From: Alphaproteobacteria bacterium
GTDB taxonomy: Bacteria; Pseudomonadota; Alphaproteobacteria; Micropepsales; Micropepsaceae
Length of the DNA stretch: 64,000 nt
Reading direction: 5' to 3'
Assembly: GCA_019241645.1 (NCBI GenBank)
Contig: JAFAWQ010000022.1
Coordinates: 124,001-188,000, forward strand
In this document: positions 1 through 64,000 of the stretch, one piece after another
How the letters are laid out: each line of letters opens with the position of its first letter
How positions within the stretch are numbered: position 1 is the first letter of the stretch
Made by a program: the position numbers and the translations under genes
Notes under the pieces: model-generated
Seen by the model: the letters and a program-made list of their open reading frames with translations, nothing else
Told to the model about the DNA's origin: nothing
Databases searched by the model: none

Positions 1-2
1 GC

Positions 3-683
3 GATCAATCGCCGACCCAGCGCGTCATGGCGGAAGAATTTGTGATTCCGCCGCACGTCACGGCGGCGAGTCTGGTCGTGAACGGCCGTTGCTATACCGT
101 TGCAATCGCTGACAGCATTCTGGATGAAGAACATCCGCCGTTTCTCATCCGCAATGGCAGAGCCATACCCGGCACGATGCCGGGTGAACTGCTGTCGCGC
201 GTGGGCCAGGTCATCGCCAAAACAGCCGCTGCGCTCGGCATCGATTTCGGTGCGATGGAAACCACGCTTGCAGTCAGGAATGACCAACTCCAACTGCTGA
301 ACATACGTATGGGGCTTCCCCCATACGTATGTTGCCGGCAGATCGCTCTGAGTTCGGGCGTGGATATTTACGCATCCGCCATAAAGCTCGCCCTGGGTGA
401 CTCATTGACGAGCGAGGACACGATCGCGAACAGTGGCCACCCCTCGGTCGTCAAGGTGCGGTACGCGCCGCCCGGCCGGATTGTCGGCATCTGCGGTGAG
501 GAAGAGGCTCGCATGGTTCCAGGTGTGAGAGAGTTGGTCTTGTCGCTGCAGCCGGGAGAAATTATCCGGCCGGAGCAAGCTCCGACGGCTGCCGTGGCAG
601 TGCTCGCTACTGGATCATCACGGGAAGCGGCCGAGAGGACAGCGCGCGATGCACTGTCGCTGTTGCGCATAGAGAATGCCTAG
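3..683 (+). CDS. ATP-grasp domain protein, C-terminal part (5' end outside window)
   Basis: The frame is already open at the left edge, so the gene begins upstream; the ATG at 27 lies inside the domain. The visible residues read like the C-terminal half of an ATP-grasp carboxylate-amine ligase: a VMAEEF strand, then an AAALGIDFGAMETTL segment carrying one acidic metal/ATP-site residue, then the strand that is normally E-x-N-x-R and here reads LLNIR (Glu replaced by Leu), then SSGVDIYASAIKLALGD. These enzymes join a carboxylate to an amine using ATP; the substrate cannot be told from this part. A perfect 34-bp inverted repeat (300-333) sits exactly over the degraded motif, so activity is uncertain. 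Confidence 0.6.
   Translation, partial: DQSPTQRVMAEEFVIPPHVTAASLVVNGRCYTVAIADSILDEEHPPFLIRNGRAIPGTMPGELLSRVGQVIAKTAAALGIDFGAMETTLAVRNDQLQLLNIRMGLPPYVCCRQIALSSGVDIYASAIKLALGDSLTSEDTIANSGHPSVVKVRYAPPGRIVGICGEEEARMVPGVRELVLSLQPGEIIRPEQAPTAAVAVLATGSSREAAERTARDALSLLRIENA
300..333. repeat. perfect inverted repeat inside the ATP-grasp gene
   Basis: The arms AACATACGTATGGGG (300-314) and its exact reverse complement (319-333) are separated by the four bases CTTC. The hairpin has 15 uninterrupted pairs and lies wholly inside a coding frame, over the expected ATP-grasp E-x-N-x-R motif. There is no T-run, so it is not a typical intrinsic terminator. Confidence 0.9.
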
Positions 684-716
684 ACGAATTGCCGATTGGA
701 CGCGTCCACAGGGCAT

Positions 717-1643
717 TCAGCTGGCGGATGGCGACACTGCTTCGTCGGAAACCAGCGACCGATAGGCAAAGGCGCTCGCGCCCGCCAACAATGCGTAAAT
801 AACTGCGCCGATCAGCAGGCCCGCAGGATAGAGAATGTACCAATACGTCCGATACAATCCAAACGAGCGAACCATTTGCTCACGCTGGTATTGTTGCCAT
901 TGCGCAAGTGCCTCGGGCGAGTTGTTAGGCGGAAGGAGGTTTCCTTTGAATGCATAGAGAACGTAGATCAGATCCGCCAAAATCAGGGGAATCATTACTG
1001 CCATAAGGATCGCGAAAATTCGCCAGAAGTTGCCGCGCGTCAGCTGCCAGCCACGAAACAGGTCGATTTTTTCCTCGGCTACAGCGATTGGCGCCATGAA
1101 AAAGGACAATCGTATGGCAGCCAGGAAGAGGAGGCAGACTGCCGCAATGATGCCGAGGATTACTGCAATAGCGAGAATGGCGACCAAACCCTGCCCGCGC
1201 AGCGTGCTCGCGAGCACACCAAATACGATGCCGCCAAGGAGCGATACAATGAGGATCGCAATGTAGACCGCTGCCATCGCGAGTAGAAAAAGAAGATACA
1301 TTGCGAGCAATCGCCAGGTAGCGAGACCAAAGGGGTTTTGCCGAAAAACCGAACCTTTCCGGATGCCAAGAGCCTCCTTCGTCAGTGAGGCCCACTGTGC
1401 GACAAGCAGTACGAATATTACGACGAAATATGCGATCAGAATGAGGGCCGAATTGCGGAAAGGCTGTGGATCACCGCTTGCGAGCTTCGTTAGTGCAGCC
1501 TGATAGGGTCTCGAGATCGCGAAGCTCAGTGCCCAGAGAATGATCACGGGAATCAAGATCACTCCGAGATTGTTGACGATGTTGCCAAAAGCGAAACGGT
1601 ATGCATTCGCTATTGTGGCGCCGACCGGAATTTTCTCCGGCAT
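717..1643 (-). CDS. multi-pass inner-membrane protein of unknown function
   Basis: A 308-residue protein with about six hydrophobic segments (near residues 24-44, 67-84, 111-140, 152-180, 208-232 and 272-293) and no signal peptide, so an integral inner-membrane protein. I see no catalytic motif and do not recognise the family; the layout recalls the YciC/DUF975-like class of uncharacterised membrane proteins, but that is only a resemblance. It converges on the ATP-grasp gene with a 33-bp gap. Confidence 0.65.
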   Translation of the reverse strand: MPEKIPVGATIANAYRFAFGNIVNNLGVILIPVIILWALSFAISRPYQAALTKLASGDPQPFRNSALILIAYFVVIFVLLVAQWASLTKEALGIRKGSVFRQNPFGLATWRLLAMYLLFLLAMAAVYIAILIVSLLGGIVFGVLASTLRGQGLVAILAIAVILGIIAAVCLLFLAAIRLSFFMAPIAVAEEKIDLFRGWQLTRGNFWRIFAILMAVMIPLILADLIYVLYAFKGNLLPPNNSPEALAQWQQYQREQMVRSFGLYRTYWYILYPAGLLIGAVIYALLAGASAFAYRSLVSDEAVSPSAS

Positions 1644-1723
1644 ATGTCTGCCCCCGCGAAGCCCTTCGGGAGATATTGTAACCTATTTTCCGCCTAGATG
1701 AAGCGCTTGCAGCGCCGTCATGC

Positions 1724-2149
1724 TCAAATGCGGAACGATGTAACCGGCGTCCATTTGAGCTTCCGCCGGTCCACGCGGGCCGCTGTGTCCTCGCCGTCGA
1801 AAACCATGGGCTGAAGCGCAAAGTCCAGCGGAGGCGGTTCGCGGAACGTGTTCGCGTTTACCGTGAACCAACCCAGTTCGCCCTCAGGCAACAAGGCCCC
1901 GATGTATGCTCCGCAATGCGAGCAAAGGAGGAAGTCCGCGGTGCGCAGGCCGAATCGGTAGCGCACGAGCCGATCGGGCGAACGGATGTGGATTTGCATC
2001 GTGCCGCGCGGATCGCTTGCGTTCCGGGCGCCGTGCGCGCGGCAGAACGAGCACATGCAGGCACGCAAACCCAATTCCTCAAGTGGCGAGATTGTCTCGA
2101 ATGCGTACCAGAGATTGCCGCAGTGGCAGCCGCCCTCGAACCTTGTCAT
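1724..2149 (-). CDS. GFA/CENP-V family zinc protein
   Basis: This is a glutathione-dependent formaldehyde-activating-enzyme (GFA) fold protein. The zinc-ligand pattern is complete: GGCHCG near the N-terminus, ACMCSFC in the middle, and LLCSHCG. The start is placed at the ATG giving MTRFEGGCHCG, which matches how the family begins; an in-frame ATG at 2173 (MTTGQ) would add 8 residues. Most GFA-fold proteins have no proven substrate, and the C1 role of the founding member should not be assumed. It lies downstream of, and on the same strand as, katG-DUF3501, with about a 100-bp gap. Confidence 0.75.
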   Translation of the reverse strand: MTRFEGGCHCGNLWYAFETISPLEELGLRACMCSFCRAHGARNASDPRGTMQIHIRSPDRLVRYRFGLRTADFLLCSHCGAYIGALLPEGELGWFTVNANTFREPPPLDFALQPMVFDGEDTAARVDRRKLKWTPVTSFRI

Positions 2150-2257
2150 GTCGGCCCTTTGCCCAGTCGTCATCCACCCTACTACCGGTCTGCAAATTCT
2201 TCGATAGGGGAGCTTTGTGGAAGGCGGCGGGCCTGCGCACACCGCGGCATTCAAAGT

Positions 2258-2719
2258 CTAGCCAAAGTCTCTTGCCAGTTCGGCGCGGACATCCGGCATG
2301 ATGGCGGTCATGTGGCTGTAGGCGGGATGGGCCAGGCCCAGCACCGCCTCAACCGAAAGCATTCTGAACTTCTCGATCTGCTCAGGGATGAACCGGAAGC
2401 GCACCCGGTGCACGGATGACGTTTTCCCGTCCTGCATGGTGCGCTCGCCGTTATCCATCGGCGTGGCGGGAATGCGCTCCTGGTTGAGCGCGATGTAAGC
2501 GGCTTCCCCGAGGCCTGCCAGGCGATACAATTCGCGCTCGCGCCGCTTAGGATCGTCGATCTCAATCGTCAGCGTGGCAACCAACTCGCCGCCTCGAAGA
2601 TTCGGCGGCCAGCTTGCCCGCGCCTGGCCGGCCATTCGCGCTTCGACAACTTTTTCGCTGCCGAAAATAAAGATGGCGAATGGCCCGACCTTGACGCGCC
2701 GATTATTGTTCGCGGACAC
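2258..2719 (-). CDS. DUF3501 family protein, shortened
   Basis: The sequence from RRVKVGPFAIFIF through RGGELVATLTIEIDDPKRR, GKTSSVH, VLGLAHPAYSHM to the C-terminus follows the DUF3501 pattern. The protein is 153 residues, whereas members I recall are about 190. The N-terminal leader is missing, and the block usually carrying an ENYDTMWYQ..EML..E motif is replaced by a shorter, unrelated stretch. DUF3501 genes are often found beside rubrerythrin or Fe-S oxidoreductase genes, which hints at peroxide or redox defence. Here it follows katG by 16 bp and is probably co-transcribed with it. Its biochemical function is unknown. Confidence 0.7.
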   Translation of the reverse strand: MSANNNRRVKVGPFAIFIFGSEKVVEARMAGQARASWPPNLRGGELVATLTIEIDDPKRRERELYRLAGLGEAAYIALNQERIPATPMDNGERTMQDGKTSSVHRVRFRFIPEQIEKFRMLSVEAVLGLAHPAYSHMTAIMPDVRAELARDFG

Positions 2720-2735
2720 GATGCTTGTTGCCGCC

Positions 2736-4991
<2,256 letters not shown>

Positions 4992-4999
4992 TCAACAGA

Positions 5000-5014
5000 T
5001 TAGAACAATTCTAA
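5000..5014. promoter_or_regulatory. Irr-type iron control element (ICE) upstream of katG
   Basis: TTAGAA-CAA-TTCTAA is a perfect 6-3-6 inverted repeat matching the core of the rhizobial iron control element bound by Irr. It lies between the 3' end of irr and the start of katG, upstream of katG on its strand. The same palindrome with a different spacer occurs in the irr-fabA intergenic region. Confidence 0.75.
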
Positions 5015-5044
5015 AATGAATTTTCTGTTGCGCTGAAAGGCCGC

Positions 5045-5473
5045 TCAGTTTCGCCGGATGCGGACTACGACGTCCACCCGGTCTATGGCAGTGCCCTTGG
5101 GCGGGCCCGGAATGCCGTCCACGACAATGGCGTTGCCCGGAATGTCCACGAGTTCGCCACTTTCTTCGCAGTAGAAATGCTGGTGGTCGCCGGTATTGGT
5201 GTCGAAATAGCTGCGACCGGCACTGATCGCTACTTCGCGCAGTAAGCCAGCTTCCGTGAACTGGTGCAGCGTATTGTAGACTGTCGCGAGCGAGACGGGG
5301 ACCCCGGCTTTGGCGGCTTCCCGGTGCAGGGACTCGGCCGAGATGTGGCGATGCTCGGAGCCGAGCAACCCGGCAAGAGCTGCCCGCTGGCGGGTCGGCC
5401 GCAAACCCGCAGCTCTCAGCCGCTCGATTGTATCCAACAGCCTCATCGTTTTGCGCTTGCTTGATTTCCGCAT
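5045..5473 (-). CDS. irr: Irr-type Fur family transcriptional regulator
   Basis: A 142-residue Fur-superfamily repressor. The winged-helix region GLRPTRQRAALAGLL...PVSLATVYNTLHQFTEAGLLRE is followed by SYFDTNTGDHQHFYCEESGELVDIP, which closely matches Irr; its His-rich DHQHF is the equivalent of the haem/metal-responsive HxH segment of alphaproteobacterial Irr. It lacks the CxxC zinc pair typical of Fur and PerR. The start is placed at MRKSSKRK, with GGAGAG upstream; an internal ATG at 5446 is an alternative. ICE palindromes flank the gene, consistent with autoregulation and control of katG. PerR-like behaviour is the main alternative reading. Confidence 0.85.
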   Translation of the reverse strand: MRKSSKRKTMRLLDTIERLRAAGLRPTRQRAALAGLLGSEHRHISAESLHREAAKAGVPVSLATVYNTLHQFTEAGLLREVAISAGRSYFDTNTGDHQHFYCEESGELVDIPGNAIVVDGIPGPPKGTAIDRVDVVVRIRRN

Positions 5474-5540
5474 GAAAACTCGCACTCTCCAACTCTGGCT
5501 GACGCTCGGGCCAAACTCTGCTAATCTGGGCAAACACGTG

Positions 5541-5557
5541 GTTAGAACGTTTCTAAC
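5541..5557. promoter_or_regulatory. ICE palindrome between irr and fabA
   Basis: GTTAGAA-CGT-TTCTAAC is a 7-3-7 inverted repeat located 68 bp upstream of irr and 62 bp upstream of fabA, which are divergent. Its core is identical to the element upstream of katG. It could control irr alone or both directions. Confidence 0.75.
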
Positions 5558-5618
5558 TTGAAAATCCGCCTTGAACGATTCGAAGTCAAGGGCGTTCACG
5601 GCCCAAAGGGAAACCGGC

Positions 5619-6146
5619 ATGTTGGGAAGGCAATCGAGTTTCGATCTGCAGGGGCTGCTCGCTTGCGCCCGAGGGGAGTTGTTTGGGGAAGGAAACGCGA
5701 AGCTGCCGCTGCCTCCCATGCTGATGTTCGACCGCATCACACGGATCTCGGAAAAGGGCGGTGCCGCCGACAAGGGTCGCATCGAAGCCGAACTCGATCT
5801 CAAACCGGATCTCTGGTTCTTCAAATGTCATTTTCAGAATGACCCGGTGATGCCGGGCTGTCTCGGTGTGGACGCCATGTGGCAAATGATCGGTTTTTTC
5901 CTTGCGTGGCTTGGCGGCTTGGGCCGGGGCCGTGCCCTGGGCGTCGGAGAAGTCAAATTCTCCGGAATGGTTCTGCCTGCAAACAGGCTGGTCAGTTATT
6001 ACATCGATCTCAAGCGGGTGATCATGCGCAGGCTGGTGGTCGGCGTCGCCGACGGCATCATGCAGGTGGATGGAAAGACAATTTACGAAGCAAAGGACCT
6101 GCGCGTTGGTCTCTTTACGGAAGATGCTGCCGCAGCCACCGCCTGA
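5619..6146 (+). CDS. fabA: 3-hydroxydecanoyl-ACP dehydratase/isomerase FabA
   Basis: A hot-dog-fold enzyme of 175 residues that dehydrates 3-hydroxyacyl-ACP and isomerises trans-2- to cis-3-decenoyl-ACP, the branch point of anaerobic-type unsaturated fatty-acid synthesis. The catalytic pair is visible: His71 in [14 protein letters not shown] and Asp85 in GVDAMWQM. The start is at MLGRQSSFD, with AAAGGG nine bases upstream; an upstream in-frame ATG at 5571 would make it longer than the family. It begins the fabA-fabB-fabI operon, divergent from irr. Confidence 0.96.
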
Positions 6147-6212
6147 CCCGGCTTGGGGTAACTCACACGGACACGGCGGCGAGCTGTACCCGCCGCGCTG
6201 GAGGAAAAGACC

Positions 6213-7433
6213 ATGAGGCGCGTCGCGGTCACCGGCATGGGCATCGTGTCGTCGATCGGCAATAACACGCAGGAAGTGTTGGCTTCCTTGCGTGAGGCAA
6301 AGTCCGGCATCACCGCAGGCGCGGAGCAGAAGGAATATGGCTTCCGCAGTCAGGTGCAGGGCAAGCCCGTGATCGATCTCGAATCCATGATCGATCGTCG
6401 CGCCAAGCGATTCATGGGCGATACAGCCGCTTACGCGTTCGTAGCGATGCAGCAGGCACTGACGGATTCGGGCCTGGAAGAAAACGATGTCGTAAACGAG
6501 CGCACTGGATTGATCGTCGGGTCCGGTGGTCCTTCCGTGGACATTATCGTCAAAGCGGCGGACACCACGCGCGAGAACAAGAGCCCGAAGCGCATCGGGC
6601 CGTTTGCGGTGCCGAAGGCGATGTCGTCAACCTGTTCGGCCGTGCTTTCCACCTGGTTCAAGATAAAGGGCGTGAATTATTCGATCAGTTCGGCTTGCGC
6701 GACCAGCGGGCATTGCATCGGCAACGGGGCGGAGATGATCCAGTACGGCAAGCAGGACATCGTATTCGCCGGCGGCGCCGAACAGCTGGACTGGGAACTG
6801 TCGGCGCTGTTCGACGCGATGGGCGCGATGTCATCCAAGTACAATGATACGCCGCAGCGTGCCTCCCGCGCCTTCGACAAGGATCGCGACGGCTTCGTCA
6901 TCGCGGGCGGTGGCGGCATGCTGGTGCTGGAAGAGCTGGAGCACGCCAAAGCGCGCGGCGCCAAGATCTACTGCGAGCTCGTCGGCTATGGGGCCACCAG
7001 CGACGGCCACGACATGGTCGCGCCATCGGGAGAAGGCGCGGTGCGCTGCATGAAGCAGGCGATCGCCGGTGTGAAAGGCCCCATCGACTACGTCAATGCG
7101 CACGGCACGGCGACCCCGGTAGGCGACCTCACTGAGATCAGGGCCATGCGTGAGGTGTTCGGTGGGCGCATGCCGCCGGTGAACTCCACCAAGTCGCTTA
7201 CCGGGCATTCGCTGGGGGCAGCGGGGGTGTGGGAATCGATCTTTTCCATTCTGCAGATGAAAAACGGCTTCATTGCGGAAAGCGCCAACATCGACGAACT
7301 CGATCCCGAAATTGCGGATGCCCCGATTGTGCGTTCGCGCATCGATGGCGCGAAGCTCGAACGCGTGCTGTCGAATTCGTTCGGCTTTGGCGGCACCAAT
7401 GCCACGCTGGCTTTCCAGCGATACGACGCCTGA
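6213..7433 (+). CDS. fabB: beta-ketoacyl-ACP synthase I FabB
   Basis: A thiolase-fold condensing enzyme of 406 residues that elongates acyl-ACP, including the cis-unsaturated intermediate made by FabA. The Cys-His-His triad is intact: Cys162 in SSACATSGH, His297 in [11 protein letters not shown] and His332 in TGHSLGAAG. The neighbouring fabA supports FabB rather than FabF. Its stop codon overlaps the fabI start by one base (TGATG), so the two are translationally coupled. Confidence 0.96.
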
Positions 7434-8260
7434 TGCCGTCTGAACCGCTCATGCAGGGCCGGCGCGGGCTGGTGATGGGTGTTGCGAACGACCACTCGAT
7501 TGCGTGGGGAATCGCGCGAACCCTGCATGCCCACGGTGCGGAGCTGGCCTTCACCTACCAGGGCGACGCGCAGGGCAAGCGGCTGGCGCCGCTGGCGGAG
7601 TCGGTTGGCTCCTGCTTGCAGTTGCAGGCGGATGTCGAGAACGAGGGCGAGCTGGACGCGGCCTTCGCGCAGCTGGCCCAGCAATGGGGCCGCCTCGATT
7701 TCGTTGTCCATGCCATCGCGTATTCCGAACGCGAAGAGCTCAAGCGCCGTTACGTTGAGACGAGTCGGCAGAATTTCTGCCGTTCTCTCGCCATCTCGTG
7801 CTTTTCCTTTACGGACGTCGCGCGGCGCTCGCTGCCGCTGATGACAAACGGCGGCGCGCTCCTCACACTGACTTATCTTGGCGCCCATCGCGTGACGCCA
7901 AACTACAACGTGATGGGCGTGGCCAAGGCGGCGCTGGAATCCAGCGTGCGTTACCTGGCCGCCGACCTGGGGCGAGACAACATCCGCGTTAACGCTATTT
8001 CCGCCGGCCCGATGCGGACTTTGGCAGGCTCGGTGATCGGCGAGTCGCGCACGGTGTTCAAATGGAACAAGGCCCACAGCCCGCTGAGGCGTACGGTCGA
8101 CCTCGATCACGTGGGAAACGCCGCTCTTTACCTTCTCAGCGATCTCTCCTTGGGCGTGACCGGCGAAGTTCATTACGTTGATGCCGGGTACAACATCATC
8201 GGCACTCCGCCCTCGAGCCAGCTCAAGGGCTGGATCGGGCCGGAGGACAAGGACGAATGA
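7433..8260 (+). CDS. fabI: enoyl-ACP reductase FabI
   Basis: A short-chain-dehydrogenase-like NADH enoyl-ACP reductase of 275 residues, completing each elongation cycle. The divergent FabI nucleotide motif GVANDHSIAWGIA is present. So are LTYLGA and Y-x6-K in YNVMGVAK, which supply the active-site Tyr and Lys. This is the class targeted by triclosan. The start is the ATG overlapping the fabB stop. Its own stop overlaps the next start (ATGA). A long antisense frame over this gene is a composition artefact. Confidence 0.95.
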   Translation: MPSEPLMQGRRGLVMGVANDHSIAWGIARTLHAHGAELAFTYQGDAQGKRLAPLAESVGSCLQLQADVENEGELDAAFAQLAQQWGRLDFVVHAIAYSEREELKRRYVETSRQNFCRSLAISCFSFTDVARRSLPLMTNGGALLTLTYLGAHRVTPNYNVMGVAKAALESSVRYLAADLGRDNIRVNAISAGPMRTLAGSVIGESRTVFKWNKAHSPLRRTVDLDHVGNAALYLLSDLSLGVTGEVHYVDAGYNIIGTPPSSQLKGWIGPEDKDE

Positions 8261-8865
8261 CCAGCAAGGCCTTGCTGCCCCTTTCCGTTGTCGCTCTGTC
8301 ATTGCTCGGGTTCATCGCTTCGGCTCAGGCTGGATGGGAAGACGTCGCATCGCCCTACGATGTGCAACGCCTGTCACGACTGGAGGAGGCTCGCGCCAGT
8401 GGCATGGACGCGGCGCATGATGGCTGGATCGAGCGCCATTCCAGCGCGGTGCGCGCGGCTCTTGAAGGCGAGACCGGTCCCCTCGCTCGGCGCGATGTGA
8501 TCGGCGGGTGGCGTTGTCGCACGGTGAAAAGCGGCGGCATCTTGCCTGCCATCGGCTATGGCTGGTTCCGTTGCCGGGTGAGCGAGCGCGAGGGACACCT
8601 GTTCTTCCAAAAGCTTTCCGGCACACAGCGCCTGGCCGGCTATCTCTATCCGCACCGTTCGGGCGGATACGTGTTGCTGGGTGCCTGGTCGGTGAAGGGC
8701 GAGCCAATGCACACGTATTCCGGCAACGGAGTTTCGGCCGGCGCCGTAACGGGGCCAGACGATGCCATCGCACTGGTATCCGCTTCGGGGCGCGGGCGCG
8801 TGCGGATCGAATTCCCGTTTCCAGGGCAGGAATCCGTCTATGACGTGATGGAACTGCGGCGGTAG
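8257..8865 (+). CDS. DUF4893 domain-containing exported protein
   Basis: A 202-residue protein with a clear signal peptide (ALLPLSVVALSLLGFIASAQA) followed by the DUF4893 pattern: WEDVASPYDVQRLSRLEEA, GGWRCRTVKSGGILPAIGYGWFRCRV and the FFQKLSGTQRLAGYLYP region. Its function is unknown; it is probably periplasmic. It overlaps fabI by four bases, so it is co-translated with the fatty-acid operon, but nothing in the sequence links it chemically to lipid synthesis. Confidence 0.8.
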   Translation: MTSKALLPLSVVALSLLGFIASAQAGWEDVASPYDVQRLSRLEEARASGMDAAHDGWIERHSSAVRAALEGETGPLARRDVIGGWRCRTVKSGGILPAIGYGWFRCRVSEREGHLFFQKLSGTQRLAGYLYPHRSGGYVLLGAWSVKGEPMHTYSGNGVSAGAVTGPDDAIALVSASGRGRVRIEFPFPGQESVYDVMELRR

Positions 8866-8939
8866 GCCGGGCCCCTATAGGCTTTGGCGGATCACGCCTG
8901 ATTGATATTGCCGCCCGATTTGGCGGACTATCGTGGCGC

Positions 8940-9503
8940 ATGCGTATCGTCACCGCTTTCCTCATTCTAGTGTTTTGCTCCGGCGCTGCGTTGGCGGTGC
9001 AGAACCCTCAGGCGCAACATCCTGCGAGCGAAATCGACTCCTTGTTCGCTGCGCTGGCCAAGGTGGACTCGGAGGAGGAGGCGCGGTCCATCGAAGACCG
9101 AATCCTCACTGCCTTCCTGAAATCCGATAGCCCGACGGTCGATCTTCTGATGACCCACGCCGCCGCGGCGCTGCATGGCGGTAAGGCCGATGTGGCGAAG
9201 ACCCTGATTGCCGCCGTTACTCGCATCGCGCCGGATTACGCGGAAGGCTGGCATCAACGCGCCGAGATGCAGGCGGAGGCGGGGGACGACCAGGGGGCGA
9301 TGTACTGCCTCGAAAAAACCGTCACGCTCAATCCGCGGCACTTCGAGGCGCTGACAGAGCTGGCGAGCAAAGTTGAGGAATACGGCGACAAGACTGCGGC
9401 GCTTAAGCTCTACCGCCGGGCATTGGCGCTTGACCCTTTTCTGGAGCAGGCGGGCCAGCGGGTTCGCGCGCTGGAGCACGAAGTGGAAGGACAGAGTCTG
9501 TAG
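8940..9503 (+). CDS. exported TPR repeat protein
   Basis: A 187-residue protein with a signal peptide (MRIVTAFLILVFCSGAALA) and about two to three tetratricopeptide repeats in the C-terminal half (GWHQRAEMQAEAGDDQGAMYCLEKTVTLNPRHFEAL, then TAALKLYRRALALDPF). TPRs are protein-interaction scaffolds; the partner is unknown. It is an independent unit between the fab operon and the folate pair. Confidence 0.8.
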   Translation: MRIVTAFLILVFCSGAALAVQNPQAQHPASEIDSLFAALAKVDSEEEARSIEDRILTAFLKSDSPTVDLLMTHAAAALHGGKADVAKTLIAAVTRIAPDYAEGWHQRAEMQAEAGDDQGAMYCLEKTVTLNPRHFEALTELASKVEEYGDKTAALKLYRRALALDPFLEQAGQRVRALEHEVEGQSL

Positions 9504-9532
9504 TTCTGCCGAGGCGCCGCTATAATCGCCGC

Positions 9533-10291
9533 ATGGCGGACGTGAAAAATGTTCTCGTCACCGGCGCCGCGAAGCGGCTCGGCCGCGCTATTGCCCTCGA
9601 TCTGGCGCGCAACGGCTGGAACGTGGCGATCCATTTCAATGCTTCGGAACGCGAGGCGCGCGTAACCTGCGAAGACGTAAAGGCCTCGGGCGTGCGTGCC
9701 GCTCTGGTCAAAGCCGATCTCTGCCGCGAAACCGAAACGGGGGACGCTATCCCGCGCGCGGTCAGCGAGTTGGGGCCGCTGACCGCGCTCGTAAACAGCG
9801 CATCGGTGTTCGAGAATGACCAGTGGTACAGTGCCGATCGCGCTTCCTGGGATCGCCACATGGAAGTGAACCTGCGCGCGCCCCTTGTGCTGGCGCAGGG
9901 CTTTGCGAAACAGCTGCCGAAGGGCGCGCGCGGCGCCATCGTCAATCTGCTCGATCAGCGGCTGTTGAAGCCGGCACCCGATTTCCTTTCCTACGGTGTC
10001 AGCCGCGCCGGATTGCAGTGGCTCACGATAACGCTGGCGCAGGCATTGGCACCGGCCATACGCGTCAACGCCGTCGCGCCGGGACCGACGCTGAAGGGAG
10101 CGCGTCAAAGCGCCCAGCACTTCGAAAAAGAAAGTCGCGCCACCATTCTGGGACATGGCTCGCAGCCGCAAGACATTTGCGATGCCGTGCGCTATCTGCT
10201 GGGCGCTCCCGCGGTAACCGGCCAGACGATTACCGTGGACGGCGGTCAGCATCTTATCTGGAAACTTGCCGACATGGCCGACAGCGAATGA
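9533..10291 (+). CDS. SDR oxidoreductase, probable pteridine reductase (FolM-like)
   Basis: A short-chain dehydrogenase/reductase of 252 residues with cofactor motif TGAAKRLGRAIA, the N-S-A-S variant of the NNAG motif (VNSASVF) and active-site Y-x3 region SYGVSRAG. The usual YxxxK Lys is replaced by Arg here (YGVSR). The N-terminal AKRLGRAIAL and LLDQRLLKP resemble FolM/PTR1-type pteridine reductases. The stop overlaps the folB start (ATGA), which supports a role in pterin reduction, but that is inference. Confidence 0.7.
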   Translation: MADVKNVLVTGAAKRLGRAIALDLARNGWNVAIHFNASEREARVTCEDVKASGVRAALVKADLCRETETGDAIPRAVSELGPLTALVNSASVFENDQWYSADRASWDRHMEVNLRAPLVLAQGFAKQLPKGARGAIVNLLDQRLLKPAPDFLSYGVSRAGLQWLTITLAQALAPAIRVNAVAPGPTLKGARQSAQHFEKESRATILGHGSQPQDICDAVRYLLGAPAVTGQTITVDGGQHLIWKLADMADSE

Positions 10292-10683
10292 ATTTTCCCG
10301 AACGCCAATCGCCGACCGGCACACGTACGCTCCGCCGTATTCTGATTCGAGATCTCGAACTTTCTGTCCAGATCGGAATTCACGGGCATGAGCACGGTCG
10401 GGCCCAACCTGTGCGAATCAATCTCGACCTTGCGGTCGATGACAGCCCGGTCGACGACCGCCTCGAAGCCGTGGTGGATTACGAAGCTATCGTCGGCAAT
10501 GTGCGCGCCATTACCGAACAGGGGCACATCAATTTGGCCGAAACGCTGGCCGAGCGCATTGCGCAGGTCTGTCTCGACGATCCACGCGTGAAGATCGCTC
10601 GCGTGCGTGTTGAGAAGCTCCACGCCGTTCCCGGTGCGGAATCGGCCGGCGTGGAGATTGAGCGCCGCCGCGGAGCGAATTAG
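10288..10683 (+). CDS. folB: dihydroneopterin aldolase FolB
   Basis: A 131-residue member of the FolB/tunnelling-fold family, converting 7,8-dihydroneopterin to 6-hydroxymethyl-dihydropterin and glycolaldehyde in folate synthesis. Signature: IRDLELSVQIGIHGHEHGRAQPVRINLDL, then VVDYEAIV and NLAETLAERIAQVCL, then KIARVRVEKLHAVPGAESAGVEIER with the catalytic Lys region. It starts within the stop of the pteridine-reductase-like gene. Confidence 0.9.
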   Translation: MNFPERQSPTGTRTLRRILIRDLELSVQIGIHGHEHGRAQPVRINLDLAVDDSPVDDRLEAVVDYEAIVGNVRAITEQGHINLAETLAERIAQVCLDDPRVKIARVRVEKLHAVPGAESAGVEIERRRGAN

Positions 10684-10695
10684 TCAGTCTTGAAT

Positions 10696-11232
10696 TCAAC
10701 GGCGGCGGTGGTGTTTGCGATGCGTCATGACGACTGTGCCCGCCTCTTGCGGTCCAAGCGTCATGCACAATTCGATCGGCCTCTTGACTGTGACGGATTG
10801 CGAGGCGCTCACGAACGTCACCAGCGATGGCTTCATGGGAACCAGTGCCGCGGAGAGCAAGGCGCCAGCTTCGGCGCAGTAGGCCGGATTGTCGTGGATG
10901 CTGCGCATCTCCGCGTCGTTCGCTGCCTTGGTCTTGAACGCATGGTACGCCGCTTCGCCGCGCCTCTTGCCGTACAGCCGCGAGAACATGCGCGCCAGTC
11001 GGGCATCTGTTTCCCTCAGCTCCGGTCCGTAGCCCCGCTGAAAGCTGTTGAAGCGCTCGACCTCGTGGCAGGTCAGCGCCGCAACCATCAACTCCTGCTG
11101 GATCAGGGCGGTGTCGACTGGAAACACTTCCTCCGCTTTGGCGCAGAGAAGGCGGCCTCGGGCTTCTGCGCCGGTGGCCAACGTCGCCAACGCCAGCCCT
11201 GCACCGAATATGGCTATTGTTCTCGAGCGCAC
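10696..11232 (-). CDS. conserved exported protein, unknown function
   Basis: A 178-residue protein with an N-terminal signal peptide (GAGLALATLATGAEA) and four conserved-looking cysteines, two of them in ALTCHEVERFN and NPAYCAEAG. This would fit disulfide bonding in the periplasm. The pattern of an N-terminal helical half with ELMVAALTCHE and AYHAFKTKAANDAEM is one I associate with uncharacterised alphaproteobacterial exported proteins. The basic tail (HRKHHRRR) is unusual. It converges on folB. Confidence 0.6.
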   Translation of the reverse strand: MRSRTIAIFGAGLALATLATGAEARGRLLCAKAEEVFPVDTALIQQELMVAALTCHEVERFNSFQRGYGPELRETDARLARMFSRLYGKRRGEAAYHAFKTKAANDAEMRSIHDNPAYCAEAGALLSAALVPMKPSLVTFVSASQSVTVKRPIELCMTLGPQEAGTVVMTHRKHHRRR

Positions 11233-11329
11233 GAATCACTGCCGCGATATTCTACGGCCGCAAGCATAGCGGCATAAATCGGGCGGTGGAACATCGCGCG
11301 CGCCGCAAGGGCTGTGCTATACCCTCGTC

Positions 11330-12190
11330 ATGTCCGAAAGCTCACCTGGCACAGCGTCGCATGCGGTCGATCTCAGCGGCGAAAATGTCCATTGGGATCT
11401 GGGCGAGGCGATGTCCTACGCGGACTATCTTCGCCTGCCAGAATTGCTCGCCTGCCAGCGCCCGCTGACCGACCGGCACGACGAATTGCTCTTCGTGATC
11501 ATCCATCAGGCATCCGAACTGTGGATGAAGCTGAGCCTGCACGAAATCGAAGCGGCGATCCGGCAGATTCGAGCCGACGATCTTGGCCCCGCCTTCAAGA
11601 TGATGGCCCGCGTGGCCCGCGTGCAGGTGAACTTGATTCAATCGTGGGAAATCTTGTCTACCCTCACGCCCGCCGACTATTCGAGCTTTCGCGCCGCGCT
11701 GGGCCGCTCCTCGGGGTTTCAGTCGTATCAGTACCGCATGCTGGAATTCCGCCTCGGCAACAAGCATGCCGACATGGCGCGGGTGTTCCAGTCCAAGCCG
11801 GAAATCTACACGCACGTCCAGCGCGCGCTTACTGAGCCGAGCCTGTACGATGTGTCGCTCGCCCTGTTGGCCACGCGCGGCCTCGAAATCCCCGCCGAGA
11901 AGCTCGATCGCGATTTTTCGCAACCCTATACATCGGACCCCCGGGTCACCGCCGCCTGGCGCGAGGTGTATCGTGACGCCGAAAAGCATTGGGAACTATA
12001 CGAACTGGCGGAGAAGCTGGTCGATCTCGAATACCGTTTTCACCTCTGGCGCTTCAGCCATATGAAAACGGTCGAGCGCATTATCGGTGCCAAGCCTGGT
12101 ACCGGCGGGACCTCGGGTGTCGCCTATCTGCAGAAGGCGCTCAGCTTGCGCTTCTACCCGGAGCTTTGGGACGTGCGCACCGAAATCTGA
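11330..12190 (+). CDS. kynA: tryptophan 2,3-dioxygenase KynA
   Basis: A haem dioxygenase of 286 residues that opens the indole ring of L-tryptophan to N-formylkynurenine. Family motifs: HDELLFVIIHQASELWMK with the substrate-contacting His59, GRSSGFQSYQYR with the carboxylate-binding Arg, WRFSHMKTVERIIG with the proximal haem His, and GTGGTSGVAYL at the C-terminus. No kynB or kynU lies in the window, so the pathway's other steps must be elsewhere. The next gene starts 13 bp downstream. Confidence 0.95.
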   Translation: MSESSPGTASHAVDLSGENVHWDLGEAMSYADYLRLPELLACQRPLTDRHDELLFVIIHQASELWMKLSLHEIEAAIRQIRADDLGPAFKMMARVARVQVNLIQSWEILSTLTPADYSSFRAALGRSSGFQSYQYRMLEFRLGNKHADMARVFQSKPEIYTHVQRALTEPSLYDVSLALLATRGLEIPAEKLDRDFSQPYTSDPRVTAAWREVYRDAEKHWELYELAEKLVDLEYRFHLWRFSHMKTVERIIGAKPGTGGTSGVAYLQKALSLRFYPELWDVRTEI

Positions 12191-12203
12191 AGCGGAGGAT
12201 TTT

Positions 12204-13421
12204 GTGGGAGCGTTGTCGCACATCCGCGTGCTGGACTTGAGCCGCGTGCTCGCGGGGCCGTGGGCGACGCAGATACTCGGCGATCTGGGGGCCGAAGTCG
12301 TCAAGATCGAAAAGCCGGGGGAGGGCGACGAGACGCGGCGCTTCGGTCCGCCATTTCTGTCGATGCCGGACGGCAGCCAAGGCGACGCAACCTATTTTCT
12401 TGCTGCCAACCGCAACAAGAAATCCGTCGCCATCGACATTTCGAAGCCGGATGGCGCGGCGCTGGTGCGGCGCTTGGCGCGGCGATCGCATGTAATGGTG
12501 GAAAACTTCCGCACTGACATGCTGGAACGTTATGGCCTCGATTATGCATCGCTCGCCAGCGAAAACCCGGCCCTGATCTACTGCTCGGTGACCGGCTTCG
12601 GCCATGACGGTCCGTATAAAGACAAAGCGGGATACGATTATCTCATTCAGGGCATGGGCGGGTTGATGAGCATCACCGGCCAGCCCGACGGCGCGCCGGG
12701 CGGCGAGCCGATGAAGGTTGGCGTCGCTGTGGCCGATGTCGTTTCCGGCCTGTACACGGCAATCGCCATTCTGGCGGCGCTGCTGCATCAGTCGCAGACA
12801 GGCGAGGGGCAGGAGATCGACATGGCCCTGTTCGATTGTCAGGCCGCCATGCTCGCCAATCAGGCGACCGGCTATCTGGCCGGCGGGACCGTGCCGCGGC
12901 GCCTCGGAAACGCCCATCCCAGTATTGTGCCCTATCAGGTTTTTGCCACGGCCGACGGGCATCTCATTGTGGCGGTAGCCAATGACGGCCAGTTCCATCG
13001 ATTGTCAAAGGTGCTGGGAGCAGAAAACCTCGCGGGAGATGCGCGGTTTGCCAGCAATGGCGAACGGGTACGGCACCGCGAGGCATTGAACGCGGTTCTG
13101 AAGCCGCTCCTGCGTGCGCGCTCGACGGCCGAATGGATCGCCTTGCTGGAAAGCGCGAACGTGCCGTGCGGCCCAATCAACCGGGTCGATCAGGTGTTTA
13201 CCGATCCGCAGGCGATCGTGCGGGGTCTCGCGATTCCTGTGGCGCATGCGAGCGGACCGCTTGACCTCGTCGCCAGTCCGTTGCGCCTCACGGCTACGCC
13301 GCCGGAATATCGTTTACCGCCGCCGCGCCTCGGCGAACACACCGATGAAGTCTTGCGGCAGCATCTCGATCTTTCATCTGAAGAGATTGAAAGCCTGCGC
13401 GCTGCCGCAATTGTTGGCTGA
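12204..13421 (+). CDS. CaiB/BaiF family (class III) CoA-transferase
   Basis: A 405-residue class III CoA-transferase. It starts at a GTG preceded by GCGGAGGA at good spacing; the open frame extends further upstream into kynA without support. The N-terminal IRVLDLSRVLAGPWATQILGDLGAEVVKIE and the catalytic Asp145 in KAGYDYLIQGMGG are typical. The CoA donor and acceptor cannot be read from sequence. It is probably in one transcript with kynA, but a role in tryptophan breakdown is not established. Confidence 0.88.
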   Translation: MGALSHIRVLDLSRVLAGPWATQILGDLGAEVVKIEKPGEGDETRRFGPPFLSMPDGSQGDATYFLAANRNKKSVAIDISKPDGAALVRRLARRSHVMVENFRTDMLERYGLDYASLASENPALIYCSVTGFGHDGPYKDKAGYDYLIQGMGGLMSITGQPDGAPGGEPMKVGVAVADVVSGLYTAIAILAALLHQSQTGEGQEIDMALFDCQAAMLANQATGYLAGGTVPRRLGNAHPSIVPYQVFATADGHLIVAVANDGQFHRLSKVLGAENLAGDARFASNGERVRHREALNAVLKPLLRARSTAEWIALLESANVPCGPINRVDQVFTDPQAIVRGLAIPVAHASGPLDLVASPLRLTATPPEYRLPPPRLGEHTDEVLRQHLDLSSEEIESLRAAAIVG

Positions 13422-13438
13422 GATCGTCTCCGCAAACG

Positions 13439-14782
13439 TTACGCCGGCGCCGCCGGAATCATTCGATACCAGTCCATCCGTCGCGTTGCATACATCGTCG
13501 CTGCCAGCGCGGCGAACAGCAGCCCCGCGCCGATCAGCAGCGCATAATCCTCCTGATTGAGTATCACGTAGAGGAGGCCATAAAGCATGCCGAGCAAGAC
13601 CGCCAGAACGCCGGCGCGCGCCCGGCTCGCGAAAGCGCTCACCGCATAAGCCGCCGTCAGCAAGACCGTTGCACAGGCGGCCGCCAGATAGGAACAGCCG
13701 AATCCGATGTGTTCGGCAAAGGACAGCAGCAGGAGATAGAAAAGAACCTGCGCGGCAGCGATTAAGGTATATTGCATGACATGCAGGCGGCGGGCGACCA
13801 CCAGTTCGGTCACGAAAAACACCAGCAGCGACAGTCCGACGAACAGGATTGCGTATTTCAGCGATCGTTCTACCAGCTGGTAAAAGCCGACCGGCTGATA
13901 AAAGCGCACGCCGAGCAGCGAAGACGTGAGAAGCGGGACGGCGTCGGTTGCGGTGGTGAAGCTTTGGCCAAACCCGCGGGCGAGATACGGCACATCCCAA
14001 CGCGCATCGAAGCCCGAACTCCCTACCTTGCGGTCCACCGGCAGGAAACTGCCGAAGAAACTCGGATCGCGCCATGGCGATTGCAAATGAACCGTCGTTT
14101 GCTGACCGAGCGGCGCCAGGCTGAGCTCGCGGGAGCCACGCAGTCCGACATGGGTCTCGAGATGCAGAGTTGTGGGCGGCGCGGATAGTCCCAAGGGCGC
14201 GTGGATGCCCGGTATGAGCCGTCCGGAGGTCCAGATGCCCGGCTCAAACAGGGTACTGTGGTCATCGATGCGCAGCGAGACGTTGTTCGCGAGCCCTCGG
14301 GGGTCTGAAATGAGCAGGCCCGCATAGGCCTCGTTCCAATGAATTTGCGCGCCGTCGGGAAATACACCGGTGAGTGCCGCCGGACCGAAATCGGCCTTCA
14401 TCGTCAGCGCCGAACCGTAAACCGGCACCTCGAAAATTCCCCGCCAGCGCGTTGCGGTGTCCACCTTTGCGGCGACCGAGAGAGTGCTCGGCAGCAACAC
14501 TGCCTGCTGATGTTCGTTTGAAACCAGGGTCTTGCCGTCCACCACCGACTGTCTCTCGATATCGTAGGGAACGAAGAGAGCCAGGCCAGCCACCGTCTGC
14601 GCGGAGCCCCAGCCGGAAGCGACATCGCCGGCTGCTTCGGTCGCGCGCTGCTCGCGTCCGCTAAGGGCAAGATTGATCGCGAAAAGGGGGGCGATCATCA
14701 GTATGGTGAGAACAACGACCGTGATGAGTTTCAGCCCGGGTGAACTATGACGGGCATCGTTTCGAGAGCTTGCGTCTGACAC
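13439..14782 (-). CDS. creD: CreD family inner-membrane protein
   Basis: CreD-like protein with one N-terminal transmembrane helix (LITVVVLTILMIAPLFAINLAL), a large extracytoplasmic domain with the family's LPSTLSVAAKVDTATRWRGIFEVPVY and SSGFDARWDVPYLARGFG motifs, and five to six C-terminal membrane helices starting at VERSLKYAILFVGL. The GTG at 14782 has GGAGA upstream and is preferred; an ATG at 14830 would add 16 residues. CreD in enterics belongs to the CreBC regulon and affects envelope stress and colicin tolerance; no creBC is seen here. Confidence 0.85.
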   Translation of the reverse strand: MSDASSRNDARHSSPGLKLITVVVLTILMIAPLFAINLALSGREQRATEAAGDVASGWGSAQTVAGLALFVPYDIERQSVVDGKTLVSNEHQQAVLLPSTLSVAAKVDTATRWRGIFEVPVYGSALTMKADFGPAALTGVFPDGAQIHWNEAYAGLLISDPRGLANNVSLRIDDHSTLFEPGIWTSGRLIPGIHAPLGLSAPPTTLHLETHVGLRGSRELSLAPLGQQTTVHLQSPWRDPSFFGSFLPVDRKVGSSGFDARWDVPYLARGFGQSFTTATDAVPLLTSSLLGVRFYQPVGFYQLVERSLKYAILFVGLSLLVFFVTELVVARRLHVMQYTLIAAAQVLFYLLLLSFAEHIGFGCSYLAAACATVLLTAAYAVSAFASRARAGVLAVLLGMLYGLLYVILNQEDYALLIGAGLLFAALAATMYATRRMDWYRMIPAAPA

Positions 14783-14922
14783 GCCATTCTCCGTTGCTGT
14801 CGCAGAGAGTTGAAAACAATCGCGGCGCAAACAAGGCGTGCGGATTAAATGGATGTATTGTTGGTGATTGGACTTCCTTGCGCTACTGCGGACCTACCGT
14901 GTTGGCACTGAAGGACGGCGCG

Positions 14923-15630
14923 ATGAAATACGCCCTCTATTACTGGTCGGGAATTCCGGGACGCGGGGAGTTCGTGCGGCTGGCGCTGGAGGAAACAGGC
15001 GTCCCTTATGCGGACATCGCGCTGACCAAGGACGGCGACAAAAAGATGATGGCGGACATGAAATCTGAGAGTACGCACCCTGCCTTCGCGCCGCCTTATC
15101 TAAAGGCCGGCAAGCTCGTCATCGGTCAGACTGCCAACATCCTCCTGTTTCTGGGGGAACGGCACAGCCTCGCGCCGAAGAACGATAGCGGCCGCTTCTG
15201 GGTGCACCAGCTGCAGCTCACGATCGCCGACCTGGTGGCGGAAATTCACGACAGCCACCATCCGGTTGCAGGCAGTCTCTACTATGAAGAACAGAAAGCC
15301 GAAGCTGCCCGCCGGGCAAAAAATCTGCGCGACGAGCGGCTGCCGAAATATCTCGGTTATTTCGATCGAGTTCTCACGGCTCAGGGTTCGGGCTGGCTGG
15401 CCGGCCGCAGCGTCAGCTACGCAGACCTGTCGCTTTTTCACGTTGTCGAAGGCTTGCGTTACGCGCTTCCGAGGACCATGCGGCAACTGGAGAAGCGCTA
15501 TCGCGAGTTCGCACGCTTGCACGACAAAGTGGCGCGGCGGCCACGCATCGCGGCGTATCTCGGGTCCGGGCGCCGGCAGCCGTTCAACGAGGAGGGCATC
15601 TTCCGGCACTATCCAGAACTGGACATCTGA
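14923..15630 (+). CDS. glutathione S-transferase family protein
   Basis: A 235-residue GST: a thioredoxin-fold N-terminal domain (YALYYWSGIPGRGEFVRLALEETGVPY), in which the glutathione-contact region resembles the alpha/mu/sigma-type classes that use an N-terminal Tyr, then an all-helical C-terminal domain (YADLSLFHVVEGLRYALP). The start is at MKYALYYW, with AAGGACGG upstream; an open frame to 14740 is not supported. The substrate is unknown. It is divergent from creD. Confidence 0.82.
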   Translation: MKYALYYWSGIPGRGEFVRLALEETGVPYADIALTKDGDKKMMADMKSESTHPAFAPPYLKAGKLVIGQTANILLFLGERHSLAPKNDSGRFWVHQLQLTIADLVAEIHDSHHPVAGSLYYEEQKAEAARRAKNLRDERLPKYLGYFDRVLTAQGSGWLAGRSVSYADLSLFHVVEGLRYALPRTMRQLEKRYREFARLHDKVARRPRIAAYLGSGRRQPFNEEGIFRHYPELDI

Positions 15631-15754
15631 ACCAGTCCCTCAAGCCTCTTCGCGCAGCCGGCCGCCGAATTTCTGCCTTAATCGTTAAAGTGCGGGGGAT
15701 TTCCGCAAGAGGACTTCAGCATCTCTTTGCCATGGTAGCGGTGGAGGTGGGGCA

Positions 15755-16057
15755 ATGCGTACCGGCGTTCCTTTGATACTTTTGGCGATTGCAGCGGCTA
15801 CAGGGGCGATGCCTGCCGCGGCCGATGACGCTATCCCCAACGATCTGGTGCTATCCGGTGACACGGATGCGCTGTTCGGCCCGGCCCTGATGCAGACGGA
15901 TGCATCGGATCTCGCCTCGGCGCCACGCCTTACGGCACCGTCCAGCAATATTGGCGGGTTCGACCCCTCGCAGATGCGTATTTTCGGCGGCGAGATCGGC
16001 GGCGAGGGTGTCCAGGGTGGGGCTGTCGTTTCCTTGAGTTGGCCCACACAGCACTAA
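15755..16057 (+). CDS. small exported protein, unknown function
   Basis: A 100-residue open frame with a convincing signal peptide (PLILLAIAAATGAMPAAA) preceded by GGTGGAGGTGGGG. The mature part is about 76 residues, rich in Gly, Ser and Asp, without cysteines or a recognisable motif. It lies alone between the GST and asd genes. Confidence 0.5.
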   Translation: MRTGVPLILLAIAAATGAMPAAADDAIPNDLVLSGDTDALFGPALMQTDASDLASAPRLTAPSSNIGGFDPSQMRIFGGEIGGEGVQGGAVVSLSWPTQH

Positions 16058-16137
16058 CGCCGCCACTTTCCCGCCGCGCTCCCATGCCGTAATGCTCGCG
16101 GGTCGCGGGCATTTTCCCGCACATCCGAGGATTCAAG

Positions 16138-17163
<1,026 letters not shown>

Positions 17164-17176
17164 GCCGCTGATCCGA

Positions 17177-18298
17177 TTGACCCTGCGCGACAGCATCGAG
17201 ACGCGCTATCGCGCCCTGCTCGCCAATCGCGAGCTTGTTCCGGATACGGCGCAAGAAAGCGCGGTTCGGCACCTGCAGCGTCTGGCGACGCAGTTGCGGC
17301 GCTACCGCGGCCAATGGTGCTTTTTCTCCGCTGTCGAACCGCCGAGGGGCCTTTATATCTGGGGTGATGTTGGCCGCGGCAAATCCATGCTGATGGATTT
17401 GTTCTTCGAAGCCGTGGCGACAGCCCCGAAGCGTCGGGTGCACTTCAATGCCTTCATGATCGAGACACATGCGCGCATTCACCGGGCGCGGCAGGTCGGC
17501 GCCGACGATCCCATTTCCTCTGTCGCAAAAAAAATCGCTGAGGAAGCAACGCTCCTCTGTTTCGACGAATTTCAGGTGACGGATGTGGCCGACGCCATGA
17601 TTCTCGGCCGGGTGTTCGAGCAGCTGTTCGATCTGGGCGTGGTTGTGGTGGCAACCTCCAACAAGGCGCCGCAACGGCTGTATGAAGGCGGGCTGAACCG
17701 GCAGTTATTCCTGTCTTTCATTACCCTGATCGAGCGGCAACTGGATATCATCGAACTGAATGGCCCCACAGACTACCGGCTTCAGCGGTTGTCACAGCTC
17801 GATACGTACATCACGCCGTTGGGGCCTGACGCGGACGCGAAGATGGATGCCGCATGGGCGCGCCTGACTGATAAGCGGCGCGGTGCTTCGGCCGTTTTGA
17901 CAATTCTCGGCCGCGAGTTGCGAGTCCCCCAGGCCGCCAAAGGCGTGGCGCGGTTCTCCTTTGGCGATCTTTGCCGGCAGCCACTGGCCGCCGTGGACTA
18001 TCTGGAAATCGCGCAGCACTTTCATACGGTGCTGGTCGACCATATCCCTGCGATGGGGCCGTCAAACCGCAACGAGGCTCGGCGCCTAACCATCCTGATC
18101 GATACGTTGTACGACGAAAATGTGAAACTGATCTGCTCGGCCGCCTTGCCGCCCGCCGCGCTGTATCCGGAAGGCGATGGCGCGGAGGCCTTCCGCCGCA
18201 CCGCGTCCCGGTTAACCGAGATGCAAAGCGCGGCTTACATGCGTCGGGGCCATGCCGTTCATGGTTCTGCAGTTGAAAAAGTCGAGGCGCCGGCATAG
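17177..18298 (+). CDS. zapE: AFG1/ZapE family ATPase
   Basis: A P-loop ATPase of 373 residues with Walker A GDVGRGKS, Walker B LLCFDEFQVTDVADAMIL and the family's VVVATSNKAPQRLYEGGLNRQLFL. ZapE associates with the divisome in enterics, and the mitochondrial homologue Afg1/LACE1 acts in protein quality control. The start appears to be TTG, because the next ATG lies inside Walker A. It follows asd closely and overlaps nothing in frame. Confidence 0.88.
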   Translation: MTLRDSIETRYRALLANRELVPDTAQESAVRHLQRLATQLRRYRGQWCFFSAVEPPRGLYIWGDVGRGKSMLMDLFFEAVATAPKRRVHFNAFMIETHARIHRARQVGADDPISSVAKKIAEEATLLCFDEFQVTDVADAMILGRVFEQLFDLGVVVVATSNKAPQRLYEGGLNRQLFLSFITLIERQLDIIELNGPTDYRLQRLSQLDTYITPLGPDADAKMDAAWARLTDKRRGASAVLTILGRELRVPQAAKGVARFSFGDLCRQPLAAVDYLEIAQHFHTVLVDHIPAMGPSNRNEARRLTILIDTLYDENVKLICSAALPPAALYPEGDGAEAFRRTASRLTEMQSAAYMRRGHAVHGSAVEKVEAPA

Positions 18299-18320
18299 CT
18301 CGGTGCCGGAGGCGGGTTGG

Positions 18321-18716
18321 ATGCCGATAGAAAGCCTGATCACCACCACGGCGCTCATCATCGGAGCGATTCTGCTGTACCGCTTTCGCGGACCGGTGCT
18401 GTCGGCGCTACGTCGCTTCGACGAACGCAATGTGGAACGTATCGCGGAAGAAAGGGATGACCGGCGCGATCCTGTCGCCCACTACAAGCACACCTTGCGT
18501 CTGGCGGAAGAGCAGGTCGAAGAGGTGAGCGAGATGTCTTTGCCTGACCCACGCACCGGCCAACCGGTCACCCGCTATGTGTTTGAAGGCGAGCAGTATG
18601 CCACCGGCGACGAAGCCGAAGCCGCGCGCCAGCGCAGCATTGTCGCCAAGGCCCGGCATTTCTATCAGGAGCTCCCCGCCGCGCTCGCCCACCGCCGCAA
18701 GGAAACCCTGAACTGA
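18321..18716 (+). CDS. small single-pass membrane protein, unknown function
   Basis: A 131-residue protein starting at MPIESLITTTALIIGAILLY, with GGAGGCGGG just upstream. One N-terminal transmembrane helix is followed by a charged, probably cytoplasmic domain with an amphipathic helix (RFDERNVERIAEERDD) and PDPRTGQPVTRYVFEGEQYATGDEAEAARQRSIVAKARHFYQELP. The function is unknown. It begins 22 bp after zapE and converges on the monooxygenase gene. Confidence 0.6.
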   Translation: MPIESLITTTALIIGAILLYRFRGPVLSALRRFDERNVERIAEERDDRRDPVAHYKHTLRLAEEQVEEVSEMSLPDPRTGQPVTRYVFEGEQYATGDEAEAARQRSIVAKARHFYQELPAALAHRRKETLN

Positions 18717-18723
18717 GTTTTGT

Positions 18724-19968
18724 CTAGGCCGGTTCGCCGCGCATCAATCGCGGCAACGTTCCCAGATCCCCGCCGGCATTGCGCATGAAGAAGCGCCGCA
18801 GCGGCCCGATTGCGTCCACGATACCTAATCCCAGATCCCGGACGGCGCGGAGCGGTGCGATGTCGTTCGAGAACAGGCGGTTCAAACCGTCGGTGGCCGC
18901 AGCGAGCGCGAAGGAATCGAACCGCCGCCATCGTTCGTAGCGCCGCAAGCCATTTGCATCGCCTGGATCGAGCCCCAACCGGACGGACTCCAGCACGCAC
19001 TCGGCCAACGCAGCGGCATCCTTCAGGCCGAGGTTCAGGCCTTGTCCGGCGATGGGGTGAATGCCATGCGCCGAATCGCCGGCCAGCGCCAAGCGCGGAG
19101 CGATATAGCCACGCGCCAGGTGAAAGCGCAGCGGATACGACCAACGCGCGCCGATCACTTCGATGTCCCCGAGATGATTGCCGAAACGCCGTTCCACCTC
19201 CGCGGAAAATTTGTCGGCCGGAAGACGCAGCAGCGTGGGCGCGAGATCCTCCATCTCGGTCCACACCAGTGACGAGCGGTTGCTTGTCATCGGCAGAATG
19301 GCGAAGGGCCCGGAAGGAAGAAAGTGCTCGTAGGCTACGCCGTTGTGAGGCTGTTCGTGCCGCACCGTAGCGACAATGCCGGTTTGCGGATAGGTCCACG
19401 AGATCGTGCGAATTCCCATCTGCTCGCGCAGGGGAGATTCTCGGCCATCCGCCGCAACCGCGAGACTTGCGCGCAGCCTTTGTCCGTTCGACAGCTGGGC
19501 TTCCACATACGCGTTCGATACCTGGACGGCATCGACACCGGCTGGCGCTATCAGGCGGATGCTGCTCGCATGTTCGATGGCCGCGAACAGGGCGCGGCGG
19601 ATATGCCGATTTTCCGCAATGGCACCCATCGGCTCGCCGATCTCGCGATGGTCGAAATGCAGGGAAAACGGACTCGGTGTTCGGTTGAGCGCCGCATCCG
19701 TCACCAGAATGTCGAAAATCGGCTGCGCTTCGGCCTCCAGAAAGGGCCAGATGTCGAGCTTCTTCAGCATGCGCACTGCGGCATAGGACAGCGCGCTTAC
19801 CCGGCCGTCGAAGGCTTCGTTCAAAACGGCTGACGGCGAAACGGGATCGGCCACGGCGACCAGTATCCCCTCTTGTGCCATAGCCAGCGCCAGGGTCAAT
19901 CCGACCATGCCGCCGCCCGCGATCAGAACATCGCACCGCTCCACGTTCACTCGAGGGTTATCCGTCAC
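18724..19968 (-). CDS. UbiH/UbiF/Coq6-type FAD monooxygenase
   Basis: A class A flavoprotein hydroxylase of 414 residues: FAD-binding GxGxxG in VLIAGGGMVGLTLALAMA, the DG motif (VAADGRESPLREQMGI) and the GD motif ALAGDSAHGIHPIAGQGLNLGLKDAAALAE, all diagnostic of ubiquinone-ring hydroxylases. Which ring position it modifies cannot be decided from the sequence. Confidence 0.9.
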   Translation of the reverse strand: MTDNPRVNVERCDVLIAGGGMVGLTLALAMAQEGILVAVADPVSPSAVLNEAFDGRVSALSYAAVRMLKKLDIWPFLEAEAQPIFDILVTDAALNRTPSPFSLHFDHREIGEPMGAIAENRHIRRALFAAIEHASSIRLIAPAGVDAVQVSNAYVEAQLSNGQRLRASLAVAADGRESPLREQMGIRTISWTYPQTGIVATVRHEQPHNGVAYEHFLPSGPFAILPMTSNRSSLVWTEMEDLAPTLLRLPADKFSAEVERRFGNHLGDIEVIGARWSYPLRFHLARGYIAPRLALAGDSAHGIHPIAGQGLNLGLKDAAALAECVLESVRLGLDPGDANGLRRYERWRRFDSFALAAATDGLNRLFSNDIAPLRAVRDLGLGIVDAIGPLRRFFMRNAGGDLGTLPRLMRGEPA

Positions 19969-20069
19969 CTGTCACCCATTTCCGATCCGGTTCCATCAAA
20001 GAGATCAGACTTAAACGCGTCCGTGAGGGAACCACAGTCCGCCATCGGATTATATAGGAGCGAGGAGAA

Positions 20070-20309
20070 GTGATGAGACGCTACTATTTTCACTTCCGAA
20101 AAGGCGGCGAGTTGACGGTTGACCGGCGGGGTATGTGGCTTTCCGACGAGTCACAGGCGCGAACGCAGGCCATTCAACTTTGGGGCGCGCTACTTGCCAT
20201 GGTCATCGTCTCCGGCGATGCGCCCGAGGAATGCGAATACGAGATCACCAACGAGGATGGCGAAACCATTTTCACCATTCCCTTCGCGGCGCGCGGAAGC
20301 ATTCATTAA
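20070..20309 (+). CDS. DUF6894 family small protein
   Basis: A 79-residue protein beginning MMRRYYFHFRKGGEL and ending ...ITNEDGETIFTIPFAARGS. This matches the small RYYFHxxxG...D..G..LPF-type proteins (DUF6894) abundant in alphaproteobacteria. AGGAGCGAGGAGAAG lies upstream as a strong ribosome-binding site. No function is known. Confidence 0.75.
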   Translation: MMRRYYFHFRKGGELTVDRRGMWLSDESQARTQAIQLWGALLAMVIVSGDAPEECEYEITNEDGETIFTIPFAARGSIH

Positions 20310-20331
20310 ACACTTTCGAGGAGGGCGTTCG

Positions 20332-21126
20332 TTATCCAGGCTTCTTTCTCGTCCCCAGAAGGGAGGAAAGAGTCCGCAGCACCCAGCGCGACGAACCGCA
20401 GCCGGCGTATCCGTGTTCCGGATTGAAGGTGACAATCAGGGTCTTCTGCTCGATACGCAACGAGGGCTGAAGCCCGGTCGCCAGGGTGACTTTGTCGATG
20501 CGCTTGGCGAGTATCTTGCGTGCATCGCGGTCCTGCACGAATTTGTCGATCGCCAGGGCCGCGTTTCCCATCGCCTCCGACGCCGTCGCCCGCAAATCAG
20601 CACTGGTCTCTAGTACGCTCCAATCGACGGTGAAGGCCACGCGCAGGTGACGATGACGCAGTCGCGCAGCTTCCTGTGCGGCGATGAACTGCACGTCCTG
20701 GAGCGAAACGGGTGAGGGGGCGAGCGGGGGCGCATCTCCTGTCCGGGCCGCGGGCAGGCCGTTCGGCTGCGCATCGGTGTACAAGGTCAAGGCACCCCAT
20801 CCCGAGACCCGGATGGCGGTTTCGCCGGAATCATATCTTAGCACCTTCGCGCCGAATGAGGTGCGGTCGGGCGAAAGGACAAACACCTCCGCGTCGCCAG
20901 GAAAGTGCAACAGAAACGTTCCGCCGTCGTGCCTGATGTCGAAGCGGACGTTGTCGCCGGCGACATAGCTGCCTTCCTCGACCGAAGCGAGGCGCTCACC
21001 GAGGAGGCGATCGAGGAGCCCGGCCTGCGCGCCGGACGGTATCAGGACGCCAAGCATCAAAGCGGCCGCGAGCCCTCGCGGGAGCCACGCTGTTTGCTTC
21101 CAAAACGTTCGGTTTAAGTCGAACAC
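20332..21126 (-). CDS. exported protein, possible DUF4908 family
   Basis: A 264-residue protein with a signal peptide (LPRGLAAALMLGVLIPSGAQA), then a beta-rich domain (FDIRHDGGTFLLHFPGDAEVFVLSPDRTSFGAKVLRYDSGETAIRVSGWGALTLYTD) and a helical C-terminal domain. The middle resembles DUF4908 proteins of Caulobacter-like bacteria, but that assignment is from memory and tentative. Probably periplasmic; function unknown. Confidence 0.55.
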   Translation of the reverse strand: MFDLNRTFWKQTAWLPRGLAAALMLGVLIPSGAQAGLLDRLLGERLASVEEGSYVAGDNVRFDIRHDGGTFLLHFPGDAEVFVLSPDRTSFGAKVLRYDSGETAIRVSGWGALTLYTDAQPNGLPAARTGDAPPLAPSPVSLQDVQFIAAQEAARLRHRHLRVAFTVDWSVLETSADLRATASEAMGNAALAIDKFVQDRDARKILAKRIDKVTLATGLQPSLRIEQKTLIVTFNPEHGYAGCGSSRWVLRTLSSLLGTRKKPG

Positions 21127-21320
21127 ATTTGCCCGCTTTGCCGGTTGCGCAAGCGTAAGCCAATCCCCCGCGAGACTCTTTCATGAACGAGGAATTTGGC
21201 ATTTTTAAGGTTCGCGGGTGTGGTGGCGAAGCAGGAAGGGCAAAGGGGGCTGACAGGGGGGGCGAAATTCCCTAAATCACCGCGCTTCTATCGAACTTTC
21301 GTTCACGAAAGGCTCCTTGC

Positions 21321-24062
21321 GTGACGCGCTGCCTCAACAGTTTCAAGGCCCGCCGCACCCTGAGGGTGGGCGCAAAGAGCTATGTCTATTTCAGTCTCAC
21401 CGCCGCCGAACGGAACGGCCTCGAAGGCATTTCGCGGCTGCCTTATTCATTGAAGGTCTTGCTGGAAAACCTGCTTCGTCACGAAGACGGCCAGATCGTC
21501 AAGGCAAGCGACATTCGCGCGTTTTCTGAGTGGGTGAAGGCGCGAACGTCCGAACGCGAAATCGCCTTCCGCCCGGCGCGCGTGTTGATGCAGGATCTGA
21601 CCGGCGTGCCGGCGGTCGTCGATCTGGCTGCGATGCGCGGGGCCATGAAGGAGCTCGGTGGCGATCCGGAAAAGATCAATCCGCTTGCCGAGGTGGATCT
21701 CGTCATCGACCATTCGGTGATGGTGGACAATTTCGGGCAGCGGAGCTCCTTCAAACGCAATGTCGAAAAGGAATACCAGCGCAACATGGAACGCTACGCG
21801 TTCCTGCGCTGGGGCCAACAAGCGTTTGCGAATTTCCGCGTGGTGCCGCCGGGCACCGGCATCTGCCATCAGGTGAATCTGGAATATCTGGCGCAGACGG
21901 TCTGGACGCGCAAAGCGAAGGAGAATGGCAAGGCAGTCGAATACGCCTTTCCGGATACGCTGGTCGGCACCGACAGCCACACCACCATGGTCAACGGATT
22001 GTCCGTGCTTGGTTGGGGCGTGGGCGGAATCGAGGCGGAAGCCGCCATGCTCGGTCAGCCGATCTCGATGCTGATTCCGGAGGTGATCGGTTTTCGCGTC
22101 ACGGGCAAATTGTGCGAAGGCGTCACCGCCACCGATCTTGTGCTCACCGTTACGCAGATGCTGCGCAAGAAGGGTGTGGTCGGCAAATTCGTGGAATATT
22201 TTGGTCCCGGTCTCGACGACATGACGGTCGAGGATCGCGCCACCATAGCGAACATGTCGCCAGAATACGGCGCGACCTGCGGCTTCTTTCCCATCGATGC
22301 GGACACCTTGCGCTATCTGAAAATCACCGGCCGCAAGCCGGCACGTGTCGAGCTGGTGGAGAAATACGCGAAGGCGCAGGGACTGTTCCGGACAACAAAG
22401 TCTGCCGAGCCGGTGTTCAGCGATACGCTCGATCTGGATCTCGGCAGCGTCGAGCCGAGCCTTGCCGGCCCAAAGCGGCCGCAGGATCGGGTTGCGCTTT
22501 CAAATGCAGCCACCGAGTTCGCGGTTGCGCTCAAGGATACATTCGGCAAGGACGAGAACCCCCGCGCGCCGGCACCCGTTAAGGGCGCCGATTACAGTTT
22601 GAGCCATGGCGATGTCGTGATCGCCGCCATCACCTCCTGCACCAACACTTCCAATCCCAGCGTGATGATCGGCGCGGGCCTGGTGGCGAAAAAGGCGGTT
22701 GAGCGGGGCCTGAATGTGAAGCCGTGGGTGAAAACCTCGCTGGCGCCGGGAAGTCAGGTGGTCACGGACTACTATGCGAAGTCCGGCCTCGACAAATACC
22801 TCGACAAGCTGGGTTTCCAGTTGGTCGGTTACGGCTGCACGACCTGCATCGGCAACTCTGGTCCGTTGCCCGATCCTGTGGCGAACGCCGTCAACGACGG
22901 CGATCTCGTCGCGGCTGCGGTGCTTTCCGGCAACCGCAATTTCGAGGGCCGCGTGCATCCGCAAGTGCGCGCCAACTATCTGGCCTCGCCCATGCTGGTG
23001 GTGGCCTATGCGCTGGCCGGCTCCATGACGATCGATCTCACGCGCGAGCCGCTCGGCACGGATCGCAAGGGCAATCCGGTTTACCTGAAAGATATCTGGC
23101 CCAGCCCGCAGGAGATTGCGGACACGGTGCGCAAGGCCATCACCGCATCCAGCTTCCGCGCCCGGTATGGCGATGTGTTCGAAGGCGATGCGAACTGGAA
23201 AAAGGTGAAGGTGCGCGGCGGCAAAACCTACGCCTACGATCCCAACTCCACCTATGTGCGCAATCCGCCCTATTTCGAAGGCATGACCTCGGAGGCGCCG
23301 GGCACCGGCGATGTGAAAGGCGCGCGCATCCTGGCGCTGTTCGGCGATTCCATCACCACCGATCACATCTCGCCCGCGGGTTCGATCAAGAAGGACAGCC
23401 CGGCCGGCAAATACCTGATCGAGCACGGCGTGGAATACGCCGATTTCAACTCCTACGGCGCCCGGCGCGGCAACAACGAGGTGATGGTGCGCGGCACCTT
23501 CGCCAACATCCGGATCAGGAACGAGATGATGGGCGGTCGCGAAGGCGGCAACACCGTCTACTATTCGGCGGCCGCGCCCTCCGGCGAGGAAATGCCGATC
23601 TACGATGCCGCCATGCGCTATCAGGCCGCCGGCGTGCCCACGGTGGTGATCGCGGGGAAGGAATATGGGACTGGCTCGTCGCGGGACTGGGCCGCCAAGG
23701 GTCCGAAGCTCCAGGGCGTGCGCGCCGTGATTACGGAAAGCTTCGAGCGCATCCACCGCTCGAATCTGATCGGCATGGGCATCGCGCCGCTGGTGTTCGA
23801 GGCCGGCCGCACCCGTCATGATTACGGTCTCACCGGCCGCGAAGCGATCGACATTCCGTTGTCCGGCAAGATCACGCCGCGCATGCAGCTGACTGCCACC
23901 ATCCATTATCCGGACGGCCGAAGCTGCCCGTTGCCGCTGTGGCTGCTGATCGTCACCGCCGATGAAATCGCCTATTTCCAGAACGGCGGCATCCTGCCCT
24001 TCATGCTGCGGAGCCTTTTGGCCGCTCACGATCCGTCCGATAAATTTCAGGCACTCGCCTGA
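21321..24062 (+). CDS. acnA: aconitate hydratase AcnA
   Basis: TCA-cycle [4Fe-4S] enzyme interconverting citrate and isocitrate, 913 residues, of the AcnA/IRP1 class. Cluster cysteines are in SCTNTSNPSVMIGAG and YGCTTCIGNSGPLP. The C-terminal swivel domain carries GDSITTDHISPAG, NSYGARRGNNEVMVRGTFANIR and GKEYGTGSSRDWAAKGP. It begins at GTG, giving MTRCLNSFKARRTL. The unusually long antisense frames over it are shadows. Confidence 0.97.
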   Translation: MTRCLNSFKARRTLRVGAKSYVYFSLTAAERNGLEGISRLPYSLKVLLENLLRHEDGQIVKASDIRAFSEWVKARTSEREIAFRPARVLMQDLTGVPAVVDLAAMRGAMKELGGDPEKINPLAEVDLVIDHSVMVDNFGQRSSFKRNVEKEYQRNMERYAFLRWGQQAFANFRVVPPGTGICHQVNLEYLAQTVWTRKAKENGKAVEYAFPDTLVGTDSHTTMVNGLSVLGWGVGGIEAEAAMLGQPISMLIPEVIGFRVTGKLCEGVTATDLVLTVTQMLRKKGVVGKFVEYFGPGLDDMTVEDRATIANMSPEYGATCGFFPIDADTLRYLKITGRKPARVELVEKYAKAQGLFRTTKSAEPVFSDTLDLDLGSVEPSLAGPKRPQDRVALSNAATEFAVALKDTFGKDENPRAPAPVKGADYSLSHGDVVIAAITSCTNTSNPSVMIGAGLVAKKAVERGLNVKPWVKTSLAPGSQVVTDYYAKSGLDKYLDKLGFQLVGYGCTTCIGNSGPLPDPVANAVNDGDLVAAAVLSGNRNFEGRVHPQVRANYLASPMLVVAYALAGSMTIDLTREPLGTDRKGNPVYLKDIWPSPQEIADTVRKAITASSFRARYGDVFEGDANWKKVKVRGGKTYAYDPNSTYVRNPPYFEGMTSEAPGTGDVKGARILALFGDSITTDHISPAGSIKKDSPAGKYLIEHGVEYADFNSYGARRGNNEVMVRGTFANIRIRNEMMGGREGGNTVYYSAAAPSGEEMPIYDAAMRYQAAGVPTVVIAGKEYGTGSSRDWAAKGPKLQGVRAVITESFERIHRSNLIGMGIAPLVFEAGRTRHDYGLTGREAIDIPLSGKITPRMQLTATIHYPDGRSCPLPLWLLIVTADEIAYFQNGGILPFMLRSLLAAHDPSDKFQALA

Positions 24063-24427
24063 ACGCTATTACGGTCTCTCCTTGCCATCTACCGCCACAC
24101 CAAATGTTGTGGTTTGTGCAGTGCGGGAGCATTTGAAGTACCAACTCTGCGCATTTTTGCATTTCTCGCATGCCTCCTCCCGTGTCTTGGCCGGCCTTGT
24201 GCCGGCGATCCGTGAACACTTTTGGAGCAGGCGTGTATGGGTGGCCGGGACGGGCCCGGCCAAGACAAACGCGAGAATGAAGCTCGGCCAAATCGAAACT
24301 CGCCATACGCACTAATATAAGGCCGAAAACGCGGTGGTAGACGAATGGTAATGAAATAAATTTTTCAGCTGACGCGAACGGATTTTTACTCCGCGACATG
24401 GCGAACGCGAGAGCGGCTTGCTTTGCT
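24063..24427. other. intergenic region, 365 bp
   Basis: No convincing coding frame. It contains the dispersed hairpin element at 24184-24266 and a more AT-rich stretch (about 24310-24400) downstream of both convergent genes, acnA and the GLUG gene. Confidence 0.7.
24184..24266. repeat. REP-like hairpin element
   Basis: An imperfect inverted repeat of about 83 bp. The outer arms GTCTTGGCCGG (24184-24194) and CCGGCCAAGAC (24256-24266) pair perfectly, and the pairing extends to 19 of 23 positions. The core reads like the GGCCGGGACNNGCCCGGCCA palindrome dispersed in many alphaproteobacterial genomes. I see no second copy in this window. Confidence 0.65.
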
Positions 24428-25882
24428 CTATCGCGGCGGATTGGAACGCAGATATGGATAGCCGTTGTTGATCTTCGGGTCGCTGGCCCAGATGTTTGCA
24501 TCGAAGCCTGCAGGCAGACCGGATTTCAACTGCACGTCAGTTAGGCCCGTGATGCCGGGATCGTTCGCAATATTCCCCGCCCCTTGGCTCGGATCGCTAA
24601 TACCCTTATCCAAATCCCAGTAGGTGTTGGAAATATTACCTGGGTTCGATCCATCGTGCCCAACCAAACCGCCAATCAAATCGTCCGCGCCCTTGTTTTG
24701 ATGGATGTCTCCTGCGGCATATGCAGTCTCAATCTGCGCACCCGCGCTGTTTGCGCCCACCAATCCACCAAAATATCCGCCGCTGCTTTTGTTGCCGTCC
24801 GCCACGCGAGTTCGCGCGAACACATTGCTCACGGCGCCCTCGTTCAAGCCAACTAAGCCGCCCACCGCATTTTCGCTGCCGTTCTTGAATGACACGACCC
24901 CTAGCGCATAGGACGCGCTAACCGTTCCTGTGTTGAAGCCTACTAAGCCACCCATCCGTCGGCCTGCCAGCGTGGTGTTGTGAAGTTTGACGTTCGAGAA
25001 GGAGTGGCTAAGACTGCCAGTGTTGGCGCCCATTAAGCCGCCGATGTTTGTGGCGAAAAAATTAGTGATGGCACCATTCGCCCAACAGCGTGTGACGAAG
25101 CTTTCGTTGTTGCCCGCAAGAATGCCAACGCCCACGGAGTTTTGCGTTGATACGATCCCATTCCTGATTCCCAGATGGCGAACTGCACCGCCGGTCCGGA
25201 TAACAGAGAATAGCCCTACAGCTCCTCCCTGTGAAACGTGCAAGGTAAGATTTGAAATGGTGTTTCCGAGGCCGTCAACCCTGCCGTTGAAGGTATCTAC
25301 TATCGGCGCGGTCGTGTATGTCCCATCTTTCGACGCATCGTAAGGTTTCGCCAGCGCGTAGAAGCCGCTCGGGTTGGCGGCGATGGCGGCGGCGAGCGTT
25401 TTGATGTTATAAACCAGCTTGTACTTCTGCCCGTCGATGACGAGGCTGCTCTTCTTGTCCCACAACTGCACGCTGCCGCGCTCCGGCACGATGACGAATT
25501 CGCCGGACTTGCTTTTTGGATCGCCGTTGTCATTGGTGGCGATGGTAAGCCCGCCTTGCCCTATTACCGTCACCGGCTTGTTGACCGTCACCGAAGCTTG
25601 CGCGTCCAGGGTCAGCCTGCTGGTGCTGGCCCATGTCAGCGGCTGATCGATGCTGATGTCGTTTGCCACCGTGCCCGTCTTCACCGCCACGTCGCCGCTG
25701 CCGAGCATGGTTTGCAACTCGGCGACATTTAGCACCGCCTGCTTCGCGGTGGCCGTGCACACCCCGGCATCGCAGCTCATGTTCGCCGTCGCCTTGTTCG
25801 ATATCTCCACATCCGCCAGCGCCGCCTGCGCCAGCGCCACCAGCGAAACGCCGATCAGCAAGGCCGCAATTCTGCTTGTCAT
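24428..25882 (-). CDS. secreted GLUG-repeat protein
   Basis: A 484-residue protein with a signal peptide (ALLIGVSLVALAQAALA). The N-terminal part resembles filamentous-haemagglutinin-type beta-helix starts (LTWASTSRLTLDAQASVTVNKPVTVIGQGGLTI). From about residue 200 there are repeated GLUG units (VGLFSVI, IGGLMGANTGSLSHSFS, MGGLVGFNTGTVSASYA, VGGLVGLNEGAVSNVFA, FGGLVGANSAG, IGGLVGHDGS). This architecture is seen in surface or secreted adhesin-like proteins. No autotransporter or TpsB partner is adjacent. Confidence 0.82.
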   Translation of the reverse strand: MTSRIAALLIGVSLVALAQAALADVEISNKATANMSCDAGVCTATAKQAVLNVAELQTMLGSGDVAVKTGTVANDISIDQPLTWASTSRLTLDAQASVTVNKPVTVIGQGGLTIATNDNGDPKSKSGEFVIVPERGSVQLWDKKSSLVIDGQKYKLVYNIKTLAAAIAANPSGFYALAKPYDASKDGTYTTAPIVDTFNGRVDGLGNTISNLTLHVSQGGAVGLFSVIRTGGAVRHLGIRNGIVSTQNSVGVGILAGNNESFVTRCWANGAITNFFATNIGGLMGANTGSLSHSFSNVKLHNTTLAGRRMGGLVGFNTGTVSASYALGVVSFKNGSENAVGGLVGLNEGAVSNVFARTRVADGNKSSGGYFGGLVGANSAGAQIETAYAAGDIHQNKGADDLIGGLVGHDGSNPGNISNTYWDLDKGISDPSQGAGNIANDPGITGLTDVQLKSGLPAGFDANIWASDPKINNGYPYLRSNPPR

Positions 25883-26126
25883 CGCGCAACGCCCTCAATC
25901 CAGGTAAGAGCATACACCCGATGCTGCTATTGGCATCTGCTCCAAAATGGCGGCATGCTGCCCTCCAAACTACTGCCGAGCTTCACGGCGGCATGGCGGC
26001 GCCCAAACGCCCGCGGCGCTCAAGCCCTTGACGCACAAGGCTTTTACACTGGTTCGTCAAATGAGGTTCACGCGCTTCAAGCCGAAGTGACTGGAGCCGC
26101 GCGCATGCTCGCAGTATGGTCCCTCC

Positions 26127-26894
26127 ATGCCATCCCGCTGGCCTTTTACCGGCGCCTTTAGCGCTGCCGTTTCGCTCATTGTCGCCGTCTCCGCGGCGGC
26201 ACAGCCGCAAGGCGAGGGGAGGGTGAAGCGTCCCATTGTGGTTGAACTTTACACCAGCCAGGGCTGCAGTTCCTGTCCTCCGGCGGATGCGTTGCTGGCA
26301 CAACTGGCGGGCCGCAGGGATGTGCTCGCCATGAGCCTTCCCGTCACCTACTGGGACATGCTGGGCTGGCGGGACACGCTGGCCAGCGAAACCAACACGC
26401 GGCGGCAAAAGGCCTACGCCGGGCAATTGGGACGCGGCGGCGTCTACACGCCGCAAATGATCGTGGACGGCAAGACCGATGTTGTCGGCAGCCGTGAGCC
26501 GGCGGTCGCTGCGGCGATCGCAGCGCGATCAAACGACATGTCAAGCGTTCCCGTGGGTGTCGAAGGCAATCCTCAGCAGGTTCACATTTCGGTCGGCGCG
26601 GCCGCGGCACCCGGACAGCATGAGGCGACGATCTGGCTGTTCAGGCTCACGCCACAAACGACGGTGAACATCGCCGGCGGTGAAAATGGCGGCCGCACCG
26701 TCACCTACCGCAACGTCGTGCGCGAGATTCGCGCGGTGGGCGAATGGAAAGGCCAGCCGCTGTCGCTCAGCGTTCCGCGTGCCGAAGCCGGCGCCTCGCA
26801 CCAGGGCCTTGCGGTTCTTTTGCAGCAGGGCGGGTATGGCCGTGTGATCGGCGCGGCCCTGATCGATCATCCGAATTTCGACTATCTGCGCTAA
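26127..26894 (+). CDS. DUF1223 thioredoxin-like exported protein
   Basis: A 255-residue protein with a signal peptide, then VVELYTSQGCSSCPPADALLAQLA carrying the CxxC motif of this thioredoxin-like family, then VTYWDMLGWRDTLAS and YTPQMIVDG, all characteristic of DUF1223. It is likely a periplasmic thiol-disulfide protein; no partner is known. It stands alone between the divergent GLUG gene and the c-di-GMP gene. Confidence 0.85.
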   Translation: MPSRWPFTGAFSAAVSLIVAVSAAAQPQGEGRVKRPIVVELYTSQGCSSCPPADALLAQLAGRRDVLAMSLPVTYWDMLGWRDTLASETNTRRQKAYAGQLGRGGVYTPQMIVDGKTDVVGSREPAVAAAIAARSNDMSSVPVGVEGNPQQVHISVGAAAAPGQHEATIWLFRLTPQTTVNIAGGENGGRTVTYRNVVREIRAVGEWKGQPLSLSVPRAEAGASHQGLAVLLQQGGYGRVIGAALIDHPNFDYLR

Positions 26895-27037
26895 CGCATT
26901 CTTTACCATACCTGCCACTGTCGCGAGTGAGCGACTCAGCAAACTGCATGGCAGAATCCGGCACAGGTTTCGCCTTTTTTAATTTCCTTCGTACATCCTG
27001 ATGCAAAGGCCCCCGGAAAAGTAGCCGGCCAGGGTGG

Positions 27038-28753
27038 GTGAACGTGCTGAACCAGACGCTTACGAAAGAACCAGGTGAAAGCCTGCAGACGCTGGCCGCG
27101 ATTCACCGCATCGAACGGCTGCAGCTGGCGCTTGGCGGCGCGCGCGAAATCGCCTTCGACTGGAGCTTGCCGGACGATCGCATTGCATGGGAAGGCGCGC
27201 GCAACGTGCTCGCGCTTCACCACAATCCGGACTGTCTGTCTTCGGGTGACGTCTTCCGGGCATGGATGAGCGAACCCGGCCGCGAAAAGCTGCGCGAGAT
27301 CGTCGAAGGACCGTCGCAACAAGATTCGTCTTTTGCGTTTGAGTTCGAAGCGCCTTCTGCGCTCGGCTCGGAATGGCTCGAAATCCGCGGCTTGAGAGTG
27401 CCGGGCCCGGATGGATCGGCGGAGCGCCTGGTGGGACTGATGCGCATAGCCACCGAGCGTGTGCGCGATGCACAGCGGCTGCATTATCTGGCAACCCGCG
27501 ATGAGCTGACTGGTCATCTCAACCGCACTAGTCTCCGTGCCGAATTGTCCGAAGCGATCGAAGACGCGCGCCGCGAGAATTGCGGCTGTGCCTTCCTTGT
27601 GGCGTCCATCGACCGACTTGCCGCGCTGAACGATGCCTATGGTTTTGGCGCAGCGGATGAAGCCATCGTCGCGGTGGGCGAGCGGCTCGCCGGTTCGCTG
27701 CGCGGCACCGACGTGATCGGCCGCACGGCCGGCAACAAATTCGGCGTGCTCGTCGGCAATTGCAGCGAACGTGAAGTCGTCGCCGTGGCGGAGCGCCTGC
27801 GCGCGTCCGTGCGCGGCGAGGTGATTGCGACCCGCGGCGGAACGGTATCCGCGACCATCAGCGTCGGTGCCGTGTGCCTGCCCGGGAATGCTTCATCCAG
27901 CCAGGAAGCGATGCTGCGGGCCGAGGAGGCGCTGGATCATGCGCGCGCCAAGGGCCGGGACGGCTTTTCCCTGTATGCGAAATCGGCGCAACGGGAGACG
28001 GCGCGTCTGCGGCTGATGGCGATCGCCGATGAAGTCGTTGCGGCGCTGCATGAGAAGCGGCTGGTCTTCGCCTATCAGCCGATCATCAGCGCCAAATCGC
28101 GCGAGCCCGTCCATCACGAATGCCTGTTGCGCATGATCCGGGCCGACGGTTCGGTGGTGAGTGCGGGGCACTTTATTCCGGCCGCGGAGCAGCTTGGCCT
28201 CGTGCGGCTGGTGGACCGCCACGCTCTCGAAATGACGATCGAGAAACTGCAAGCCCATCCCGACGCGAACCTTGCGGTCAACGTCTCGGGCACGACCGCG
28301 GGCGATCCTTCCTGGCTGCAGTCGTTCGTCAATTATGTGCGCGCTAACAAGAAAGTGGCGCACCGCATGATCGTGGAGCTCACCGAAACCGCGGCGCTGC
28401 ACGATTTCGAGGAGAGCGCGAAGTTCATCAGCACGTTGCGCGAGCTCGGCTGCCGCGTCGCTATTGACGATTTCGGCGCGGGCTACACGTCGTTCCGCAA
28501 TCTGCAGATGCTGCGCGTTGACATGGTGAAGATCGACGGCACATACATCCGCGCGCTGTCCGCCTCGCCGGACAACCAGATCTTCGTGCGCACGCTGATC
28601 GACCTCGCCAAGAATTTCAATCTGGAAACGGTCGCCGAATGGGTGGGATCGGACGAAGATGCGGATCTGCTCGAAACTTTCGGCGTGGACTACTTCCAGG
28701 GTTTTCATGTCGGCGAGCCGCAGCTCGAGCCGGACTGGATGAAAGCCCGCTAG
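27038..28753 (+). CDS. EAL-domain c-di-GMP phosphodiesterase with degenerate GGDEF
   Basis: A 571-residue protein starting at GTG: a PAS-like N-terminal segment (about 25-140), a GGDEF domain (about 148-315) and an EAL domain (about 330-565). The GGDEF signature is AGNKF (231-235), so cyclase activity is unlikely. The EAL domain keeps the metal and catalytic residues: Glu361 in ECLLR, Asn in AVNVSG, Glu in VELTET, the Asp pair in AIDDFGAGY, Lys in VDMVKID and Glu in AEWV. It is therefore probably an active phosphodiesterase, with the GGDEF relic as a possible GTP-sensing module. No membrane segments. Confidence 0.9.
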   Translation: MNVLNQTLTKEPGESLQTLAAIHRIERLQLALGGAREIAFDWSLPDDRIAWEGARNVLALHHNPDCLSSGDVFRAWMSEPGREKLREIVEGPSQQDSSFAFEFEAPSALGSEWLEIRGLRVPGPDGSAERLVGLMRIATERVRDAQRLHYLATRDELTGHLNRTSLRAELSEAIEDARRENCGCAFLVASIDRLAALNDAYGFGAADEAIVAVGERLAGSLRGTDVIGRTAGNKFGVLVGNCSEREVVAVAERLRASVRGEVIATRGGTVSATISVGAVCLPGNASSSQEAMLRAEEALDHARAKGRDGFSLYAKSAQRETARLRLMAIADEVVAALHEKRLVFAYQPIISAKSREPVHHECLLRMIRADGSVVSAGHFIPAAEQLGLVRLVDRHALEMTIEKLQAHPDANLAVNVSGTTAGDPSWLQSFVNYVRANKKVAHRMIVELTETAALHDFEESAKFISTLRELGCRVAIDDFGAGYTSFRNLQMLRVDMVKIDGTYIRALSASPDNQIFVRTLIDLAKNFNLETVAEWVGSDEDADLLETFGVDYFQGFHVGEPQLEPDWMKAR

Positions 28754-28756
28754 CTG

Positions 28757-29362
28757 TTATTTCCGCTGCGCCAGCTCGGCAAGCTGGCGGCGCATGGCCT
28801 CCATCTCGCTTTTCAGATCGCTGAGTTCGTCGGGCGCGGGCTTCTTTGGCTGTTCCCCGCCACCATTTGTATTTCGCGGCGCTTGCGGTTCCGCGCCACG
28901 CGGCGGCACGAACGGCGTAAACATCTTCATCGCGCGTTCGAACATGGCAAGATTCTGCCGCGCCATGTCCTGAAACACCTGGGTGCTGCCGCCGAACGCT
29001 TCTGCCATGCGTTCGCGCACCTGGTCCTGGTTCTTGGCGAAGCTTTCCATCGAAAGATCGAGGTAGCCCGGCACGAAGGCCTGCAGGCTGTTGCCATACA
29101 TGCGGATGAGCTGGCGCAGGAAGCGGATGGGCAGCAGGTTCTGCCCCTTGCCTTCTTCCTCGAAGATGATCTGCGTGAGAACGGAGCGGGTGATGTCCTC
29201 GCCGCTGCGGGCATCGCGCACCTCGAACTCGGTGCCTTCCTTCACCATGTCGCAGAGATCGTCCAGCGTCACATAGGTAGAGGTTTTCGTGTTGTAGAGA
29301 CGCCGGTTGGCGTACTTCTTGATGACCACCGGGCCGTTGGGATTTGTCTGCTCGTCCGCCAC
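28757..29362 (-). CDS. phaR: polyhydroxyalkanoate synthesis regulator PhaR
   Basis: PhaR represses phasin genes and senses PHA granules. The N-terminal DNA-binding domain reads VVIKKYANRRLYNTKTSTYVTLDDLCDMVKEG, followed by the granule-associated domain (ITRSVLTQIIFEEEGKGQNLLPIRFLRQLIRMYG) and a C-terminal coiled coil. The preferred start is the GTG giving VADEQTNPNGPVVIKKYANRRLYNT, about 201 residues; the frame extends upstream to 29443. phaB lies 5 kb away. It converges on the EAL gene with a 3-bp gap. Confidence 0.93.
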   Translation of the reverse strand: MADEQTNPNGPVVIKKYANRRLYNTKTSTYVTLDDLCDMVKEGTEFEVRDARSGEDITRSVLTQIIFEEEGKGQNLLPIRFLRQLIRMYGNSLQAFVPGYLDLSMESFAKNQDQVRERMAEAFGGSTQVFQDMARQNLAMFERAMKMFTPFVPPRGAEPQAPRNTNGGGEQPKKPAPDELSDLKSEMEAMRRQLAELAQRK

Positions 29363-29479
29363 TTTGCGCCTGCGTTCCGCCTGACTTGAGGTCCAAGCAC
29401 ACACCTTCGCCTGGCCGCTGTCCACCATCTTTTTGCAGCGCACACCAGGTGTCGAGACACGCGAACCGGGCTGTTGGCG

Positions 29480-29866
29480 CTATTTGGCGGCGGGATCGGG
29501 CTGATGCAGGCCAAGGATATTGCCGTCGGGATCCTTGATGTAGGCCTGCCAACCGACATTGGGGATGGCCATTTTCGGCAGCGCAACAGTGGCACCGGTA
29601 CCAAGGGCCTTCGCCAGGGTTTCGTCAAGAGAGGTGACTCCCAGCGAACAGACAAACGCGCTGACCGGCGCATCGGCCGCCGGCGCGGGGCCGCGACGCT
29701 TCGCCAAGCCGCCATTGATGCCGGGCCCGTCATTGCCGCCGGTATCGATCAGCCAATACTCACCCGGCATGTAGGGGTTAAGCGTCCAACCGAATACCTG
29801 CGAATAGAATTCCACCAGCTTTTCGGGATCGCTGGCGTGAATTTCGAAATGCACTGGCCGATTCAT
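29480..29866 (-). CDS. VOC family (glyoxalase-like) protein
   Basis: A 128-residue vicinal-oxygen-chelate fold protein: VHFEIHASDPEKLVEFYSQVFGWTL, GINGGLAKRRG, and GWQAYIKDPDGNILGLHQPD, the last bearing the usual C-terminal metal-site region. It resembles predicted lactoylglutathione-lyase-like enzymes; the substrate is unknown. Confidence 0.85.
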   Translation of the reverse strand: MNRPVHFEIHASDPEKLVEFYSQVFGWTLNPYMPGEYWLIDTGGNDGPGINGGLAKRRGPAPAADAPVSAFVCSLGVTSLDETLAKALGTGATVALPKMAIPNVGWQAYIKDPDGNILGLHQPDPAAK

Positions 29867-29966
29867 GAGTCACCTCGTCTATGGCGGGCAGTCCACTCCT
29901 TATCAGACACTTTCGAGCCTTTCCGCCGTTTGCCTTTCACATTGACGTCAAGCCAATGACCGCCGA

Positions 29967-30395
29967 TCAGCTTGTGGGAGCGATCGTTGCATCGTGGAAC
30001 ATGGTCGGCCGCGGCGCCCGTCCCATCGGCACTTCGATCTCGCCAGGATAGCTGTCGTTGGCGCCGGTGCTTGCGTCCACGATAATGCCTGTCAGGCCCC
30101 CCGCGACTGCATTTCCGGCGGTGACGAAATTGAAGTGGGACGCGACGACCGCCTTTGCTTCCTTGAAGCCCCGTTTCGTACAGATCACGGTGAGATCTTC
30201 CCGGCTTCGTGGAACTCGAACGGATCCCGGGGTCACGAGGTCGCGATACATGTCCTCGCCGAAGACGACGCAGCGTGCGCCGCGAACCGGCGGCGAACTG
30301 ACGCTCACGGTCTGTGTTGTGCCCATCAAAACCGTCGCGCAGCCGGACAGAGCGACGCCGAGCACCGCGACCGCCGCCACGGCGGGCATTTTCAT
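29967..30395 (-). CDS. small lipoprotein, unknown function
   Basis: A 142-residue protein. The start at MKMPAVAAVAVLGVALSGC has GAGGGGG upstream; a longer open frame to 30728 lacks support. The lipobox ALSGC predicts lipid attachment at Cys19. The mature protein contains TTQTVSVSSPPVRGARCVVFGEDMYRDLVTPGSVRVPRSREDLTVICTKRGF, a PEGA-like carboxypeptidase-regulatory-type beta fold with a possible disulfide. A Gly/Ala-rich segment (TAGNAVAGGLTGIIVDAST) is membrane-compatible. Confidence 0.7.
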   Translation of the reverse strand: MKMPAVAAVAVLGVALSGCATVLMGTTQTVSVSSPPVRGARCVVFGEDMYRDLVTPGSVRVPRSREDLTVICTKRGFKEAKAVVASHFNFVTAGNAVAGGLTGIIVDASTGANDSYPGEIEVPMGRAPRPTMFHDATIAPTS

Positions 30396-30475
30396 GAGAA
30401 TCCCCCTCGCCCCAAGTGCGAATAAAATACCATCGCAGCATTCGCCGGTCCACAGACGTTTCTTCGCGAAAGCTC

Positions 30476-30943
30476 TCAGGCGTATCGCCACCCAAGCACC
30501 CAGATCACGTACGCCGAAAGGGCAGTGCCCAGAATCGGCAGCGCAATCATGCCGCGCGGAAGAAGGGGCAGCAGGGCCAGCGACAGAAGCAGCCATGAAA
30601 GCGACATGAGCAATCCTACGACACGCGCGGCGCCTGACCGCCTCGCCATGCCGCGACCGGCGAAATAGAGAACAGCCGCCCACAACAAAATGGCCGCGAA
30701 GGCAATCGCCAGCGCTTTTCCCAGCCATTCGGCGATGCCCCCAAGCCAGTCGAATGCCCTGCCCGCAGCGTGCGCACTGTTCGCGAGCAATCCGGCGATG
30801 CCGTATTTTTGCACATCGAGATAGGTGGAATGATCGGGCGGCGTCGAGGGATGCGATAGGGTCGCGATGAGCGCGATCAGAATGACCAGTGCGGGGACGC
30901 CCACAACCCAGCCTCCGATGCGAAACCCGCGCGCGACGATCAA
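30476..30943 (-). CDS. small inner-membrane protein, unknown function
   Basis: A 155-residue protein with about four hydrophobic helices (residues 10-28, 80-97, 107-127 and 131-150) separated by a polar stretch with STYLDVQKYGIAGLLANSAHAAG. No family is recognised. It is upstream of the lipoprotein gene on the same strand, with a gap of about 80 bp. Confidence 0.55.
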   Translation of the reverse strand: MIVARGFRIGGWVVGVPALVILIALIATLSHPSTPPDHSTYLDVQKYGIAGLLANSAHAAGRAFDWLGGIAEWLGKALAIAFAAILLWAAVLYFAGRGMARRSGAARVVGLLMSLSWLLLSLALLPLLPRGMIALPILGTALSAYVIWVLGWRYA

Positions 30944-31030
30944 TCGATGCGTGTCCAGCTGCAGCTCCCCTTACGACCCCCCTGGCTCCTTAGCGTATAC
31001 TCATTGCACCGTCATTCGTGGAGATATGGC

Positions 31031-31528
31031 ATGCGCAGGACGAAGGCTGTCGAAGACAATGGCGCGGCATCTGCCGCGAGGGCGCGTTGTGCCTGTAGCG
31101 CGGTGCAACTGGAGCTCGACTATCCCGCTTTCTGGGCCTGGCACGACCATTCCGAGGCCAGCCGTCGGGCCCACGGCGCGGCTTACGCGACTTATGTCGG
31201 CAGCTGGAAGAGCCGCTTTCGGATCGTCAAAGGCGCCAAAAGCATCCGGCGCTATGAAGACAAGCATGCGTGCGGCAGCCGCAGCTTCTGCAACACCTGC
31301 GGCACGCCACTTTTCTACGAGCGCGACCGTGCGCCGAAATGGGTAAACATCCCGCGCGCGCTGTTCGACACGCGAACCGGGCGCGAGCCGCGCTATCACC
31401 TGCACATCGACGAGGCGCCGGAATGGGCCTATCGCGGCGAGACGCTGGCGCCGCTCAAAGATTATCCTGGCGTGATGTGGGAACGGCCGGGGCGGAAGAA
31501 GAAACCGTCAGCCGCAATTCCGTTGTAA
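31031..31528 (+). CDS. GFA-family protein, variant zinc-ligand pattern
   Basis: A 165-residue GFA-fold protein. The first motif (ARCACSAVQLE) and the last (SFCNTCGTPLFYER) carry their cysteines. The middle CxC..C motif is replaced by AWHDHSEASRRAHGAAYATYVG, where histidines stand in the usual place. The start at MRRTKAVED has GGAGA upstream. The complete-motif relative is at 1724-2149. The substrate is unknown. Confidence 0.75.
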   Translation: MRRTKAVEDNGAASAARARCACSAVQLELDYPAFWAWHDHSEASRRAHGAAYATYVGSWKSRFRIVKGAKSIRRYEDKHACGSRSFCNTCGTPLFYERDRAPKWVNIPRALFDTRTGREPRYHLHIDEAPEWAYRGETLAPLKDYPGVMWERPGRKKKPSAAIPL

Positions 31529-31549
31529 CAACGCCAACGTGAAGGGCCG

Positions 31550-32839
31550 TCAGGGCGTCAGCTTCCACACCGTGCCGCAGCCCAGATAGTGCTGATCCGA
31601 GCAGGATTTGCCGCCGTCGTAACTCGCGCCATAAAGCGCGCCGTCATGGAAGGCCAACTGACCCACAGGGGCTGCCGGGCCGCCTTTCGGCATCTGCCAT
31701 AGCACGTTGTATTTGCCCTGCGTATCAACGCTGAAGATCGTGCCGCAACTGCCGCCGACGCCGCCACAAACCGTGCCGGTGCCGCCATTGTACGTCGTGC
31801 CGTAGAGTGTGCCGGTCACGGAATCCAGCACCAATGGCGAAAGCGGCGTCTGTCCGTCATGCGGGTGCGTGAAGAACGAAAAGCTGTGCAGCACCTTTGC
31901 TTTCGAGTTTGGCAGCTTCTTCCATACCGTGCCGCAGCCTGGACTTTGCGGGCAATCCTCCGGTTTGCCGCCTTCCCATGTCGTTCCGTACAGCGCGCCG
32001 CTTGGCGCGAGCACCGGCGGCCCAAGCGGATACAACCCATCAGGCCCGCTGAAGGAGTGCAGGATCTTTCCCGTTCCATCGGGCTTGATGCGGAAGATCG
32101 TGCCGGCGAATTCGCCGTCGAAGGCCGTGCCGTAGATGGTGCCGTCGCTGTCCAGCGCCACGCCTTGCGGATGGTAGCCGACATATTCACCGATCGGCAC
32201 CGCAGGATTGTAGATGACTGTCACGGAGCTATCGCCAAGCAACATGCGATAGATCGTGCCGGATGTGCTGGTTCCGGTGGTGCCGTAGAGATACCCGCTT
32301 GGCTCATTGATAACGAGAGAGTTCGGCGCAATTCCGTCGAAGGTTTCGCCGGAAAATTCATGCACCGTCTCTTGCACCCAGTTATGCCCCGAGAATGGCT
32401 TCACCATGCGAAAGATCGTGCCGCAGCCACAGTGCGAACTGCCGGTTCGCGTGGTGCCCCACAGGAAATCCCCACCGGAGGAAATGACCAGGCCCGTTTC
32501 CGGCGTGGCGCCATCGATGCCGCCCTGAAACGCGTAGATGGTCTCGAACTTCCATTTGTGCTTGCCCGGCTTGGGTGGCGTCAGCGCATACACCGTTCCG
32601 AAGCCGAGGCCGCCGTAAGGCGTGGTGCCGTAGACGATGCCGGTATTCGGATCGATCACGACGCCGCCGAGCGGATCGGAGCCATCCGTGCCGGTAAATT
32701 CGTGGAGCACGTCGAGCTTTGCCGCGTGGGCGGGCCCGCATAAGGCAGACGATGCCACCAGCACGGCGAACGAGATTGTTGCCACGCGTGCGGTACGCGC
32801 TCTGCCCCGATTCTCTACCGCTGCGAAAATCGTACTCAT
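31550..32839 (-). CDS. GloVer tandem-repeat secreted protein
   Basis: A 429-residue protein whose body is a series of units of the type GxxYGTTxxGGxxxxGTVFxLTP...LHSFxGxDG, the choice-of-anchor tandem repeat (GloVer) found in large secreted proteins. The start is at MSTIFAAVENRG, with GGGGAGCC upstream, followed by a signal-like segment (VATISFAVLVASSALCGPAHA). Repeats likely form a beta-propeller. A paralogue lies at 50932-52125. The function is unknown. Confidence 0.85.
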   Translation of the reverse strand: MSTIFAAVENRGRARTARVATISFAVLVASSALCGPAHAAKLDVLHEFTGTDGSDPLGGVVIDPNTGIVYGTTPYGGLGFGTVYALTPPKPGKHKWKFETIYAFQGGIDGATPETGLVISSGGDFLWGTTRTGSSHCGCGTIFRMVKPFSGHNWVQETVHEFSGETFDGIAPNSLVINEPSGYLYGTTGTSTSGTIYRMLLGDSSVTVIYNPAVPIGEYVGYHPQGVALDSDGTIYGTAFDGEFAGTIFRIKPDGTGKILHSFSGPDGLYPLGPPVLAPSGALYGTTWEGGKPEDCPQSPGCGTVWKKLPNSKAKVLHSFSFFTHPHDGQTPLSPLVLDSVTGTLYGTTYNGGTGTVCGGVGGSCGTIFSVDTQGKYNVLWQMPKGGPAAPVGQLAFHDGALYGASYDGGKSCSDQHYLGCGTVWKLTP

Positions 32840-32923
32840 GGGTATGGCTCCCCGCGACGTTGCGGACAGCATTGCGCTTTTGGGGATGCGGGACAATGGA
32901 CCATCCCGGGCGCGTCCAGCCGG

Positions 32924-33619
32924 CTACAGCAGACGTTCGTAGAAACCGCCAAACTGCCGCGCACGGTCCACGAGATGGATTTCCAGAATCCAGTGGCGGA
33001 CGTTGCCGTTTCTGTCAGGATCGCGCATACGCTTGCGGTTGGCAGGCGCGATGCGGTGCTGATCCTTGTCGCCGGGCACGCGCTGGGCATGCGGAAACTC
33101 TCCCACGATATGCCCCGCGATGACGCCGCCGAACTCCCAGCCCGATTCCTGCGCCGTTTCCTGCGCGAAACGAAAAAGTTCCGCGCCGGTGACGTCGGGC
33201 GTACGTTCATAATGCCCCTTCACGATGTCGAACGCGCGCGATAGGTCGGTAACCAGACGCTGCTTGTCCGGATCGCTGCCCAGCGCGTAGGAGCGGCCGA
33301 CATCGGCTTCCCATTCTTCGAACACCGGCCCAAGATCAAGGTAGACGATATCGTCGGGCGCGATCGTGCTCACGGGCGGGTGGTCATAGAAGGTGCAGAG
33401 TGTGTTCGGCCCGGTGCGCACCACGCGGCGGTGCCAGTGCTTTTCCACCCCGAAATCGCGCTTCGCCAGTTCGTAGATTTCGGCGTCGAGTTGGGCCTCC
33501 GTCTTGCCGGGCGCGATCAGTCCTGCCTCCGCGATCGCATCGAACATGGCGGATGCCTTCGCTTCGGCGGCCTCAAGCTGGCCGCGGCGTTCTTTTTCGG
33601 GCAGGAGCAGAATGTTCAT
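32924..33619 (-). CDS. M24 family metallopeptidase (Xaa-Pro aminopeptidase-like)
   Basis: A 231-residue single-domain M24 (pita-bread fold) protein starting at MNILLLPEKERRG. Metal ligands appear intact: two Asp in LDLGPVFEEWEADVGRSYALG, His in AGHIVGEFPHA, Glu in ILEIHLVD and Glu in FGGFYERLL. The usual N-terminal creatinase-like domain is absent. It is probably a cytoplasmic peptidase of unknown specificity. Confidence 0.8.
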   Translation of the reverse strand: MNILLLPEKERRGQLEAAEAKASAMFDAIAEAGLIAPGKTEAQLDAEIYELAKRDFGVEKHWHRRVVRTGPNTLCTFYDHPPVSTIAPDDIVYLDLGPVFEEWEADVGRSYALGSDPDKQRLVTDLSRAFDIVKGHYERTPDVTGAELFRFAQETAQESGWEFGGVIAGHIVGEFPHAQRVPGDKDQHRIAPANRKRMRDPDRNGNVRHWILEIHLVDRARQFGGFYERLL

Positions 33620-33783
33620 TGCGCCGATTGTACCGGCGCTTTCGCAGGAGCGAAATATTTCAGTTCGGGTTGGCTGCTCTTTCGTTGAGGTGCGCTCGGG
33701 CGCGCACCGTATTGCTGCGTGTTCGTAAAGCCGCGTACGATGAGGCAGCGCCCGGATTTCCCGGGCCAAAAAAGGGGACGACC

Positions 33784-34224
33784 ATGCGGAAGAAAACACT
33801 TTTCCTGGCTGCGGCAGCGCTCGCCGCGTCGAGCGGCATTGCCAACGCGACCACCTACAACATTCAGATCACGGAAGCGTGCGATTATCTGACACTTGAC
33901 GTGAGCAAGGGAATCGTTTCCGGCCATTCGACCGCGACCGATTGCGACGAAGGCAACATGATCGGCTACAAGGCGAAGCTGTCCGACAAAGTCCTGTCTG
34001 GAGCGGGCGCGCTGATCGCGTCGAGCGATCTCGGGTCGCCTCCCTATTCCTGGAGCTGGGCGTTCGACCTGAAAACAGGCACGGCACAGCTGACAGGCAC
34101 GGACGGCACCACGGTGTTTGTCGGCAACTTTACTTTCACCTACACCAAAGGCAGTCCGGGCCGCAGCACTGCCGGAAACGGGTTGGCCAGCGCCGTATCG
34201 ATGACCAGGAAAATATCGCGTTAG
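33784..34224 (+). CDS. exported protein, unknown function
   Basis: A 146-residue protein with a signal peptide (KKTLFLAAAALAASSGIANA) and a beta-rich mature domain with two cysteines (EACDYLTLDV, ATDCDEGNMIGYKAKL). Upstream is AAAAGGGGACGACC as ribosome-binding site. No family is recognised. A GC-rich hairpin (34237-34258) follows the stop. Confidence 0.55.
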   Translation: MRKKTLFLAAAALAASSGIANATTYNIQITEACDYLTLDVSKGIVSGHSTATDCDEGNMIGYKAKLSDKVLSGAGALIASSDLGSPPYSWSWAFDLKTGTAQLTGTDGTTVFVGNFTFTYTKGSPGRSTAGNGLASAVSMTRKISR

Positions 34225-34382
34225 AACCGGCCGGCGTGCGCCCGAGCGATCGGGCGCAGCCTCCTGGAGCTCGCTACGCCTTCCACCGCGAGCAAGGCAT
34301 AAGAATCACGAACATCAATCGGCACCTCGCGCCGCCGCCGCATTTTGGCTAGGGTCCGCGAAACCGGAACAGGGAGAGAGAT

Positions 34383-35105
34383 ATGGCGCGAGTTGCAGTC
34401 GTCACAGGGGGAACGCGAGGGATCGGTGAGGCGATATCCGTCAGGCTGAAGAACGCCGGCTACAAGGTTGCCGCGAATTATGCCGGCAACGACGAGCGCG
34501 CCAACGCCTTCGCAGAGCGAACCGGGATCGCCGTCTACAAATGGGATGTCGCGGATCACGAGCAGTGTCAGCAGGGTGTCGCGAAGGTGGTGGAGGACCT
34601 CGGGCCGGTTGACATCCTGGTCAACAACGCCGGCATCACCCGCGACGGCACCATGAAGAAAATGGCGCGCAAGGGCTGGGACGAGGTGATCGATACTAAC
34701 CTCGGCGGCTGCTTCAACATGGCGAAGGTGGTATGGGACGGCATGCTCGAGCGCGGCTTCGGCCGGGTGGTGAATATCGGCTCGATCAACGGCCAGGCGG
34801 GGCAATACGGGCAAGTGAATTACGCAGCCGCCAAATCCGGCATCCACGGCTTCACCAAGGCGCTGGCGCAGGAAGGTGCCTCCAGGGGCGTCACAGTGAA
34901 TGCCATCGCGCCGGGTTACATCGACACCGACATGGTCTCGGCGGTGCCTGCCAACGTGCTGGAAAAAATCGTGGCGCGCATTCCGGTGGGGCGCCTCGGC
35001 AAGGCGGATGAGATCGCGCGCGGCGTGCTGTTCCTGGTGGCGGACGAGGGCGGCTTCATCACCGGCTCGACGCTTTCCATCAATGGCGGCCAGCATATGT
35101 ACTGA
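34383..35105 (+). CDS. phaB: acetoacetyl-CoA reductase PhaB
   Basis: An SDR of 240 residues that reduces acetoacetyl-CoA to (R)-3-hydroxybutyryl-CoA with NADPH for polyhydroxybutyrate. Motifs: VTGGTRGIGEAIS, LVNNAGITRDGTMKKM, catalytic Ser in NIGSINGQAGQYGQVNY and YAAAK. The QAGQYGQ and GQHMY ends are typical of PhaB rather than FabG. It has a GGGAGAGAG ribosome-binding site. ccmA starts 3 bp after its stop; no phaA or phaC is present in the window. Confidence 0.9.
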   Translation: MARVAVVTGGTRGIGEAISVRLKNAGYKVAANYAGNDERANAFAERTGIAVYKWDVADHEQCQQGVAKVVEDLGPVDILVNNAGITRDGTMKKMARKGWDEVIDTNLGGCFNMAKVVWDGMLERGFGRVVNIGSINGQAGQYGQVNYAAAKSGIHGFTKALAQEGASRGVTVNAIAPGYIDTDMVSAVPANVLEKIVARIPVGRLGKADEIARGVLFLVADEGGFITGSTLSINGGQHMY

Positions 35106-35108
35106 GGC

Positions 35109-35726
35109 GTGACGCCGCTGGATTGTGTGGAAGGGAAAGGTCTCGCCTGTGTGCGCGGCGGGCGCACGGTTTTTCGCGATGTCGGTTTTCGCCTGGCACG
35201 CGGAGAAGCGTTGGTGGTGGAAGGGCCGAACGGGTCCGGCAAGACCTCGTTGCTGCGCCTGGTTGCCGGATTGCTGCCCGCGGCAAGCGGTACGCTTTGG
35301 GTTTCAGGCGGCGACATTGTCATCGAAGAGCGCGAAGAGCGCGGCAAGCTGATCGGCTGGCTCGGTCATCATGACGCCGTCAAGCCGCAGCTGACCGCGG
35401 CAGAGTTGCTGCGGTTCTTCGCGCGCCTACAAGGCACAAGGGCACAAAGCGTCACGGCGGCGCTTGAACGCGTGGGCCTGTCGTGTGCTGCCGATCTGCC
35501 TTGTCAGTATTTGTCGGCGGGCCAGAAAAAGCGGCTGGCGCTGGCGCGGCTGAAGCTCTGCGGCCGGCCCTTGTGGCTGCTGGATGAGCCGCTTGCCGCG
35601 CTCGATGCGGATGGCAAATCACTTCTACTGACAATGATGCGTGAACATCTCGCCACTGGCGGTCTTGCGTTGGTCGCGACACACGATCCGATCGATCTCG
35701 AAGCCGCGCGATTGCAGCTCGCATGA
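35109..35726 (+). CDS. ccmA: haem exporter ATP-binding protein CcmA
   Basis: ABC ATPase of the cytochrome c maturation system I, 205 residues, starting at GTG. Walker A GPNGSGKTS, signature LSAGQKKRLALARL and Walker B LWLLDEPLAALD are present. With CcmB and CcmC it drives release of haem-loaded CcmE. It overlaps ccmB by four bases. Confidence 0.93.
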   Translation: MTPLDCVEGKGLACVRGGRTVFRDVGFRLARGEALVVEGPNGSGKTSLLRLVAGLLPAASGTLWVSGGDIVIEEREERGKLIGWLGHHDAVKPQLTAAELLRFFARLQGTRAQSVTAALERVGLSCAADLPCQYLSAGQKKRLALARLKLCGRPLWLLDEPLAALDADGKSLLLTMMREHLATGGLALVATHDPIDLEAARLQLA

Positions 35727-36388
35727 GCGCATTTGCAGCCTTGCTGGCCCGCGATATCCGCCTTGCCGCGCGCGCGGGCGGCAGCGCCATGCTGGCGCTC
35801 GGATTCTTTGCCGCCGTTGTTACCCTGCTCCCCCTTGGGATCGGCAGCGAAGCAAGATTGCTGGCCAGCATCGCGGCCGGCGTGCTGTGGATTGCAGCGG
35901 TGCTTGCGAATCTTCTGACACTCGACCGGCTGTTCCAGGCGGATTACGAGGACGGAAGTCTCGATCTGTTTGCCCTCAGCCCACTCTCGCTGGAAGGTAT
36001 TGCCGGTGCCAAAATCATGGCGCACTGGCTGACCACCGGCTTGCCGCTGACGATCCTTTCGCCACTGCTGGCGGTGCTGCTGCATCTGCCGGCAGCCGCA
36101 TATCCCGCGTTGCTCGTTTCGCTTCTGACTGGTACCCCCGCTATCAGCGCGATTGGAGCCGTCGCCACGGCGCTCACCGTTACCGTCCGGCGCGGCGGGC
36201 TACTGCTGCCGTTGATCGTGCTGCCCTTGCTCACACCCGTCGTGATCTTTGGTGCCGGCACGGTGCTCGCCAGCATCGATGGACTGCAAAACGGCGGGAT
36301 CTGGTTTCTGGCGGCTTTCGCCGGTGTGACCCTGCCGCTGTCGCCGTTCGTTGCTGCCGCAGCATTGCGTCTCAACCTGTCGGAATAG
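35723..36388 (+). CDS. ccmB: haem exporter membrane protein CcmB
   Basis: A 221-residue permease with about six hydrophobic helices. The N-terminal AALLARDIRLAARAGGSAMLALGFF, the YEDGSLDLFALSPLSLEGIAGAKIMAHW loop and LPLIVLPLLTPVVIFG are typical CcmB motifs. It overlaps the ccmA stop (ATGA). Confidence 0.92.
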   Translation: MSAFAALLARDIRLAARAGGSAMLALGFFAAVVTLLPLGIGSEARLLASIAAGVLWIAAVLANLLTLDRLFQADYEDGSLDLFALSPLSLEGIAGAKIMAHWLTTGLPLTILSPLLAVLLHLPAAAYPALLVSLLTGTPAISAIGAVATALTVTVRRGGLLLPLIVLPLLTPVVIFGAGTVLASIDGLQNGGIWFLAAFAGVTLPLSPFVAAAALRLNLSE

Positions 36389-36432
36389 GGCAATGCTTGT
36401 TCACGTCCTGCACACAAACTAGACCGGGACCA

Positions 36433-37152
36433 ATGTTCGCCTACGCCAATCCCAAACGCTTCATGGAGGTCAGCGCACCGCTCTTGCCGTGGCTGGCTGG
36501 CGCGACCGCTGTTGCATTCGCGGCCGGCCTCTATCTCTCCGTTGCCGCGCCTCCGGATTACCAGCAGGGCGATACGGTCCGCATCATGTTTATCCATGTG
36601 CCCGCGGCCTGGGTGGCGATGATGGCCTACGGCTTCCTGGCGCTGGCTTCGCTGATCGGCCTCATCAATCGGCATCCGCTTGCCGATGTTGCGGCCAAGC
36701 AGGCCGCGCCGCTCGGCGCGTTGTTCACGGCGCTTGCGCTCATCACCGGCTCGTTATGGGGGCGGCCGATGTGGGGCACCTATTGGGAATGGGACGGGCG
36801 ACTCACGTCGTTCCTGCTGCTCTTCTTTCTCTATCTCGGTTACATCGCCTTGTGGAATGCGATCGAGAACGAGACCCGCGCTGCCAGAGCCGCCGCCATC
36901 CTTGCGCTTGTCGGCGTGGTGAATCTGCCGATCATCCAATTCTCGGTGCAATGGTGGACAACACTCCACCAGGGCGAGAGCATCCTGCGGCGGGGCGGGC
37001 CGCTGATCGCGGCGGTATATCTTTGGCCACTCTTCATCATGGCCGCGGGATACACGCTGCTGTTCTTCACCCTGCTGATGGTGCGCATGCGAACGGAAAT
37101 TTTGCAGCGCCGCGCCCGGACGCTCGCAATGGGTGGCCCGAATGCCGGCTGA
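36433..37152 (+). CDS. ccmC: haem handling protein CcmC
   Basis: A six-helix membrane protein of 239 residues. The tryptophan-rich periplasmic WWD-type segment is GRPMWGTYWEWDGRLTS. Haem-ligand His candidates are in IMFIHVPAAW and TLHQGESI. It transfers haem to CcmE. The start is the ATG at 36433; the frame runs open upstream through ccmB without meaning. Confidence 0.93.
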   Translation: MFAYANPKRFMEVSAPLLPWLAGATAVAFAAGLYLSVAAPPDYQQGDTVRIMFIHVPAAWVAMMAYGFLALASLIGLINRHPLADVAAKQAAPLGALFTALALITGSLWGRPMWGTYWEWDGRLTSFLLLFFLYLGYIALWNAIENETRAARAAAILALVGVVNLPIIQFSVQWWTTLHQGESILRRGGPLIAAVYLWPLFIMAAGYTLLFFTLLMVRMRTEILQRRARTLAMGGPNAG

Positions 37153-37339
37153 ATACCTTTTCGCCGGGAAGTACGCGGCCTTCGTGCTGCCTGCCTATGG
37201 CGTCACGGCGTTGGGGCTGGGTGGCGCAATCATGCTCTCGTGGCACACCTATCGGCGCGCCGGCCGCAAGCTCGCGGAGGTGGAAAAGACGAACACACTG
37301 TCGCGAGCGCCGGATGCCTCCGGCGCGGCGGAGGACTAG
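37142..37339 (+). CDS. ccmD: haem exporter protein CcmD
   Basis: A 65-residue single-pass protein (FAGKYAAFVLPAYGVTALGLGGAIML, then basic HTYRRAGRKL), the usual CcmD layout. The start MPAEYLFAGKYA overlaps the ccmC end by 11 bases. No ccmE, ccmF, ccmG or ccmH follows; the next gene is convergent, so those must be encoded elsewhere. Confidence 0.8.
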   Translation: MPAEYLFAGKYAAFVLPAYGVTALGLGGAIMLSWHTYRRAGRKLAEVEKTNTLSRAPDASGAAED

Positions 37340-37857
37340 CGGCCCCGCTCTGCCGAGCGCCGCAGCTTGCGGCGGAAGGCGCCGCTGCCGTTCACCGGCT
37401 GCGCGTGCGCGGCGGCCGCGATGGCCGCAAGATATTTGAGAAAACGCGGCCGCTCAGTGGCCGGAAGGGCCTCTAGCAGCGCTTCTTCGGCGCGCTGGGC
37501 CGCAGCGCGCGCGGTGCGAAGAGCCCGGCGCCCCCCCGCCGTGATAGCGACGGCATTTGCACGCTGATCATTTTCCGTGCGTTCGCGCGTAAGAAGGCCG
37601 CGTTCAAGCATGCGGCGCACCATTTCCGCCAGGGTCGACCGGTCAATACCGGTCATTTCTACGAGCGCCGTTTGGCTCGCACCCTCATTCGGTTCCAGAG
37701 CCGCAAGCACAGTCAATTGCGATCGCGTCAGATCGCAATTGGCGGCTTCGCGGGCGTAAAGATCGGCGTAAAGCTGTTCACAACGGCGCATGAGATGCGA
37801 AGGCGCTTCGGCAAGCTCGAAGCCGCCGTTCGCCTGACGCTGTGTCTTCGATGGCAT
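37336..37857 (-). CDS. MarR family transcriptional regulator
   Basis: A 173-residue winged-helix regulator: LTRSQLTVLAALEPNEGASQTALVEMTGIDRSTLAEMVRRMLERGLLTRERTENDQRANAVAITAGGRRAL. The target and ligand are unknown. The start MPSKTQR is preferred over the upstream ATG at 37872. Its 3' end overlaps ccmD by four bases. Confidence 0.88.
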   Translation of the reverse strand: MPSKTQRQANGGFELAEAPSHLMRRCEQLYADLYAREAANCDLTRSQLTVLAALEPNEGASQTALVEMTGIDRSTLAEMVRRMLERGLLTRERTENDQRANAVAITAGGRRALRTARAAAQRAEEALLEALPATERPRFLKYLAAIAAAAHAQPVNGSGAFRRKLRRSAERGR

Positions 37858-38085
37858 GAAGCACCCCTGCAATTTGTTTTCGCCCGGCTCGTCTGATGCG
37901 GCGGTTCGCTAAATGCACGCGCGGAAACTATCCCCTTGCCCGCCGGTGCCTTGGCTTCAGCACCGGCGGAATGAGATTAGACGAAACTTTTGCGCCGGGA
38001 CAACAGTTTTGGAGTCAAATTTTTTTCCGCCATTTCGCCGCACCCGCGAACGCAATCTTGTTTCGCCGGGTTTACCTGCGGTGCT

Positions 38086-38664
38086 TCAAGCTTCGGGTTT
38101 GCCGCTGTTTTCGTGCCGCAGCACAAGCGGTGTTTGCGCGAGCGCGAAAAGCATGATCAGCGGAATGATCCCGAAAACCTTGAACTTCACCCAGGTGGCC
38201 GTCGGTTGGCTGCGCCACACAATTTCGTTCACCGCGGCCAGCGTGAGAAAGAAAAAGCCCCAGCGCCAGGTGAGTTTGCGCCAGCCTTCTTCGCTGAGCT
38301 CGAAAGCCGCCGCGAACACATATTTGACGAAGAGGCGGCCAAACGCCAGCCCACCAAGCAGCGTCAATCCGAAAAAGGCGTAGAGCACCGTCGGCTTCAT
38401 TTTGATGAAGGTGTCGTTCTTCAAGTAGAGCGTGAGCCCGCCAAAAATCAGCACGAGCACGGCCGTTACGACCGGCATTGGGGAAACCCGCCGCTCGATG
38501 CTGTAGCCGATGGCGAGCGCAACCAGAACCGCGATCATGAACGTTGCCGTGGCGGCGAAAATGCCAGCCCATTGAAATGTCCCAAAAAAGATCAACAGTG
38601 GCCCGAGATCGAGGGCCAAGCGCTGCAGCGGCTTGATCTTTCGGATGGGGGGTTCGGAATTCAT
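38086..38664 (-). CDS. yciB: inner-membrane septation protein A (YciB/IspZ family)
   Basis: A 192-residue membrane protein with five to six helices and family motifs LDLGPLLIFFGTF, GGLTLYLKNDTFIKMKPTVLYAFFGLTLL and the C-terminal WVKFKVFGIIPLIMLFALAQ. YciB/IspZ is implicated in septation and envelope integrity. Its start overlaps the ftsY stop. Confidence 0.9.
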   Translation of the reverse strand: MNSEPPIRKIKPLQRLALDLGPLLIFFGTFQWAGIFAATATFMIAVLVALAIGYSIERRVSPMPVVTAVLVLIFGGLTLYLKNDTFIKMKPTVLYAFFGLTLLGGLAFGRLFVKYVFAAAFELSEEGWRKLTWRWGFFFLTLAAVNEIVWRSQPTATWVKFKVFGIIPLIMLFALAQTPLVLRHENSGKPEA

Positions 38665-39605
38665 TTCGCACCTGTGAGAGCGGCCGCGAATTTGGCGGCG
38701 TCGAAAACCTGGAGATCGTCGGCCTGTTCGCCGACGCCGATGAAATGAACGGGCACGCGGCATTTGTCGGCGATGGCCACGAGAATGCCGCCTTTGGCCG
38801 TGCCATCCAGTTTTGTCATGATCAGCCCCGTGAGAGGCACGATCGCCTTGAAGGCCTCCACCTGGGAGGTGGCGTTCTGTCCGGTCGTGGCATCGAGCAC
38901 CAGAAGAACAGCGTGCGGCGCGCCTGCGTCCAGTTTTCGCAGCACTCGCACGATCTTCTCCAATTCAGCCATCAAGCCTGCCTTGTTCTGCAGGCGGCCG
39001 GCGGTGTCTATGAGCAGGACGTCGGCTTTTTCCGCGCGAGCGCGTTCAAAAGCCTCGAAGGCGAGGCCGGCGGCATCAGCGCCCGCCTCTCGCGCGATAA
39101 CCTCGGCGCCGGTGCGTTCGCCCCAGATCTGCAACTGCTCGATGGCCGCGGCGCGAAATGTGTCACCGGCGGCAAGCACGGTTTTCAGCCCTTCGCGCGC
39201 GAAGCGCAGCGACAGCTTGCCGATGGTGGTTGTCTTTCCCGTGCCATTTACGCCGGCGACCAGGATGACGTAGGGCTTTTTGCTGCGATCAACGGTGAAT
39301 GGACTCTCCGCCGGCCGCAAGACGCTCAGAAGTTCGTCTGCCAGCACCCGGCGCAACTCCGCTTCGGAGATTAGCCAGTCGAACCGCTCACGCCCGATGT
39401 TCTGCGAAATTCGCGCTGCCAGTGCCGCACCCAGATCGGCGCGCACCAGCGCCTCCTCGAGTTCTTCTATGGTTTGCGCATCGAGCTTCTTGCGCGTGAA
39501 CACGCCGGCCAGGTTGTCGCTCAAGCCTCCGCTCGAGCGCGACATGCCTTCCTTCAACCGCTCCCATACCGTGGGCGGCGGAGGCGCTTCGCCGAATGTC
39601 CTCAT
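38661..39605 (-). CDS. ftsY: signal recognition particle receptor FtsY
   Basis: SRP-receptor GTPase of 314 residues, docking ribosome-nascent chains at the membrane. NG domains: N-domain helices, then P-loop GVNGTGKTTTIGKL, DTFRAAAIEQL, LIDTAGRLQNKAGLMAEL, the TKLDGTAKGG guanine-recognition motif and GVGEQADDLQVFD. The start MRTFGEAPPPP avoids the long upstream extension into mtaB. It has no long acidic A domain. Confidence 0.96.
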   Translation of the reverse strand: MRTFGEAPPPPTVWERLKEGMSRSSGGLSDNLAGVFTRKKLDAQTIEELEEALVRADLGAALAARISQNIGRERFDWLISEAELRRVLADELLSVLRPAESPFTVDRSKKPYVILVAGVNGTGKTTTIGKLSLRFAREGLKTVLAAGDTFRAAAIEQLQIWGERTGAEVIAREAGADAAGLAFEAFERARAEKADVLLIDTAGRLQNKAGLMAELEKIVRVLRKLDAGAPHAVLLVLDATTGQNATSQVEAFKAIVPLTGLIMTKLDGTAKGGILVAIADKCRVPVHFIGVGEQADDLQVFDAAKFAAALTGAK

Positions 39606-40855
39606 TGCAGCTCTGCGATCAAATGCGTGGCGCGCGCGCCGACAATCCGCGCGCGCTGGAATGATCCCGGCTGTGCCTCGCCGGTGAATTGCACCGGGGC
39701 AAAACACGCGGTGCGGCCGAACCCGGATTTCTCGACGACAATCTGCTGTGTGCTTCCAACCAGCTTGGAAAGCCGCATAGCCAGCGCATGCGCCCCTTTT
39801 GCGCGCAGCCGTGCTGCACGCGCCTTCGCCACAGCGCGTGGCAATTGTGGCATGCGCGCTGCCGGCGTTCCCTTTCGCGGACTGAAGGGGAAGACGTGCA
39901 GGTAGGAAATGCCGGCATCGTCCACCAGCCGGAGCGTATTTTCAAACATCGCCTCGGTTTCCGTGGGGAAACCGGCGATCAGGTCTGCGCCAAAGGCCGC
40001 TTCCGGCCTTAGGCGCCGCACCGCGTCGCAGAACGCAATGGTGTCCTTGCGGCCATGACGCCGCTTCATCCGCTTGAGGATCATGTCGTCGCCGGACTGT
40101 GCCGACAGATGAAAATGTGGCGCGAGCCGTTCTTCATCGGCGATCGCGCGCATCAGCGCGTCATCCGCCTCGATGGAATCGATGGAGGACAGCCGCAGAC
40201 GCTTCAGTCCCGGAACAAGCTTCAGCAGTTTGGCGCAGAGTTGCCCGAGGGTAGGTTGTCCCGGCAGGTCGCTTCCGTAGCTGGTGAGGTCGACCCCGGT
40301 GAGCACGATTTCGCCGAACCAATTCTGCACCAGACGGCGCGCTTCCTCGACCACGGCGCCCATCGGCACGCTGCGCGAATTTCCCCGCCCATAGGGAATG
40401 ATGCAGAAGGTGCAGCGGTGGTCGCAGCCGTTCTGCACCTGCAGGAACGCGCGCGCGCGTCCCTGGAAGGAGTCTACAAATTGCGGCGCGATCTCGCGCA
40501 CGCCGAAGATGTCATTCACCTGCACCCGTTCGGCATGTCCGGCGCCAAACGCAGAATAGCTTTCGCTGCGCAGCTTTTCGCCGTTGCCGAGAACGAGATC
40601 GACTTCCGGCATATCCGCGTAGGTTTGTGGTTCGGTTTGCGCCGCGCAGCCGGTGACGATGATTTTCGCCGCTGTATTGCCGCGCCGCGCCTTGCGAATT
40701 GCCTGGCGCGATTGGCGCACCGATTCAGCGGTCACGGCGCAGGTGTTGAAGATAATCGCATTGTCCAGCCCGGCAGCCGCCGCGCGCGCGCGGATAGCCT
40801 CGGACTCGTACGCGTTAAGCCGGCAGCCGAAGGTAATGATTTCCGGTGCATTCAC
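39602..40855 (-). CDS. mtaB: tRNA t(6)A37 methylthiotransferase MtaB
   Basis: Radical-SAM methylthiotransferase of 417 residues converting t6A37 to ms2t6A37. The N-terminal UPF0004 domain has cluster cysteines at 11, 39 and 70 (FGCRLN, NTCAVT, TGCAAQ); the radical SAM domain has C144-x3-C148-x2-C151 in CDHRCTFC; a TRAM-like C-terminal segment follows. The GTG start overlaps the dapF stop (GTGA). It ends four bases into the ftsY start. Confidence 0.93.
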   Translation of the reverse strand: MNAPEIITFGCRLNAYESEAIRARAAAAGLDNAIIFNTCAVTAESVRQSRQAIRKARRGNTAAKIIVTGCAAQTEPQTYADMPEVDLVLGNGEKLRSESYSAFGAGHAERVQVNDIFGVREIAPQFVDSFQGRARAFLQVQNGCDHRCTFCIIPYGRGNSRSVPMGAVVEEARRLVQNWFGEIVLTGVDLTSYGSDLPGQPTLGQLCAKLLKLVPGLKRLRLSSIDSIEADDALMRAIADEERLAPHFHLSAQSGDDMILKRMKRRHGRKDTIAFCDAVRRLRPEAAFGADLIAGFPTETEAMFENTLRLVDDAGISYLHVFPFSPRKGTPAARMPQLPRAVAKARAARLRAKGAHALAMRLSKLVGSTQQIVVEKSGFGRTACFAPVQFTGEAQPGSFQRARIVGARATHLIAELQ

Positions 40856-41691
40856 GCTGGCGCTCCCAGATCGATTTCGCCACGGTAGCTGAGCGCGCTC
40901 GGGCCGGTCATGAAAATGGGGGAGCCTTCTCCCTCCCATTCGATCCGCAACGTGCCGCCGTCTAGTCCAACATCGACCCGGTTACGACAGAGGCCGCGAC
41001 GATATGCGGCGGCAACAGAGGCACAGGCGCCGGTGCCGCAGGCCAGCGTCATGCCGGCGCCGCGCTCCCAGACCCGCATGCGCATTCGGTCCGGCGAAAG
41101 CACCTGGACGAACTCCAAATTCGTCCGCTGCGGAAAGAGCGGATGTGTTTCGATGGTGGGACCGACGGATTGCACAGGCGCGGTTGCCGCATCTTCGACA
41201 AACAGAACACAGTGCGGATTGCCTACGTTCACCGCCGCCGCCTGCTTCAAAGCTGGAAGTTCTGTGCCAGGAACGCGGAGCGAGAATGAGATGGTGTCGC
41301 GCTCCTCGCGCAAGGGAATGTCACGCCAGCTGAATTTCGGGATACCCATGTCGATGCGAACCTGCCCGTCGACACTCGCGCAGTTCAAAGTGCCGCCGGC
41401 ACTGTCCAAAGCGACGGCGCGGGCGCCGTTTTCGTCCATCAGCAGTCGGGCCACACAGCGCGCTGCGTTGCCGCAGCTTTCCACCTCGCCGCCGTCCGCG
41501 TTGAAGATGCGCATGGATGCATCGGCGCCGTTTGTGCTCCTCTCCATCACGATCACCTGATCGCAGCCGATGCCGTGGCGGCGGTCGGCCAGCGCGCGGG
41601 CCTGCGCGCGGTCGAGCGCAACCGGCGATTTCCGGGCATCGAATACGACGAAATCATTGCCCAGACCGTGCATTTTCAGGAAAGGCGTCAT
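40852..41691 (-). CDS. dapF: diaminopimelate epimerase
   Basis: PLP-independent epimerase (279 residues) converting LL- to meso-diaminopimelate for peptidoglycan and lysine. The two catalytic cysteines are Cys73 in ESCGNAARC and Cys217 in TLACGTGAC. It heads the dapF-mtaB-ftsY-yciB unit, with overlaps at each junction. Confidence 0.96.
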   Translation of the reverse strand: MTPFLKMHGLGNDFVVFDARKSPVALDRAQARALADRRHGIGCDQVIVMERSTNGADASMRIFNADGGEVESCGNAARCVARLLMDENGARAVALDSAGGTLNCASVDGQVRIDMGIPKFSWRDIPLREERDTISFSLRVPGTELPALKQAAAVNVGNPHCVLFVEDAATAPVQSVGPTIETHPLFPQRTNLEFVQVLSPDRMRMRVWERGAGMTLACGTGACASVAAAYRRGLCRNRVDVGLDGGTLRIEWEGEGSPIFMTGPSALSYRGEIDLGAPA

Positions 41692-41815
41692 CGACCGTGC
41701 ATATAGGGGGTTGGCCTCCCGTGAGCCAGCCCTGGAAGCGGCCTTGGTCTGGCACGATTTGGCTTCGCCGAATGGATTGGTATGGTCTGCTCAATTCCGG
41801 GGACAGGACACATTT

Positions 41816-42745
41816 ATGGCGAAGGCGAAGAAGAAATCGACCCACAGCAGGAAGCCAGCCGCAAAGGCCTCGAACGAAAACGATCCCGCGCCGCGCAAAC
41901 GGCCGACGCGGCCGGTGTGGCAGGGGAACCTGCGGCTCTCGCTGGTCAGCTGTCCGGTGGCGCTGTTCAACGCCACGTCGCGCTCGAGCGATGTGTCGTT
42001 CAACCTGCTGAACCCGGAGACCAACAACCGCATCCGCATGGTGCCGACCGATCCGGATACCGGCCCGGTGGAGCGATCTTCGCTGGTGAAGGGCTACGAG
42101 ATTTCGAAGAACCACTATGTGATCGTGACCAATGAGGAACTGGACGAGGTAAAACTCGAAACCACGCACACGCTCGAGATCGAGCGCTTCGTGGACGCCA
42201 GCACCATCGACCGGCTCTACTGGAATGATCCCTATTTCCTGGTGCCGCAGGGCAACGATGGACTGGACGCTTATGCCGTCATCCGGGAAGCGATGGTGCA
42301 GGAAGACCGCATCGCGCTCGGCCGCGTGGTGATGCACACCCGCGAGCGGCTGATGGCGATCGAGCCGCGCGGCAAGGGTTTGCTGGCTTATTCGCTGCGC
42401 ATGGCAAATGAGGTGGTGAACCCGGCGGAGATGTTCGACGATATTCCCAACGCGAAAGTCGACCCGCGCATGATCGACATCGCGCAGAAGATCATCGAGC
42501 AGCAGGAAGGCCCGTTCGAGCCGAAGACCTTCAAGGACCGTTACGAGGAGGCTTTGCGTGAACTGATCCGCCGCAAGGAGAAAGGCGAGGCGCCGGTGGC
42601 AGCCGAACCCGCTCCGCCGCCCAGCAATGTCGTCAGCCTGATGGATGCGCTGCAGAAGAGCCTGCAGCGGAAAGGGGCGTCGTCGGCTGCGGTAAAACCA
42701 TCCGCGAAAGCGCACACTCCAGCCAAGCGCAAACGCGCGCGCTGA
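41816..42745 (+). CDS. ku: non-homologous end joining protein Ku
   Basis: A 309-residue bacterial Ku homodimer subunit that binds DNA ends and recruits LigD. The core begins RPVWQGNLRLSLVSCPVALFNATS and includes PTDPDTGPVERSSLVKGYE, ERFVDASTIDRLYWNDPYFLVP and ERLMAIEPRGKGLLAYSLR. N- and C-terminal tails are Lys/Arg/Ala-rich. The start is at MAKAKKKS; the frame extends upstream over dapF without meaning. No ligase gene is adjacent. Confidence 0.93.
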   Translation: MAKAKKKSTHSRKPAAKASNENDPAPRKRPTRPVWQGNLRLSLVSCPVALFNATSRSSDVSFNLLNPETNNRIRMVPTDPDTGPVERSSLVKGYEISKNHYVIVTNEELDEVKLETTHTLEIERFVDASTIDRLYWNDPYFLVPQGNDGLDAYAVIREAMVQEDRIALGRVVMHTRERLMAIEPRGKGLLAYSLRMANEVVNPAEMFDDIPNAKVDPRMIDIAQKIIEQQEGPFEPKTFKDRYEEALRELIRRKEKGEAPVAAEPAPPPSNVVSLMDALQKSLQRKGASSAAVKPSAKAHTPAKRKRAR

Positions 42746-42879
42746 GCATCGGTCCTTCGCCTGCGCTGCAGCTCTGCATCGTCCGCGCTGAGCCACGCTT
42801 GGCGCCCAAGCCGGCGAGCTCCGCGTCGTAGAATGTCTTGGCCCGTTCGAGCCGCTCTATCCCACCGGAGCGTAGCCGA

Positions 42880-43929
42880 TCATGCCGCGTCCTCCACTTC
42901 CGGTTCCTTTTTTCCCGCCTTGACCGCCGCCACATTGGCGGCCTTCTTTTCGCGCGCCTTGCGCCGATGTTCCTTCTCCGCGCGATCCGGCTCGGCAAAG
43001 CGCCGCAAGGCAAATTCCACGAAATCGCGCCGCGGTGGATCCATCTGGCTCACTTCCGGCAGGCTCTTCGCGAGCCGGAGAAGCTTGCGGCAGCCGGGTT
43101 CGTCCTTCTTCAGGTACGCCTCATAGGCGCAGGCCAGGATGAACTCGAAATTGTCGCTCTTGGGCATTTTGCGTTCGCCGATTTGCCGCCGCTGCAGTTG
43201 CGGGGGAGCGGCCTTTCGCTTTTCGACCAGTTCGCGCCCGAACGCATACAGTTCGATATCCTGTTCGTTGGCGCGGGTGAGACCCTCGAGAAGATCGGGA
43301 TGATCCGCAAGCGCCGCTCTTGCGGCAGACCAATTGGCCTCGCCAGGCGCCGCCGTGTTCCGCCACGGCAGATCGAGTTCGAGCCAGCCGTCTTTCGCCA
43401 ATCCCTTAATGTCGGTGGCAAGATCGTTCATCAGGAACAGATGGTCGAACTGGGCAAGACGCTGCTTTCCCACCGCCAGCCGTTTCGGCGATTGGCTGCG
43501 ATCCTGGTAGGTCAGCGTGTTGAGCAAATAGTTGCGCCGCCAGTTGATCCCCGTTTCGTTGCGCAGGAAGTGCGCGAATTTGCGGCCGCGTTCCTCCAGA
43601 GGCACGTCTTTCCCGGGCTTCTCGATGGCGAACTGCCAGGCCGAAAACAGCCGGTCGAGGGGCTCGCGCAGAATGACGATGTAGCGCACGCCCTCAAAAA
43701 ACTCATGCTCGTGCCCCAGCTGGTTCTCGTTGGCCACCAGCTGCCAGGTCCCCGCGGTGAGGAAGTAATGCTGCTCCTCGGGAGTCCACTTCCAGTACTT
43801 CAGGCGCTCTCCGGTCACATGGTTGATCGGGTTGCCGTTGGCGTTGGGCAGGAACATCGAGACGTTCTTGCGCGCGAGCGCGATGAAGGAGGAGCCGGCG
43901 CTCTTGCTGACATGGAGGAAGTAGAACAT
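42880..43929 (-). CDS. sulfotransferase family 2 protein
   Basis: A 349-residue PAPS-dependent sulfotransferase-like protein. The 5'-phosphosulfate loop is FLHVSKSAGSSFIAL, right at the N-terminus, and the 3'-phosphate-binding segment is YIVILREPLDRLFSAW. The C-terminus is a Lys/Glu/Ala-rich charged helix. These enzymes sulfate glycans or proteins; the acceptor is unknown. It lies 45 bp downstream of the coiled-coil/SH3 gene on the same strand, so co-transcription is likely. Confidence 0.85.
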   Translation of the reverse strand: MFYFLHVSKSAGSSFIALARKNVSMFLPNANGNPINHVTGERLKYWKWTPEEQHYFLTAGTWQLVANENQLGHEHEFFEGVRYIVILREPLDRLFSAWQFAIEKPGKDVPLEERGRKFAHFLRNETGINWRRNYLLNTLTYQDRSQSPKRLAVGKQRLAQFDHLFLMNDLATDIKGLAKDGWLELDLPWRNTAAPGEANWSAARAALADHPDLLEGLTRANEQDIELYAFGRELVEKRKAAPPQLQRRQIGERKMPKSDNFEFILACAYEAYLKKDEPGCRKLLRLAKSLPEVSQMDPPRRDFVEFALRRFAEPDRAEKEHRRKAREKKAANVAAVKAGKKEPEVEDAA

Positions 43930-43974
43930 GGGCCGATTGCTGGCCCATGGGCCGGGACGGTGTCAACAGGCCGT

Positions 43975-46782
43975 CTAATTCCCCGGCGGCAGCGCGATGC
44001 CGCTGTCCGTCAGCACGGCGCTGGAAACCCAGCCCTGCTTCTGACCGGCGCCTTCGCCGATTCGCACGAACACCCAGTTGCCCCGCCGCTCCATTGGAAC
44101 CACGTCCATGTTGCGCGCGAGCCTGGTCACCACGGCCGCAGTCTTCGACGGCTGCTCCCGCAGATTCGCGATGCGGACGCGCACGGTGGCGTGCGGTTCC
44201 GCCGAAGCAACGGCGGTGGTTGAAACGGGCGCCGCGCTGGAGAGCCCCGCCATGTGCAGCAGGGGCTGGAAGTTGTTGCCCAGCGACAGACTCCGCGGCC
44301 ACGATTCCGCCACCACGGGCTGCACGCGCGGAAACAGCATGAAGGCCAGCGCGAACAGGCAAGCGACGATGGAGCCGTCGCGGATCAGCCGTCGGCGGAA
44401 TTGCGCCTTGCGCTCTTCGGCGTCCAGCTGCCAGGCCGGCGTGTGGTCCTGGATGCCGACCGGAACCTGCTTCAGGCGGTCGCGCTCCTGCTCCAGCATG
44501 GCCTGGGCTTCGGCCAGCTCGATCTCGCGATGGTTGAGGCTGGCATGCGCGGCGGCAAGCTCGTACCGCAGCGCCTCCGAACAGGCCTTCTCGTCCGTGA
44601 TTTTTCCGGTCGCCTGCTGCAGCCGGTCCTCGAGATTTTGCAGGCGGGCCGCCATCTGCTCCTGCAACTTCGCTTCCGCGGCGGCCAGACGCGGTGCCTC
44701 GTCGGCGTGCCATTGCTTCTCGGCCTTGGCGAGGGCTGCGTCCGCATCCCTCTTCCAGGATAGCCGCGCCTTTTCGAGTTCCGCCGCAACGCTCTGCAAA
44801 GCCTGATCGGCGGTGATGCGAGCCCGCTCGGCCGCCGTGCGGGCATCACTGAGTTCGTTTTCGCGGCTCACGAGCGTCATTTCGAGCGCCGCGAGTTCAT
44901 CGCGCACGCGGCGCAGTTCGTCACCGGCCCCCGAGGCCTGAACCTGCAGCTCCGCCTGCGCCTGGGCCAGCGCGCTCTCTGCTTCCTGAAGCCTGGCGGT
45001 GGTTTCGGCAAGCGCCGGAGCGAACTGCGCCTTCCACTGCGCTTCCGCTGCCGCGAAACGTGCCGCTTCGCCGGCCTTGAAGCCTTCCTGCGCATCGGCG
45101 ATGGCCGCCGCCATTTCTTCCTGCCAGCGTTGACGCGCCTGATCGGCTTCCTTCGATGATCGCGCGCGCGCCTGACCGGCGGCGGATCGGGCCTTGACCA
45201 GATCGGCATCGCGCGCGGTGACGGCTGCCTGCAGCGCATTGATCTGATGCTGGCGCGCTTCGGCCTGGGCGCGCGCTTCGGCAAGCGCGGTTTCAGCGGC
45301 TTCGAGTCGCGTGTTCACTTCCGCGAGCGCTTTCGCGGACTGTGCCTTCCACCGCGCTTCAGCGGTCGCCAGTCGCGCGGCCTCGGCTGCCTTCCAGCTC
45401 TGTTCCGCAGCCTCGTTGTTGTCGCTTGTCTGCCTGGCCTGACTCTGCGCGTGTTCGACTGCGGCATGCGCTTCGGCGAGCTCCGCATTGCGTGCGGCAA
45501 GTGTTGCCTTGGTGCTGACCAGTTGTTCCCGCAGGCGGCGTGCCTCGGTATCGCTGTCAGCGCTGCTCTGCTTGGCTTCATTTCGCGCGTGTTCGGCGGC
45601 GTCGCGCGCTTCGGCAAGCTCCGCACCGCGGGCAGCGAGCGTGGCCTGAACGGCGGCCAGCTGTTCTCGCAAGCGCTTGAGCTCGGCATCGCTCTCGACG
45701 TTGCCCTGCTGCGCCTGGCTTCGTGCCAGTTCTGCCGTGGCGCGTGTTTCGGCAAGCTCGGCAACGCGCGCGGAAAGCGTCGCCTGCACGCTGACAAGCT
45801 GTTCGCGCAGGCGGCGCAGCTCGGCGTCGTTGTTCTTGGCGGGAGCAGCATTTGCGCTGGCGCTCGATTGTGCCTGGGCCAGCGCGTTCTCCGCCTGCTG
45901 GGTGCGGGCGCGCAATTCAGCGGCGGATTTTTCCGCTTGCGCGCGCCAACTCGCTTCGGCTGCCGAAAGGCGCGCGACTTCCGCGACCTTCCATTCGGCC
46001 TGCGCCTTGGCGAGTGCTGCCTGGGCTTCCAGCTGCCAGCGCTTGCGCGCGTCATCGAGAGTCTTCTGCGCGCTGGTGCTGGACCTGGATGTGCGCGACG
46101 ATTGCTCGGCCTCCCACGCCGTGCGCGCGCGTTCGAGTGCGGCCTCCGCTTCCGCCGCCGCTTCCGCCAGTTGCTCGCGCAGCCCGCGGTCCCATGCTTC
46201 CTCGGCGGCACTGAATTCCGCCTTCAGCGACTGGCGTGAGCGCTCCGCGTCTTCCGCCTGCCGGCGCACCGTCGCAAGATCGGTCTCGCGCGCGGCGAGC
46301 GAGGATTTAACCTTGACGAGTTCATCGCGCAGGCGCTGCACCTCGCCGCTGAGCGCGCCGGAAGCCGTGGTGGAACCGGCATCCTCCGGTCCGCAGGCAC
46401 GACCTGCGATCGGCAGATCGATGACGGTGAGGGTTTCTCCGTCGCCGCCTTCGAGTGTGATGATCCTGACGGCAAGCGTATGCGCCTCATAGAATTCGTG
46501 GGCGGGAAGATATTCGAGTCCGTCGAGCTCGTCTGGAGAGAGCGACCACGAACGGTCGCCATTGTTGCGCCCTTCCGAAAGGCGCGCGCCATGCATCAGG
46601 CGCTCCACCCGGACCGAGAGTCCGCGATAGCGGCGATACGGCGCCACCAGTGAAACGAGATCCAGCGGAATGGGCTCGCCCGTTGGCTCGGTGGCGGATC
46701 GCGCACGCTCCTGGGCCCGCGTTCCGCTTGCGGGTCGTCTGGCAAATCCACTGGCACGCTGGGCCATGCGCACGGCCTCCAT
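43975..46782 (-). CDS. large coiled-coil, single-pass membrane, SH3b protein
   Basis: A 935-residue protein. Around residues 35-115 is one copy of the RLSEGRNNGDRSWSLSPDELDGL domain, better known as a repeated Ig/cadherin-like unit in surface proteins. About 650 residues of Ala/Glu/Arg/Gln-rich coiled coil follow, including three near-exact 46-residue tandem repeats. Then comes a basic stop, one transmembrane helix (GSIVACLFALAFMLFP) and a bacterial SH3 domain (VRVRIANLREQPSKTAAVVTRLARNMDVVPMERRGNWVFVRIGEG). The predicted topology puts the coiled coil in the cytoplasm and SH3b in the periplasm. The function is unknown. An ATG 15 bp downstream of the first is an alternative start. Confidence 0.8.
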   Translation of the reverse strand: MEAVRMAQRASGFARRPASGTRAQERARSATEPTGEPIPLDLVSLVAPYRRYRGLSVRVERLMHGARLSEGRNNGDRSWSLSPDELDGLEYLPAHEFYEAHTLAVRIITLEGGDGETLTVIDLPIAGRACGPEDAGSTTASGALSGEVQRLRDELVKVKSSLAARETDLATVRRQAEDAERSRQSLKAEFSAAEEAWDRGLREQLAEAAAEAEAALERARTAWEAEQSSRTSRSSTSAQKTLDDARKRWQLEAQAALAKAQAEWKVAEVARLSAAEASWRAQAEKSAAELRARTQQAENALAQAQSSASANAAPAKNNDAELRRLREQLVSVQATLSARVAELAETRATAELARSQAQQGNVESDAELKRLREQLAAVQATLAARGAELAEARDAAEHARNEAKQSSADSDTEARRLREQLVSTKATLAARNAELAEAHAAVEHAQSQARQTSDNNEAAEQSWKAAEAARLATAEARWKAQSAKALAEVNTRLEAAETALAEARAQAEARQHQINALQAAVTARDADLVKARSAAGQARARSSKEADQARQRWQEEMAAAIADAQEGFKAGEAARFAAAEAQWKAQFAPALAETTARLQEAESALAQAQAELQVQASGAGDELRRVRDELAALEMTLVSRENELSDARTAAERARITADQALQSVAAELEKARLSWKRDADAALAKAEKQWHADEAPRLAAAEAKLQEQMAARLQNLEDRLQQATGKITDEKACSEALRYELAAAHASLNHREIELAEAQAMLEQERDRLKQVPVGIQDHTPAWQLDAEERKAQFRRRLIRDGSIVACLFALAFMLFPRVQPVVAESWPRSLSLGNNFQPLLHMAGLSSAAPVSTTAVASAEPHATVRVRIANLREQPSKTAAVVTRLARNMDVVPMERRGNWVFVRIGEGAGQKQGWVSSAVLTDSGIALPPGN
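45415..45828. repeat. three tandem 138-bp repeats in the coiled-coil gene
   Basis: Equivalent positions recur exactly 138 bp apart (for example 45526, 45664 and 45802), encoding 46-residue units that begin DAELRRLREQL, DAELKRLREQL and DTEARRLREQL. More diverged copies of the same heptad pattern occur on both sides. Confidence 0.85.
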
Positions 46783-46934
46783 ATGGTTGCTTTTGTACCC
46801 GCCACAGCGGCGAAAAGCGGCTCAATTCTGGTAAATGGGTAAAGCAATAGTGTGCACGTCGCAGTGCAAACAGTTTCTTAACGTGCAGCCAATTGCTTGC
46901 GTGGTATTGTCTCGCGGACAGGCGAAAGAAGAAG

Positions 46935-47864
46935 ATGGTGCGCAAGGTTTGGATCGTGGCTGTCTGCGCCGCAGCGCTGCCGCTGCAGGCAGGCCACGCG
47001 GCCGTTAATATTGTTGGACAGGCGGTCCAGAAGCTTCACCTTTCGCCACAGCAATTGCTGTCCCTGCGCGATTTCCTTGGGGCGTTTAGTCGCGGCGTGC
47101 AAGTCGAGGGTTCCGGCAACAATCTGTTCATCATGCGGGATGCCGCCAGCATGCGGTATGCGGGCGCGTTCGCACTGACGGTGCTGAGCGACGGCAGCCT
47201 GCAGATCGACCGGGTCAGCGGTCCCGCAACGCTGGTGCGCGAGCGGAGCGTGCTGGTGCCGCTGCGCCTCAATCCCAAATCGCGGGCGCAGGTCGTGGCG
47301 GCGCTCACCGGATCGCAGTTGCTTGGCGGAGTCCCGGCATCCTCGGAAGATGTGGCCGTTGCGCCGCCGCCGCCCGCGCTGCCGCAGGAACAGCTCGCGG
47401 GGCTCGCCCCCACGGAAACGGCGGCGAGCGGATCCCTTAACGAAAGCCGGGCGGTGTTTTTCCGCGATGGCTCGGGGTGGTCGCGAACCTTGCGCGTGAC
47501 GCTGGCACAGAATACGGCGCCGGCCGACGCCCTGCGGATCGCGGATCGCTATTATCCGGCGATGCAGAGCGACGGCACACAAGTGTGGCGCGACAGCGCC
47601 ATCGAGATCGACAGCGATCTGCCGATGGCCTTTGGCGAGCTCCAGGCCCGGTACGCCTGCGTTTCGCGCTCCGCCTGCACCGCGCAGCGCGCCGTCGCAC
47701 CGTCCGCCTTTCATTTCGTCCGCTGGGGAAGGCAGCCGGTGGCCGCGGTGCCGCCTTCGCTGCTGGCGCAACTGGTGCCAGCCGCCACCCCCGTGCAGCC
47801 GGAAATCGGCACGCCGGAACCGGTTCCGGAGCCCGCGCCGCCGCCTTCGCCGCCCAACAATTAG
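46935..47864 (+). CDS. exported protein, unknown function
   Basis: A 309-residue protein. The start MVRKVWIVAVCAAALPLQAGHA gives a signal peptide, and an upstream in-frame ATG at 46893 is less likely. The mature part has a FLGAFSRGVQVEGSGNNLFIMRDA region and beta-rich segments, a second domain (VFFRDGSGWSRTLRVTLAQ...YACVSRSACTAQ) with a likely disulfide, and a Pro-rich tail. It is divergent from the coiled-coil gene. No family is recognised. Confidence 0.6.
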   Translation: MVRKVWIVAVCAAALPLQAGHAAVNIVGQAVQKLHLSPQQLLSLRDFLGAFSRGVQVEGSGNNLFIMRDAASMRYAGAFALTVLSDGSLQIDRVSGPATLVRERSVLVPLRLNPKSRAQVVAALTGSQLLGGVPASSEDVAVAPPPPALPQEQLAGLAPTETAASGSLNESRAVFFRDGSGWSRTLRVTLAQNTAPADALRIADRYYPAMQSDGTQVWRDSAIEIDSDLPMAFGELQARYACVSRSACTAQRAVAPSAFHFVRWGRQPVAAVPPSLLAQLVPAATPVQPEIGTPEPVPEPAPPPSPPNN

Positions 47865-47877
47865 CCCGAGGGGCTGC

Positions 47878-47892
47878 TTAACTTCGGCTTAA
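47878..47892. promoter_or_regulatory. candidate CtrA box
   Basis: TTAA-N7-TTAA matches the full CtrA-binding consensus spacing of alphaproteobacteria. It lies 46 bp upstream of the gene at 47938. Half-sites of this composition can occur by chance, so this is a suggestion only. Confidence 0.4.
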
Positions 47893-47937
47893 GCCGGTCG
47901 CCTTAATCTGCGGCATAGAAGCAGGGCAGAAAGCGCC

Positions 47938-48468
47938 ATGGCGAAAGCGCAGTTTCACAAGAATCAACGCGTGTATGTGAAGCCGGTCGGCACCTGGGCG
48001 CTGGTCGAGCGGCTGGTGCCGCATTGGGCGAAGGGGCTAGATGAGCCCATCCGCATTTTCTACGATGTGGGTTTGGGGCGCGAGTTCGCGGCCGACGAGC
48101 TGCAGGCCGATCAGCCGCTGAACAACGGCCGGGTCAACAACCGCGAGCACTGGCGGATCGTCCGTGCCCGGAACAAGTGGCAGCCAGTGGAGGATTGCGC
48201 GCGCCATCCGCTTCCCGGCACCTATCCGGTGGTGGTGACAGGCGATGCGGAATGGGGCGGCTGGCGGGTGCCGGGCGCCGAATACGATCTCTCGCCGGAG
48301 AAGGTCGAGCAGCAGGCGCGGCTGATCGCCAATGCGCCGCGCCTGGTCAGCATGGCAAGCGAGCTGATCGAATGGGCCCGCAGTTCCGCCGAGGACATGC
48401 CGGCCGAGCTGGTGCAGCTTGCGCACGATGCGCAGGACCTGCTCGCCAGCGTCGACGAAAACGCCTGA
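47938..48468 (+). CDS. conserved hypothetical protein
   Basis: A 176-residue soluble protein with no signal or membrane segment. It begins MAKAQFHKNQRVYVKPVGTWALVERLVPHW, a KOW/SH3-like start, and contains PIRIFYDVGLGREFAADELQ and GTYPVVVTGDAEWGGWRVPGAEYDLSPEKVEQQARLIANAPRLVSMASELIEW. The last part is reminiscent of phage-like helical regions, but I cannot name the family. A TTAA-N7-TTAA motif lies upstream. Confidence 0.65.
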   Translation: MAKAQFHKNQRVYVKPVGTWALVERLVPHWAKGLDEPIRIFYDVGLGREFAADELQADQPLNNGRVNNREHWRIVRARNKWQPVEDCARHPLPGTYPVVVTGDAEWGGWRVPGAEYDLSPEKVEQQARLIANAPRLVSMASELIEWARSSAEDMPAELVQLAHDAQDLLASVDENA

Positions 48469-48488
48469 CGGCCCGACACGCGACTACG

Positions 48489-49052
48489 TCAAAACCGGTA
48501 GCGCAGGCCGGCGCCCACCATCGTGCCCTGATCCACATTGCGCGCGTACAATCCCCAGGCGCCGGAGCGGTGAAACATCCGCAGCACCGCGTCCACGTTT
48601 TCCGTATGCGGTACCCGGATGGCGAATTCCGCGCTGACGTAATTGAGCAGCGGATGCTGCTTGCCGTTGAGCGGCGGCGGATCGAAGGCGTAGGACGGCC
48701 CGACGTAAACCGCGAGAGTCGTCGGCGCGCGCCACGGAAAGTCGTTATAGCTCACGCCAAGCCCGAGCGAGATTGTCTGGTAGGAATCGTGGGTGAAGTA
48801 CTGCGTCCCCTGTCCCTCGACGGCCAGCGAAAAGCCGTGTCCCAAATCGGCTAGCTTGCGGTTCACGGCAATGCCCGCCATGCCGCCGATGATGTGCAGG
48901 TGTCCGCTGGCGATCTGCGTGGTGATGGTGTCGGTGGTGGGGCCGCCATAGAGCGAGACAGACCACAAATCCCGCGCCATGCCATCCGCTGGCGCGAGCG
49001 CCAGCCCGCTGGCGCACGCAAGCATCGCGGCACGGAGAAGGCTTGGGGGCAT
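48489..49052 (-). CDS. PagL-like lipid A 3-O-deacylase family outer-membrane protein
   Basis: A 187-residue predicted 8-stranded beta-barrel with a signal peptide, ending in the aromatic GLRYRF typical of outer-membrane proteins. The motif FHRSGAWGLYA resembles the PagL His-x-Ser catalytic motif. The third catalytic residue (Glu 14 positions after His in Pseudomonas PagL) is Gln here, with Asp beside it. It may therefore be an acyloxyacyl-hydrolase relative with altered or lost activity. Confidence 0.65.
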   Translation of the reverse strand: MPPSLLRAAMLACASGLALAPADGMARDLWSVSLYGGPTTDTITTQIASGHLHIIGGMAGIAVNRKLADLGHGFSLAVEGQGTQYFTHDSYQTISLGLGVSYNDFPWRAPTTLAVYVGPSYAFDPPPLNGKQHPLLNYVSAEFAIRVPHTENVDAVLRMFHRSGAWGLYARNVDQGTMVGAGLRYRF

Positions 49053-49085
49053 GCAGGTTCCTCAAAATAAACTGCCGTCCTCCAC

Positions 49086-49110
49086 GGAACACAAAACACG
49101 GCCTTACGTT
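49086..49110 (+). promoter_or_regulatory. sigma EcfG general-stress promoter
   Basis: GGAAC (49086-49090), exactly 16 bp, then CGTT (49107-49110): a perfect match to the alphaproteobacterial EcfG consensus. It lies 28 bp upstream of the zinc-ribbon gene, in a sensible promoter position. Confidence 0.75.
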
Positions 49111-49138
49111 CACCGCAGAGCACGGAAGGCGGAAGATC

Positions 49139-49369
49139 ATGACAGAGAAGACCGGAGAAACGGCGCGCGAGAACGCCGACTATCGCTGCGAGCGCTGCGA
49201 AAGCCTGATGAAACTTCGCGCCGGCGATCTTATTCCGGTCTGCCCCAAATGCGGGTTCGAGACGTTCGATATCCACAATCCGCGCGTGCCGCAGCCGGAA
49301 CTCAATCCCGATCAGGCCCGCGATGCGGCCGACGGCCAGTTCGATCCCGGCAAGGCTGGCCGGCATTGA
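49139..49369 (+). CDS. small zinc-ribbon protein
   Basis: A 76-residue protein with two CxxC knuckles (YRCERCESLM and PVCPKCGFETF), a treble-clef or zinc-ribbon fold related to small DUF1451-type ribbons. The start is at MTEKTGETARENADYRCERC. A perfect EcfG promoter upstream suggests induction in the general stress response. The function is unknown. Confidence 0.75.
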   Translation: MTEKTGETARENADYRCERCESLMKLRAGDLIPVCPKCGFETFDIHNPRVPQPELNPDQARDAADGQFDPGKAGRH

Positions 49370-49427
49370 CGGCGTGAAGCGGCTCCCGTAAGGCCGCGCG
49401 GACTCCATTCAGCCGGTGATTTTTCGC

Positions 49428-50924
49428 ATGTTGAAGCCGCGCAGCGACTTGCAACCCAACACCTATGACTTCGAGACCATGCCGCTGGTCTCGGCCAACG
49501 GCTTTCGCGAATACGATGCGCGCTGGCTGTTCCCAAACGAGATCAATCTGCTGGGTGTCCAGGCATTGGGGCTGGGCCTCGGCACGCTCTTCTATGAACT
49601 TGGGATCAAGCCTCGCGTTGCGACGGGTCACGACTACCGTTCCTATTCGCTCCCGGTGCAGCAGGCGTTAATTTTGGGATTGCTGAACGCCGGTTGCGAA
49701 GTGGTGGATGTGGGGCTTGCCACCACGCCGGTATGCTACTTCGCGCAATTCGCGCTCGATTGTCCGGCCGTGGCGATGGTGACGGCCAGCCACAACGAAA
49801 ACGGCTGGACCGGCGTGAAGATGGGCGCCAACAAGCCGCTCACCTTCGGGCCGGATGAGATGACGCGGCTGAAAGCGATCGTGCTCGGCGGCGCGGGCAA
49901 GACGCGCTCCGGCGGCAGCTACAGGCGCGTGGAGAATTTCCGCGAGCAATATCTGGAAGCGGCGACAGCCGGGCACAAGCTTTCGCGGCCGATCAAGGTT
50001 ATCGCGGCGTGCGGCAACGGCACGGCCGGCATCGTGGCGCCCGACGCGCTGAAGCGCATTGGTGCCGATGTCATTCCGATGGATGTGGAGCTGGATTACA
50101 CCTTCCCCAAATACAATCCCAATCCCGAAGACCTGCACATGCTGCACGCCATGGCCGATGCGGTGCGCGAGCATGGGGCGGATGTCTGCCTCGGCTTCGA
50201 CGGCGACGGAGACCGCTGCGGCGTGGTGGACGATACCGGCGCGGAAATTTTCGCCGACAAGATCGGCGTGCTGCTGGCGCGCGATTTGTCGGCGCGGCAA
50301 CACGGCGCGAAATTCGTCGTGGATGTGAAATCCACCGGGTTGTTCGAAACCGATCCGGTGTTGAGGGCGAACGGCGTTTCCGTGGATTACTGGAAGACAG
50401 GTCACTCTTACATCAAGCGGCGCACGGCGGAGCTGGGCGCGCTCGCGGGGTTCGAGAAGAGCGGTCACTATTTCTTCAATCCGCCACTCGGCCGCGGCTA
50501 TGACGACGGCGTGGTGGCGGCGATAGCGGTGATGGAGATGCTGGATCGCGCCGGCGGCAAGAAGATGTCGGAGCTGGTGGCGAGTCTGCCTAAAACCTGG
50601 GGCACGCCGACCATGGCGCCCCATTGTCCCGACGACAAAAAATACGCCGTGGTCGACGCGCTGACGCGGGAATACGCCGATGCGCAGAAACGCGGAGAAA
50701 AAATCCTCGGCCAGACCATCGTGCACCTCATCACGGTGAACGGCGTGCGCGTGGTGCTGGAGGATGGCACCTGGGGTTTGGTGCGCGCCTCCTCCAACAA
50801 GCCATCGCTGGTGGTGGTGGTGGAAAGCCCGGCCTCGGAAGCCAACATGCGCGCCATGTTCGCCGACCTGGATTCGCGACTCTCCAAATACCCCGAAGTC
50901 GGCGAATACGACCAGAAGATTTAG
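49428..50924 (+). CDS. phosphomannomutase/phosphoglucomutase
   Basis: An alpha-D-phosphohexomutase of 498 residues with the four-domain layout. Catalytic phosphoserine loop VTASHNENGWTG (Ser121), metal loop LGFDGDGDRCG, sugar loop GFEKSGHYFF and C-terminal phosphate-binding RASSNKPSL. It interconverts hexose-6- and hexose-1-phosphates for polysaccharide and LPS sugars. The ATG at 49428 is chosen; a GTG 12 bp upstream is possible. Confidence 0.92.
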   Translation: MLKPRSDLQPNTYDFETMPLVSANGFREYDARWLFPNEINLLGVQALGLGLGTLFYELGIKPRVATGHDYRSYSLPVQQALILGLLNAGCEVVDVGLATTPVCYFAQFALDCPAVAMVTASHNENGWTGVKMGANKPLTFGPDEMTRLKAIVLGGAGKTRSGGSYRRVENFREQYLEAATAGHKLSRPIKVIAACGNGTAGIVAPDALKRIGADVIPMDVELDYTFPKYNPNPEDLHMLHAMADAVREHGADVCLGFDGDGDRCGVVDDTGAEIFADKIGVLLARDLSARQHGAKFVVDVKSTGLFETDPVLRANGVSVDYWKTGHSYIKRRTAELGALAGFEKSGHYFFNPPLGRGYDDGVVAAIAVMEMLDRAGGKKMSELVASLPKTWGTPTMAPHCPDDKKYAVVDALTREYADAQKRGEKILGQTIVHLITVNGVRVVLEDGTWGLVRASSNKPSLVVVVESPASEANMRAMFADLDSRLSKYPEVGEYDQKI

Positions 50925-50931
50925 CGGTGGG

Positions 50932-52125
50932 CTACTTCGTCAGCTGGAAGACATCGGAGTAGTATGTCGTGCCGTACAGCGTCTTGCTGTCCGCAATCGT
51001 GACCGGGCCGTTCGGGTAATAGCCTTGCGGGCCGGAGAGCAGGAAACTCCAGAGGATGCTTTCCTCGCCCGTTTTCGTGATCTGAAACACGCTGCCGTAA
51101 TTGTTCGCGCCGCCGCTGGTTGTTGTCCCGTACAGCGTGCCGTCATCCGCAAGCGTCAATTCGGCAAACGGTTGATAACCGTCGGGCTGGCCGGCGAAAC
51201 TGTGTAGGATTTTCAGCTTCCATTTTCCGCCGTGCTTTGGCGGCGTCAGCGAGTAAACCGTGCCGAGGCTGGAATCACCGCCGCCCAGCGTCGTGCCGTA
51301 AAGCACGCCGGCGTCGTCAAAGATCACGCCCGCGTACGGAAAGGCGCCGTCGCTGCCGCCGACAAAGTCATGAAGGGAGTGAGGATTCCAAGTGCCACTA
51401 TCCAATTGGAACACGCGGCCGTTGGTGCATCCGGCGCCGCCTTCCGTGCCGTAGACATTTCCCGTCGCGTCCAGGTTGACGGGTCCAGGTATTGGCGAAG
51501 TGCTGTTGTAAATGACGGCATGTTTCCACTTCCCGTTCTTCTTCTTCGGCGGCGTGAGCGTGAAGACGGTGGCGCCACCGTGGCCGCAATAACCGCCGGT
51601 GGTGCCGAAAAGTGTGCCGTTCTTGCCGGAGCGCAGAATGGCGTTGGGGTAGAATCCGTCGTCACCACCTTTGAACTTGTACAGAATTTCAATCTTTCCC
51701 GTGCCGTGAGACAATGTGAGCCTGTAGATCGTGCCGCAGGTGGGGAGGTCGATGCCGGTGCAATTTTCGAGGCCGCCACCATAGGTGGAGCCGTAGAACG
51801 CTCCAGCGTCGTCGCGAATCAAAGCGCCGTAAGGCCTGCAACCATCGTCGGCTCCTCCGGCGAATTGATGAAGGACGGTGAGTGCCCATTTTGCTCCCTG
51901 ATCGGCCAGCTGAACCACGCCGCCGCATCCATGCGTCCCTCCTTCGGCCACGGCGCTGAAGAGACTGCCGTTCGAGAGCAGCACGGCGTCTGGGACGCCG
52001 AAGCCGTAGTCGTCGCCCTGGACATGATAAACGGTTTTCGCCTTCCACGCCTGTGCCGGGGCGACTGCCGCCGCGACGGCAAGAGCTGTAAGTGTACTGG
52101 CTCGAAGGAGATGGCGAAACGTCAT
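50932..52125 (-). CDS. GloVer tandem-repeat secreted protein
   Basis: A 397-residue paralogue of the protein at 31550-32839. A signal peptide (STLTALAVAAAVAPAQA) is followed by repeated units such as GAFYGSTYGGG, GTLFGTTGGYCGHGGATVFTLTPPKKKNGKWK, GVLYGTTLGGGDSSLGTVYSLTPPKHGGKWKLKILHSFAGQPDGY and GTLYGTTTSGGANNYGSVFQIT. It converges on the phosphomutase. The function is unknown. Confidence 0.85.
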   Translation of the reverse strand: MTFRHLLRASTLTALAVAAAVAPAQAWKAKTVYHVQGDDYGFGVPDAVLLSNGSLFSAVAEGGTHGCGGVVQLADQGAKWALTVLHQFAGGADDGCRPYGALIRDDAGAFYGSTYGGGLENCTGIDLPTCGTIYRLTLSHGTGKIEILYKFKGGDDGFYPNAILRSGKNGTLFGTTGGYCGHGGATVFTLTPPKKKNGKWKHAVIYNSTSPIPGPVNLDATGNVYGTEGGAGCTNGRVFQLDSGTWNPHSLHDFVGGSDGAFPYAGVIFDDAGVLYGTTLGGGDSSLGTVYSLTPPKHGGKWKLKILHSFAGQPDGYQPFAELTLADDGTLYGTTTSGGANNYGSVFQITKTGEESILWSFLLSGPQGYYPNGPVTIADSKTLYGTTYYSDVFQLTK

Positions 52126-52201
52126 GACGGGCTCCCCGGAAAAAAGCTGACGTCAGGATAACGCTGTTAGAAGCGGCTGCAAAACGGAATGTGCGGCTAG
52201 C

Positions 52202-52582
52202 TTAATGCGCCGGTGGTCCAGGCCAACCATCGCCGGGTTCATCGATCTGCGCATCGATAGCCTGTATTGCGGCCTTCAGAGCGGGCAAGTGCCGCTGGAC
52301 AACATTCCATACGACAATATCCGAGATTCGGTGGTACTCGTGACGCAGGATATTGCCGATCCCCATGATCTGTGACCAGGGCACGTCAGGATACGCAGTC
52401 TGAATGTCGGAGGGAATGCGGCGAGCAGCTTCGGAGACGATCTCGATTCCGCGCTGCACGCCATGGCGAAGCAACCAGTCTCGATTGAAGTCGTCGAGCG
52501 TTTTTCCCGCTGTAGCGGCTTCCATACCTTGAATGGAGTCTAGGATGGCGCGCAAAGCTGGCCTAACCAGCCGATCAGTCAT
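52202..52582 (-). CDS. hepT: HepT-like toxin (DUF86)
   Basis: A 126-residue HepT/DUF86 protein, a HEPN-fold RNase toxin. The conserved segment is MGIGNILRHEYHRISDIVVWNVV, carrying the Arg/His cluster of the HEPN active site. It is encoded immediately after the MntA-type nucleotidyltransferase, with a one-base overlap; in characterised pairs MntA AMPylates and silences HepT. Confidence 0.88.
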   Translation of the reverse strand: MTDRLVRPALRAILDSIQGMEAATAGKTLDDFNRDWLLRHGVQRGIEIVSEAARRIPSDIQTAYPDVPWSQIMGIGNILRHEYHRISDIVVWNVVQRHLPALKAAIQAIDAQIDEPGDGWPGPPAH

Positions 52583-52878
52583 CAGAAGATGCGTTCAGCG
52601 GACGCTTCGATCCGCTCGCTTAGCAGCGGGTCCAAACTGTCCTTGGTCGTCACATCTACTGGGACGCCGAGATGCCTCTCGAGCAATTGTTTGATCCCTG
52701 CAAGTTCGACAAGCGAAAAATGCCCTCTACGGTCGTAGTCCACGAAAAGGTCTATATCGCTCGTTTTCGCCGCAGTTTCACGCACTGTCGAACCGAAGAG
52801 ATACAATTCTGTTGCGCCGAGTGCCTTCACGGCTGAGGCTTGCTCTCTGAGGACCGCGATGGCTTCCGCTTTTTCCAT
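52582..52878 (-). CDS. mntA: MntA-like nucleotidyltransferase antitoxin
   Basis: A 98-residue minimal nucleotidyltransferase. The motif LYLFGSTVRETAAKTSDIDLFVDYD fits GS-x10-D-x-D exactly, the polymerase-beta-like catalytic signature. It pairs with the HepT-like gene directly downstream. Confidence 0.88.
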   Translation of the reverse strand: MEKAEAIAVLREQASAVKALGATELYLFGSTVRETAAKTSDIDLFVDYDRRGHFSLVELAGIKQLLERHLGVPVDVTTKDSLDPLLSERIEASAERIF

Positions 52879-52916
52879 AATCGCTATTTAGCAGGTTCGC
52901 TCTAAATCGGCCACAA

Positions 52917-53747
52917 TTAACCGAGCGCATCCCACAGCATGCGGGCGGCCGTGATGGCGATGAACAGTGCGAAGACAATCCGCAACCGGTTCTGATCGGT
53001 CATGTGCGCCAGATGAGCGCCTGCCGGCGCGGCGAGGAACGATCCCGGCGCGATGAGCAACACCCCCAGCAGGTTCACATAGCCGAGTGAGTAGGGCGGC
53101 AGGCCTTGCGCATACCATCCCGCAATAATGGCGCCGATGGTGCCCGGCACCGCGATGATCGTGCCGAAGGCGCTGGCCGTGCCGACGGCGCGATGAATAG
53201 GAATACCGCACAAGGTCATCGCCGGCACGCCGACGGTGCCGCCGCCGATCCCCATCATGGTGGAAACGCCACCAATGCCAAACGGCAGAACCGCACCACC
53301 AATGCCGCTCGGCAAATGATCCGCGATGCGCTTCCTCTCACCCCACAAGGCGAAATGCAGGGCCACCGGCAATGCCACGCCTGCGAAGACTAGCGAGAGC
53401 GTTTGTCCCCGCACATAAGCAGCCAGCGCGCTGCCGGCGATCACGCCGAGCAGCATCGGCAGCCACCACCGCCGCAGCAGCTCCCAATCCACCGCGCACT
53501 TCTTGTTGTGCGCCCGCATCGACGAGATCGATGTCGGGATGATGGTCGCAAGCGAGGTGCCGACCGCCACATGCATGCGCACGGTTTCGTCTACGCCCAA
53601 TGCGGCCAGCACGTGATAAAGGATCGGCACCACCACGATGCCGCCTCCCACGCCCAGCATGCCGGCAACCAGTCCGCCGACGACGCCGGCAATCACCAGC
53701 CCGAGCGCCAGCGTGCCGACTTCCGTGTTTCCCGCGAAAAAATCCAT
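52917..53747 (-). CDS. TauE/SafE family membrane transporter
   Basis: A 276-residue protein with about eight transmembrane helices and the family's Gly-rich GLVAGMLGVGGGIVVVPIL and GVSTMMGIGGGTVGVPAM repeats, members of the sulfite/organic-anion exporter superfamily. The start MDFFAGNTEVGT overlaps the dusA stop by one base. The substrate is not deducible. Confidence 0.85.
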   Translation of the reverse strand: MDFFAGNTEVGTLALGLVIAGVVGGLVAGMLGVGGGIVVVPILYHVLAALGVDETVRMHVAVGTSLATIIPTSISSMRAHNKKCAVDWELLRRWWLPMLLGVIAGSALAAYVRGQTLSLVFAGVALPVALHFALWGERKRIADHLPSGIGGAVLPFGIGGVSTMMGIGGGTVGVPAMTLCGIPIHRAVGTASAFGTIIAVPGTIGAIIAGWYAQGLPPYSLGYVNLLGVLLIAPGSFLAAPAGAHLAHMTDQNRLRIVFALFIAITAARMLWDALG

Positions 53748-54745
53748 CACGCGGCGGCGCGTTCGCTGGGACAATCGATGTGCCGCAATGCCTCGCGCAG
53801 CACTTCAATACCCGCGCCGCGGCTGGTGGCGTGTTCGGCGAGATGGCGGCGGAAGAGCCGCGCGCCCGGCCGACCGTTGAACAGGCCGAGCATCGGTTTC
53901 GTCAATGCATGCAGAGTCGCGCGGCGGCCAAGCTGCGCCTCCACATAGTTCATGTAGGTCTCTACGGCGCTTTCCAGCGCGACGGGTTCATCGCCGAAGA
54001 AGCGCGCGTCCACGTCCGCCAGCATCGCAGGCGAATGATAGGCGGCGCGGCCCATCATCGCGCCATCGACATGGGCGAGATGCGCTTGCGCCGCGTCGAG
54101 GGTCTCGATGCCGCCATTGAGCACGATGGTGAGCTTGGGGTGCTCGCGCTTCACGCGATAGACGAGATCGTAGTCCAGCGGCGGGACTTCGCGGTTTTCC
54201 TTCGGCGACAATCCCCGCAGCCACGCCTTGCGGGCATGCACGGCAAACACCTTAACGCCGGCGCGCGCGCACAGTCCGATGGTGTCGCGCAAAGCGGCCT
54301 CGGCATCCTGATCGTCCACGCCGATGCGGCACTTCACCGTCACCGGAATGGAAACGATGCTGCGCATCGCGGCCACGCATTCGGCCACCAGCTCCGGCTC
54401 CTTCATCAGGCAGGCGCCGAAGCGCCCGGACTGCACGCGATCCGACGGACAGCCGACATTCAGGTTGATTTCGCCATAGCCGAAGTCTTCGCCGATCTTC
54501 GCCGCTTGCGCCAGGCGTTCGGGATCGGAACCGCCCAGTTGCAGCGCCACAGGCTTCTCGAACGGATCGAAGCCGAGCAGCCGCTCGCGGTCGCCGCGGA
54601 TCACCGCTTCGGCCGTCACCATCTCGGTGTAAAGCATCGCGCGCGCGCTCAAGGCACGATGGAGATACCGGCAATGCCGGTCCGTCCAGTCCATCATCGG
54701 CGCGACGCAAATGCGGTGCTGTATCGGGATGCTCGAATTTCGCAT
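53747..54745 (-). CDS. dusA: tRNA-dihydrouridine(20/20a) synthase DusA
   Basis: An FMN enzyme of 332 residues reducing uridine-20/20a in the tRNA D-loop. Motifs: CVAPMMDWTDRHCRYLHR, NLNVGCPSDRVQSGRFGACLM with the catalytic Cys, and FAVHARKAWLRGLSPKENREVPPLDY. The start at MRNSSIPIQHRI is favoured over the upstream ATG at 54787. Confidence 0.94.
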   Translation of the reverse strand: MRNSSIPIQHRICVAPMMDWTDRHCRYLHRALSARAMLYTEMVTAEAVIRGDRERLLGFDPFEKPVALQLGGSDPERLAQAAKIGEDFGYGEINLNVGCPSDRVQSGRFGACLMKEPELVAECVAAMRSIVSIPVTVKCRIGVDDQDAEAALRDTIGLCARAGVKVFAVHARKAWLRGLSPKENREVPPLDYDLVYRVKREHPKLTIVLNGGIETLDAAQAHLAHVDGAMMGRAAYHSPAMLADVDARFFGDEPVALESAVETYMNYVEAQLGRRATLHALTKPMLGLFNGRPGARLFRRHLAEHATSRGAGIEVLREALRHIDCPSERAAA

Positions 54746-54837
54746 GCGGCGTCTGTATCGCATTTGCCAGCAGCAAACTCCAAGCAAGTTGACGCCGGTT
54801 CCATAATGTGTAGATTTGTGTGTGAAGGAGGGTGCTC

Positions 54838-55038
54838 ATGGCCACCAATCTCGCCTTGGACCCCAAATTGATCGATCAAGCTCTTGCGGTCAGCGGGGAG
54901 CGGACGAAAAAGGCGGCGGTCACACGCGCGCTTCAGGAATTCATTGCGCGCAGAAATCAAAAGCGCCTGCTCGAGCTGATGAATACGCTCGAGTGGGACA
55001 GGGAATTTGACTACAAGAAGCAACGTTCCCGCCGTTGA
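54838..55038 (+). CDS. vapB: VapB-type antitoxin
   Basis: A 66-residue protein: MATNLALDPKLIDQALAVSGERTKKAAVTRALQEFIARRNQKRLLELMNTLEWD. It resembles the ribbon-helix-helix-like type II antitoxins (DUF2191/VapB of RHH type). Strong AAGGAGGG upstream. It overlaps the toxin start by four bases. Confidence 0.85.
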   Translation: MATNLALDPKLIDQALAVSGERTKKAAVTRALQEFIARRNQKRLLELMNTLEWDREFDYKKQRSRR

Positions 55039-55439
55039 ACCTTTTCGTCGATACCAGTGTTTGGTCGCTTGCTTTCCGAAGGGATGCGCCCGCAATTGCG
55101 CCCGAGGTCGGCAGGCTTGCGCGCGCACTCGACTCCGGCGAACTCGTCTTTACCACGGGGATTGTGCTGCAGGAGTTGTTGCAGGGCTTTGCAGGGCCAA
55201 AAGCGCGCGATGAGATTTTGTCGCGGTTTACATCGTTTCCCCTGCTGCAGCCTACGCGCGAGGATCACATTGGGGCGGCAGACTTGCGCAACCTCTGTCG
55301 GCGTGCCGGTGTTCAGGTTGGCACCATAGATGCGCTACTTGCGCAGTTATGTATTCGCCACGGATTGATGATACTGAGTACAGACAAGGATTTTGAGACG
55401 ATGGCATCATACACGCCACTGAAACTTTGGCTGCCGTGA
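55035..55439 (+). CDS. vapC: PIN-domain toxin VapC
   Basis: A 134-residue PIN RNase. Acidic residues: Asp6 in LFVDTSVWS, Glu47 in VLQELLQG, Asp98 in GTIDALLAQL, and the STDKDF terminal acidic pair. The start is a TTG overlapping the vapB stop (TTGA). Its partner is the RHH-type antitoxin just upstream. Confidence 0.88.
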   Translation: MNLFVDTSVWSLAFRRDAPAIAPEVGRLARALDSGELVFTTGIVLQELLQGFAGPKARDEILSRFTSFPLLQPTREDHIGAADLRNLCRRAGVQVGTIDALLAQLCIRHGLMILSTDKDFETMASYTPLKLWLP

Positions 55440-55444
55440 AATAG

Positions 55445-57103
55445 ATGGCCACAGAACAGCCTTCCGTTCTCGAAACGCGCCGCGAGCAGGTGTTTCCCAC
55501 GCTTCCGGCGGAGGACATCGAGCGCCTGCGGAGGTTCGGTGAGCAACGCCACTATCCGGCCGGCACGCAAGTTACGAAGGCGGGCAGCATCTCGCCTGGC
55601 ATGGTGGTGGTCGTCTCCGGCGCGCTGGACGTGACGCAGAACGATGCGCTTGGTCATCGCGAGCACATCGTAACCCATGGGCCCGGCTCCTTCAGCGCGG
55701 AACTGTCGCTGCTGTCCGGCACGCCGTCCTTGGTGAGCAGTGTCGCGAAAACGGACGTCGAGGCGATCGTCATCCCGCCTGATCGCTTGCGCAAGCTGCT
55801 GGTCGAAGAGGCCGAGCTCGGCGAGCGCATCATGCGCGCGATGATCCTCCGCCGCGTCGGTTTGCTCGAAACCGGCCATTCAGGGCCGATTATTCTCGGC
55901 GAACCGGGGGATAGCGATGTGTTGCGCCTGGGCAGTTTTCTCGACCGCAACGGCCATCCGCATCAAATTCTCGATCCGGCAACGGATGAAGACGCCAGGA
56001 CGCTAGTTCAACAACTGGATATTTCGGAGTCCGATCTGCCGGTGGTGATCTGCCCGAACGGCCGGTGGGCGCGCAATCCGACCGAGAACGAACTTGCCAC
56101 CTGCCTCGGGCTGGTGAGGCCGATCGATCCCAACAAATGCTACGACGTGGCGATTGTCGGCGCGGGTCCAGCAGGCCTTGCGGCAGCAGTGTATGCAGCG
56201 TCCGAAGGATTGGAGGTCATCGTCCTGGAATGCCGCGCGTTTGGCGGGCAGGCGGGTGCGTCCGCGCGCATCGAGAATTATCTCGGCTTCCCCACCGGCA
56301 TCACCGGTCTGGCGCTGATGGCGCGGGCCTACAATCAGGCGCAGAAATTCGGCGCGCAGTTTTCCATTCCGGATGAGGCGGTGCGCCTGCACGACGCAGA
56401 CGGCGCATTCGTGATCGAGACCGCCGACGGCGATCGCGCGCGCACCCGCAGCGTGGTGATCGCCACCGGCGCGCTCTACCGCCGCCTGACACTCGCCCAT
56501 ACGGAGCAGTATGAAGGTTCGCATGTGCATTACTGGGCTTCGGCGCTCGAAGCTAAGCTTTGCGCCGGCGAGGAAGTGGCATTGGTCGGTGCCGGCAATT
56601 CGGCGGGCCAGGCGGCCGTGTTTCTGTCGCGGCGTGCGGCCAAGGTGTGGCTCCTGATGCGCGGCAAGGATTTGCGCCGGACAATGTCGGAATATCTGGT
56701 GGAGCGGATTTCGGCGCAGCCCAATATCGAGGTGCTGGCGGAAACGGAAATGAGCGAGTTTGTCGGCACTGACGGCAATCTTGAACGCGTGCGGTGGAAG
56801 CACAAACCGTCTGGCACCGAAACGGAGCGGCCGATCCGGCATGTGTTTCTGTTTTGCGGCGCCGATCCCAATACCGAGTGGCTGAAGCCGTCGGGTATCG
56901 TTGTCGACGGCAGGGGGTTTATCAAAACCGGGATGGACCTCGGCAAGGATCATCCGCCGCTGCACACCAGCAAGAAGGGTGTGTTCGCCATTGGCGATGT
57001 GCGCGCGGGCTCGGTAAAGCGCGTGGCCGCGGGCGTGGGCGAAGGCGCGCAGGTCGTTGCCGCCTTGCATGCCTACCTGGGCGAGATGCAGACTTCCGCA
57101 TGA
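55445..57103 (+). CDS. cNMP-binding/thioredoxin-reductase-like fusion oxidoreductase
   Basis: A 552-residue protein: a cyclic-nucleotide-binding-type (Crp-like cupin) domain at about 15-145, a thioredoxin/glutaredoxin-like linker domain (about 148-225) and a TrxR-fold flavoprotein (about 230-548). The FAD motif GAGPAGLAAA starts at 239 and the NAD motif GAGNSAGQAAVFLS at 382. The redox-active C-x-x-C expected near HYWASALEA (from 362) is missing (Trp-Ala-Ser-Ala). It is probably a regulated flavin oxidoreductase rather than a thioredoxin reductase. Its stop overlaps the next start. Confidence 0.85.
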   Translation: MATEQPSVLETRREQVFPTLPAEDIERLRRFGEQRHYPAGTQVTKAGSISPGMVVVVSGALDVTQNDALGHREHIVTHGPGSFSAELSLLSGTPSLVSSVAKTDVEAIVIPPDRLRKLLVEEAELGERIMRAMILRRVGLLETGHSGPIILGEPGDSDVLRLGSFLDRNGHPHQILDPATDEDARTLVQQLDISESDLPVVICPNGRWARNPTENELATCLGLVRPIDPNKCYDVAIVGAGPAGLAAAVYAASEGLEVIVLECRAFGGQAGASARIENYLGFPTGITGLALMARAYNQAQKFGAQFSIPDEAVRLHDADGAFVIETADGDRARTRSVVIATGALYRRLTLAHTEQYEGSHVHYWASALEAKLCAGEEVALVGAGNSAGQAAVFLSRRAAKVWLLMRGKDLRRTMSEYLVERISAQPNIEVLAETEMSEFVGTDGNLERVRWKHKPSGTETERPIRHVFLFCGADPNTEWLKPSGIVVDGRGFIKTGMDLGKDHPPLHTSKKGVFAIGDVRAGSVKRVAAGVGEGAQVVAALHAYLGEMQTSA

Positions 57104-58317
57104 ATCCGGGGAAGCGGAACTTGTTGAACGGTTTGGCGAAGGTCACCCTTGCCGGGATCCTGTTGATGGCCAGCGGCTGCGCCCAAGCCGCCACGCCATT
57201 GTCCCGGGCCTATGCGTTCCTCTACCGGCAAATGGACAAATACCAGCAGGGCGACTCGCTGCGGCTGGTGCGGAGCTACGTCCCGACCGACACCTTCTCC
57301 AACGCCGATGTCAGTTACACCTATGATGACGACGTCATGCTGCTCGCGCTGCTGCGCCGCGGACAGGGGGAGGATGTCGCTCGCGCGCGCGTGCTGGGGG
57401 ATGCGCTCGTCTATGCGCAGGCGCATGATCCGTACAATGACGGCCGCGTGCGCGGCGCCTATCACGCCAGGCGATTTACGGGGCATGACGGCGCGCCGCG
57501 CATCGCGGGTGCCGCCAGCGACACCGGCAATCTGGCGTGGACGGGAATTGCGTTCGCCCAATTGTACAACGCCACGGGAAAGCAGGATTATCTTTCGGCC
57601 GCGCTGGCGCTGGGAGGCTTCATCCAGCGCAACACCTACGACACGCGCGGGGCCGGCGGCTATACCGGCGGCATCAACGCCGACCAACAGAAGATCGAAT
57701 ACAAATCAACGGAGCACAACATCGATCTGTACGCGCTGTTCGGCATGCTGGCGCAGCTGACCGGCGAACAGAGCTGGAGCGGCGATGCCACGCACGCACT
57801 CACATTCGTGCAGGCGATGTGGAACGCAAAGCGTGGCTATTTCTACATCGGAACCGGAAACGACGGCGCCACGATCAACAAGGGCGACCCGACGCCCGAA
57901 GACGTGCAGACCTGGAGCTTCCTTTCCACGGGCCTTGCGCAATATCAGTCGTCGATGGATTGGGCACTCGCCAATCTCTCCGCCATTAAGGGCCGTTTCG
58001 ACGGGTTGAGCTTCGAAGCCAAAGACCGCTCAGGCGTCTGGTTTGAAGGCACGGCGCACGCCGCCATGGCGTTCGCCGCGCGCGGCATGGGCGACGATGC
58101 GCAAACGGTGGCGCAGCTTCTCGCGGATGTGGAGATCGGCCAGGCGAACGCGCCGAACGCGGATGGAAAGGGTGTTGTTGCCGCCTCCAAGGATGGTTTG
58201 GAAACCGGCGATGGCGCCGATAAGTATTACGCCTCGCTCCATATCGGCGCGACGGCCTGGTATTGCCTGGCCAAGCAGGCCGCCAATCCATTCCGGCTGT
58301 TTGCGTCCCGACATTAG
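57100..58317 (+). CDS. lipoprotein with six-hairpin-like (alpha/alpha)6 domain
   Basis: A 405-residue protein whose lipobox LMASGC puts the lipidated Cys at about residue 27. The remainder is a series of alpha-hairpin-like repeats (LARAYAFLYRQ, YLSAALALGGFIQRNT, NIDLYALFGMLAQLTGE) with acidic patches (TYDDDVMLLALL, DGADKYYASLHIGATAWYCLA) as in the six-hairpin glycosidase superfamily. A specific GH family cannot be assigned. It is translationally coupled to the upstream fusion oxidoreductase (ATGA). Confidence 0.65.
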   Translation: MNPGKRNLLNGLAKVTLAGILLMASGCAQAATPLSRAYAFLYRQMDKYQQGDSLRLVRSYVPTDTFSNADVSYTYDDDVMLLALLRRGQGEDVARARVLGDALVYAQAHDPYNDGRVRGAYHARRFTGHDGAPRIAGAASDTGNLAWTGIAFAQLYNATGKQDYLSAALALGGFIQRNTYDTRGAGGYTGGINADQQKIEYKSTEHNIDLYALFGMLAQLTGEQSWSGDATHALTFVQAMWNAKRGYFYIGTGNDGATINKGDPTPEDVQTWSFLSTGLAQYQSSMDWALANLSAIKGRFDGLSFEAKDRSGVWFEGTAHAAMAFAARGMGDDAQTVAQLLADVEIGQANAPNADGKGVVAASKDGLETGDGADKYYASLHIGATAWYCLAKQAANPFRLFASRH

Positions 58318-58499
58318 ACAGCCGGCTTGTATCCTTTCGTATTGAGTTCGCCGCCCCGTGGGCCGTCGCTGGGCATGTCCGGCTTCCGGATGGAGCCGCT
58401 GCCATTGTCGTTTTCAGGATTCTTGTTGAGTTCGCGCTCGATTGTCTCGCGCGAGCCTTCCGCTGGTTCTTGCCCAGGGACGTTATTGGTGTCGGGCAT
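58314..58499 (-). CDS. small hydrophilic protein
   Basis: A 61-residue, highly polar, Pro/Gly/Asn/Glu-rich protein: MPDTNNVPGQEPAEGSRETIERELNKNPENDNGS... It has an excellent AAGGAGAATTCCC upstream and an EcfG-like promoter. Such short disordered proteins are typical of general stress regulons. Its 3' end overlaps the lipoprotein gene by four bases. Confidence 0.65.
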   Translation of the reverse strand: MPDTNNVPGQEPAEGSRETIERELNKNPENDNGSGSIRKPDMPSDGPRGGELNTKGYKPAV

Positions 58500-58521
58500 G
58501 GGAATTCTCCTTTTCCCATAC

Positions 58522-58547
58522 AACAGGGACTGCGTGTACTTCGTTCC
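58522..58547 (-). promoter_or_regulatory. sigma EcfG-like promoter, near-consensus
   Basis: On the minus strand GGAAC (58547-58543), 17 bp, then TGTT (58525-58522). The spacing is allowed for EcfG promoters and GTT is the best-conserved part of the -10; only the first base departs from CGTT. It lies upstream of the gene starting at 58499. Confidence 0.5.
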
Positions 58548-58588
58548 CCAGGTTGCACCGGCGGTTTGAACGGGTGAAAGTGGCCGCG

Positions 58589-58873
58589 ATGGCGGTCACC
58601 GATCCCGAATTGCAGCGGCTGCGCGATTCCATCGACAATATCGATGCAGCGCTGGTGCATCTTCTCGCCGAGCGGTTCAAATTCACCAAGGCGGTCGGCG
58701 AGTTGAAGGCGGCGCGCGGATTACCGGCGGCCGATGCGGCACGGGAAGCCGAGCAGGTCGCGCGGCTGCGATCACTCGCGGCTTCAGCGAAGCTCGATCC
58801 CGATTTCGCGGAGAAATTCCTGTCGTTCATCGTGCAGGAAGTCATTCGCCATCACGAAACGATCCCGCGCTGA
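58589..58873 (+). CDS. chorismate mutase (AroQ class)
   Basis: A 94-residue all-helical chorismate mutase catalysing the rearrangement to prephenate for phenylalanine/tyrosine synthesis. Pattern: LQRLRDSIDNIDAALVHLLAERFKFTKAVGELKAARGLPAADAAREAEQVARLRSLA, with the Arg, Lys and Glu active-site positions, and FIVQEVIRHHE. A GTG 15 bp upstream is another possible start. Confidence 0.88.
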   Translation: MAVTDPELQRLRDSIDNIDAALVHLLAERFKFTKAVGELKAARGLPAADAAREAEQVARLRSLAASAKLDPDFAEKFLSFIVQEVIRHHETIPR

Positions 58874-58922
58874 GAAGCACAGACTGGGACGTAATCGATG
58901 CTTGAATCCGTCGGTCACAAAA

Positions 58923-58947
58923 TGATATATACCACTGGTAGATATCA
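58923..58947. promoter_or_regulatory. palindromic operator upstream of vapBC
   Basis: A 25-bp interrupted palindrome with half sites TGATAT and TACCA, mirrored as TGGTA and ATATCA; only the centre and one symmetric pair break it. It sits 14 bp upstream of the antitoxin start, where a VapB/AbrB-type protein would autoregulate. Confidence 0.75.
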
Positions 58948-58960
58948 ACATTTTGAAAGC

Positions 58961-59209
58961 ATGACGACCGCCAAACTCTTCAAAACTGGCCGCAGCCAGG
59001 CCGTACGCTTACCCAAGGAATTTCGCTTCGAGGGCAAGGAGGTGCGTATCCGGCGCGAGGGCAACGGCGTCCTGCTGGAACCGATGAAAAAGCCCACACG
59101 TGATTGGCAGGCATTCTGGCGTGAGATCGACCGCCTAGTTGACGGCAAGTTTATGGAGCAGGGACGGCAACAACCGCCCATGCCGCCAGACGAAGATATG
59201 TTCGATTGA
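58961..59209 (+). CDS. vapB: AbrB/MazE-fold VapB antitoxin
   Basis: An 82-residue antitoxin with the swapped-hairpin AbrB domain at the N-terminus: [40 protein letters not shown]. The C-terminal part ([16 protein letters not shown]..) binds the toxin. The TTG start of vapC overlaps its stop. Confidence 0.9.
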
Positions 59210-59616
59210 TCTTTCTTCTGGACACCAATGTCGTCATCGCTCTTCTCAACGGCAAGCCGCGAGAGGTGCGTAGCGCCTTGCTTGTTGCCAAGGCTGCCGG
59301 CCACGGCGTGGCGATCACCTCCATCGTCTTGCACGAGCTCTGGTTCGGCATTTCCAAGAGCAGTCGCCGCGCCGAAAATGCGGAGGCGTTGCAGAAACTC
59401 CTTGCTGAGGGATTCGAGTCTATCGCTTTCGATGACAGTGATGCCGAAGTCGCGGGCCAGTTGCGCGCGGAACTAGCCAACGCTGGCACGCCGGTCGGAC
59501 CGTACGATCTGCTGATCGCAGCGCAGGCATTGCGTCGCGAGGCGACGCTCGTCACCGCCAACGAGCGCGAATTCGCGCGCGTCCAAGGGTTGCGGTGGAC
59601 AAACTGGGCAGCCTGA
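59206..59616 (+). CDS. vapC: PIN-domain toxin VapC
   Basis: A 136-residue PIN RNase: [11 protein letters not shown] with the first Asp, [14 protein letters not shown] with the Glu, [12 protein letters not shown] with the third acidic residue, and [12 protein letters not shown]. Compared with the other VapC in the window it belongs to a different subfamily (VapC4-like, paired with an AbrB-type antitoxin). Confidence 0.9.
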
Positions 59617-59665
59617 GCCAGAGCCGCCGAATCGTTTTGCTGAACGTTCATTCATGCAAATGATT

Positions 59666-59690
59666 GGAACATTTGACAGTTTGCGCCGTT
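59666..59690 (+). promoter_or_regulatory. sigma EcfG general-stress promoter
   Basis: GGAAC (59666-59670), exactly 16 bp, then CGTT (59687-59690), a perfect consensus 33 bp upstream of the csbD start. Confidence 0.8.
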
Positions 59691-59723
59691 TCCACTCCCG
59701 AGACGCGAACCAGGGAGTGCGTG

Positions 59724-59900
59724 ATGGATAACGATCGCATTAAGGGAGCCGCCGATCAGGCCAAAGGCGCCGTGAAGGACGCCGTCGGCAAGGTCACCGG
59801 CGATTCCAAGCTGCAGGCCGAAGGCAAGATGGACAAGGCAAAGGGCAAGGTCGAGAACGCCGTTGGCGGCGTGAAAGACGCCCTGCGCGACGACGATTAA
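59724..59900 (+). CDS. csbD: CsbD family stress protein
   Basis: A 58-residue CsbD-like protein: DNDRIKGAADQAKGAVKDAVGKVTGDSKLQAEGKMDKAKGKVENAVGGVKDALRDDD, the typical Lys/Ala/Gly-rich small stress protein. A perfect EcfG promoter lies upstream and a hairpin terminator follows. The function in bacteria is unknown. Confidence 0.92.
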   Translation: MDNDRIKGAADQAKGAVKDAVGKVTGDSKLQAEGKMDKAKGKVENAVGGVKDALRDDD

Positions 59901-59923
59901 ATCGCTAGCCAGCTTCAGGTTAA

Positions 59924-59954
59924 AACGCGGAGTGTCTGTCAGGCGCTCCGCGTT
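59924..59954 (+). terminator. intrinsic terminator after csbD
   Basis: Stem AACGCGGAG (59924-59932) pairs perfectly with CTCCGCGTT (59946-59954), followed by CTTTATT. It may also serve the convergent gene ending at 59957. Confidence 0.7.
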
Positions 59955-59956
59955 CT

Positions 59957-61342
59957 TTATTCGTCTTCGTCGGATTTGGGTTGGTTGAAGGTCACCGGAA
60001 AACCAAGCGTCAATATTCCCGGCGTTAGGTCCTTCGCTTTCACAGTAAACGTGAACCTCCGTTCGGTACCGCTTGTGCTGCTCGGTAGCTGTTCCGTGAT
60101 GTCGACATGTTTGAGTAACGCTGCGTTATCTGCATCTGACGATCCATCGCGCGAAATCTGGAAGCTCGCGCTGGAGATAACTGCGCCGTCTTTCGCTTGC
60201 AGCGTGCAAGTTGTGTCCTTGCCGGGCGCTACCGTGACACGATCCGGAGCCGGCGGCATGTTGACCCCAAACCTGATTTTCGCGGAAATGAACCCTTCGG
60301 GCCCATCGCTGATGAAATGGCCCTCCGCATCGCCGCAGCGCAGAAGGATGGGATAGATCGGCGGCGGCGGAGGTTCGGGAGCATCATTCCAGGTCGTGGG
60401 GTCGGCAGCGGTGAGATGAAGCAGGTTTTCTTTTGTCGCGAGGTACAGCCGAAGGTGGCGAAGCTCCGCGAGCCCTAGATGGAGTTGTGAGGCTCCCCAG
60501 CACATTCCCATCATGCCGTGGAAAACGCGCGGCGTGCCATCGCATCGGCCGCCGGAATCGCCCGGCACGAGATCGATAACCGGATGCGCAATTTTGAGAC
60601 CACCTGCGGAAAGCGATTTGAATGGATAGCGGTAAACCCTTGCCCCACCCGGAGGTGCCGGAAGCTCCACAATTTTGGGCGACGTCTTGTCGAACCCGAA
60701 CAGTTTGGTCGCCGTGTTCATGCCCATTTCCGCTTGTGGCTGAATCGTCGCAAGGTCGGCGGTGACGTCTTCGCCATCCAGGGTCATCCGCACAAACAGA
60801 TGTCCGACTTTGTCCGTTTCAATCGGCAATGATGCGGAGTATTTGGCCCAGTAAGCACCGGCGTTCTCGCAATGGTCCGGCGAGAACAGGTTGAGCTTCG
60901 CGTCGCGCAGATTCAGCTCGATATCGAATCCCGACAGCAGGTCCGTGCCGAGGACGCCGGCAGGCGTATTTTCTACCAGAGGCTTATCCGGAAGCCGGAA
61001 TACCCAGATATCCTTGCCGCGGACCGGACCGATTTGAACATCGGGCAGACGGACCTGAAGCGAGATTTCATTGCCCAAATAGCCCACATGCACCTTTTCC
61101 GGAAGGAGTTTGCCATCCAGTTTTGCAGTGTCGGCATAAGTGCCGGTTACTGCCGAATGCGGGCTGCTGAGATCGAGCCGCATCAGCTGATCCGAACCGG
61201 AAAGCTTGACGGGCACGGCGACGGTGCCGTCGGGCAGTGTCCTGATCGGCAGCGATGCCACTTGCGTGAGTTTGCATTGCTCCGCGGCATGGCTCTGGCC
61301 GGCGGCAACAAGCAACGCTCCGAATAGTGCCGATTTTCTCAT
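59957..61342 (-). CDS. exported retropepsin-like protein without catalytic motif
   Basis: A 461-residue protein with a signal peptide (RKSALFGALLVAAGQSHA). It has two retropepsin-like lobes (VPVKLSGSDQLMRLDLSSPHSAVT...GVLGTDLLSGFDIELNLRDAKLNLF and FVRMTLDGEDVTADLATIQPQAEMGMNTATKLFG). The Asp-Thr-Gly of aspartic proteases is replaced by DLSS and DLAT, so proteolysis is unlikely. A PPPPP linker and a C-terminal beta domain follow. Confidence 0.65.
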   Translation of the reverse strand: MRKSALFGALLVAAGQSHAAEQCKLTQVASLPIRTLPDGTVAVPVKLSGSDQLMRLDLSSPHSAVTGTYADTAKLDGKLLPEKVHVGYLGNEISLQVRLPDVQIGPVRGKDIWVFRLPDKPLVENTPAGVLGTDLLSGFDIELNLRDAKLNLFSPDHCENAGAYWAKYSASLPIETDKVGHLFVRMTLDGEDVTADLATIQPQAEMGMNTATKLFGFDKTSPKIVELPAPPGGARVYRYPFKSLSAGGLKIAHPVIDLVPGDSGGRCDGTPRVFHGMMGMCWGASQLHLGLAELRHLRLYLATKENLLHLTAADPTTWNDAPEPPPPPIYPILLRCGDAEGHFISDGPEGFISAKIRFGVNMPPAPDRVTVAPGKDTTCTLQAKDGAVISSASFQISRDGSSDADNAALLKHVDITEQLPSSTSGTERRFTFTVKAKDLTPGILTLGFPVTFNQPKSDEDE

Positions 61343-61461
61343 GAAGCTTTCCCCCCGGACGACAAGACTTGAGAAAAGAGGAAGACTGTCGCCAGTGCAA
61401 GGCAGTTGCGAAACGCGAATTAGGAGGACGGCGTCGCGCCGCGCAACTAAAGTGTCCAGCA

Positions 61462-62178
61462 ATGCCGCACAAGCCACAACTCTCCCCGAACTCGGGGATC
61501 GACTGGTCCACAGCACGGGGCGAGATCGAGCGTCTCGGCTGTGCCGTGCTCAGCGCCGTACTTTTGCCGGCGCAATGTAAGGAACTGATTGCGCTGTATG
61601 CGGATGAGCAGCGCTTTCGCAAGCGGGTGGTGATGGCGCAGCATGGCTTCGGCCGCGGCGAATACAAATATTTCGCCTATCCTCTGCCGCCGCTGGTGGC
61701 GAAGCTGCGCGACAGCCTTTATCCGCCGCTGGCCGAGGTCGCGAACGGCTGGAATGCGGCGCTGAAGAACGACAGCCGCTTTCCGCCTACGCATGCGGAG
61801 TATCTGGAACGCTGTCGTGATGCCGGGCAGACGAAGCCGACGCCGCTGCTTCTGCGCTATGGCGAAGGCGACTACAATTGCCTGCATCAGGATCTGTACG
61901 GCGCGCTGGTCTTTCCGCTGCAGGTGGCGATCCTGCTGTCGCGGCCGGGTGAGGATTTCGCCGGCGGCGAGTTCGTGCTCACCGAGCAGCGGCCGCGCAT
62001 GCAGTCGCGGGCGGACGTGGTGCCGCTTTCGCAGGGCGATGCGGTTGTCTTCGCCGTCAACGAGCGGCCGGTGCGTGGCACCAAGGGATATTATCGCGTG
62101 AAGATGCGCCACGGCGTGAGCCGCTTGCGCTCAGGCTTGCGCTTCACCCTCGGTGTCATCTTCCACGACGCGCAGTGA
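61462..62178 (+). CDS. 2OG-Fe(II) oxygenase
   Basis: A 238-residue dioxygenase of the prolyl-hydroxylase/AlkB-like cupin fold. Iron ligands: HxD in NCLHQDLYG and His in VKMRHGVSRL; 2-oxoglutarate Arg in LRFTLGVIFH. The FAGGEFVLTEQRPRMQSR segment is characteristic of this subfamily. The substrate is unknown. The start is at MPHKPQLSPNSG. Confidence 0.85.
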   Translation: MPHKPQLSPNSGIDWSTARGEIERLGCAVLSAVLLPAQCKELIALYADEQRFRKRVVMAQHGFGRGEYKYFAYPLPPLVAKLRDSLYPPLAEVANGWNAALKNDSRFPPTHAEYLERCRDAGQTKPTPLLLRYGEGDYNCLHQDLYGALVFPLQVAILLSRPGEDFAGGEFVLTEQRPRMQSRADVVPLSQGDAVVFAVNERPVRGTKGYYRVKMRHGVSRLRSGLRFTLGVIFHDAQ

Positions 62179-62206
62179 TGGATACACTGTGCTGCACAAA
62201 GAAAAA

Positions 62207-62232
62207 CGGAGCGCTCGAAAACGAGCGCTCCG
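62207..62232 (-). terminator. intrinsic terminator
   Basis: CGGAGCGCTCG and CGAGCGCTCCG form a perfect 11-bp stem with a four-base loop. Read on the minus strand it is followed by TTTTTCTTTG, so it terminates the gene ending at 62261. It also separates that gene from the convergent oxygenase gene. Confidence 0.85.
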
Positions 62233-62260
62233 CCTTGCGACTTTCCGATTTTCCAAAACG

Positions 62261-63828
62261 TTAGCGTTTGCGATTGGCGCTCCCGCCGGCGCGGCTCAGC
62301 TCGTAGATGGTGTTGTCACCATGCTGCTGGGTGAAGAAGCCTCGCGCGCCGATGAGATTTTCCGGCTTGCCGTAACCGTTCCCTCTGCCGTGTCCGCCGT
62401 TGGAGACGTAGATGCCGGTCGGCTCGTTATCCTCTTCGCCGCCATCGGAGGCGCTCGCATCGCGGCCCTGCGCCACGACACGCAACGGCGATGCAGGATT
62501 GGCCAGCGGGTAAGCCCAGATGGAATCGAGGGCGTTCAGCTGGTCGTGCAGTGTGTCGCCGCGGTCTTCGGTGGCCAAGATTGTGCCGCTGTCTCCCATG
62601 GTGAGATTGTCGAAGGAATTATGTGCCGAATCGCCAAGCGCGATCATCCTCACCGTGCCAAGGTTCTGCTTGTTGTCCAGGTCGAGCTCGAAGATGCCGC
62701 CCCAGGCGCCGCGCTGCGCCAGCTCAGGCACGGATCCCGAAAGGTTGTTGGTATCGCCGGTGGTGGCAAAGAAGAACGTCTTGAAGGAGCCATCCGGCTT
62801 GAACACGCCATTCTCCGGCCGCTTGAACGGCGTGGCGCCGGCGTTGCGCGCGGCAAGGTTGCAATCGAAGTCCACCGTGTTGGTGGTTGTGTCGTGCACG
62901 GTGACCCAATCGGTGGGGAACGAGGCGCCGCTATGCAGCTCGACCTGCTTCGGCGACCATACATCGTCGAACGCCTGCTGGGCGCTGGTGCCGCCGAACA
63001 CCAAAGGCGTGCCGTCGACATAGACGCGGAGCGCCTGAAGCTGGCCCCCGCCGTTTAAATCGCTTTTGTCGTACGGGACAAAGCGGAACACATAGGAGTT
63101 GGCTGCTTGGCAACCTTGTTCGGGCCGTTGATGTCGTTCTTGTCATTGCTCACGCCCTGGCCGCCGGTGTCTTCGACGAGATATATGCGGCCCTTGTTGT
63201 CGATCTTCACACCTTCAAGGCCGCAGCGTCCTATCGCGCCGTAGCGCGTGGTCAGCGTTGATGGCCACCTGATGGCGATTTCGTAGAGGCCGCCATCCGT
63301 CCCGCTCCCTTCCTGGGTGAACAGCATCGACTTGGTGAACGGATTGTAGGTCGAGCCGTCGGTGCGGTTCAGATGCGTCAGCCCGTCGCCCCCAACGGGC
63401 GTGAGAAGCGTGATCCGGTGAGCTGGATCGGAAACATCCAGATTGATGCGGGTTACGTACGATAGATTGCCCGCGCCTTCATGACCCTGGATCAGGAAAT
63501 GCGTGCCGTAATTGTATTTCGGCGTCGGCCCCTTCAGGCCATTTTCGAAATTGAGGTAAGTGTTCTCGTCCGGCTCGGTGTTGGCGCCGGATGAGAGTTG
63601 TCCGAATGTCGTGATGACGCCGGACGGATTCTCCAGCGCGTCGGTCCCGGTGGCAACCGGGCTCGCGGTGAAATCGGAACTGTAAACATTGGGCGGCGAC
63701 CCCACGGCCGGCTGGGCGGATGGCACGCCGCTGGTAAACGGGCCTATGCCGTCCGCCGCCCAGGCACTGGCGGGCACCGCGCACAGCAGCAGCGCTGCCA
63801 CCAGTTTCTGCGTTGTCGATCGTTGCAT
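62261..63828 (-). pseudogene. secreted PhoX-like (DUF839) protein, single frameshift
   Basis: Two adjacent frames form one protein. The N-part (start MQRSTTQKL at 63828, GGGAGAGA upstream, signal peptide to SAWA) contains FENGLKGPTPKYNYGTHFLIQGHEG and LEGVKIDNKGRIYLVEDTGGQG. The C-part continues with NSYVFRFVPYDKSDLNGGGQLQALRV and ...MGDSGTILATEDRGDTL. They join near 63106, where one extra base would restore the phase (AAGCA for AAGGCA). The architecture is like secreted PhoX/DUF839 beta-propellers. It is either a true disabled gene or a sequencing/assembly error. Confidence 0.75.
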
Positions 63829-64000
63829 CGATGTCTCTCCCTGAAGGTGTGCACGAGCGAGTCCGGCGACGTTCTCGGCGTCGGTATGGAGATCTGCCCG
63901 GCCTGTTGTCTGGATGCATCCAGATTCGATCGCGCTCTTAGGGAACGGCGATGACAACGCGGCAACAGAACCGCGACCGGCGCGTAACAGTGGAATAGCG

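Follow-up and report, generated by a model that had tools for sequence, protein, structure and literature searches.

The window analysed here, a 64,000-nucleotide stretch taken as a whole, encodes on its reverse strand a large coiled-coil membrane protein followed directly by a PAPS-type sulfotransferase (Table 1). The coiled-coil protein consists of an Ig-like N-terminal domain (hereafter N-domain), a helix of about 640 residues, one membrane helix, and a C-terminal SH3b domain. The first-pass annotation, made from the DNA letters and their open reading frames, described a cadherin-like domain, a long coil with 138-bp repeats, a membrane helix, an SH3b domain and a sulfotransferase at 45 bp; that layout is confirmed and its coordinates hold. 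The start of the coiled-coil gene is probably codon 6, at 46767 (MAQRASGFARRP..., for a protein of 930 aa), because a GGAGG at 46780-46776 lies 8 nt 5' of this second ATG and because the closest homologs, L055 and L056, begin with the same N-terminus, MAQR..GFARRP.

Table 1. Features of the coiled-coil and sulfotransferase genes (positions in the window)
Feature	Coordinates	Strand	Evidence
Coiled-coil/SH3b membrane protein gene	43975..46782	(-)	ORF, 935 aa as called
N-terminal Ig-like (RTX/cadherin-type) domain, residues 35-132	46387..46680	(-)	38-sequence alignment, AlphaFold2 model, RTX adhesin matches
Long helical, predicted coiled-coil region, residues ~145-790	44413..46350	(-)	Hydrophobic periodicity, low proline, recurring motif
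138-bp (46-residue) tandem repeats, 2.7 copies	45453..45829	(-)	Tandem Repeats Finder, score 341, 71% matches, no indels
Single membrane helix, residues ~799-817, Lys/Arg on N-terminal side	44332..44388	(-)	Hydropathy 1.97; charge bias in homologs
SH3b domain, residues 872-924, predicted periplasmic	44011..44169	(-)	PF08239 (SH3_3), E 2.6e-6, 27.9 bits
TTGAC-N19-CAGCAAT element, candidate promoter or regulator site of the sulfotransferase	43936..43966	(-)	Conserved in three gene pairs
PAPS-type sulfotransferase (Sulfotransfer_2), 349 aa, basic helical C-terminal extension	42880..43929	(-)	PF03567, 24.5 bits

Several other genes of the window deserve mention. A Ku protein (PF02735; 41570-42745, +) is encoded convergently with the sulfotransferase gene, and synteny with the two relatives stops there. 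The two genes upstream of the coiled-coil gene (46893-47864, + and 47938-48468, +) have no Pfam match; the second encodes a product that is better conserved than the coiled-coil protein, with 79-86% identity in the two relatives. Farther away, a HepT-like ribonuclease and a minimal nucleotidyltransferase are encoded next to each other (52202-52878, -), likely a HepT/MntA toxin-antitoxin pair, and a PIN-domain protein of VapC-like size is found at 55035-55439 (+).

Domains of the coiled-coil protein

A profile search identifies the N-domain, LSEGRNNGDRSW, as the repeat unit of RTX/cadherin-type adhesins. Its profile matches tandem repeats in large proteins throughout the class, among them Thalassospira proteins to which Pfam assigns Cadherin_5 and RTX repeats, so the original "cadherin-like" label was right. 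RTX adhesins carry many tandem copies of their domains together with RTX calcium repeats, and are exported. The coiled-coil protein has the LSxGxNNGDGSWxL domain in common with such adhesins (Cadherin_5/Big_9 with HemolysinCabind), but in a single copy, fused to a coil and a membrane helix and lacking an export signal; Pfam finds no HemolysinCabind match or RTX nonapeptide repeats in it. AlphaFold2, run on 38 sequences, models the N-domain as a confident beta-sandwich (pLDDT 93.6, pTM 0.85). Foldseek finds no match to this model below E 0.001, and VIA-align recovers nothing beyond the common Ig-like arrangement (best Z 7.1; Z 6.8 for the RTX-like domain of Aeromonas, 9cse), and the fold, as modelled, tells "beta-sandwich" and no more. 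A PDB sequence search with the N-domain gives no credible relative; the recA entries it returned were rejected, as no stretch passes on its own. The N-domain is the best conserved part of the protein, with an E, a G and an R invariant over the 38 sequences.

The middle section of about 640 residues is rich in Ala, Glu, Arg, Leu and Gln, contains 0.8% proline, and has a hydrophobic periodicity of 3.6 residues that exceeds each of 100 shuffles. The three 138-bp tandem repeats reported at first pass are real, measuring 2.7 copies with a period of 138 bp and 71% matches. A second, more diffuse coil motif, AEA-WKAAEAARLAAAEA-W, occurs four times in the coiled-coil protein; it has 57 matches in 40 proteins, versus 0.1 in shuffles. 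Homologs range in length from 512 to 1113 aa, most of the variation falling in the coil, and the idea that protein length tracks motif copy number was rejected (r = 0.13). Matches to SMC proteins in NCBIfam were likewise set aside, being far under the cut-off and reflecting coil composition.

Predicted topology and spread of the family

No hydrophobic signal sequence is present at the N-terminus of the coiled-coil protein. The 37 complete or nearly complete homologs each have one hydrophobic segment, 50-190 residues before the C-terminus, and in 33 of them its N-terminal flank carries more Lys and Arg than its C-terminal flank (equal in two, fewer in two). According to the positive-inside rule, the Lys/Arg-rich flank of a membrane helix stays cytoplasmic, and the N-domain and coil are therefore predicted to lie inside and the SH3b domain in the periplasm. 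The SH3b match, at 27.9 bits, is just above the curated PF08239 cut-off of 27, and Pfam finds SH3_3 in all 36 homologs scanned. A cytoplasmic N-domain, as the charge bias and absent signal peptide would have it, would be unusual for a domain otherwise known from exported adhesins.

Within the same taxonomic family, profile searching finds the N-domain in 36 of 96 genomes, one gene each, and three more members of the class share the architecture (L158, L159, L160). The coil, membrane helix and SH3b domain are present in the N-domain homologs examined in full. Judged by its sequence, the coiled-coil protein is a member of a real, uncharacterised family of bacterial membrane proteins, whose layout is of a known kind; searches of Pfam, NCBIfam and the literature turned up no name for it. 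A conserved operon partner, sought around the homologs, is absent outside small sub-clades, and the flanks differ from one sub-clade to another. For example, a Ser/Thr kinase with Cache and HAMP domains (L034 12046-13788, +) lies 23 bp downstream of the homolog in one genome only, and one sub-clade has a same-strand gene 30-121 bp after the coiled-coil gene (L026 7663-8265, L029 7239-7859, L142 5122-5703), the L026 copy of which encodes a DUF1003 protein with a coiled-coil-like tail.

The sulfotransferase and the gap before it

The claim of a PAPS-type sulfotransferase 45 bp downstream stands: the gap, 43930-43974, is 45 bp, and the Sulfotransfer_2 (PF03567) match at 24.5 bits clears the cut-off of 22. 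The PAPS-binding motifs are kept as HVSKSAGSSF and REPLDRLFSAW (5'-PSB and 3'-PB), and the forms HxSKxAGSSF and REPxDRLFSxW, largely invariant, are common to the three sulfotransferase homologs. The sole PDB match is a weak one, to heparan sulfate 6-O-sulfotransferase (E 0.098), spanning the 5'- and 3'-phosphate motifs. The enzyme resembles Sulfotransfer_2 members such as this one in its Pfam match and in that alignment, and differs in its basic C-terminal extension and in having close relatives in two other genomes only. A structure model from the three sequences (pLDDT 42.8) is too poor for a fold search. An APS kinase is encoded in the same genome, so PAPS can be made. The genome (2.9 Mb) has 21 PF00685 (Sulfotransfer_1) and 7 PF03567 matches, possibly overlapping sets, several of which cluster on contigs C16 and C10 inside very long open frames, with others on C53 and elsewhere.

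Within the family the sulfotransferase is present in three of 96 genomes, and a search of 385 class genomes finds it nowhere else. Wherever it occurs (3/3) it lies directly downstream of the coiled-coil gene on the same strand, with gaps of 45, 69 and 64 bp. In the two relatives, L055 and L056, the coiled-coil protein is about 58-61% identical and the sulfotransferase 65-66% identical. The upstream genes are also common to both and the window; genes of the window further downstream of the sulfotransferase have no counterpart in the fetched relatives.

All three gaps contain TTGAC...CAGCAAT at a spacing of 18-19. A shared spaced pair of this kind (5+6 exact bases) arises in none of 20000 shuffles, a test that ignores common descent; despite that limit, the fourfold-degenerate sites are only 30-43% identical, nearly saturated, so that neutral positions have been scrambled. 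Conservation of the element against this background suggests that the sulfotransferase has its own promoter. The TTGAC half resembles a -35 box and the CAGCAAT half is not a good -10 box; a promoter here is a guess, and the element may be a regulator site. The pattern was rejected as a genome-wide promoter class, since elsewhere in the genome it matches exactly only once, within an ORF.

The two genes could form a dedicated pair, though we think this unlikely: as a scaffold, the coiled-coil protein would hold the sulfotransferase at the membrane or pole and so localise the sulfation of its target, whether a glycan, a lipid or a protein of the envelope. The common strand, short gaps and unbroken adjacency fit a functional link, as does the encoded APS kinase for PAPS supply; the Ku-side genes lack counterparts in either relative, so the pair ends the syntenic block, and the near-saturated fourfold sites imply that there was time enough for separation. 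However, of the 36 family genomes with the N-domain, 33 lack the enzyme, and the three that have it are one sub-lineage sharing upstream genes, and so do not count as independent events. A promoter-like element is conserved in the gap, and with more than 20 other sulfotransferase matches in the genome, one near any gene is unsurprising. The pairing with a modification enzyme put forward by the first-pass annotation is thus mostly unsupported. Conservation across genomes, which it proposed checking, holds as adjacency wherever the enzyme occurs and fails in the remaining N-domain genomes; of what it named as refuting the idea, namely no co-occurrence together with separate promoters, half is found. 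A dedicated scaffold and modification enzyme is weakly supported.

A candidate envelope scaffold

The account that we favour, as somewhat more likely than not, is a joint one. It takes the coiled-coil protein to be an envelope-spanning scaffold or tether, and the sulfotransferase to be a separate PAPS-dependent enzyme of the cytoplasm that one small sub-lineage has gained or retained. The enzyme would probably have a promoter of its own and would not be needed as a partner. This account builds on the domains, architecture, distribution and adjacency observed above. The protein would be single-pass in the inner membrane, holding the Ig-like domain and the coil of about 640 residues in the cytoplasm, while the helix near the C-terminus would cross the membrane and leave the SH3b domain in the periplasm. 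There the SH3b domain would most likely bind peptidoglycan or a wall enzyme; SH3b domains bind other ligands too. The coil may oligomerise and the Ig-like domain may recruit a partner in the cytoplasm, with the whole complex anchored to the wall through SH3b; PodJ and HubP/FimV work in this manner using different terminal domains. We read the protein in this way because, apart from those terminal domains, it shares its layout with PodJ or HubP/FimV. The envelope-spanning scaffold first proposed at annotation gains from the architecture kept in homologs and from the charge bias around the helix, and remains a prediction.

PodJ of Caulobacter crescentus has large cytoplasmic N-terminal coiled coils, one membrane anchor, and a periplasmic wall-binding C-terminal part (PMC8980812). 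The coiled-coil protein is like it in its predicted cytoplasmic coil, one membrane helix and periplasmic C-terminus, and both are alphaproteobacterial. PodJ, which localises to the cell pole and recruits PleC, contains six distinct coils and a disordered region, and its periplasmic part holds TPR and peptidoglycan-binding domains. The coiled-coil protein instead has a single long coil with repeats in it, between an Ig-like domain at the N-terminal end and SH3b at the other; the TPR/Sel1 and peptidoglycan-binding domains of PodJ are absent from it (Pfam finds only SH3-type domains) and from the homologs scanned. The HubP/FimV polar landmarks are single-pass scaffolds that span the envelope, with a long part in the cytoplasm and a periplasmic domain directed at the wall (PMC12918733), much as is predicted here with SH3b on the periplasmic side. 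They differ in a periplasmic LysM-like domain, an acidic cytoplasmic part and a C-terminal FimV TPR, and carry neither SH3b nor an Ig-like domain; Pfam and NCBIfam give no LysM, TPR or FimV match in the coiled-coil protein. Because the defining periplasmic and TPR domains of both systems are not found, the coiled-coil protein, on these domain searches, belongs to neither.

A passive tether or envelope ruler, in which the coil links membrane and wall mechanically or sets the distance between them with no clients, seems to us improbable, about as much so as the dedicated pair. It accords with the variable length of the coil, with its internal repeats, and with the lack of any conserved partner gene, but the strong conservation of the N-domain, including its invariant residues, suggests a specific ligand, and one would expect a ruler to be constant in length. 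A surface or exported protein, with the Ig-like domain and coil facing outward, is very improbable even though the N-domain elsewhere mostly forms the tandem repeats of giant RTX adhesins, given the absent signal sequence and RTX repeats, the C-terminal position of the SH3b domain, and a helix near the C-terminus with the positive charges N-terminal to it in 33 of 37 homologs.

The scaffold reading that we prefer can be carried further. An adhesin-type Ig-like domain may have moved inside to become the client-binding head of the scaffold, making it a non-homologous counterpart of PodJ and HubP in this alphaproteobacterial family, with the sulfotransferase as a client in one sub-lineage, so that an envelope component would be sulfated at a particular site within the cell; we regard this extended version as quite doubtful. 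The sulfotransferase part would carry little weight unless the enzyme is physically linked to the scaffold. If the predicted orientation is right, the coiled-coil protein would represent an undescribed scaffold family, in a lineage whose cell biology has been little studied, that is arranged like PodJ and HubP but has end domains unrelated to theirs. There would then be more than one set of parts from which a wall-anchored coiled-coil scaffold can be built, and a cytoplasmic role for a domain known chiefly from adhesins that are secreted.
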